The notes under the pieces were generated by a model, which made no database searches, was not told where the DNA came from, and was given only the letters and a program-made list of their open reading frames with translations. This document shows, one piece after another, positions 1 to 33,614 of a stretch of 33,614 bases of DNA. The position numbers and the translations under genes are program-made. This DNA is from Occallatibacter sp. GTDB taxonomy: Bacteria; Acidobacteriota; Terriglobia; Terriglobales; Acidobacteriaceae. Location of the stretch: positions 1 through 33,614 of the forward strand of contig JARLGF010000157.1 of assembly GCA_031296165.1 (NCBI GenBank), in the 5' to 3' direction. Position 1 is the first letter of the stretch; each line of letters starts with the position of its first letter.

Positions 1-7
1 AGGAAGA

Positions 8-640
8 ATGGCAATGACCTGGACCAGCGCTTTTGGCCGCGCCTGCGGCTGGCTTCTCGACCACATTGTGCATGGCCTGGCGCTTACCCGCATCTCTCCC
101 AACGCACTCACGTTCATCGGCCTGGTGATCAACATCGCGGCCGCGTTTCTGTTTGGCCACGCGAACGCCACCAACGCAGGGCGCATGTTTTTCTATGCGG
201 GGCTGGTGATCTTCGGGGCCGGGCTGTTCGACATGGTGGACGGGCGGGTGGCGCGGCGCAATAACCAGGTGACGGTCTTCGGCTCTTTTTTCGATTCGGT
301 GATCGACCGCTACTCCGACGTGGTGCTGTTTTTCGGGCTGCTGGTGTATTACGGCAGGATCAACCGCTTCCGCTACGTGGTGCTGGTGGCCTTTGTGATG
401 GTCACGTCGCTGATGGTGAGCTACACGCGCGCCCGGGCCGAAGCACTGATCGGGCAGTGCAAGGTGGGCTTCATGGAGCGGCCGGAACGGATTGTGCTGA
501 TCCTGCTGGGCGCGCTGTTCAACCACTGGGGCGTGATGGCGCCGGTGCTGTGGGTGCTGGCTGTGCTTTCCACCATCACAGTGGCACACCGGATTACGTA
601 TACCTACTCGAAAACCAAGCACCTGGCTCCGATCGGCTGA
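8..640 (+). CDS. CDP-alcohol phosphatidyltransferase family protein
   Basis: Translation has the DMVDGRVAR...GSFFDSVIDRYSD motif (DG-x2-AR-x8-G-x3-D-x3-D type) and multiple TM segments; AGGAAG RBS at window start. Confidence 0.9.
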   Translation: MAMTWTSAFGRACGWLLDHIVHGLALTRISPNALTFIGLVINIAAAFLFGHANATNAGRMFFYAGLVIFGAGLFDMVDGRVARRNNQVTVFGSFFDSVIDRYSDVVLFFGLLVYYGRINRFRYVVLVAFVMVTSLMVSYTRARAEALIGQCKVGFMERPERIVLILLGALFNHWGVMAPVLWVLAVLSTITVAHRITYTYSKTKHLAPIG

Positions 641-724
641 GTGGCCCCGTTAACGAGCGGCTGGTAAGATGACTTGGTTTGGGGTCGGCTGACCCGTACG
701 ATATTCCCTTCTGGAGCACATTTT

Positions 725-1501
725 ATGAATTCTTTTCCGGCAGTGGCCGCTCTGTTGGCTGCGATGACTCTTTTGCCTGCGGCACGGCCGCAGAAGGGGC
801 CGATCTACGCAATCGCGCATCGCGGCGAACATATCCATCATGCGGAGAACAGCGTTGCGGCGATCGAGTCCGCGGCGGCGGCCGGGGCCGATTATGCCGA
901 GCTGGATGTGCGGACGACGAAGGACGGCAAGCTGGTTCTGATGCACGACAAGACAGTGGACCGGACGACGGATGGCCATGGCGCGGTGAAAGACATGACG
1001 GCGGAGGAGATTGCTCATCTGGCGTTCAAGGGCTATGGGGGCTCGGTGCCGACGTTCGACGAGGCGCTGGACGCGGCGAAGGGGAAGATTCGGATTTACC
1101 TGGACTGGAAGGACGCTACGCCGGAGGCGATTTTTCAGAAACTGAAAGATCACGGAATGCTTGAGCATGTGGTGGTGTATGGGGATCGCGACGAGCTGCA
1201 TCGGCTGCAGAAGCTGGCACCGGGGATTCGTGTGATGCCGGAGGCGGGGACGCTGCCGGACCTGCAGATGAGCCAGGCCGAACTCAAGCCCACGGTGGTG
1301 GCATTCGGGGAGGACGACTTCAAGCCGGAGATCGTGGCGCAGGCGCTCAAAGAGAACGAAGAGATTTTTGTGGACCGGCTATGGGCCCAGGACACGCCGG
1401 AGTTGTGGCAGGATGTGATCGACCGGGGGGCGCGCGGGATTCAGACGAATCATCCGGCGGAGCTGGTGGAGTTTCTTCGGGAGAAGCATTTGCATCCGTA
1501 G
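725..1501 (+). CDS. Glycerophosphodiester phosphodiesterase family protein, secreted
   Basis: AIAHRGEHIHHAENSVAAIESAAAAGADYAELDVRTTKDGKLVLMHDKTVDRTTDGHG is the GDPD signature; likely start is the internal ATG at 725, followed by a signal-like N-terminus. Confidence 0.9.
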   Translation: MNSFPAVAALLAAMTLLPAARPQKGPIYAIAHRGEHIHHAENSVAAIESAAAAGADYAELDVRTTKDGKLVLMHDKTVDRTTDGHGAVKDMTAEEIAHLAFKGYGGSVPTFDEALDAAKGKIRIYLDWKDATPEAIFQKLKDHGMLEHVVVYGDRDELHRLQKLAPGIRVMPEAGTLPDLQMSQAELKPTVVAFGEDDFKPEIVAQALKENEEIFVDRLWAQDTPELWQDVIDRGARGIQTNHPAELVEFLREKHLHP

Positions 1502-1575
1502 CCGGCGGGGCTGGAAACAGATTCCCTGACGGGAATGACGGATAAGGCATTTTCAAAAACGGTATAGAAGCAACC

Positions 1576-1641
1576 GCAGATTCTTCGCTTACCACCCCCA
1601 AACTGAAGAACGTTTGGGGCCCCGTGCGCTCAGAATGACAG
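1576..1641. repeat. Intergenic palindromic repeat between convergent genes
   Basis: gcagattcttcgc...gcgctcagaatgacag flanks a perfect 8-bp hairpin CCCCAAAC(1596-1603)/GTTTGGGG(1612-1619). Confidence 0.5.
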
Positions 1642-1675
1642 CCAGTTTTGTGTTGCGTAATTCAGACTCAGGACA

Positions 1676-2173
1676 CTAGCAGTTGACGACTACGGTGGAG
1701 CAGCCTGTGGTGGCGGGGCGCCATTGGACGAGGAAACTGGTTACGGACGAGGACTCCATGCGGCGCATGGCCTCAAACTCTCCGCCCTTCTGGCTGTAAA
1801 GCAATTTGCCGCTTTCACTGAGGACGGCGAGGGCGGGGACGCCTTTTTCAAGCGGGATTCCGTAGCGTTTGGCGATGTCCTGATTGGCATCGATATGCCC
1901 AATGTTGACATGGACCAGGACGAAGTTGGACTCAAGAATAGGGCGGTTCGCCGCGTTGTGGAAGTAGAGGTCGAGCACCTGGCAGTCGCCGCACCAGTTG
2001 CCGCCAAAATCGAGCAGGATGCGCTTGTGGGTGTGGGCGGCGGTTTTAAGGGCGGCGGCCAGGTCGGCATGGGCCTGCTCGGGAGCGGGATAGATGTCGC
2101 GTCCGGCGGAACTGGCTGTGCCTGTGGCCACGGCCAGCAATACGGCAAGGGCAAGGAGTTTGACGGTTTTCAA
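1676..2173 (-). CDS. Thioredoxin-family protein, exported
   Basis: Signal peptide; LLDFGGNWCGDCQVLDLYF with CxxC (CGDC) active site; GVPALAVL cis-Pro-like loop. Confidence 0.85.
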   Translation of the reverse strand: MKTVKLLALAVLLAVATGTASSAGRDIYPAPEQAHADLAAALKTAAHTHKRILLDFGGNWCGDCQVLDLYFHNAANRPILESNFVLVHVNIGHIDANQDIAKRYGIPLEKGVPALAVLSESGKLLYSQKGGEFEAMRRMESSSVTSFLVQWRPATTGCSTVVVNC

Positions 2174-2287
2174 GTGGGGAATCCTCCAACGTCTACTTCA
2201 AGTCTGCCACAGGCGCGCAGGACAATACCAATCGCCATACCAATCCATGGCGCCTGCTATCGGGCCTGAGCATGTACTCTGTGAGTT

Positions 2288-2728
2288 GTGACCAATGAAC
2301 TGCGCAAACGGCTGGAGTCGGCGGCTTACCCGGATCTGGGAGCCATGATGGAGGGGTATGCGCGGGCCGCGGCGGATGTGGGCAAGAGCGAATTCGGTCA
2401 GAAGCTGGACTTTACGTCTGAATCCATCGAGGGGCTGGACGAGATTCTGGTTCTGGTGGGGGAGAGCCCGGAGCTGGACCTGGATTTCGAGGTGCGGCTG
2501 TGGGGCAGCTACCTGGGCGAGGTGCTGCGGCGGCGCTATGCAGGAAGCTGGGAGATGACGCAATACCCCGGCGGGGTGGCGGCGGTTCCGTCGGTGGATG
2601 TGCGCGGGTCGCGGCTGTTTCCTCTGATGAAGGTGTATCGCCGCCTGACGGTGGGCCAAGAGGAGGATCTGCGCGCCTTTTACGCCATGGTGACGGAACG
2701 GCTGGGCAAGCCGGCGCAAGTGAATTGA
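2288..2728 (+). CDS. Hypothetical protein (DUF3786-like size; family not assigned)
   Basis: GTG-start ORF of 146 aa, acidic and soluble, with no competing ORF of better quality. Confidence 0.65.
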   Translation: MTNELRKRLESAAYPDLGAMMEGYARAAADVGKSEFGQKLDFTSESIEGLDEILVLVGESPELDLDFEVRLWGSYLGEVLRRRYAGSWEMTQYPGGVAAVPSVDVRGSRLFPLMKVYRRLTVGQEEDLRAFYAMVTERLGKPAQVN

Positions 2729-2858
2729 CGTTTTCCTTTGGAGACGCCCTGGCATACGGCGCGATAGTGAGGGCAGTACTGCGCGGGAACGCGGCTTTGT
2801 GCGACAATAATCACGGATAGAGCGTGCCGTCTAAGAGCGGTGCGTGGAGGATAAGACA

Positions 2859-3095
2859 ATGGGCGATCTATTGCAGCCGTGGCACCTGGTCGTGCTGGGC
2901 GTAGTGGCGTTCCTGCTGTTCGGCGCCAAGCGGCTGCCGGAACTGGGCAAGGGACTGGGCGAAGGACTGAAGGGATTCAAGGAAGGCATACGGGGCATCT
3001 CCGATCCCCCGGCACCGGCCCCTCCAGTGCAGCAGAGCGTGGCTCCCGCGCCGCCGCCTGCACCACCTGCGGCGCCGGTGGAGCCCAAGGCGTAA
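2859..3095 (+). CDS. tatA: Sec-independent protein translocase TatA/TatE family
   Basis: MGDLLQPWHLVVLGVVAFLLFGAKRLPELGKGLGEGLKGFKEGI; GGAGG RBS at 2846-2850 supports ATG 2859. Confidence 0.93.
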   Translation: MGDLLQPWHLVVLGVVAFLLFGAKRLPELGKGLGEGLKGFKEGIRGISDPPAPAPPVQQSVAPAPPPAPPAAPVEPKA

Positions 3096-3188
3096 AAATA
3101 CAGCGCGCACCGCGAGGCACCGGGCCGGGGTTTCAACCCCGATCTGTTGTGGAGCTGAAGCCGCGCGAACCGATCAATGAAGATATGC

Positions 3189-3218
3189 AAAGGCCTGTGC
3201 AGAGATGCGCAGGCCTTT
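3189..3218. terminator. Hairpin terminator between convergent tatA and EamA-type gene
   Basis: AAAGGCCTGTGC-agagat-GCGCAGGCCTTT, 12-bp stem with one G-U. Confidence 0.7.
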
Positions 3219-3238
3219 CTGCGTGTGGTGGAGCGCTG

Positions 3239-4084
3239 CTAGATGCTGAGCAGCATGACGGCGGAGAGGGCCAGGACCATGCCGGCTACCTGGCGGCGGG
3301 TGGGTCGCTCACGGAGGACGAAGGCGGCCAGCAGGATGGTTCCGGCGGGATAGAGCGAGCAGACCACGGCGGCTACGTCGAGGCGGCCAACCTGGGTGGC
3401 GCGGAGATAAAAGAGACTGCCCACGGTGTCGAGCGATCCGGCGAGGATGCCGGTGAACCAGAAGCCGCGCCAAGGCGCTTTGGGCGGCATGACGAGGAGA
3501 AGCAGAATCATGGCCAAAGCGCCGGCGGCGCGGGCGAAGGTCATGGTCCAGAGGACGCCTCCTACGCTGGCGAATTTGAACAGGACCAACTGCGAGCCGA
3601 AGCCGATGCCGGCCAGGGCGCCGAGCAGGAGGGCCATGGGCGGTGTGGCGGCAGCTTTGTTTGCGGGGGTGCAGGTGATAAACCAGATGGCGATGAGGCC
3701 GAGCGCCAGACCAGCCGCGGTGAGGGGCGTCGGCAGGCCGTCGTGGACGAGAGAAAAGAGGACGGGCACCAGGGCGGTGAGCAGGCCGGTGAGGGCCGCG
3801 GTGAGTCCCATGGCTCCCATGGCCAGGGCGCGATAAAAGACAGCCAGGCCGAGCGAGCCCTCAAAGCCGCCCAGGGCGGCATAGAGAAGGTAGTGAGAGC
3901 CGGGCAAGGCGAGCCGCATTCCCTGGCAGAGGGCGAGGAGCACGAGCAGGGAGAAGATGTGTCCGGAAGCGACCACGAGCATGGCGGGAGCGCGGCGCGC
4001 GCCGATGCCGCCGACGAAGTCGGACCCGCCCCAAGTGGCGGCCGACACGAGTCCAAGTCCGGCCGCTGCGGCTGACGAACTCAC
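3239..4084 (-). CDS. EamA/DMT-family transporter
   Basis: About 10 TM segments in two repeated halves; AATWGGSDFVGG start typical of EamA proteins. Confidence 0.85.
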   Translation of the reverse strand: MSSSAAAAGLGLVSAATWGGSDFVGGIGARRAPAMLVVASGHIFSLLVLLALCQGMRLALPGSHYLLYAALGGFEGSLGLAVFYRALAMGAMGLTAALTGLLTALVPVLFSLVHDGLPTPLTAAGLALGLIAIWFITCTPANKAAATPPMALLLGALAGIGFGSQLVLFKFASVGGVLWTMTFARAAGALAMILLLLVMPPKAPWRGFWFTGILAGSLDTVGSLFYLRATQVGRLDVAAVVCSLYPAGTILLAAFVLRERPTRRQVAGMVLALSAVMLLSI

Positions 4085-4087
4085 AGG

Positions 4088-5395
4088 CTAGCGACGGTCC
4101 TGTGCGGAGGGGTAATAGCCGGCCTTGGCTTTTACGTCCATGCCGGGCCGGTTGACGCGCACATCGATGGAGCGGTACTTGCCGTCATAGATGGATTCGT
4201 GGCTGAGGTAGCCGAGCGTGTACTGGGTGCGGGCTTCCTCGGCGATCTTGGCGTAGCTTTTCTCAATGCCGTTCATGCTGCGTTCGGAGTCGAAGTCGCC
4301 GCCGGTGGCCGCAGTGTACTTGTAGAGGATGTTGTCATACATGGTAAAGGGGAGATGGATGCGGCTGATATAGCCCTCGCCCCAGTTGGCGGAGGTGCCT
4401 ACGCCGGTGGCAAAAACCGCAATCTTGTTGGTCTGGAGATAGCGAATGACCTCGCGGAGTGAGGCCTTGCTGCCGTGCTCCTTGCCGTCGGAGACGACAT
4501 AGACAATGCGGCGTCGTTCCTTGGGGCGAGTGGAGAGCTCCTTGGCGGCGGCGAGGATGGCGTCGTTGAGGGTGTGAATTTCCTTGGGGATGGTGATGAA
4601 AGTGCCACCACCGGCCGAGCCTCCGGGCTGTAGGTTGGGATCGACGCAGGCGCCGTTCTGGCGGATGCTGCAACCGGCCAGAGGTCCGCTGTTGATGGGG
4701 ACGAGCATGTCAGAGCCGGTGGCCTTGGTGAGGGCCAGCACGGCGGGCAACCGGCTGCTTTGCGCGCCGGTAAAGGCGGTCCGCTCCTGCGCGCCGTTGT
4801 TGTAAGTAAAGACAGCAACTTCGTCATAGGGAGTGAGCGCGCCCTGGATGGCGTCGAGGGAGTCGTTGACCTTGGCCATGACGTCGGAGGTCAGGCTCTG
4901 GTCAATGACAAAGGCGACGGAAAGCGGGGCCGGATCGACGGAGAACAGTTGCAGCGGAACGCGGGTGTTGTTCTCGTAGACCTGGAAATCGCGGAAGGTG
5001 AGACCGGCGACGAGATTTCCTTTAGAGTCCTTGACGGTAACCGGGACTTCAACAAAGTTGACATTGAGGACGAAGCGCGGGAGGGCATCGAAGCCTTCAG
5101 GGGGAGCAGTCTGGACCGTATCCACGACGGGCGCGGCAGGCGGCTGGCTGGGGGCCGCAGGCGGTTGCTGCTGGACCGGAGAAGCAGACGACGAGGTGGG
5201 ATTTGCAGGCGTTTCCTCAGAACCCTTGCCAGGCGTAATGGCGGAGCCGTTTACGCCGGACAACTGCGGAGGCGCCTGAGGCGTGGGTGCATCGGGAACG
5301 GTGGATTGCTGATTTTGGGCCAGAACCACCGGGTTCAGAATCGTGCTCGAACTGATGAGCGCGGCCAACGCGATTGCCGTCAAACCAAACTTCAC
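4088..5395 (-). CDS. VWA domain-containing protein (VWFA-related Acidobacterial type)
   Basis: VNFVEVPVTVKDSKGNLVAGLTFRDFQVYENN...VSVAFVIDQSLTSD...VYVVSDGKEHGS; Pro-rich N-terminus after signal peptide. Confidence 0.88.
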   Translation of the reverse strand: MKFGLTAIALAALISSSTILNPVVLAQNQQSTVPDAPTPQAPPQLSGVNGSAITPGKGSEETPANPTSSSASPVQQQPPAAPSQPPAAPVVDTVQTAPPEGFDALPRFVLNVNFVEVPVTVKDSKGNLVAGLTFRDFQVYENNTRVPLQLFSVDPAPLSVAFVIDQSLTSDVMAKVNDSLDAIQGALTPYDEVAVFTYNNGAQERTAFTGAQSSRLPAVLALTKATGSDMLVPINSGPLAGCSIRQNGACVDPNLQPGGSAGGGTFITIPKEIHTLNDAILAAAKELSTRPKERRRIVYVVSDGKEHGSKASLREVIRYLQTNKIAVFATGVGTSANWGEGYISRIHLPFTMYDNILYKYTAATGGDFDSERSMNGIEKSYAKIAEEARTQYTLGYLSHESIYDGKYRSIDVRVNRPGMDVKAKAGYYPSAQDRR

Positions 5396-5405
5396 AGGTA
5401 TTCTC

Positions 5406-5552
5406 CAGTGGTCAGTGGTCAGTGGTCAGTAAAGAACGATCCCCGATCGCTGCTGAATGCACTGCTTTCACTGGCCGGTTGTCAGCGGCAACGGATAACC
5501 GACATGCGGCATCCGGCAACTGAAAACCGACCACTGGCGGCTGAGAATTGAC
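5406..5552. repeat. Heptad-periodic snap-back repeat element A
   Basis: (CAGTGGT)x3+CAGT at 5406-5430; opposite-sense heptads AACTGAA AACCGAC CACTGGC GGCTGAG AATTGAC at 5518-5552. Confidence 0.75.
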
Positions 5553-5680
5553 AAAACCCAGCCAGCAGGGCTCCATCCGTCAGAGTATCAGACGCGCCAG
5601 AGCTTTGCAGGTTGCGCGCCAGGCTGGAAGGAGTTCGGGTATGCTGTCTTCGTGGTAGGGACTCCGTCTAATTGACCAGA

Positions 5681-6712
5681 ATGCGTATTCGATCTGGAGT
5701 TGCCGCTTTCTTGCTGAGCCTGCCGGGGTTGTCTCTGGCGGGATGGGCACAGCTTGCTCCGTCGCCGGACGCGCCGCCGGTGAGTACGGCCCCGGCTCCG
5801 GCGCCCGAGGACGAATCGGCAACGACACTCAAACTGAATGTGAACCTGGTGGATGTGTTCTTTACGGTCAAGGACAAGAGCGGGAACCTGGTGCCGCATT
5901 TGACCAAGAACGATTGCACGGTTTCAGAAGACAAGACGCCGCAGACGCTGAAGAGCTTTGTGGCCGAGACCAACCAGCCGTTAACTCTGGGACTCATGCT
6001 GGACACGTCAGGCAGCCAGCAGCGGGTGTTGCCGCTGGAACAGCAGGCGGGCAGCGAGTTTCTGCAGCGCGTGCTGCGGCAAAAGGATGAGGCTTTCCTG
6101 ATTTCGTTCGACGTGAACGTGGACCTGCTGCAGGACTTTACGAATAGCGCGCGGCAGCTTTCGCGCGCGCTGAACAAGGCGGAGATCAACGCCGGCGTGA
6201 GCTTGGGTCCAGGGCCGGTTCCCACGCCCGGGGGGCCCCGCGGAACGGTGCTCTACGATGCGGTGATGCTGGCGTCAAACGACAAATTGAACCAGGAGAC
6301 GGGCCGCAAGGCCTTAATTCTGCTGACCGACGGCGAGGATCAGGGCAGCCGCGTGAAGATCTCCGAGGCGATTGCCGCGGCGCAGAAATCGAATGTGATC
6401 GTATACGTGATTCTGATTGCGGACCGGGGCTTTTACGGGGGATTCAGCTTTGGCTACAGCGGCTTCTCTGCCATGAAGCGGCTGAGCGCGGAAACCGGCG
6501 GACGGCTGATCGACGTGGGCAACAACGGGCCGAAGCTGGAGGCGGCATTCCAGCAGATTGAGGACGAGCTGCGGACCCAGTACGTGGCCAGCTATACGCC
6601 GAGCAACACCAAGCTGGACGGGAGCTTCAGACGGCTTGGCGTGGAGTGCAGCGGGGACGGGATGAAGGTGCAGGTACGCAAGGGCTACTTTGCGACGGCA
6701 CCTCAGGACTAA
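5681..6712 (+). CDS. VWA domain-containing protein (VWFA-related Acidobacterial type)
   Basis: LKLNVNLVDVFFTVKDKSGNLVPHLTKNDCTVSEDKTPQTLKSF...LMLDTSGSQ...LILLTDGEDQGS; paralogous to 4088-5395. Confidence 0.9.
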   Translation: MRIRSGVAAFLLSLPGLSLAGWAQLAPSPDAPPVSTAPAPAPEDESATTLKLNVNLVDVFFTVKDKSGNLVPHLTKNDCTVSEDKTPQTLKSFVAETNQPLTLGLMLDTSGSQQRVLPLEQQAGSEFLQRVLRQKDEAFLISFDVNVDLLQDFTNSARQLSRALNKAEINAGVSLGPGPVPTPGGPRGTVLYDAVMLASNDKLNQETGRKALILLTDGEDQGSRVKISEAIAAAQKSNVIVYVILIADRGFYGGFSFGYSGFSAMKRLSAETGGRLIDVGNNGPKLEAAFQQIEDELRTQYVASYTPSNTKLDGSFRRLGVECSGDGMKVQVRKGYFATAPQD

Positions 6713-6722
6713 GGCGACAATT

Positions 6723-6750
6723 CAGTTTTCAGTTAACAGTTATCAGTTAT
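6723..6750. repeat. Heptad-periodic repeat B
   Basis: CAGTTTT CAGTTAA CAGTTAT CAGTTAT, four consecutive 7-mers. Confidence 0.65.
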
Positions 6751-6845
6751 TAGCAGCCAGCAAGGGCTTGTGGCTGCGGGCAAGAAGAGCTGCCGCAGGT
6801 TACGGCAGGGGGTAGGGTTGTGCAAAAAAGCGTTTTGGGAGGGCA

Positions 6846-6868
6846 GACTGTCCAGATTTAGGACAGTC
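6846..6868. promoter_or_regulatory. Perfect 8-bp inverted repeat, possible operator
   Basis: GACTGTCC-agattta-GGACAGTC. Confidence 0.4.
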
Positions 6869-7001
6869 AGTTACCTAGAATTATCACATCGTAATCTGGC
6901 GCATAGGATGAGTCTTCTTTAATATCGGCACAGGTTGGAAAAACTTGAGGCTTTGCAGAAAAATAATTTTGGCCTCAGGAATTCGACCCCAGGAGCTTGC
7001 C

Positions 7002-7253
7002 ATGACGACCAAGTGTACAGTCAGCGAAGGTTTTGAGATCAGTCCCCGTTTTCGCCAGAGCGTGGAAGAGCGGATAACACGGTTGGAGCGGGACGCGGAA
7101 AGCGACGAGGCATTTGTGGCCACACTGGTAGACGGCGACCATATCCGGAGGCAGATGCGGCTGGTGGCCGTGCAACGGAGCGAGGCTCTGCGCATGAGAT
7201 TGTTTCTGGACCGTGCCATGACGCGGTTGCCGCGTCCGTTGATTGCGCTGTGA
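7002..7253 (+). CDS. Small hypothetical protein (83 aa)
   Basis: ATG 7002 preceded by CAGGAG; MTTKCTVSEGFEISPRFRQSVEERITRLERDAESDEAFVATLVDGD. Confidence 0.55.
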   Translation: MTTKCTVSEGFEISPRFRQSVEERITRLERDAESDEAFVATLVDGDHIRRQMRLVAVQRSEALRMRLFLDRAMTRLPRPLIAL

Positions 7254-7357
7254 TCGTTGCGCGGGCTGCGCAGCGAAGCCGCAACAAGCGACAGGCGCTG
7301 GTCATCCGCACAGCAAACCGCACGCTGAATCCGCAAAAAATCCAAATTAGCAAGAAC

Positions 7358-7393
7358 AAGAGCCGCAGCCTGTGACGATAAGGCGCGGCTCTT
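7358..7393. terminator. Bidirectional-looking hairpin terminator between the 7002 gene and tRNA-Cys
   Basis: AAGAGCCGC...GCGGCTCTT 9-bp stem followed by TTT on the + strand. Confidence 0.7.
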
Positions 7394-7413
7394 TTTGCGT
7401 ACAGGGCAGAATT

Positions 7414-7489
7414 TGGAGCACCGGGCGGGTTTCGAACCCGCGAATACAGGTTTTGCAGACCTGCGCGTTAGCCACTTCGCCACCGGTGC
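7414..7489 (-). tRNA. tRNA-Cys(GCA), with encoded CCA
   Basis: Minus strand GCACCGG TGGCGAAGTGGCTAACGC GCAGGTCTGCAAAACCTGT ATTC GCGGGTTCGAAACCCGC CCGGTGC T CCA: 7-bp acceptor, D, anticodon (GCA) and T arms all pair; U73 discriminator. Confidence 0.97.
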
Positions 7490-7498
7490 TTGAAAAGG

Positions 7499-7563
7499 CA
7501 GTTGTCAGTCGTCAGTTGTCAGTGAGAGTCCGATTGCTGAGAACTGAACACTGTCGGCTGCAA
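7499..7563. repeat. Heptad-periodic repeat C between terminator and tRNA-Cys
   Basis: CAGTTGT CAGTCGT CAGTTGT CAGTGAG at 7499-7526, with a related divergent stretch up to 7563. Confidence 0.65.
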
Positions 7564-7565
7564 CT

Positions 7566-7598
7566 AAAAAACCCACCGCGCCTTGTGGCGGGTGGGTT
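7566..7598 (-). terminator. Intrinsic terminator/attenuator on the minus strand
   Basis: RNA-sense AACCCACC-CGCC-acaa-GGCG-c-GGTGGGTT followed by UUUU: 8 bp + bulge + 4 bp stem with U-run, 26 nt after the leader ORF stop. Confidence 0.88.
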
Positions 7599-7624
7599 GA
7601 CTGGAGATTCTTTGCTTTCGGAAT

Positions 7625-7708
7625 CTAGCCCAGAGAACACGCCCGCGCGGTGCGGCAGCCCTGACAGCAGCAGCACAGACAGATCGCGGGAGTAGAGAAT
7701 CGGGCCAT
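7625..7708 (-). CDS. Cys-rich 27-aa putative leader peptide MARFSTPAICLCCCCQGCRTARACSLG
   Basis: ATG at 7708, TAG at 7627-7625; RBS AAAGGA at 7714-7719 with 5-nt spacing; 7 Cys codons including TGT CTG TGC TGC TGC TGT; terminator directly downstream. Confidence 0.8.
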   Translation of the reverse strand: MARFSTPAICLCCCCQGCRTARACSLG

Positions 7709-7763
7709 CGAAATCCTTTGCCGGGAAACACGCAAATCACGCTGCGGCTCACCGGATATTCGT

Positions 7764-7792
7764 AGACTAGAGGTAATCCGGAGGCAAGTCAA
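7764..7792 (-). promoter_or_regulatory. Putative sigma70-type promoter for the Cys leader/tRNA-Cys unit
   Basis: Minus strand TTGACT (7792-7787) N17 TAGTCT (7769-7764); -35 matches 5/6, -10 matches 3/6. Confidence 0.5.
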
Positions 7793-7795
7793 GCG

Positions 7796-8734
7796 ATGTT
7801 TGCAATCGATTATTTTGTGGTGGATGTATTCACAGGCACGGCGCTCACGGGCAATCCGCTGGCGGTGGCGATGAACAACCGCGGGCTGACAACGGAGCGG
7901 ATGCAGGCGATTGCGCGCGAGTTCAATTTTTCAGAGACCACGTTTGTGGAACGCAGACCGGCGGCGGTGGAAGAGGCCGAGGGCGTGCGGGTGAGGATTT
8001 TTACAACCCGGGAAGAACTGAACTTTGCCGGGCACCCGACGCTGGGCACCGCGAGCGTTCTGAAGCTGATCGCTCCCGAAGTCTTTGAGGGAGATACGGT
8101 GAGGCTGGCGGAGAATGTGGGGGCGATTCCGGTGCGATTCAGCGGGGATGGGCTTTACGGCGAGATGACGCAGCGGGACCCGGAGTTTGGCGAAGAGCTG
8201 AACCGGGCAGAGGTGGCGCGCCTGACGGGGCTGGCGGAGAGCGATCTGGACCCGGGGTTGCCGCCGCAGATTGTATCCACGGGAACCGCATTTGCGATTG
8301 TTCCGTTGCGTGACGCGGGGATGTTGGCGAGGCTCAGGGTGAAGCAGGAAGAGAGCATGGCGTGGCTGCGGGAGCGCGGAGCGCGGTGGTTCTACGTGCT
8401 GGGGCCCGCATTGGAGCAGGGCGGCGGCGGGGAGCCTGCGTGGCGTGCGCGGATGCAGTTTAATGGCGGCGAGGACCCGGCTACGGGATCGGCGGCCGGT
8501 TGCGCGATTGGCTACCTGGTGCGTCATGGCGCCGTGGCTCCGGGGGTAGGCACACATGTTCGGCAGGGTGTGGAGATAGGCAGGCAGAGCGATCTTTATC
8601 TTTCGGCGCAAATCCACGGTGGGGCAGAGCGCCGGCAAAACGGATTTGGCGAGGAGCAATCTTTGAAGGTGACGGATGTGTGCGTAGGGGGTAGCACCGT
8701 TCTTGTTGCAAAGGGACAGCTTTTCCTGCCGTGA
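7796..8734 (+). CDS. PhzF family phenazine biosynthesis-like isomerase
   Basis: YFVVDVFTGTALTGNPLAVAM...FNFSETTFV...LNFAGHPTLGTASVL...EDPATGSAAGCAIGYL; GGAGG RBS. Confidence 0.93.
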   Translation: MFAIDYFVVDVFTGTALTGNPLAVAMNNRGLTTERMQAIAREFNFSETTFVERRPAAVEEAEGVRVRIFTTREELNFAGHPTLGTASVLKLIAPEVFEGDTVRLAENVGAIPVRFSGDGLYGEMTQRDPEFGEELNRAEVARLTGLAESDLDPGLPPQIVSTGTAFAIVPLRDAGMLARLRVKQEESMAWLRERGARWFYVLGPALEQGGGGEPAWRARMQFNGGEDPATGSAAGCAIGYLVRHGAVAPGVGTHVRQGVEIGRQSDLYLSAQIHGGAERRQNGFGEEQSLKVTDVCVGGSTVLVAKGQLFLP

Positions 8735-9191
8735 TGCACATGCTTTCAACAGGCAATCATGGATGCAAGTGACGGCAGGAGTAGATGCTAGCGGATTTCC
8801 ACTTGTTTCATGCGGATTTTCAAGCCAGGTTTCGCCTCCCGTTCCCTCTTCCCATGGGCTTCCAAGGCTCGTAGGCTAGCGATTCATTGATGGATTTTAA
8901 CCGGCCTCGTTGCTGGTCTAGCCCCAGGCATCAAAACACCACTTGACCGCGGCCTGTCTGGCCGTCATGGATCGAATGCCCTTGCTCCCTTGTGTGTCCG
9001 CCGTGCCCCCCTCGAGGGCCGAGCGCCGCAAACCAGGCAACGGGTATGCACGATCAACCATGGCGCAGCCAGCTTGTTCCCGGTCACCGGGCACGGAAAT
9101 TCAATACGCCAGCCTGCCATACGAGCGGGCGACGGCGGTGTGTTTTCACAGCGCGGGCAAAAAATTGAACCAAGGAGCGAGTCCCCATATC

Positions 9192-9614
9192 ATGCGGCCT
9201 AAGAAAGTAATTCTCTGCGTAGACGATAACGAACAAGAGCTTTCCGTACTCAAGTTCATGCTGGAAACCAACGGATACCGGGTGTACTCGGCCTGCACCG
9301 GGCAGGAGGCGATCGGCATCTTTGCCGAGATTCAGGCGGATCTGGTGCTGGCCGACTATGCCATGCCGCAGATGAATGGAGATCAACTGGTGGGCCGGCT
9401 GAAGCAGATTGCCTCGCACGTGCCGATGATTCTGCTGTGCGACCCGCAGAAGATGGGCGGCGAGATCCATGCAGCCGATGCTCTGCTAGCCAAGAAGAAC
9501 TGCTCGTCGCAGGAACTTCTGGAACGCATCAAGGTGATGAGCGCGCGCAAGCGCGGTCCGCGCAAGGGCGCGCAACGGCAGACACCGATGGTGGAGTTGG
9601 CTGTGGCCTCGTAG
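9192..9614 (+). CDS. Response regulator receiver-domain protein
   Basis: VILCVDDNEQELSVLKFMLETNGYRVYSACTGQEAI...DLVLADYAMPQMNGDQL; phospho-Asp and acidic pair present; likely ATG at 9192. Confidence 0.88.
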   Translation: MRPKKVILCVDDNEQELSVLKFMLETNGYRVYSACTGQEAIGIFAEIQADLVLADYAMPQMNGDQLVGRLKQIASHVPMILLCDPQKMGGEIHAADALLAKKNCSSQELLERIKVMSARKRGPRKGAQRQTPMVELAVAS

Positions 9615-9617
9615 CAA

Positions 9618-9699
9618 CAGTTTTCAGCGGTCGGTTGTCAGTGGCCGGTCAAGACGAATCCATGACCATCGGGCACGAACAACCGACCGCTGAAAACTG
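9618..9699. repeat. Heptad-periodic snap-back repeat D with 21-bp perfect inverted repeat
   Basis: CAGTTTTCAGCGGTCGGTTGT (9618-9638) is the exact reverse complement of ACAACCGACCGCTGAAAACTG (9679-9699). Confidence 0.9.
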
Positions 9700-9852
9700 G
9701 ATGCGATAGCCATAATACATAGCCCCACTGGAACTCGGGTTCTTTCCCCGGCCACACTTCTCTCTTGACGACTGCGCACGGCAGTGGGCATACTCGCCAT
9801 TTATGTCCAAGCTGGAGCATTTTCCCTACGCTCCGGCGGAAGTTGGCTTTAT

Positions 9853-10860
9853 ATGGATCTGATTGTTCTTCGCATTCTTTTTGTAGCCCTGCTGGCCGGG
9901 GTATGTTATTTCCTTCATCCTTTCGGAGTTCAAACAGGGTGGATGGGTGCGTGCATGGGCGCGGTGGCGGCCGTGGCGGTGATCGTGTTCGAGTTGCGGG
10001 TGCGGGCGCTGAGCCTGCGGCGGCTGATCGGCGCGGTGACCGGCAGCGTGCTGGGCATCTTTGGCGCGGCGCTGTTTTGCCTGGTGCTGCGCAGCGCACC
10101 CCTGCCTGCGGCCAACTCGGCGGCATTGCAGATTTTTGTACTGCTGCTGATGACGTATGTGGGCCTTCTGGTGGGGGCCAGCAAGGGCGATCTGCTGAAC
10201 CCGGCGGCACTGGGTACTGTGTTCAGCAGCGATCGGCCGACGCGGCGCAGCGCCAAGGTTCTGGACACGAGCGTCATCATCGACGGCCGCATTGCCGATA
10301 TTGCCGAGGCCGGTTTTGTGGACGGCATGATGGTGGTGCCGGAGTTTGTGCTGCGGGAACTGCAGACGGTGGCCGACTCAACCGACGGGTCAAAACGGCA
10401 AAGAGGCCGGCGCGGGCTGGACATGCTGCAGCGCATGCAATCGAACGTGAACATCCAGGTGCAGATTGTTCCCGACGACTTTCCGTCGATTCGGGAAGTG
10501 GATCTGAAGCTGCTGGAACTGGCCAAGAAGTGGGAGGCCAAGGTGGTGACCAACGACTTCAACCTGAACAAGGTGGCCCACCTGCACCACGTGGAAGTAC
10601 TGAACATCAACGACCTGGCCAACGCGCTGAAGCCCGTGGTGCTGCCCGGCGAGAAGATGACGGTGCTGATCTTGAAAGAGGGCAAAGAGTTCAACCAGGG
10701 CGTGGGCTACCTGGACGACGGGACCATGGTGGTGGTGGACCATGCGCGCAAGCTGATTGGCAGGGCGGTGGAGATTTCAGTGACCAGCGTGCTGCAAACC
10801 GCCAGCGGGAAGATGATTTTCGGCAAGCTGGACGAGAACGGGAAGAACGGCGAGTCGTAG
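9853..10860 (+). CDS. PIN/TRAM domain membrane protein (YacL-like)
   Basis: Four N-terminal TM segments, then VLDTSVIIDGRIADIAEAGFVDGMMVVPEFVLRELQ (PIN) and C-terminal TRAM-like region; likely ATG at 9853. Confidence 0.88.
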   Translation: MDLIVLRILFVALLAGVCYFLHPFGVQTGWMGACMGAVAAVAVIVFELRVRALSLRRLIGAVTGSVLGIFGAALFCLVLRSAPLPAANSAALQIFVLLLMTYVGLLVGASKGDLLNPAALGTVFSSDRPTRRSAKVLDTSVIIDGRIADIAEAGFVDGMMVVPEFVLRELQTVADSTDGSKRQRGRRGLDMLQRMQSNVNIQVQIVPDDFPSIREVDLKLLELAKKWEAKVVTNDFNLNKVAHLHHVEVLNINDLANALKPVVLPGEKMTVLILKEGKEFNQGVGYLDDGTMVVVDHARKLIGRAVEISVTSVLQTASGKMIFGKLDENGKNGES

Positions 10861-10928
10861 CCACCCGCCATCTGCGGTGGGGCCAATTGCCTTCGGCATG
10901 GCTGCCTGGACGAGAGCGCGGAGAAGTC

Positions 10929-11885
10929 TCAGGATTGCTCCCAGAAACGCTCGGAGAGATATGTGCCGGCCCCGTCGGGCAGAACGGTGACGATGACGGC
11001 GCGGCGGCCGGCGGCGGCTTCTTCACGAGCGATGCCGAGCGAGACGGAGACGGCCGCGGCAGCAGAGATGCCGACCAGCAGGCCTTCCTCGCGAGCCAGG
11101 CGCCGGGCCATGTCGTAAGCGGCTTCGGTTTCCACTTCCACGGTGCGATCGGCGAGATGGGGGTTATAGATGGCAGGCACCAGGGTTGGGCCCTGGTACT
11201 TGAGGCCGACAATGCCGTGCAAAGGCGCATTGGGCAGGAAGCTGATGGCCTGGAGGGCGGGGTTGCACCCCTTGAGAAAGCGGGTGACTCCGGTAAAGGT
11301 TCCGCTGGTTCCGATGCCGGCGACAAAGTGCGTGACCTGGCCGGAGGACTGCTGCCAGATTTCAGGGCCCGTGGTGCGGAAATGCTCCTGCCAGTTGGCG
11401 TCGTTGGAGTACTGGTCGGCGTAGTAGTAGCGATGGGGATCGTTGCCGGCGATTTCGCGGGCGCGGAAGATGGCTCCATCGGGACCCAGGGCAGGATCGG
11501 TCCAGTCCACTTGCGCTCCGTAGGCGTGGAGGATGCGCTTGCGCTCAGGCGAGACGTTGGAGGGCATGGCCAGCAGGACGGGAAAACCGAGCGCCGCGCC
11601 CAACATGGCGAAGGCGAGGCCGGAGTTGCCGGTGGAGGCGTCCAGGAGGGTTTTGCCCTGGGTGAGCAGGCCGCGGGCGCGCGCATCGCGAACGATGGCG
11701 GCGGCGGCCCGGTCCTTGACGCTGCCACCGGGGTTGGCCCACTCGGCCTTGCCTAGGAGGGTGATGCCGGCAAGATCGCGGACGGGCATTTCAAGGCGGA
11801 TGAGCGGCGTGTTGCCGATGCGCTGGGGCAGCGAGGAGCCGGGCATAGAAGAGACGGGAATTGCGGAGTTGCCGGTAATTTTCAT
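10929..11885 (-). CDS. PLP-dependent cysteine synthase family protein
   Basis: RIGNTPLIRLE...KAEWANPGGSVKDRAAAAIVRDA...LLDASTGNSGLAFAMLGAALGFP...GIGTSGTFTGVTRFLK; probable ATG at 11885 (ORF extends to 11957). Confidence 0.92.
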   Translation of the reverse strand: MKITGNSAIPVSSMPGSSLPQRIGNTPLIRLEMPVRDLAGITLLGKAEWANPGGSVKDRAAAAIVRDARARGLLTQGKTLLDASTGNSGLAFAMLGAALGFPVLLAMPSNVSPERKRILHAYGAQVDWTDPALGPDGAIFRAREIAGNDPHRYYYADQYSNDANWQEHFRTTGPEIWQQSSGQVTHFVAGIGTSGTFTGVTRFLKGCNPALQAISFLPNAPLHGIVGLKYQGPTLVPAIYNPHLADRTVEVETEAAYDMARRLAREEGLLVGISAAAAVSVSLGIAREEAAAGRRAVIVTVLPDGAGTYLSERFWEQS

Positions 11886-11997
11886 AGGAGATTTCTGTTG
11901 GGGCGAATTGCCGCCGGGGCTCGGCATATGCGAGATTCTACATAGCGAGAATTCCACCGAACCCTACTTAGATTATCCTCGCAGACTGGAAGCGACC

Positions 11998-12447
11998 GTG
12001 AGCCGAAAATCCCGCAATCCGAACTTCGATCAGACAGTGGAGACGCTGCGCGCCCATTCGTTCGATATAACGCCGTATGCCGGGGTTGCCGGCGGAGTGC
12101 TGGTGAGCAAGTATGGGGCGGCGGCGGTGCTTGTGGCTGTGGCGGATGCGCCGGCGGCGCTGGCGGAGCGTCCAGGCGCGCTGGTGAAGGGGGAAGTGGC
12201 GCGTCTTGTGGACCGGGGCTATCAGAAATTCCTTAAAACTTCCCAATACGAGTTGCCCGCAACGGCCAGCCAGTTGCACTCAATTCACGAGTTCGGCGAG
12301 GAGTTGAAGCAACTGACCGGCGCCACCAGCCTGTACAACGAGTCGCTGGGCACGACCAGCGACCTGTATGCGTACGACCGGCTGAAGGGCCGTGAGGCGG
12401 CAGGACCAACTGCCGTGCGCCCCTGGGATACTGCTGCGGGGCACTGA
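11998..12447 (+). CDS. Hypothetical protein
   Basis: GTG start MSRKSRNPNFDQTVETLRAHSFDITPYAGVAGGVLVSKYGAAAVL; divergent from cysteine synthase. Confidence 0.7.
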   Translation: MSRKSRNPNFDQTVETLRAHSFDITPYAGVAGGVLVSKYGAAAVLVAVADAPAALAERPGALVKGEVARLVDRGYQKFLKTSQYELPATASQLHSIHEFGEELKQLTGATSLYNESLGTTSDLYAYDRLKGREAAGPTAVRPWDTAAGH

Positions 12448-12477
12448 CAGGGCTGAAATCACATCGGCGGGCAGGGC

Positions 12478-13353
12478 ATGGAAGCGGAAGAAAGGGCGGA
12501 AGGCACGGCGACGCAGTACCCGGAGCGCCGGCGCGGCTGCCGTTATGCCGTGGATGAAGCTTCAGTGGTTCTGCTGGTGAGCCACGGCCTTCCGATGGAA
12601 TGCCGCATTCTGGATCTGAGCCTGGAAGGGTGCAGGATGCGCACCGGGGACAGGTTTCACGGCGGCATCGGGGTTCGCGTCGAGGTGGCCTTCAAGGTGA
12701 ACGGAATTGCTTTCCGGTTCAGCGGGGTAATCAGGTGGACGGATGGACGGCACCTGGCAGGAATTCACTTTGTGGATGTGGCCATGCGGCGCCGGGAGGC
12801 GCTGGTGGAGGTGCTGGACGAGGTGGAGGCAGCGAATGCCGCAAAGGCCGCAAGGGAGGCGGCAGATAGGCTAGCGGCGGAACAGCAAGCCGAAGCCCAG
12901 GCGCAGCAGGCGCGGGAAGCGGTGGAACGGCAGGCGAGTGAGCAAGCCGGAATCCCGGGAGCCGTGGAGCCAGCCAAGCCTGCCAGCCGCGAACGGCGAG
13001 CGCAGTCCCGTCACGGGGTGGATACCTCGGCGGTGATTTATTTGATCAAGATTGGGTCGAGGCTGAGCGGGCGCATTCTGGACCTGAGCGTGAGCGGGTG
13101 CCGGATTTGCACGGACGAGCGATTTCCGGTGGGGATTTATACGCGGGTGGAGACGGAGTTTCGCCTGGAAGGGCTGCCGTTCCGGCTGGGCGGGGTGATT
13201 CAGGCTGTTCACGACCGGGACCGGCACATGGTGGGCATCCGGTTTCTGGATATGAGCGAACGCAAGCGGGATCAGGTGGAGCAGTTGATCGGGGAGATCG
13301 AGGAGTTGCGCGCGCGGAAGGAATTGGCGCAGGCCAAGCCGCTGGGCGAATGA
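12478..13353 (+). CDS. Protein with two PilZ domains joined by an Ala/Glu/Gln-rich linker
   Basis: Both halves keep RxxxR (RRGCR; RAQSR) and DxSxxG (DLSLEG; DLSVSG). Confidence 0.88.
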   Translation: MEAEERAEGTATQYPERRRGCRYAVDEASVVLLVSHGLPMECRILDLSLEGCRMRTGDRFHGGIGVRVEVAFKVNGIAFRFSGVIRWTDGRHLAGIHFVDVAMRRREALVEVLDEVEAANAAKAAREAADRLAAEQQAEAQAQQAREAVERQASEQAGIPGAVEPAKPASRERRAQSRHGVDTSAVIYLIKIGSRLSGRILDLSVSGCRICTDERFPVGIYTRVETEFRLEGLPFRLGGVIQAVHDRDRHMVGIRFLDMSERKRDQVEQLIGEIEELRARKELAQAKPLGE

Positions 13354-13421
13354 ACGGCTGAAAAGCCGGAGCGCGAAGCCGCTTGCCCTGGCCCTGGTTT
13401 TCCCCGGCGCTGGTTGTATTT

Positions 13422-13565
13422 TTAGACGCGCCGGCCGGAGATCAGGTTAAAGACCAGGACGACGACCGCAATGACCAGCAGAATGTGGATGAGGCTGCCT
13501 GCGATATGGAAGCTGAAGCCGAGAAGCCACAGAACGACAAGAATTACGAAGATAGTCCAAAGCAT
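13422..13565 (-). CDS. lmo0937-type small membrane protein (47 aa)
   Basis: MLWTIFVILVVLWLLGFSFHIAGSLIHILLVIAVVVLVFNLISGRRV read from the minus strand; RBS AGGAG upstream; below the ORF-track length cutoff. Confidence 0.85.
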   Translation of the reverse strand: MLWTIFVILVVLWLLGFSFHIAGSLIHILLVIAVVVLVFNLISGRRV

Positions 13566-13669
13566 ACGATTCTCCTGTGCACCGCGGGCGCCCGGAATGG
13601 ATGGTGCTTTCCTGGACGCCCGTGAGCCTTTACAACCGGCGCGTTATAGCCTGGTTGGTTGAAGCAGCC

Positions 13670-14362
13670 CTAATTGGAAGCGACCGCCTGTGCCTTGGCG
13701 CCCCTGACCGCGTTGAGGAACCTGTGTGCTGAAGCTGGAGCATGCACCTCGCCCCCGAGAACGCGATGTATGGAGACTTCATGGCCATAGAAGGCGTCCA
13801 TGGAATCGTCGTCGCGGCGGATAGAGGCTCCGCTCAGCGTGAGTCCGGCAAAGGCGCCTTTGGCACGCGAGTAAGTGAGGATCTCTGTATCCAGTTTCCA
13901 ATCGGTATTGGCGGAAGCGTGGCGTCCAACCGGTCCGGCTGCCGCGGAAGCGTCAGCGCCAAGCTGGAACTTGGAGGATTCCAGGCGCTGCATGCCTGTA
14001 TTGCCCTGGAAGATCATGACCAGATCCACGCCTTCGACGCCGATCTGCAATCCCCAACTGCCGCCGGTAATGGCGAAGAACGCCGGCGAGCTCCAACCCT
14101 TTGCGGTGCGGCAGGTGGCTACGCCTCTGCCATTTTCTGCGCCGAACACTAAGCCGCCCTTGATCATGTGCGGCACAACGGCCACGCACTTGGCGTGCTC
14201 CATTACTTCTTCAGGAATGCCTTTATCGGGCGCGGCCATGACCTCATGCAGCACCGTGGCAGCATTATCCAACCGGTTCTGCGTATCTTCGCGAGTCTCT
14301 GCCCAGGCAGCGGTAGCTACGCCCAGACCGAATAGTGCCACCAACGTCACAAATTTCTTCAT
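13670..14362 (-). CDS. Lipid-binding SYLF domain-containing protein (YSC84-like)
   Basis: Signal peptide; GIPEEVMEHAKCVAVVPHMIKGGLVFGAENGRGVATCR...SAFFAITGGSWGLQIGVEGVDLVMIF-type core. Confidence 0.9.
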   Translation of the reverse strand: MKKFVTLVALFGLGVATAAWAETREDTQNRLDNAATVLHEVMAAPDKGIPEEVMEHAKCVAVVPHMIKGGLVFGAENGRGVATCRTAKGWSSPAFFAITGGSWGLQIGVEGVDLVMIFQGNTGMQRLESSKFQLGADASAAAGPVGRHASANTDWKLDTEILTYSRAKGAFAGLTLSGASIRRDDDSMDAFYGHEVSIHRVLGGEVHAPASAHRFLNAVRGAKAQAVASN

Positions 14363-14900
14363 GCAACTCACCTTTTTCTACCTATGCGCAGCGACACTTA
14401 CTTTCCGCGCACTGAGGCGCATTAGGTAGCTTCACGTTAGCGGCGTTGGGCGGCAGAGTCTGAGCAATTCGGTACAAGGGAAACAGGGAGCGGCGTCAAT
14501 TCATGGGGGAGAAAAGATTTGCCGCGGCGAGCGGATCGGGCGAGTGCGGGCGGCGTGCATCGAGCGGGATTGTCAGAGGCTGTTTCAGCGCTGGCGCTGG
14601 CGAGGCAGGGAGCGGCGAGGATAGTGTTCGCTGAAAATATTTCCGGAAAAGTGAGCAAAATTGAACAGTTTCCCGCCTTCCGAACGTGAAATAAAGAATT
14701 AAAATACCGCTGATTGTGTGCGGTTGGGATGTTGTCGCGAATGGATATTTGAATGAGCAGGTTACGTCTTCCCTTGGGCCCCAATTTCTGGCGCCGATTT
14801 TTTGTCCGATGTTCCAATTGTTTTGTTAGCATGTTGGCGAGCCGTTGCGGTTGTTTCTGCAGCAACCATGCGCAAGCCGCATGGGGAGGAGGTTTCTGCA

Positions 14901-15611
14901 ATGGTTGTGCTTGAAAAACCCGAATTCGATGCGGCCGCCTTTCTGGCGAGCGCCGGTCTGGGGCGAAGAATAGTCCAGGTGGCGCCGAAGCAGACCTTCT
15001 TTACGCAGGGAGATCCGGCGGATTCCTTTTTTTATCTTCAGAAGGGCCGGGTAAAAGTTACGGTAGTTTCGCAAACCGGCAAGGAGGCCACCATCACGCT
15101 TCTGGCCGACGGCGACTTTGTGGGCGAGGAGTCGTTGGCGATCGTGGAGGGAGTGCGTTTGTCCACGGCGACCGCCTTGACAGCCTGCACGGCGCTCAAG
15201 ATCAGGCGGGAGGAGATGACCCGCGCGATGCACGAGGAGCGTGCGCTCACCGACATCTTTATGAAGTTTCTTCTGGCGCGCAGCATGAAGATCCAGGCGG
15301 ATCTTGTGGATCAGCTTTTCAACTCGAGCGAAAAGCGGCTGGCGCGCATTCTTCTGCTGATGGCGGAGTTCGGCAAGCCGGGCGAGCCGGAGCAGTATAT
15401 TCCCAAGATCTCGCAGGAGACACTGGCGGAGATGATCGGCACGACGCGATCGCGCGTGAGTTTTTTTATGAACCGCTTTCGCAAGCTGGGGTTTATTGAA
15501 TACAACGGCCAGATACGGGTTCACAAGTCGTTGCTGAACGTGGTTCTGCACGATCAATTTCCCGACGACAACGCGGAAGGGCCGTCTGTTTCGTATGACT
15601 CCGGGGAATAG
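14901..15611 (+). CDS. Crp/Fnr family transcriptional regulator
   Basis: cNMP-binding fold FFTQGDPADSFFYLQKGRVKVTVVS and C-terminal HTH ISQETLAEMIGTTRSRVSFFMNRFRKLGFI; GGAGG RBS before ATG 14901. Confidence 0.92.
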   Translation: MVVLEKPEFDAAAFLASAGLGRRIVQVAPKQTFFTQGDPADSFFYLQKGRVKVTVVSQTGKEATITLLADGDFVGEESLAIVEGVRLSTATALTACTALKIRREEMTRAMHEERALTDIFMKFLLARSMKIQADLVDQLFNSSEKRLARILLLMAEFGKPGEPEQYIPKISQETLAEMIGTTRSRVSFFMNRFRKLGFIEYNGQIRVHKSLLNVVLHDQFPDDNAEGPSVSYDSGE

Positions 15612-15727
15612 CGCGAAGACGGCAGGCTGTTACCGCGGCAGGCCTGTACGAAATTGAACAGCATTACGATTTCTTTAATGGGACACTCACTTCAACTACC
15701 CCTGCATTGCTTCTGGCGAGGTGAGAG

Positions 15728-16390
15728 ATGCCCGATACAACAGCAAGACTCCTTATTGTCGACGATGAGCCTTCGATCCGTACGTCGATGTCGCACGTAC
15801 TTACCGAGATTGGGTATGGCGTACGCACTGCCAATGACGGCTTTGCCGCGTTGCGCGAGCTGCGGCAGGAAGTTCCAGATATTGTTCTCTCCGATCTGAA
15901 CATGCCGGGCATGAGCGGGTTCGAGTTGCTCACCGTGGTGCGGCGGCGTTTTCCCGCAGTGCATACGATAGCGATGAGCGGGGCGTTCCAGGGCGACGAG
16001 GTGCCATCCGGCGTTGCCGCCGATGCCTTCTACCAGAAAGGCAGCAGCATTGGCTCGTTGTTGAGGATCATGGAAGCGCTGCCGCAGATGGAGCCGCGGG
16101 CTGCCCAGCTATGCAGCACAACGGAGCCGGTCTGGGTTGAGCGGGCCGAACACGGCTCATCGGGACTGCCCTACGCGATGATTGAGTGCCCGGAGTGCCT
16201 GCGCAGCTTTCCTCAACCCGTGGGCAGCTTGCTGTGCCTCATCCTGTACGAAGCGAGTTGCGTTTTTTGCCGCAGTTCGATTCGCTTTGTCATCGTCGAG
16301 CCGGCGGATCGGGCGGCTTCACAGGTTCTTCAAAGAAAGCCTGCGGAGAGGGAGCAGACGCCTGCCATCCAGCCCCAGTTCTACTACTGA
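15728..16390 (+). CDS. Response regulator receiver protein with C-terminal CxxC...CxxC segment
   Basis: LLIVDDEPSIRTSMSHVLTEIG...DIVLSDLNMPGMSGFELL; later ECPECLRSF...EASCVFCRSS. Confidence 0.88.
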   Translation: MPDTTARLLIVDDEPSIRTSMSHVLTEIGYGVRTANDGFAALRELRQEVPDIVLSDLNMPGMSGFELLTVVRRRFPAVHTIAMSGAFQGDEVPSGVAADAFYQKGSSIGSLLRIMEALPQMEPRAAQLCSTTEPVWVERAEHGSSGLPYAMIECPECLRSFPQPVGSLLCLILYEASCVFCRSSIRFVIVEPADRAASQVLQRKPAEREQTPAIQPQFYY

Positions 16391-16421
16391 AAATGAAAAG
16401 CGGAAAGAAAGAGTTGTTCTT

Positions 16422-16946
16422 ATGCGTACTATCGCTGAACTGAACATGCTTTTGCGCGAACGGATCGAGTTGCCCACCGGCCTGAAGCTGGCGACCGAAG
16501 AGTTTCGCGAAGGCTGGAACTTTGTGCGGGCGGGAGATGCGCCACGCCTGAAAAAGAAGATTCAGACACGAGGCTGGAACTTTATCAAGATCGCCGATGG
16601 CGCGCTGCGCAGCGGCGTGGGAGACACATCGCAACTGGCCGTTGCCAGCGCGCTTGAGCTGGCTCTGCGCCGCATAAGCGAAGACTTCAATGCCGTGGAA
16701 GTGGAGCATATCGAGTTAACGCAGTATCCATGGTTTTTTTTGGCGAGGGTAAGGATCTATCCGTACCGGATTCAGCAAGGCACGGTGCAGGCAGTGCCAA
16801 ATGAAGAGATGCCGGTACCGATGGCCGCGCGGCCGAGACGGTTGCCACCGCAGGCCGCGGAGTTGTTTCCGAATTTTGGCAGCGCGATGCCGATGCTCAA
16901 GCAGATGCTGGTTGCATCGCGCAATTCGCAAGCGAGGATGCAATGA
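16422..16946 (+). CDS. Hypothetical protein
   Basis: ATG 16422 MRTIAELNMLLRERIELPTGLKLATEEFREGWNFVRAGDAPRLKKKIQTRGWNFIKIADG; consistent reading frame. Confidence 0.65.
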   Translation: MRTIAELNMLLRERIELPTGLKLATEEFREGWNFVRAGDAPRLKKKIQTRGWNFIKIADGALRSGVGDTSQLAVASALELALRRISEDFNAVEVEHIELTQYPWFFLARVRIYPYRIQQGTVQAVPNEEMPVPMAARPRRLPPQAAELFPNFGSAMPMLKQMLVASRNSQARMQ

Positions 16947-16998
16947 CGATTCTGCAAATTGGTTTTATTTTGTTTCTTTTTCACAGGGCGTTGCGGGT

Positions 16999-17919
16999 TC
17001 AGCGGGAGCCGGTTTTAAGCCGCGCCCGTTCGCGCTGTAGTTCGCGATAGACATTGCTTTTGGATTGGCCCAGCTCTCGCGCCAGGCGCTTGAGGGCTTC
17101 TTTTTCGTCTGCGCCGGTTTCAGTCTGGATGCGGGCGAGGCGGATGGCAATTTTTTCGGGAGCAGCACCGGCGGATTGCGAATCGGAGTGGGAACTGGTT
17201 TGCGGCAGCGCCTCGACCAGCAGGGTGATCTCGCCGCGGACGCGGTCGCGGGCGGCCAGGTTCTGGCGGGCGGCAGCGACTGTGCCGCGCAGAAACTCCT
17301 CGTGGATTTTGGTGAGTTCGCGGGCCACGACGACGCGCAGTGCAGGCCCCCAGACAGCTTCAAGATCGGCCAGGGTTTCAAGAATCCGGTGCGGCGCCTC
17401 GTAAAAAACCAGGGTCTGCGCGACCTGGGATTTTGCGGCCTCTTCTGCCAGCGCTTCCAGTCGGCTGCGGCGTGCTCCGGCCTTTTCCGGCAGGAAACCA
17501 ATAAAGTGAAACTCGCCTGTGGGCAGGCCCGAGGCGACCAGCGCGCTGAGCGCGGCATTGGCGCCGGGAATGGGGATAACGGGGATGGCGGCGGCGATGG
17601 CTTCAGCGGTGAGCCAGGTTCCGGGGTCGCTGATGCCGGGCATTCCGGCGTCGGAGACAAGGGCGATGCGGCCGCCGGCCTTGAGCGCCTCAATGAGTTC
17701 GGCTGCACGCTGGTGCTCGTTGTGCAGATGACAGCTTACCGTGGGGGTGGTTATCTCAAAGTGGTTGAGAAGCTTTTGCGTCTGGCGTGTGTCTTCGCAG
17801 GCGATTCTGTCCGCTCGCCGGAGAACGTCGAGGGCGCGGAGGGTGATGTCGCCGAGGTTGCCGATGGGGGTGGCCACCAGGTAGAGGCCGGGTGCTAAGG
17901 CTTCCGGTTCTGCGGCCAT
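16999..17919 (-). CDS. rsmI: 16S rRNA (cytidine(1402)-2'-O)-methyltransferase
   Basis: GLYLVATPIGNLGDITLRALDVLRRADRIACEDTRQTQKLLNHF...ALVSDAGMPGISDPG. Confidence 0.95.
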   Translation of the reverse strand: MAAEPEALAPGLYLVATPIGNLGDITLRALDVLRRADRIACEDTRQTQKLLNHFEITTPTVSCHLHNEHQRAAELIEALKAGGRIALVSDAGMPGISDPGTWLTAEAIAAAIPVIPIPGANAALSALVASGLPTGEFHFIGFLPEKAGARRSRLEALAEEAAKSQVAQTLVFYEAPHRILETLADLEAVWGPALRVVVARELTKIHEEFLRGTVAAARQNLAARDRVRGEITLLVEALPQTSSHSDSQSAGAAPEKIAIRLARIQTETGADEKEALKRLARELGQSKSNVYRELQRERARLKTGSR

Positions 17920-17927
17920 TATAGTTG

Positions 17928-19037
17928 TCAGTCTCCGGCTTCTTCGCGTTCCAGGCGGCGCTGCTCGGCGAGCAGGGACATGGAACTCATCAGGTTCTGG
18001 ACGCTGACGATGCCGACGACTTTTCCGCTCTCGGTGACGGGAATGAGGGCGAGTCCGTGGCCGGCAGTGAGGCGGCGAATGGTGGTGCCGAGTGTGTCTT
18101 CAGGGCGTGCGACCTGGAAGGCGCGGTTCATGACGGACTGGACGTAGCCGTTGCCGTCGTTGCGCAGGGCGTCGACGATGCGCTGGCGGGAGACGATGCC
18201 GACCAGTTGTGGGCCGCGGACTACCGGGAAATCATCCTGCAGGGAGTGAACGCAGCGGTATAGCGCGTCGGCCAGCGTGTCAGAGGGCGAGAGGGTGGAG
18301 AAATCGGTGAGCATGACCTCGCGCATCTGCACTGTATCGACGACGGACTGGAAAAAGACTCCCTGATCCTCGACCTGCGCGCCAATCATGATGAAGAAGC
18401 CGGCGAAGATGAGCCATGGATTGTGGAGCAACATGCCGCCAACCATGGCCGCCATGGCCAATACCTGGCCCAGGCCGGTGGCTGCGCGACCGGTGGGAGC
18501 GAAACCATGCTTGCGGGCAAAACTGCCGCGGATCAGCCGGCCGCAGTCCAGCGGGTAGGCGGGCAGCACATGCAGCAGTCCCATGAATACCTGCATCCAA
18601 ACCAGGCTGCGCAGTAGATAGGCTGAGGTGATGTAGGGCTGGTCGAGGAGGCGTATGTTGCCGCTTGCGCCGAGGAAGGCAGCGGCCAGCATGAGAGCGG
18701 TTGCCCAGTTGGCCAGCGGTCCGGCGAGCGCCATGGCAAACTGGCCGCCGCCCTTGTTGGCGTTTTCCTGGCTGTCGGGATCGGCATAAGCAAACAAACC
18801 GCCGATGGGCAGGAGCAGAATGGCGCGGAGCTTGAGTCCGAGCCACGCCGCTACTAACAGGCGCGCTGTTTCCCGCACCACGACCGCCGCCACCACCGCG
18901 AAAAACAGGCCCAGGCCGCGCACCCAGCCGTCAGCAGCGCTGAGGCCGATGCAGACGATGGCGAGCACGGGGAAAAAGAGGTGGACGCGCATTTCTACGC
19001 CCATCCAACGGCCTAACGGGATTGACCAGCCTCGCAT
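17928..19037 (-). CDS. Site-2-protease-like membrane protein with C-terminal CBS pair; catalytic HExxH absent
   Basis: MRGWSIPLGRWMGVEMRVHLFFPVLA S2P-type start; LPAYPLDCGRLIRG second-motif remnant; two CBS repeats; VVVRETARLLVA where HExxH is expected. Confidence 0.82.
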   Translation of the reverse strand: MRGWSIPLGRWMGVEMRVHLFFPVLAIVCIGLSAADGWVRGLGLFFAVVAAVVVRETARLLVAAWLGLKLRAILLLPIGGLFAYADPDSQENANKGGGQFAMALAGPLANWATALMLAAAFLGASGNIRLLDQPYITSAYLLRSLVWMQVFMGLLHVLPAYPLDCGRLIRGSFARKHGFAPTGRAATGLGQVLAMAAMVGGMLLHNPWLIFAGFFIMIGAQVEDQGVFFQSVVDTVQMREVMLTDFSTLSPSDTLADALYRCVHSLQDDFPVVRGPQLVGIVSRQRIVDALRNDGNGYVQSVMNRAFQVARPEDTLGTTIRRLTAGHGLALIPVTESGKVVGIVSVQNLMSSMSLLAEQRRLEREEAGD

Positions 19038-19157
19038 CCCTCGATTGTAGTGCGTCCCACCCCATGGACAAGGACCTGTTCTTTTGCCAATGAAGTTGGC
19101 CCTTTGGCGGAGACGCCGGGTTCGGCGCGGGAAGCGCGTGGGATATGCTGGTGTGCG

Positions 19158-19727
19158 ATGCGCATCATTGCCGGCGAGTATCGATCCCGTACCCTGGAGG
19201 CCCCGCCGGGGTTGGCCACGCGGCCCACCAGCGATCGGCTACGCGAGACGCTTTTCAACGTGCTGGCTCCGCGGATCAGAGGCTCGGCCTTTCTGGATTT
19301 GTATGCCGGGTCGGGCGCGGTGGGCATGGAGGCGCTGAGCCGTGGAGCGGAGAGCGTGGTCTTTGTGGAGCGGGCTGAGCCGGCGTTGAAGGTGTTGCGC
19401 GGGAATCTGGCCAGGCTGGGGCTGACGGCGGGATTCCGGGTGCAGACGGGGAGCGTGGGAGCGTATCTGCGGAGACCTGCGGCGGAGGGATTTGATCTGG
19501 TGTTTCTGGATCCGCCTTATGACGCGGCCGAGGAGTACGCGGCGACGCTGGGGTTGCTGGGAAGGGGCGCGGAGGGTATGTTGGCTGTCGAGGCGCTGGT
19601 GATTGCCGAGCACCGGCGCAAGGAGCGGCTGGAAGTGCGCTATGGGAGTTTGGAACGGACGCGGCTGCTGGAACAGGGCGATGCGGCGCTGAGCTTTTAT
19701 GCCGTGCGGTTGAGGGAGCGGGTATAG
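19158..19727 (+). CDS. rsmD: 16S rRNA (guanine(966)-N(2))-methyltransferase
   Basis: MRIIAGEYRSRTLEAPPGLATRPTSDRLRETLFNVLAPRI...FLDLYAGSGAVGMEALSRGA...LVFLDPPY. Confidence 0.94.
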   Translation: MRIIAGEYRSRTLEAPPGLATRPTSDRLRETLFNVLAPRIRGSAFLDLYAGSGAVGMEALSRGAESVVFVERAEPALKVLRGNLARLGLTAGFRVQTGSVGAYLRRPAAEGFDLVFLDPPYDAAEEYAATLGLLGRGAEGMLAVEALVIAEHRRKERLEVRYGSLERTRLLEQGDAALSFYAVRLRERV

Positions 19728-19737
19728 GTTGTGGATT

Positions 19738-19769
19738 CCCAGGTCCCAAAATCGGGACCTGGGGCACCC
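19738..19769. repeat. Dispersed hairpin repeat copy 1
   Basis: CCCAGGTCCC-aaaatc-GGGACCTGGG-GCACCC. Confidence 0.8.
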
Positions 19770-19820
19770 GCAGGGCGTGGATTGTTTCGATTTGTACAGG
19801 TGGATGCGAGGGTGAACGGG

Positions 19821-20936
19821 ATGAGAATGCGGGGAAGATGGGTACTGGCTGCGTTGGTGCTTTGCGCTGCGGCCTTACAGGCGCAGACGCTTGCGTCGTG
19901 GGAGATTGGGCCGTTTACGCGGCCGGCAGCGGGCAACCCGGTGATTCAGCCCAGGGCGGAGTCGGTGTTTAACGACCCGCTGGCCCATGCGCCTTCTCAC
20001 TGGGAGGCGCTGCATACGTTCAATCCTGCGGCGATTGTGCGCAATGGCAAGGTGTACGTGCTGTACCGTGCGGAGGACGACTCCGGGGCGATGGCGATTG
20101 GCGGGCACACGTCGCGGCTGGGGTTGGCGGAGAGCAGCGACGGCGTGCATTTTACGCGGCGGGCCGAGCCGGTTTTTTATCCGGCGAAAGACGCGCAGGA
20201 AGCGCGGGAATGGCCCGGGGGCGTGGAAGACCCGCGGCTGGTGGAGGCGGCGAACGGCATGTATGTGCTGACCTATACGCAGTGGAACCGGAAGACGTAT
20301 TCGGTGGGGATTGCGACGTCGCGGGACCTGATGCACTGGACCAAGCACGGGACGGCCTTCGAGACGGCGGCGGGTGGCAAGTATGCGGGTCTGATGTACA
20401 AGTCGGCGGGGATTGTGACGCGGCTGGACCGGGCGAAGGGACGGCTGATTGCGGCGAAGATCGACGGGAAATACTGGATGTACTGGGGCGAAGTTACGAT
20501 CCGGCTGGCGACTTCGACGGACCTGATTCACTGGACGCCGGTGGAGGATGCGACGGGCGCGCCGCTGGTGCTGCTGAGCCAGAGAGCGGGACACTTCGAC
20601 AGCTCTTTTCCGGAGACCGGGCCGCCGCCGGTGCTGACGAGCGCGGGGATTGTGGTGCTCTACAACGGGAAAAATGCGGCGGAGGGCGGTGATCCGGAGT
20701 TGGGGCCGAATGCCTATGCGGATGGGGAGGCGCTGTTCGACGCGAAGGAGCCGGTGAAGATGCTGGCGCGGGCGGAGAAGCCCATGTTCAAGCCGGAGTT
20801 GCCGTATGAGAAGACGGGGCAGTATGCGGCGGGGACTACCTTTGCCGAGGGGCTGGTGGTGTTTCACGGGCAGTGGCTGATGTATTACGGGTGCGCGGAT
20901 TCGCTGGTGTCGGTGGCGATGGCGACGGAAAAATAG
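19821..20936 (+). CDS. Secreted glycosidase/phosphorylase, GH130-like
   Basis: Signal peptide, then FNPAAIVRNGKVYVLYRAEDDSG...SRLGLAESSDGVHFTR...GGVEDPRLVEAANGMYVLTYT five-bladed propeller signatures. Confidence 0.85.
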   Translation: MRMRGRWVLAALVLCAAALQAQTLASWEIGPFTRPAAGNPVIQPRAESVFNDPLAHAPSHWEALHTFNPAAIVRNGKVYVLYRAEDDSGAMAIGGHTSRLGLAESSDGVHFTRRAEPVFYPAKDAQEAREWPGGVEDPRLVEAANGMYVLTYTQWNRKTYSVGIATSRDLMHWTKHGTAFETAAGGKYAGLMYKSAGIVTRLDRAKGRLIAAKIDGKYWMYWGEVTIRLATSTDLIHWTPVEDATGAPLVLLSQRAGHFDSSFPETGPPPVLTSAGIVVLYNGKNAAEGGDPELGPNAYADGEALFDAKEPVKMLARAEKPMFKPELPYEKTGQYAAGTTFAEGLVVFHGQWLMYYGCADSLVSVAMATEK

Positions 20937-20990
20937 CGGAGTTAGCGGAACTAGCGTTGTTTGCGGAGTTTGCGGGGGAGTTGGCTGTTT

Positions 20991-21022
20991 CCCAGGTCTC
21001 AAAGGCGAGACCTGGGGCACCC
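20991..21022. repeat. Dispersed hairpin repeat copy 2
   Basis: CCCAGGTCTC-aaaggc-GAGACCTGGG-GCACCC. Confidence 0.8.
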
Positions 21023-21089
21023 GGCCACTTTTCTCTTGCATCCCCGATGGACCGGGCGGGGGCTGGCAATCTACGAAATAATAGAATTG

Positions 21090-22430
21090 ATGCAAACAAC
21101 GAAGGATCATCTGGATGCCATTGGGTTCGATTTCGGTACTACCAATAGTTCAGTCGCGTTTTTGAATGAAAAGTCCGAGGTACAGCTTGCCCGGTTCCCG
21201 TCGTTTGGAACTGAGGTAGAATCCTTTCGGTCGGTTCTTTATCTTGAACAAGCGAAGACCGGAAACGGTCCCCGCAAGGTGCATGGCCTCACCGGCCCGG
21301 CCGCCATCGAGCGCTATCTTGAGGCGGAGGAAAAGGGCCGGCTCATCCAGTCACTCAAGTCTCACCTTTCCAGCCGCTCGCTGACCGGGACGGAAGTCTT
21401 TGGCCGCCGCTACAAGTTGGAAGACCTGATTGCCTGTATGCTGGGCGACTTGCGCAAACATGCGGCAAAGCAATTTGAAAAGCCTGTTCGCTATGCCATG
21501 GTGGGGCGGCCGGTTCGCTTTGTAGGCTCGGAGTCGGCGGAAGATGACGAGTTTGCGGTTTCGCGGCTGCGTGAGGCGTTTGCGGCAGCGGGTTTTGAGC
21601 GTGTGGATTTTGAAATGGAGCCGGTGGCGGCCGCCTGCGCCTATGAGGCTACGCTGGATCACGACGAGCTGATCCTGATTGGCGACTTTGGCGGCGGCAC
21701 CAGCGACTTTTCACTGCTGCGCGTGGGGCCAGGCGTGCGCCGCCGCGGACGCATACCGGAGGACCTGCTGGGCAACAGCGGAGTGGGGCTGGCGGGAGAC
21801 GCGTTCGACGCCCGCATCATTCGCAAACTGGTTTCGCCGGCGCTGGGATCGAACTCCGAGGCGCGGTCGCTGAATAAGGTGCTTCCGGCGGTGCCGGCGT
21901 GGATTTACGCGAACCTGGAACGGTGGCACTATCTGTCATTTCTGCGCACCAACAACGTGCGCGAGATTCTGAAGAGCGCGCGGATTCGAGCGCTGGAACC
22001 GGAAAAGATTCAGGCGTTGATTACGCTGATTGAAGAAGACCTGGGGTTCCAGCTTCACCAGGCGGTGCAGCAGGTGAAGTATGAGTTGTCGCGCAGCCAG
22101 AGCGCCGAGTTTCGCTTTTGCGACGGCACCCCCGCGTATTCCAGCATTGACCTGCGCATACCGGTCACGCGCCGGGAATTTGAATCCTGGATCGCGAACG
22201 ATTTGCAGGCGATTGAGAAGTCGATTGACGGACTGCTGAAAAGCTCCGGCATCGATCGGCGCGCGGTGGACCGCGTCTTCCTCACCGGCGGAAGCTCCTT
22301 TGTGCCCGCGGTGCGCAGCATCTTTGAGACGCGCTTCGGCAAAGAACGCATTCGCAGCGGGAATGAGTTTACTTCCGTGGCCCACGGGCTTGCCTTGCGG
22401 GCGGCGGAGAAATTGCGCGAGGTTTCGTAG
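21090..22430 (+). CDS. Hsp70 family protein (YegD-like)
   Basis: GFDFGTTNSSVAFLNE...LIGDFGGGTSDFSLLRV...FLTGGSSFVPAVRSIF; lacks a long substrate-binding C-terminus. Confidence 0.9.
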   Translation: MQTTKDHLDAIGFDFGTTNSSVAFLNEKSEVQLARFPSFGTEVESFRSVLYLEQAKTGNGPRKVHGLTGPAAIERYLEAEEKGRLIQSLKSHLSSRSLTGTEVFGRRYKLEDLIACMLGDLRKHAAKQFEKPVRYAMVGRPVRFVGSESAEDDEFAVSRLREAFAAAGFERVDFEMEPVAAACAYEATLDHDELILIGDFGGGTSDFSLLRVGPGVRRRGRIPEDLLGNSGVGLAGDAFDARIIRKLVSPALGSNSEARSLNKVLPAVPAWIYANLERWHYLSFLRTNNVREILKSARIRALEPEKIQALITLIEEDLGFQLHQAVQQVKYELSRSQSAEFRFCDGTPAYSSIDLRIPVTRREFESWIANDLQAIEKSIDGLLKSSGIDRRAVDRVFLTGGSSFVPAVRSIFETRFGKERIRSGNEFTSVAHGLALRAAEKLREVS

Positions 22431-22681
22431 CAGGAGATGTAGGGGACTGGATGAGAGTCTGCGGGATTGTTGGTCAAACGGTAACTTCCGATTTGCCGGT
22501 CACCCGACCATAAGCTCTGGACACTCTGTGTCTAAGCTGAGTACCAGCCGGTGACACTCATCACGGGGTTTCGGGCATTCAGACTGTACACATTATTCTG
22601 GAGCTGCGGACCTCGTTTCCGTCATTGCCTGACCGTCTTGCGTGAAGCGCAAGTGTCAGCAGTCGAGGGAGGACGATACAC

Positions 22682-23461
22682 ATGAAGACCGTCACCGCTT
22701 TTGTCGGCAGTGCGCGCAAGAGGGGCCTCACCTACATTGCTGCGCGCCAGTTTCTTGACAGCTTGGAGTCGTTCGGCGACGTCAACGGTGAGATCGTCTT
22801 CCTGAGCGAGTACAACGTTGGCGTGTGTCGCGGCTGCAAAGCATGTTTCCTGCGAGGGGAGGAGCGCTGCCCGCTCAAGGACGACCGGGACGTGCTCATC
22901 GAAAAAATCATGGCTTCCGATGGGGTCGTCTTTGCTTCCCCTAACTACTCGTTTCAGGTTTCCGCAATCATGAAGACGTTCCTCGATAGGCTCGGCTTCG
23001 TGTTCCACCGTCCGCGATTCCACGGTAAGACCTTCACGGGCATCGTCGCCCAGGGAATCTACGGCGGCGGCAAGGTAGTGAAGTATTTCGACTTTGTGGG
23101 AGGCGGTCTGGGCTTCAACGTTGTGAAAGGTAGCTGTGTCACGGCGCTCGAACCGATGGTGGAGAAGGACCGGCGGAAGATGTATCAGACTATCGTCAGG
23201 CAGAGCAAGCGGTTTCACGCGCAACTCTTTAGGCCAACCCATCCTGAACCGTCGACCTTCCAGCTCATGGCGTTCAGAATGAGCCGCACGAGCATGAAGC
23301 TCACGCTAGGCGACGACAATCGAGACTACACGTACTACCGCGATCACGGTTGGTTTGACTCAGGCTATTACTACCCAGCCAAACTTGGCCCGTTCAAAAG
23401 AGCTGTAGGTGCAATTTTTGACTGTGTGGCAGCCCGCATGTTTAAGCCAACGGGTGCGTAG
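22682..23461 (+). CDS. Flavodoxin-fold NAD(P)H-dependent oxidoreductase
   Basis: TVTAFVGSARKRGLTYIAARQFLDSL...GVCRGCKACFLRGEERCPLKDDRDVLIEKIMASDGVVFASPNYSFQVSAIMKTFLDRLG. Confidence 0.88.
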   Translation: MKTVTAFVGSARKRGLTYIAARQFLDSLESFGDVNGEIVFLSEYNVGVCRGCKACFLRGEERCPLKDDRDVLIEKIMASDGVVFASPNYSFQVSAIMKTFLDRLGFVFHRPRFHGKTFTGIVAQGIYGGGKVVKYFDFVGGGLGFNVVKGSCVTALEPMVEKDRRKMYQTIVRQSKRFHAQLFRPTHPEPSTFQLMAFRMSRTSMKLTLGDDNRDYTYYRDHGWFDSGYYYPAKLGPFKRAVGAIFDCVAARMFKPTGA

Positions 23462-23576
23462 GCAGCTTTACTGCAAACTTGGGAGCGGGGGTTCCGGGCC
23501 TGTCGTCGTCTATTCGGAAGTTACTGCTTCATGGTTCATCCGGCGATGAGGGCAAAGGCCGAGACCATGTGGCTCC

Positions 23577-25676
23577 CTAGGTTTTGCATTGGGGGAAGGC
23601 GGTGATGCGGAGCTTGGCGGCAGCGTAGGGGATGAGGGTGATGGTTTCCTCGGGCTCATCGGTGGCGACGGGGCTGGGCGGCAAGGGATTGGTTGCGCCA
23701 TCGACGGCGCGCCAGGCGTCGAGCTTGCGGGCTTTGACGGTGAGACGGACCGGGGCGTGGCGGCGCGAGAACGGGGCCGGGCCGACGGCGGTTTCAGCGA
23801 CGGCGATGGACTTGGCGGGTGAGGCAGGGTCGAGCTGGAGCGCATAGTTCCACGGGGTGGTGGGAAAGACCTGCCAGTCGGCAGTCATGCCTCGCTGGCG
23901 GAGCTTGACCCAGCTTTCACCTATTCCATACGAGAAGACAAGCGGGCCGCGTTCGACGGCGACGGAGTTGTGGAACCAGCGGGAGATGCGGGGCTGCATG
24001 GGAAAGATGAGCTCGACGCGGTCGCCTGCTGTCCAGATGCGGTGGATGCGGGCGAAGGTGCCGGCGGCGGGTTGGGGCTGGGGATGGCCGTTGACCGAGA
24101 GGGTTGCGCCGCTGGCCCAAGCGGGGATGCGGAGCTGCAAGGGGAAACGCAGCGGGCCGGCCGGGTTGATGGTGAGATGGACGGCTCCGTGGAAGGGATA
24201 ATTGGTCTCTTCGACGATGTGGACGGGCGTGCCGTTGAGAAGGGTGCGCAGTTCGCAGGGGGCGTAGGCGGCGGCGACGAGGCCGTCGGGTTGCGATGCG
24301 CTGGTTTCATGCGCGTCTGATTTCGCTGGGCTGGTTTCTGATGGGCCTGAGAGCAGAAAGAGGCTGGCGGCGAACTTGGGCCAGCCCTGGTGGAAGTTGG
24401 CCGTGCAGCAGCCGAAGTTGGGCTCTAGGCCGTAGAGATTGGATTCCGGGCCGTCGCTGACCCAGGGCTTGCGATGGAGGCTGCACTCAACCTGGTTGGG
24501 CTCCTGGTTGTATTGGTGCGCCCACATGTCGTCGGTGAGGGTGCCGGGCAGGGCGTTGAAGGCGAGACGTTCGAGGCGGTCGCCGAGGGATGGGTCCCCG
24601 GTGATGGCGAGGGAGCGCTCCAGCGAAAACATATATTCGACGACGGTGCAGAGCTCGGAGCCCTGGGTGGGATCGGGTCCGGCGAGATGTTCGTCGCAGG
24701 AGAACATGCCGTTGGGCAGGCCGTGGTACTTGTCCAGCTCGGCGATCATTTTGAGAACAGCAGCCCGGTCGGAGGGGGAGCCGGAGACCAGAGACCAGAC
24801 GGGGCCGGTCTTGATGGCCTGGCCATTGTTGACGCCGTGGGTGGCGAGGGCGAGATCCTTGAGGCCATTGCCCTCGGCGAGTTTCAAATATTCGGAGGTG
24901 ACGCGTTGGGTGTACTGGAAGTTGTCGAACTCGGCGATCCAGTCATAACCCTGCTGGTGGAGGAGACGCGCGAGGTCCAGGAGATATGCGGAGCCGGTGC
25001 GGTTGTAGAGCCAGACGACGCTAAGCGCGGCGTCCTGCCAGCGGAACTTGCCCCAGTCGCGCAGGGGACGGTTGGGCAGTTCGGCGAGCTGATAGCGGAA
25101 ATACTTGTCCATGAACGGAAGCACGCGCGGGTCGGCGGTGGCTTCGTGATATTGGGTGAGGGCCTTGAGAATGACTATGCGCGGCCACCAGTCGTTGTTG
25201 GTGGAGGGGCCGATCATGCCGTTGGGAGCCTGGTGGGTGAGGGTCCACTCGACGTATTTTTGCGCCTTGGCTTTGAGGCGCGGGTCGTCAAGCAGATACG
25301 CAAGGGGCAGCAGGCCGTCGAGGTAGTAAGGGCCGCGCTCCCAGGATTCGCCGGTGCCGCCAAGCCAGCCGCTGTTGGGACCGACATCCGGCCAGGTTTC
25401 GTCGAGGTGGCCGCTGAGTCCGTTGGCCTGAGTTTGAAGCTGGCCCCGGAGCCAGCCGGCGGGTCGGATGGAGCCGAGAGGCAAGGAGAAAAAAGCGCCG
25501 GGGTTGAGTGGGGCGCGATCCTTGACCGGGGGCGCGGCTGCCGATGAGGTGGCGGAGGCTGGATTTCCGGAGGCGAACAGGAGCCGGCCGGCGGGGAGGG
25601 TGGAGGCGAGGCCCAGGAGGCTGCACTGCCGGATGAATCGGCGGCGGGCGGGAGAGATGGAAGAGTTGGAAGGCAC
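23577..25676 (-). CDS. GH127-type beta-L-arabinofuranosidase-like protein (DUF1680), Tat-type signal
   Basis: RRRFIRQCSLLGLAS signal; GYLDDRPGWD-like ETWPDVGPNSGWLGGTGESWERGPYYLDGLLPLAYLLDD; AGGAG RBS supports GTG at 25676 (ORF extends to 25748). Confidence 0.85.
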   Translation of the reverse strand: MPSNSSISPARRRFIRQCSLLGLASTLPAGRLLFASGNPASATSSAAAPPVKDRAPLNPGAFFSLPLGSIRPAGWLRGQLQTQANGLSGHLDETWPDVGPNSGWLGGTGESWERGPYYLDGLLPLAYLLDDPRLKAKAQKYVEWTLTHQAPNGMIGPSTNNDWWPRIVILKALTQYHEATADPRVLPFMDKYFRYQLAELPNRPLRDWGKFRWQDAALSVVWLYNRTGSAYLLDLARLLHQQGYDWIAEFDNFQYTQRVTSEYLKLAEGNGLKDLALATHGVNNGQAIKTGPVWSLVSGSPSDRAAVLKMIAELDKYHGLPNGMFSCDEHLAGPDPTQGSELCTVVEYMFSLERSLAITGDPSLGDRLERLAFNALPGTLTDDMWAHQYNQEPNQVECSLHRKPWVSDGPESNLYGLEPNFGCCTANFHQGWPKFAASLFLLSGPSETSPAKSDAHETSASQPDGLVAAAYAPCELRTLLNGTPVHIVEETNYPFHGAVHLTINPAGPLRFPLQLRIPAWASGATLSVNGHPQPQPAAGTFARIHRIWTAGDRVELIFPMQPRISRWFHNSVAVERGPLVFSYGIGESWVKLRQRGMTADWQVFPTTPWNYALQLDPASPAKSIAVAETAVGPAPFSRRHAPVRLTVKARKLDAWRAVDGATNPLPPSPVATDEPEETITLIPYAAAKLRITAFPQCKT

Positions 25677-25760
25677 GGTCAGCTCCTGTACGAAGACAGC
25701 CAACATCATAGCGAACGGAGATGGGCACAGAGCCGACGGATGGGGCAATCGCGGTGTAGA

Positions 25761-27773
25761 TTACGGTTGCGTGGTGGGCAGTGCCAGGCCGGAAAACTCG
25801 ACGGTGACGACGGTGATGTCGTCGGTTTGGCCGAAGAGGCGGGCTGCCTGGGCGATTTCCGCGGCGGGCTGGCGGCTGAGCTGGCGGGTGCGTTCGAAGC
25901 CGAAGAGGGCATTCGATCTGGATGGCGATTTGGATTGGGCTTCGACGACACCGTCGGAGACGAAGGTGAGCCGGTCTGCGGGAGCCAGTTGCAGGCTGAT
26001 GCATTCGTATTCTGCCTGCGCGAGGATGCCGAGGGGTAGAGATCCGGTAACATCCATCTCCTGACCATTGAGATAGGGCGGGAGGTGGCCGGCGTTGGCC
26101 AGGGTGAGCAGGCCGTTGGCGGCGATGTGCGCGGACATGCACGTGGTGAATCCGCCGTGGGAGCGGCCCATCATGCGGTGGTTGAGCGAGCGCAGCATGG
26201 TGGCGGGACTGGCGCCGTGCTCGGCTTCGGCACGGATGGCGCCGACCAGCACGGAGACCATCATGGCGGCCGGGAGGCCCTTGCCGCTGACGTCGCCCAC
26301 GACGATCAACAGGCCGCCGTGGCCGTCGGCGATCTGCTGAAAGAAGTCGCCGCCCACCTGTTCGGCAGGCTGGTAAACGCACTCGACGGTGAAGCCGGGG
26401 CACTGGTCCTGGGCGTCGGGAAGCAGTACCTGCTGCACCTGGCGCGCGGCCTCGAACTCGCCAGCCAGCCAGACCTCGCGGCGGCGTGCGCGCGTGAAGC
26501 GCAGGATGAGGAAGACCAACATGGCCAGCAGGAAGAACAGATGCAGGAGAATGCCGGTTTGCATGGTGAAGGGCGGCAGCGGGAGCGGCACTTCCAGCAC
26601 GCGCGGGAGACTGGTCCAGCCGGCCTGGGCAAGGACGATGGTGACGTTGTCGGCCACGTAATAGCCGACGTCGAGCAGAGTGGGCAGCAACAGCAGGCGG
26701 GCGTCGAGATTGCCACTGAGGGCGCGCTTGACCAGCAGCCAGAAGATGCAAATGGCGGCGGGAAGCAGGCAGGCTAACTGGATGGCGGCAGAGGCTGGAG
26801 CCGAGAACCATCCAGGCCAGTAAAAGACGACGGGGATGGGGCTGAAGGCTACCAGGGCAAGAACGATGCGGCTCAGCAGGCCGGCGCGGGCGTGGAGAAT
26901 TCTCCAGAAAAAGCAGAAGGAGGCGAAGATGCCGGTGGCGACCAGCAGGCCATCCAGCAGGTCGTTGATGGGGATGGGCGGCCAGGAGTAGATTTGCTGG
27001 CCGACGTAGAGGACATTGTCAGCCGACTGCGAGAGCAGGATGATGGCAAACCACAGGTATTCGCGCTCGGCGGGCCGGAAGAAAAACAGGCAGAGGATGG
27101 TGAAGCCGATCAGGGCCGCGGCAATGCTGTAGGCATAGCTATCGACAAAGCGGGCATTGCGGGCCAATTGACGATGCTGCTGTTCGGCGGCCAGCAGTAT
27201 GGGGTCGCCGGCAAGATGGCCGTGCAGAAAGGGTCCGCCGCCGACATAGCTGGCCCAGATGGGCGAGTGCCAGACGCGCAGGGCTACCTGCACGGTGCGT
27301 TCGGAGCTGCTGCCCGACGGGGTAAGGGGAAAGAGGTGGTAGCTGATTTGGGTGTTGGGCATGATGGTGGGAGGCATCTTGCCCGATCCGCCAACGCGCT
27401 TGCCGTCCACGTAGACCTGAAACGAGGTGAGGATGGGAGCGAGCAGGAGAGAGGTGGGTTTTTCTCCGGCGGGAACCCGGACAGTAAAGCGGTACCAGCC
27501 GAAGCCGCTCATGGCGGCGTAGCCCTGCGCGGACCATGTGTTGTCACTGCGCAGGAGCGGCCATGCGGAATCGTCGAAGGCGGGCGCGGCCCAGAGCGGC
27601 AGGTGTGAGCCGGGCGCGGAGGGGGAGTCGCCGGGATGGAAGCGCCAGAGGCCATCGAGCGAGACGAGGGGCTCCCGACCGCTGTCCAGATTGAAGGACT
27701 GAGCCGGCAGCCCTGCCGCGCAGGTCAGCAGGGCGAGCACCGAGAGCTGTCGAAGAGCCGAACCAAAGCGCAT
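25761..27773 (-). CDS. Membrane-bound PP2C/SpoIIE-family serine phosphatase with N-terminal jelly-roll-like sensor
   Basis: C-terminal EFEAARQVQQVLLPDAQDQCPGFTVECVYQPAEQVGGDFFQ...LLIVVGDVSGKGLPAAMMVS; TM segments; N-terminal WRFHPGD...FDDSAWPLLRSDNTW...GWYRFTVRVP. Confidence 0.9.
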   Translation of the reverse strand: MRFGSALRQLSVLALLTCAAGLPAQSFNLDSGREPLVSLDGLWRFHPGDSPSAPGSHLPLWAAPAFDDSAWPLLRSDNTWSAQGYAAMSGFGWYRFTVRVPAGEKPTSLLLAPILTSFQVYVDGKRVGGSGKMPPTIMPNTQISYHLFPLTPSGSSSERTVQVALRVWHSPIWASYVGGGPFLHGHLAGDPILLAAEQQHRQLARNARFVDSYAYSIAAALIGFTILCLFFFRPAEREYLWFAIILLSQSADNVLYVGQQIYSWPPIPINDLLDGLLVATGIFASFCFFWRILHARAGLLSRIVLALVAFSPIPVVFYWPGWFSAPASAAIQLACLLPAAICIFWLLVKRALSGNLDARLLLLPTLLDVGYYVADNVTIVLAQAGWTSLPRVLEVPLPLPPFTMQTGILLHLFFLLAMLVFLILRFTRARRREVWLAGEFEAARQVQQVLLPDAQDQCPGFTVECVYQPAEQVGGDFFQQIADGHGGLLIVVGDVSGKGLPAAMMVSVLVGAIRAEAEHGASPATMLRSLNHRMMGRSHGGFTTCMSAHIAANGLLTLANAGHLPPYLNGQEMDVTGSLPLGILAQAEYECISLQLAPADRLTFVSDGVVEAQSKSPSRSNALFGFERTRQLSRQPAAEIAQAARLFGQTDDITVVTVEFSGLALPTTQP

Positions 27774-27886
27774 GGGGACGTTTCTCTCTTGGGTAAGTCG
27801 TGGAAACGTGGATTGATGCTATCGCAGACGAGGCGATTTGCGAAGCTGGAATTCAAGCGGGCTGGCGAACTGCGAGTCCGGCTACA

Positions 27887-28882
27887 ATGGTGCGCATGAG
27901 AAATGGTCGAGTTGTACTTGCGCTGGCCGTGCTGGCGGCAGTGGCTGGGTTGCGCGGGGCCGGTGGGCAAGCGGCTTCCGCAGTAGAGAAACTGCCCGCG
28001 GCGCCGCAATTGGTGATTCTCGATACCGATATAGGTGATGACATTGACGATGCGTATGCGCTGGCGCTGGTGCTGCGCAGCCCGGAGTTGCGGCTGCTGG
28101 GGATTACGACAGCATATGGGGATACGGAGCTGCGGGCGCGGCTGGTGGACCGCTATCTGAAGGCGGTGGGGCGGAGCGATATTCCAGTGGCAGCCGGGGT
28201 ACGGACGCCGAGCGGCGCGATGTCCCAGGCCGCGTATGCGCGGCAGGAGCCGGCGAAGAAACATGCCGATGGGGCGGCGTTTCTGCTGAGCCAGATCCGC
28301 GCTCATCCGGGTCAGATCACGCTGATTGCCATTGGACCGTTGTTCAATGTGCAGGCGGCGATTGAGCGCGATCCGGCGACATTCCGCAAGCTCAGGCGAG
28401 TGGTGATCATGGGCGGGAGCGTTTACCGGGGCTACGACGACAGGAAGTCCGGAGACACGCACCGTCCGCCCGATGCCGAGTGGAACATCCGTTGCGATCC
28501 GGCGGGGGCCAGGGCGTTGCTGGCAGCGGGAGTGCCGGTCTTCGTAATGCCTCTCGATTCGACGCAAGTTCACCTGGAGCAGGCGAAGTTGGCGGCGATT
28601 TTTTCCGCGGGCTCGGCGCTGACCGATCAACTGACGCTGCTTTATCACGAGTGGAGCGGGGCGGGGGCATGGAAAACGCCGACGTTATTTGACCCTGTGG
28701 CCGTGACGTACGCCCTGCGTCCGGATCTGTGCCCGGCGAAGCCCATGCGACTGGATGCTGACGATAAAGGATTTACGCGCCCCGTGGAGGGAGCACCCAA
28801 TGCAGAGGTTTGCCTGCAATCGGACGAGAAGGGGTTTGTGGAGCTATTGCTGGGCCGGATTGCCGGGGAGACGGCGCGCTGA
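27887..28882 (+). CDS. Nucleoside hydrolase, exported
   Basis: LVILDTDIGDDIDDAYALALVLRSPELRLLGITTAYGD (DTDxGxDDxxAL) after signal peptide; start at 27887 or 27896. Confidence 0.92.
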   Translation: MVRMRNGRVVLALAVLAAVAGLRGAGGQAASAVEKLPAAPQLVILDTDIGDDIDDAYALALVLRSPELRLLGITTAYGDTELRARLVDRYLKAVGRSDIPVAAGVRTPSGAMSQAAYARQEPAKKHADGAAFLLSQIRAHPGQITLIAIGPLFNVQAAIERDPATFRKLRRVVIMGGSVYRGYDDRKSGDTHRPPDAEWNIRCDPAGARALLAAGVPVFVMPLDSTQVHLEQAKLAAIFSAGSALTDQLTLLYHEWSGAGAWKTPTLFDPVAVTYALRPDLCPAKPMRLDADDKGFTRPVEGAPNAEVCLQSDEKGFVELLLGRIAGETAR

Positions 28883-29051
28883 AAAAGAGGGGCTATTTTT
28901 CTGTGCTGAAGGAGAGCATTTCAGCTGGCAAAACGGAAACCTATCAGGTGTGCGCTGGGTCACTTGTAAATCTGTTGACACCGGGTGAAAGTTAGAGAAA
29001 AATAGCGGGTCAAGCTACTTTGAGCTGTTGAATGCGCTGTATGGAGGAAAA

Positions 29052-29627
29052 GTGAAAAACGCACTGAAATTGAAGACTTTTGGCGTGGTGGCATTTCTGG
29101 GCACGGGGTTGCTTTTGAGCGGCTGCAAGTCGGCGCCAGAACTGACGCAAGCCAACGCGCTGGCGCTGATCCAGGCGAAGTATGACCAGACACCGGCGGT
29201 GGGCGTCAACATTGCGGTGAACGATCTTGGGATGCGGCAGGGCGCCGAGGCCAAGTACTGGACGAGGACCACGGTCTATCCCAACAAGATCTGGGCCGAC
29301 TTCACTCTGACGGCAGACGGCAAGAAGGCAATCAAGCTGTCGAGCGGGGGCGATGTGATTCAGTGGCGCCCGGAGACCGCCGACGACAAGCAATATGCCC
29401 TGATTGTGACCACGGCGGTGGCCAATCATCTGAAAGCGCGCGACCTGGAAGCGGTTCAGGATGACGCCGGAGGCAAAGGTGTCTCCTTCACGGAGAGTGT
29501 GGATCTGACCGGTGTACCGGATGCGTTGCAGAACATGGCTCACAATCCCGGGAACAAGCTGAGCACCAAGCGTCAGGCCGAGTTTGTGCTGGATGGCGGC
29601 GCCTGGAAACTGAATTCGATCCAATAA
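29052..29627 (+). CDS. Hypothetical lipoprotein
   Basis: GTG start with GGAGGAAAA RBS; MKNALKLKTFGVVAFLGTGLLLSGCKSAPE lipobox. Confidence 0.8.
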   Translation: MKNALKLKTFGVVAFLGTGLLLSGCKSAPELTQANALALIQAKYDQTPAVGVNIAVNDLGMRQGAEAKYWTRTTVYPNKIWADFTLTADGKKAIKLSSGGDVIQWRPETADDKQYALIVTTAVANHLKARDLEAVQDDAGGKGVSFTESVDLTGVPDALQNMAHNPGNKLSTKRQAEFVLDGGAWKLNSIQ

Positions 29628-29646
29628 GGCAAGAAAATCACATGGA

Positions 29647-29671
29647 GCGGGGTCGAATTCATTGACCCCGC
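29647..29671. promoter_or_regulatory. Perfect 8-bp palindrome overlapping the str -35; lipoprotein terminator or operator
   Basis: GCGGGGTC-gaattcatt-GACCCCGC. Confidence 0.5.
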
Positions 29672-29690
29672 CGGTGTTTCTTGATATTGT
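29662..29690 (+). promoter_or_regulatory. Putative sigma70 promoter for str operon or leader RNA
   Basis: TTGACC (29662-29667) N17 TATTGT (29685-29690). Confidence 0.55.
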
Positions 29691-29696
29691 TAAAAG

Positions 29697-30120
29697 GTTC
29701 CGCAAGAACGCCTCTGTCCGTGTGTCCTAACGGCGGGCGCGTAGGGGCAGCCCGGTCAGGCGTTGAACGACAAGGGTTGGCTCCATGGTTAGGCGCAGTT
29801 GGCCAGCCAGACAGGTCCCGAAAAGGCTCTCTTCTTGCGGAGGGCAGGGGCAAATCGCTACGGAGTCCGCGCGTTCTCCACCTTGGAGGGCTATGCGGGC
29901 CGGAACCGCGAAACGGAGCTGGCTTTACCTGGGCAAGAGAGGTAAACGCCCGGCCACCGTCCCGGTTCTCGTCTGAGATTGGAACGAAGGCAGACGCGAA
30001 GCAGCAACGATAGGGCATCCGTGTGCGTGCGCACCAGGTATTGGCAGCGTAATGCGTAGCGGAAAGCCCCATGGGACTGCGCGCGGCTGTTGAATTTGGG
30101 TTGGCCAGGTTTTTTGAAGG
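29697..30120 (+). ncRNA. Candidate structured leader RNA upstream of rpsL
   Basis: About 430 nt with no convincing CDS; helices GGCCG(29898-)/CGGCC(29951-29955) enclosing CCG-cgaaa-CGG and GGC-TTTACCT...AGGTAAA-c-GCC (29921-29950); CGTCTG...CAGACG (29970-29996). Confidence 0.4.
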
Positions 30121-30135
30121 GTAAGGAGTTTCAGT

Positions 30136-30531
30136 TTGCCTACATTTAATCAGTTGGTTCGCAAGGGGCGCACGGCCCCGCGGTACAAGACGGCATCGCC
30201 TGCGCTGCAGGCGTCGCCGCAGCGGCGCGGCGTCTGCACTCGCGTGTATACGCAGACACCCAAGAAGCCGAACTCGGCGCTGCGCAAGGTGGCTCGCGTG
30301 CGGCTGACGAACGGGATTGAGGTAACAACCTACATTCCCGGCATTGGCCACAATTTGCAGGAGCACTCGATCGTGCTGATTCGCGGAGGCCGTGTGAAGG
30401 ATCTGCCGGGCGTTCGCTATCACGTGGTGCGCGGCACGCTGGATTCGGTGGGCGTGGCCAACCGCAAGCAGAGCAGGTCGAAGTACGGAGCCAAGCGCGC
30501 CAAGGGCGGCGCGGCGCCGGGCAAGAAGTAG
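30136..30531 (+). CDS. rpsL: 30S ribosomal protein S12
   Basis: [25 protein letters not shown]...[59 protein letters not shown] start, AAGGAG RBS. Confidence 0.98.
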
Positions 30532-30604
30532 GAACGGTTCCGGGGCGGAGTGTGGAACCCGGACTAGGGCAGTGAGCAAGGCGCCAGAAGCGCCGAGGAT
30601 TTAG

Positions 30605-31084
<480 letters not shown>

Positions 31085-31109
31085 GTTGCGCGCCGAGAGT
31101 TGAGGCTTT

Positions 31110-31139
31110 CCGGGTTTCAAAAGACGAGACCCGGGGCGC
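31110..31139. repeat. Dispersed hairpin repeat copy 3 (diverged), between rpsG and fusA
   Basis: CCGGGTTTC-aaaagac-GAGACCCGG-GGCGCC. Confidence 0.65.
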
Positions 31140-31202
31140 CTGAAAATTTAACTACTGAAAGACCAGAAACCGCGGGCGTAGCGCTCGCAAGGAAGAATAA
31201 TC

Positions 31203-33284
<2,082 letters not shown>

Positions 33285-33290
33285 GGCGAG

Positions 33291-33388
33291 CTTTTAGCTT
33301 CTAGCTGCTAGCTAATGCTTGAGGAATTGGGGGCTGCTGCTTCTGGCAAGAAAAGCTAGAGGCCAGGAGCCGGCAGCTAGAAGCTGCA
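33291..33388. repeat. Heptad-periodic snap-back repeat E between fusA and tuf
   Basis: CTTTTAG CTTCTAG CTGCTAG CTAATGC (33291-33318) versus AGCTAGA GGCCAGG AGCCGGC AGCTAGA AGCTGCA (33354-33388); 13-bp perfect arms 33296-33308/33373-33385. Confidence 0.8.
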
Positions 33389-33473
33389 TGTAAGGTTTTG
33401 GGGCTGGAGCCGGATGGCCGGCGCCCCGGGTAGAAACGGGTAGTACGAGCTACGAAAGGGATTAGGGACTTTT

Positions 33474-33614
33474 ATGGGCAAGGAAAAGTTCGATCGCAGC
33501 AAGCCGCATGTGAACGTGGGAACCATTGGGCACATCGATCACGGCAAGACGACGTTGACGGCGGCGATTACCAAGGTATTGGGCAAGCATAACCCTAAGA
33601 ATGTGTTCCGTTCG
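33474..33614 (+). CDS. tuf: Translation elongation factor Tu (truncated by window end)
   Basis: [47 protein letters not shown]. Confidence 0.97.

Follow-up and report, generated by a model that had tools for sequence, protein, structure and literature searches.

The window, the whole 33,614-nucleotide stretch analysed here (contig JARLGF010000157.1 of Occallatibacter sp., Acidobacteriaceae), carries on its minus strand a tRNA-Cys(GCA) gene preceded by an intrinsic terminator and by a short upstream open reading frame (uORF) rich in cysteine codons. In the order of minus-strand transcription, after the upstream neighbour, the elements are as follows; segments 1 to 4 are the RNA segments proposed to form the alternative helices 1:2, 2:3 and 3:4.

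7796-8734, plus: PhzF-family gene, divergent, upstream neighbour of the leader
7764..7792, minus: promoter TTGACT-17-TAGTCT (TTGACT 7792-7787, 17-nt spacer, TAGTCT 7769-7764)
7714..7719, minus: Shine-Dalgarno AAAGGA (7719-7714), 5 nt ahead of the uORF start; A/G-rich there in relatives
7625..7708, minus: leader uORF MARFSTPAICLCCCCQGCRTARACSLG, ATG..TAG, 27 codons, 7 Cys
7685..7694, minus: segment 1 UACUCCCGCG, preceding the first Cys codon; partner of segment 2 (folding and 1:2 covariation)
7664..7681, minus: Cys codon run TGT CTG TGC TGC TGC TGT, proposed stall site
7636..7647, minus: segment 2 CGCGGGCGUGUU, codons 'ARAC' close to the stop; partner is segment 1 or 3
7605..7626, minus: stem AGATTC..GAATCT (folding), from the stop codon to the terminator, nested in the predicted antiterminator
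7588..7598, minus: segment 3 AACCCACCCGC, 5' arm of the terminator; partner of segment 2
7566..7597, minus: intrinsic terminator (3:4) and U-run, ACCCACCCGCC-ACAA-GGCGCGGTGGGT, -20.4 kcal/mol
7414..7489, minus: tRNA-Cys(GCA) of a second, non-housekeeping type (ARAGORN; Rfam RF00005), U73, encoded 3' CCA
7352..7394, minus: terminator-like hairpin past the tRNA, -21.7 kcal/mol (gene order)

A first-pass annotation had placed the promoter, Shine-Dalgarno sequence, 27-codon uORF with seven Cys, terminator and tRNA-Cys(GCA) at these positions, and this held in full, as did its claim that GCGGGCGUGUU (7646-7636) pairs with segment 3 (7598-7588) at 9 of 11 positions. It overlooked the 1:2 helix, the 7626-7605 stem and the fact that the tRNA is a second, non-housekeeping tRNA-Cys. 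Since the upstream neighbour is divergent, the minus-strand transcript most simply begins in the intergenic region. The terminator-like hairpin suggests that the unit is probably monocistronic and, given that an opposite-strand gene follows, the tRNA is the sole apparent target in the window. A generic promoter and terminator scan of the window listed neither the leader promoter nor the leader terminator, because the terminator stem is bulged and the -10 element weak (8/12 for the promoter overall). When the intergenic region was shuffled with dinucleotides preserved, just one of 3000 shuffles yielded any ORF of 20-41 codons with seven Cys.

Two other features of the window deserve mention. 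Short repeats of the CAACTGAC type occupy the spacer between terminator and tRNA (7490-7550), and that of some relatives; they are also found elsewhere in the same genome (contigs C6 and C118). A CysM-like cysteine synthase gene lies at 10929-11957 (minus strand), about 3 kb from the leader. The possibility that it has a leader of its own was dropped: neither of the covariance models described below (R1 and R2) matched there.

Distribution of the leader and of the genes behind it

In a BLAST search 17 of 61 relatives matched the leader, a few only weakly, and the window's own genome contains a paralogue ahead of a TonB-type outer-membrane receptor. Covariance model R1 matched 41 of the 81 genomes of the genus, together with other genera of the family; model R2, built from peroxiredoxin-linked leaders, matched 97 of 199 genomes of the family, in 24 genera (its lowest-scoring matches were not inspected). 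Among the strong R2 matches that were inspected, 46 of 50 have a co-directional tRNA-Cys no more than about 1.7 kb away. R2 adds 37 leaders to the R1 set, 35 of them with tRNA-Cys, giving 95 unique inspected leaders, 77 of which are followed by a tRNA-Cys in the same direction. All 95 belong to the soil-dwelling Acidobacteriaceae but one (L113, family f7), which stands ahead of cysD. Records matching the pattern are likewise Acidobacteriaceae or Acidobacteriales MAGs (e.g., PLPA01000016.1 and PMYL01000033.1). The relatives are not independent samples, and the counts therefore show conservation, not separate origins.

Two arrangements account for most tRNA-linked leaders. Within the window's genus tRNA-Cys directly follows the leader, with a gap down to 8 nt (genome G094); in other genera a peroxiredoxin gene lies between. 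Of the 58 leaders in the R1 set, 27 have tRNA-Cys as their immediate downstream gene (L032 makes one more, its contig breaking off within the tRNA-Cys), 14 have peroxiredoxin and then tRNA-Cys, and 16 lack an intact tRNA-Cys. Targets of these 16 are sugar isomerase / Gfo-Idh genes, a sulfate-binding protein, cysD, TonB receptors (one then followed by a sulfatase), peroxiredoxin-cysM and peroxiredoxin-encapsulin; peroxiredoxin without a visible tRNA follows L067 and L070, the contig ending in the latter. TonB targets may be under-counted in this classification, which used a TonB reference translated out of frame; L058 and L002 were checked separately. The sugar isomerase/aldolase targets might conceivably serve the breakdown of sulfosugars. 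Leaders without a tRNA thus stand mostly ahead of genes for sulfur acquisition or cysteine synthesis, and linkage of the family to both tRNA-Cys and sulfur genes is shown. The regulon encompasses, besides sulfate uptake, cysD, cysM, sulfatase and encapsulin, a JAMM-domain protein and a MoeZ-like gene.

Two single loci are recorded here as observations. At L161 an encapsulin-cargo desulfurase gene lies nearby, and at L040/L145 (G101:C127:43540-43618) the leader is followed by a degenerate tRNA-Cys relic and then by a sugar isomerase gene.

The position of the promoter is also shown. Of the 28 leaders linked directly to a tRNA, 27 are preceded, at the same place, by TTGACA or a near match with a TAxxCT-type -10 element at a spacing of 16-17; no comparable site was found between terminator and tRNA in these 28. 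The first-pass annotation had seen no convincing separate promoter in the terminator-to-tRNA interval of the window. In seven genomes that interval measures 8, 22, 25, 33, 33, 38 and 39 nt, which leaves scant or no room for a promoter.

The tRNA gene itself is distinct from the housekeeping copy. The window tRNA-Cys and the housekeeping tRNA-Cys (behind tRNA-Gly, L003) share 76% identity over 71 nt. Single-contig genomes of the family all possess the housekeeping gene, away from the leader (13/13), and 12 of 13 possess the second type, every copy of which (12/12) has a leader about 0.7-1.7 kb upstream. The seven housekeeping loci inspected have tRNA-Gly upstream and no leader. Several second-type copies lack an R1 leader directly upstream: contig ends truncate a few, others lie in operons with a second type of leader or stand before cysD, and some remain unexplained, e.g., three in G008. 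At L122 and L124 (G089 and G008) a window-like PhzF / tRNA-Cys2 neighbourhood occurs without a leader (PhzF assigned by eye), offering a natural comparison for gain or loss of the leader. On contig C1 of G251 and of G376 the 3' part of the housekeeping tRNA-Cys (nt 31-75) recurs as several fragments, which are probably attachment-site remnants of integrated elements.

The second leader type has the same design and an unrelated sequence: a Cys run with CATTCTGGCG / CGCCAGAATC. It is found directly ahead of tRNA-Cys in L134/L135, where segment 1 is CGCUGAAAUG, preceding the Cys run in L134 (pairing judged by eye), and elsewhere ahead of operons of rhodanese, tRNA-Cys and family-2A encapsulin (SrpI) (L157, L158, L160, L184 and L186; G010, G062 and G069). 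At L162, L128 and L137-L139 a porin-like gene lies ahead of tRNA-Cys2, followed in L162 by cysD. Short Cys-rich ORFs, e.g., MQIILTKIACCCCLR, occur upstream at porin-like gene / tRNA-Cys2 loci; they could conceivably represent a third leader type.

Coding conservation and alternative RNA helices

Every readable leader of the 58 contains a Cys-rich uORF (L060 is truncated by a contig end). Cys accounts for 23% of codons in 29 aligned uORFs; the two alternative frames give 7% and 2%. Divergence by codon position gives little signal (0.31, 0.31 and 0.34), since these codons are also under constraint from RNA pairing; conservation of coding was judged instead from codon tables of the Cys columns, most of which vary chiefly between TGT and TGC. 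Conservation of the Cys codons is thus shown. The runs of adjacent Cys codons differ in number and spacing with no fixed CxxC motif, and residues beyond the run and the RNA-pairing segments are variable. The leader peptides match no curated leader-peptide family, such as that of the mycobacterial Cys-rich leader peptides, with no match in NCBIfam and none above cut-off in Pfam.

Folding places segment 1 (TACTCCCGCG, 7694-7685; codons 'TPA') such that it ends 3 nt ahead of the first Cys codon, and pairs it with segment 2 (CGCGGGCGTG, 7647-7638; codons 'RAC' close to the stop). The resulting helix joins CACuCCCGCG, ahead of the Cys run, with CGCGGGcGUG close to the stop codon. Segment 3 resembles segment 1, each is complementary to segment 2, and from this we infer the layout of a full four-segment attenuator (1:2, 2:3 and 3:4), of which 2:3 is unproven by covariation. 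Stems resembling the AGATTC..GAATCT stem of the window were seen by eye in several relatives.

Covariation of 1:2 and 3:4 is shown. Across 58 aligned leaders, 14 of the 20 pairs in the two helices have changed on both sides, and 7 of 9 in 1:2 alone; none of 500 shuffles equals any of five measures of this covariation. Sliding the helix partners against one another, a control for both helices, reduces pairing from 92% to 36-51%, and the pairs of the terminator stem are formed in 92-98% of leaders. The alignment (A4) was fitted to the covariance model and is consequently biased toward its 1:2 and 3:4 helices. Minimum free energy folds contain 3:4 in 54 and 1:2 in 46 of 57 leaders.

Evidence for 2:3 is of a different order. 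Masking the first 50 nt of the window leader, to mimic a ribosome positioned on the Cys codons, and leaving out segment 4 yields a predicted 2:3 antiterminator that encloses the post-stop stem. The same stalled-state fold predicts 2:3 in 55 of 57 leaders; a shuffled control likewise gives pairing of segment 3 in 79%. Complementarity is kept, with 8 of 10 positions pairing in most leaders, yet covariation does not rise beyond controls (28-71 of 500 shuffles match it), the near-invariance of segment 3 being the cause. Such a result would be expected were segment 3 constrained by two partners, but the helix stays unproven. Duplex scores for 2:3 exceed those of shuffles in just 12 of 59 leaders, and duplex energy is too dominated by GC to serve as proof.

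The first-pass annotation, which read the locus as a cysteine attenuator, had held that a lack of conservation of the Cys codons or terminator in relatives would refute the idea. It passed: Cys codons, terminator and an additional RNA helix are kept across the family, mostly with tRNA-Cys downstream. The attenuator reading is supported, while stalling, readthrough and the response to cysteine remain inferred.

A putative cysteine attenuator and its rivals

We consider the leader most likely to be a cysteine-tuned member of the trp/his type of ribosome-mediated transcription attenuators, with the second tRNA-Cys as output; this function is inferred, there being no expression or ribosome-profiling data. 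With Cys-tRNA ample, the ribosome would translate through the Cys run, reach the stop codon and mask segment 2, 3:4 would pair, and transcription would end ahead of the tRNA. With Cys-tRNA scarce, the ribosome would stall in the Cys run and mask segment 1, leaving 2:3 to pair; the terminator would be blocked and RNA polymerase would continue into tRNA-Cys. In an untranslated leader 1:2 would form, making termination the default. Antitermination and any benefit of the response are, like the stalling itself, inferences from sequence alone.

Since the leader is one member of a broader cysteine/sulfur regulon, a shortage of cysteine is a likelier physiological signal than a shortage of the tRNA itself, and the composition of that regulon (sulfate uptake, cysD, cysM, sulfatase and others) is consistent with cysteine limitation as the signal. 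The benefit of the loop is unclear, because extra tRNA under cysteine scarcity would not lift the charged fraction; that the second tRNA is charged differently, or that it damps the regulon, is no more than a guess. A bolder reading is that a second, separately evolving tRNA-Cys is attenuated by its own codons in a feedback loop, the tRNA probably being specialised for cysteine or redox stress, given that it is co-operonic with peroxiredoxin and sulfur assimilation. We lean toward this reading, by a narrow margin.

The rival that survives best accepts a genuine cysteine attenuator and holds that the selected targets are protein genes (peroxiredoxin, sulfur uptake, cysteine synthesis), with tRNA-Cys a passenger. 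In its favour, peroxiredoxin sits between leader and tRNA in most other genera, 16 of the 58 R1 leaders lack an intact tRNA-Cys, and the tRNA behind the leader in G101 is a degenerate relic. However, tRNA-Cys comes first after 27 R1 leaders, usually with no tested sulfur gene behind it, and in the window it is followed by a terminator-like hairpin and an opposite-strand gene. Moreover, the tRNA is kept in both arrangements and peroxiredoxin is not, and it is present also in sulfur operons of different build. We regard the passenger explanation as unlikely.

A less probable alternative is a Cys-rich uORF that responds not to Cys-tRNA but to another cue, for instance copper, thiol oxidation or a signal from the nascent chain. 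Peroxiredoxin is a frequent target, and metal-responsive Cys-rich leader peptides exist in other bacteria. Against this stand the variable runs of adjacent Cys in place of a fixed CxxC, the variation of residues outside the run and pairing segments, the sulfur and cysteine genes that make up the remaining targets, and the abutment of the Cys run on segment 1, as codon stalling requires. There is similarly little to recommend the view that the tRNA has its own promoter, with the uORF and terminator an unrelated small gene: gaps of 60-270 nt in some relatives might house a weak promoter, but seven genomes have gaps of 8-39 nt, the conserved TTGACA-17-TAxxCT lies only upstream of the leader, and tRNA-Cys follows 77 of 95 leaders. 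That a chance ORF adjoins an ordinary terminator is all but ruled out, for although short ORFs are common in any sequence, the 1/3000 shuffle result speaks against it and conservation across the family already refutes it.

Precedents and implications

The closest precedent for the proposed cysteine attenuator is the polycysteine leaderless short ORFs of mycobacteria, which are cysteine-responsive attenuators (Canestrari et al. 2020, doi 10.1111/mmi.14498; cited in PMC9094748 and PMC13236596) and likewise place Cys runs in a short upstream ORF over cysteine/sulfur genes. The mycobacterial ORFs are leaderless, stand ahead of protein operons and are reported to act by translation attenuation (PMC13236596); the window leader, from another phylum, instead has a Shine-Dalgarno-led uORF, an intrinsic terminator with 1:2/2:3/3:4 and a tRNA as output. 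With the trp/his-type attenuators of Proteobacteria it shares a codon run after segment 1, a segment 2 by the stop and a 3:4 terminator. Known targets of such attenuators are protein genes for biosynthesis, synthetases or transport (for a broad screen see PMC2965389), whereas the proposed target in the window is the cognate tRNA of the codon being sensed. In Firmicutes, T-box leaders also respond to the charging state of tRNA via a terminator; they bind tRNA directly, whereas the window leader is inferred to rely on a ribosome decoding codons. Compared with Rfam, no T-box or other cis-regulatory family reaches the gathering score in the leader, and only RF00005 (tRNA) was matched.

The first-pass annotation had not recognised such feedback on a tRNA gene as a described arrangement, and we found no report of leader-peptide or T-box attenuation of a tRNA gene in the open-access literature searched, though absence there is not proof. 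The leaders thus probably represent a known mechanism, itself inferred, with a new kind of target, a tRNA gene, in a new lineage-wide family. A broad screen for attenuators assigned function to almost none in Acidobacteria (PMC2965389); the Cys leaders supply a likely function for one such family. They also raise the question of why extra tRNA should be made when cysteine is scarce, and whether tRNA-Cys2 differs in charging or use. Genes for tRNA are usually seen as governed by growth rate and the stringent response, not by demand for their own codon. If the reading is true, a conserved attenuator before tRNA-Cys would constitute a codon-specific feedback loop on tRNA supply.

Follow-up and report, generated by a model that had tools for sequence, protein, structure and literature searches.

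A cysteine-codon leader very probably attenuates a second, inducible tRNA-Cys gene in Acidobacteriaceae

Introduction

Expression of tRNA genes is usually taken to follow growth rate and stringent control, and leader-peptide attenuation is not counted among its controls. The locus described here raises the question of whether a tRNA gene can be controlled through the decoding of its own codon. On the minus strand of a 33,614-nt stretch of Occallatibacter DNA (the window), a short open reading frame rich in Cys codons and an intrinsic terminator precede a gene for tRNA-Cys. Attenuators are almost unannotated in Acidobacteriota (PMC2965389). The genome that holds the window (G000; 2.78 Mb, 65.5% complete) was analyzed within a set of 81 genomes of its genus, and the comparison was extended to the family and the phylum.

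Results

Anatomy of the leader locus

The features of the locus are collected in Table 1. A preliminary description of the window had reported the promoter, the ribosome-binding site and an ORF of 27 amino acids with seven Cys, and all were confirmed to the base; the Cys codons are 10, 12-15, 18 and 24. It had also placed a terminator 26 nt past the stop codon and tRNA-Cys(GCA) about 75 nt further on; the distance from the U-run is 76 nt, and both ARAGORN and Rfam recognized the tRNA. The terminator is formed by the arms AACCCACCCGCC (7598-7587) and GGCGCGGTGGGTT (7582-7570), separated by a loop. The ORF is not leaderless: it has a Shine-Dalgarno sequence, and 55 nt separate the end of the -10 element from its ATG. 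A divergent PhzF-family gene adjoins the locus.

Table 1. Features of the leader locus in the window
Feature	Position	Strand	Basis
Sigma-70-type promoter of the leader, TTGACT-N17-TAGTCT	7764..7792	-	TTGACT 7792-7787, 17 nt, TAGTCT 7769-7764
Shine-Dalgarno sequence AAAGGA	7714..7719	-	Sequence; kept in the alignment of relatives
Leader ORF MARFSTPAICLCCCCQGCRTARACSLG, 27 codons, 7 Cys	7625..7708	-	ATG 7708, stop 7627-7625
Main Cys-codon run (codons 10, 12-15), proposed stall site	7664..7681	-	Sequence, alignment
Segment 1 (ACTCCCGCG), which forms the protector helix with segment 2	7685..7693	-	Consensus fold, co-variation with segment 2
Segment 2 (CGCGGGCGTGTTC), antiterminator strand	7635..7647	-	Near-invariant; co-variation with terminator 5' arm
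Intrinsic terminator hairpin (segments 3:4) and U-run (to 7566)	7566..7598	-	Sequence, folding, alignment
Terminator-tRNA spacer without promoter-like site	7490..7565	-	Spacer score at shuffle level
tRNA-Cys(GCA), type-2 isodecoder, candidate regulated gene	7414..7489	-	ARAGORN; Rfam RF00005, 65 bits

A generic promoter and terminator scan of the window flagged neither the promoter nor the terminator of the leader. When Rfam was searched at gathering and lax thresholds, the tRNA alone was recognized, with no known riboswitch or leader, and a T-box was not matched even with E values of up to 10 allowed. The spacer before the tRNA carries short repeats of the CAGTT/ACAACTGAC type, which are expanded in other spacers of the genus (G053, G031) and account for the length differences among them. 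A cysteine-synthase-like PALP gene lies at 10929-11957 on the same strand, about 3.5 kb from the locus; a Cys leader was looked for upstream of it and none was found.

The leader is conserved within one family

The preliminary description had proposed that related genomes be searched for Cys runs and terminators upstream of tRNA-Cys, and the arrangement was found in dozens of them. With blastn against 100 relatives, the leader was present in 18 genomes of the genus; of the 81 genus genomes, 43 had a match to a covariance model of the element (R1) and 38 had none. Two leaders that escaped R1 (G006:C290 and G038:C88) were recovered by starting from the tRNA. A second model (R2) of wider reach, derived from 44 leaders, matched 220 of 399 Acidobacteriaceae genomes in 47 of 80 genera, a count in which the weakest matches may be other attenuators and which distant variants will escape. 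Across a phylum-wide sample of 347 genomes, matches were confined to one family of soil bacteria, Acidobacteriaceae.

Element-bearing contigs in named records are likewise mostly from Acidobacteriaceae (Acidobacteriota, Terriglobales), the carriers being Acidobacteriaceae MAGs, Acidobacterium sp. S8, Edaphobacter and isolate TAA 166, whose lineage was confirmed. One record labelled Deltaproteobacteria (L166, JAFAHS010000278.1) bears an Acidobacteriaceae-type leader and tRNA-Cys and is probably a misbinned contig. Six weak or partial matches (L019-L023 and L068) were set aside as chance hits or other attenuators. Also set aside was L070 (G210:C174), an ilvB-type Val leader in which a short ORF with a VVV run and a terminator precede an acetolactate-synthase-like gene; it is probably an ordinary attenuator for branched-chain amino acids from the same taxonomic class of Acidobacteriota.

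Genes behind the leaders

Within the genus, tRNA-Cys directly follows most leaders, and in four a peroxiredoxin gene comes first and tRNA-Cys after it. Among 71 further leaders of the family, tRNA-Cys lies downstream in 68 (directly in 9, after a peroxiredoxin gene in 59) and the remaining 3 precede a peroxiredoxin gene only; in most genera, peroxiredoxin sits between terminator and tRNA-Cys. The order leader-peroxiredoxin-tRNA is also that of two cultured relatives, Acidobacteriaceae bacterium TAA 166 and Acidobacterium sp. S8. Some genus leaders also precede peroxiredoxin alone, and others a sugar isomerase-like protein with a Gfo/Idh/MocA oxidoreductase, or a TonB-type receptor. Sister leaders stand before genes for a probable sulfate-binding protein and permease (G104), before sulfite reductase (G017), and before peroxiredoxin followed by a cysteine-synthase-like and a ThiS-family gene (G009). 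The window's own genome has, on another contig, a second Cys-rich leader with terminator (MSSIFNSAMCPCPCYSQCSAARACLTG; L088, G000:C54:12148-12304), which precedes genes for a TonB-type receptor, a sugar isomerase-like protein and a Gfo/Idh-like oxidoreductase. Comparison with sister loci in the genus hints that uptake is regulated by Cys here, and the substrate may be an organosulfur compound. From G042:C127:43350 onward (locus L042), a Cys leader, an apparent decayed tRNA-Cys and a sugar isomerase gene come one after another; the locus may be a halfway stage in the capture of the leader by a new gene.

The frequency of the order leader-peroxiredoxin-tRNA outside the genus might mean that the attenuator was built for peroxiredoxin and sulfur genes, and that tRNA-Cys is a passenger left behind by the loss of peroxiredoxin in the lineage of the window. 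We consider this unlikely: tRNA-Cys is the steadier partner of the leader, the direct order occurs in several genera, the intervening slot is filled by two different types of peroxiredoxin (one with a 1-Cys C-terminal domain), and some genomes (G001, G021 and G511) have separate leaders for the tRNA and for peroxiredoxin.

Competing helices co-vary while the peptide changes

Leaders of the genus share the peptide pattern M-A/T-x-F-F-T-P-A-M-C-M-C-C-C-C-Q-G-C-x-A-R-A-C-S-L-G, followed by a near-invariant stretch, CTGGGCTAGATTCCGA, and then the terminator. The 129 leaders analyzed have on average 6.3 Cys per 24.8 codons, with both TGC and TGT in use. From genus to genus the number and spacing of the Cys and all other residues vary, and segments 1, 2 and the terminator co-vary. 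Three RNA segments fit the classical 1:2 / 2:3 / 3:4 logic of an attenuator. The preliminary description had proposed that the stretch 7646-7636 pairs with the 5' arm of the terminator and that co-variation be looked for; the pairing exists, and by permutation segment 2 pairs with its own terminator arm better than with the arms of other leaders. For 2:3, none of 20000 permutations was better with either 58 leaders or 19 non-redundant ones; with 35 non-redundant sequences of the 129, p was 0.0002, and at the strictest filter of that analysis (10 sequences) 0.05. A conserved 1:2 protector helix, absent from the earlier account, was also found (permutation p about 0.0004). The 1:3 control, segment 1 against the terminator arm, where no pairing is expected, gave no signal (p 0.2-0.46). 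Overall, in most non-redundant sets the p values for 1:2 and 2:3 do not exceed about 1e-3; the redundancy filter removes relatedness among leaders only in part.

Folding of the window leader followed the same logic. Without a ribosome, the protector and the terminator form; when folding starts from the edge of a ribosome in the Cys run and the 3' arm of the terminator is not yet made, the 2:3 helix forms (-22 to -28 kcal/mol over the fragment); with a ribosome placed at the stop codon, the terminator alone remains. Besides the genus genomes without an R1 match and the type-2 genes without a leader (see below), two results count against an attenuator: the antiterminator of the window has two mismatches, and the full-length minimum-energy fold prefers the terminator even with a stalled ribosome. 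With the terminator more stable at full length, switching has to rely on kinetic trapping, like that of classical attenuators.

The same anatomy and output would be expected if the leader sensed a ligand, for example copper or an oxidant, through stalling of a Cys-rich nascent peptide and not through Cys-tRNA, and the commonest co-regulated protein gene is indeed that of peroxiredoxin. We regard such sensing as quite improbable: residues flanking the Cys run differ from genus to genus, which is what counting of codons, and not an arrest peptide, would lead one to expect, and genes for sulfate uptake and sulfite reductase lie behind sister leaders.

The promoter lies before the leader

A TTGACA-N17/18-TAnnnT pattern precedes 53 of 58 leaders, far above shuffled sequences. 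Between terminator and tRNA, where the preliminary description had seen no convincing promoter, promoter scores were at the level of shuffles and the core pattern occurred in 1 of 23 spacers. Spacers in relatives are as short as 9, 23, 26 and 34 nt. These are too short for a separate promoter; consequently, the type-2 tRNA-Cys of those genomes must be a product of readthrough. In another reading, the ORF would be the gene of a small peptide with a metal- or redox-binding function and would have a terminator to itself, and the tRNA would be a mere neighbour with a promoter of its own. Although Cys-rich small peptides exist in bacteria and conservation of the ORF in the genus is good, this is highly improbable, since it would account neither for the co-variation of the RNA segments while the peptide varies across genera, nor for spacers without room for a promoter, nor for a downstream gene that is nearly always tRNA-Cys, with or without peroxiredoxin.

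The leader belongs to a second tRNA-Cys

Acidobacteriaceae genomes also have a different, leaderless housekeeping tRNA-Cys (type 1), and all 109 leader-linked tRNA-Cys genes are of the other type (type 2). Type 1 has matches in 68 of the 81 genus genomes, identical in >50, and was present in all 18 other genomes of the family tested; the copy in the window genome lies at G000:C69:6224-6298. With this housekeeping copy found, the notion that the type-2 tRNA is the sole tRNA-Cys was dropped. A 100% complete genome (G120) has two tRNA-Cys genes, one in a leaderless Gly-Cys pair and one behind the leader. In the window genome the two types are identical at 56 of 76 positions and have the anticodon loop, the discriminator U and CCA in common, and from these sequences both isodecoders look chargeable. 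Leaderless type-2 genes exist in the genus (G008, G009 and G115), so the link between leader and type 2 is not absolute.

The arrangement exceeds what chance would give. When a strict criterion for a poly-Cys short ORF upstream was applied, 15 of 46 type-2 genes qualified versus none of 15 type-1 genes; so did 3 of 60 other tRNA genes (three homologous loci) and 15 of 1332 overlapping background segments of the window, the leader itself among them. Among the 47 tRNA genes of G120, only the type-2 tRNA-Cys is preceded by a terminator and by a short ORF in which the rare amino acid of that tRNA forms a dense run.

The 3' ends of type-1 tRNA-Cys genes (~45 nt) are repeated exactly or near-exactly tens of kb from the intact gene (e.g. 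G376:C1:3461265-3515242 and G251:C1:2947983-3012387). The repeats look like attachment-site duplications of elements integrated at this tRNA.

Discussion

The leader has the sequence features by which a ribosome-mediated attenuator is recognized: a short ORF behind a Shine-Dalgarno sequence in which codons of the regulated amino acid form a run, an intrinsic terminator between this ORF and the regulated gene, competing antiterminator and protector helices kept in evolution (by permutation, control and folding), and a matching gene content, tRNA-Cys and, at sister loci, sulfur genes. Sequence comparison has shown its conservation, the position of its promoter, the dependence of the tRNA on readthrough, the co-variation of the competing helices and the distinction between the isodecoders. 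We hold it very probable that a ribosome-mediated transcription attenuator controls here a second, inducible tRNA-Cys gene. All the sequence tests that the preliminary description had named spoke for its reading; the housekeeping tRNA-Cys alongside, the protector helix and the same type of leader at peroxiredoxin and sulfur genes correct and extend it, as far as sequences can tell.

We propose that RNA polymerase starts just past the promoter (7792-7764) and that a ribosome translates the Cys-rich leader. With ample Cys-tRNA, the ribosome would reach the stop codon and mask segment 2, the terminator would form, and no tRNA would be made. When Cys-tRNA is short, the ribosome would stall in the Cys run and mask segment 1; the freed segment 2 would pair with the 5' arm of the terminator, and polymerase would read on into the type-2 tRNA-Cys gene. 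In most relatives, the same readthrough would also yield peroxiredoxin. The spare tRNA-Cys is thus probably made only when ribosomes run short of Cys-tRNA.

At the level of sequence the leader fits the definition of a classical amino-acid attenuator, a class with the trp, his, leu and pheST leaders of proteobacteria and the trpS and leuS attenuators of Streptomyces (PMC1262725) among its members. It would share with that class the short translated ORF with a run of regulatory codons, the 1:2/2:3/3:4 helices, the intrinsic terminator and readthrough on shortage of the charged tRNA; unlike the biosynthetic or synthetase genes that classical attenuators control, its target is a tRNA gene, that of a second isodecoder. 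Polycysteine small-ORF attenuators of mycobacteria were reportedly described by Canestrari in 2020 (cited in PMC13236596), their ORFs being leaderless by the title of that work. Both leaders use a run of Cys codons as a putative sensor of Cys-tRNA, but the mycobacterial ORFs are, as far as that title goes, leaderless, and their targets are cys operons, whereas here the ORF follows a Shine-Dalgarno sequence and has an intrinsic terminator and a tRNA target. Polycysteine leaders had been predicted in mycobacteria without conserved intrinsic terminators being seen, and Rho was proposed (PMC1262725). The uORFC-8-2 motif, confined to Rhodobacterales, likewise combines tandem Cys codons in an uORF, an intrinsic terminator and a proposed readthrough that raises Cys-tRNA, but its leader is different and its target is cysS, the gene of cysteinyl-tRNA synthetase (PMC8632094); the leaders found here precede tRNA-Cys, peroxiredoxin, sulfur and other genes. 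T-box leaders also control termination by sensing tRNA charging, as we suppose for this one, but they bind uncharged tRNA directly, without a translated leader. The preliminary description had not recognized the arrangement as a described one, and in the literature searched, which omits most subscription journals, we found no tRNA gene described as under leader-peptide attenuation.

What the cell would gain is not obvious, since an extra tRNA helps only if tRNA, and not cysteine, is limiting. The leader should react whenever Cys-tRNA becomes scarce at the ribosome, and the benefit may be that decoding of Cys codons is restored when tRNA-Cys is lost or under thiol or oxidative stress. Two leads, which are not evidence for the leader system, come from other bacteria: tRNA-Cys is selectively shortened in Bacillus subtilis under mercury or oxidative stress (PMC5372718), and VapC4 of Mycobacterium tuberculosis, as cited in PMC13273310, targets tRNA-Cys and induces sulfur pathways. 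The peroxiredoxin partner would fit a setting of tRNA-Cys damage and oxidative stress. Tentatively, and with somewhat less than even confidence, we suggest a family-wide response to decoding failure, in which stalls at Cys codons switch on a dedicated spare isodecoder and peroxiredoxin. The stalls would come from loss, damage or lack of charging of the housekeeping tRNA-Cys, with thiol stress, oxidative stress or a toxin that cleaves tRNA as examples of a cause.

If this is true, these bacteria would have a second pool of tRNA for use on demand, and the homeostasis would concern tRNA itself and not the amino acid. With the attenuator as such, a tRNA gene would be under feedback from the decoding of its own codon, and regulation would separate a constitutive from an inducible isodecoder of one amino acid across a bacterial family, giving a testable system for why bacteria keep two isodecoders and how sulfur and oxidative stress adjust tRNA supply.
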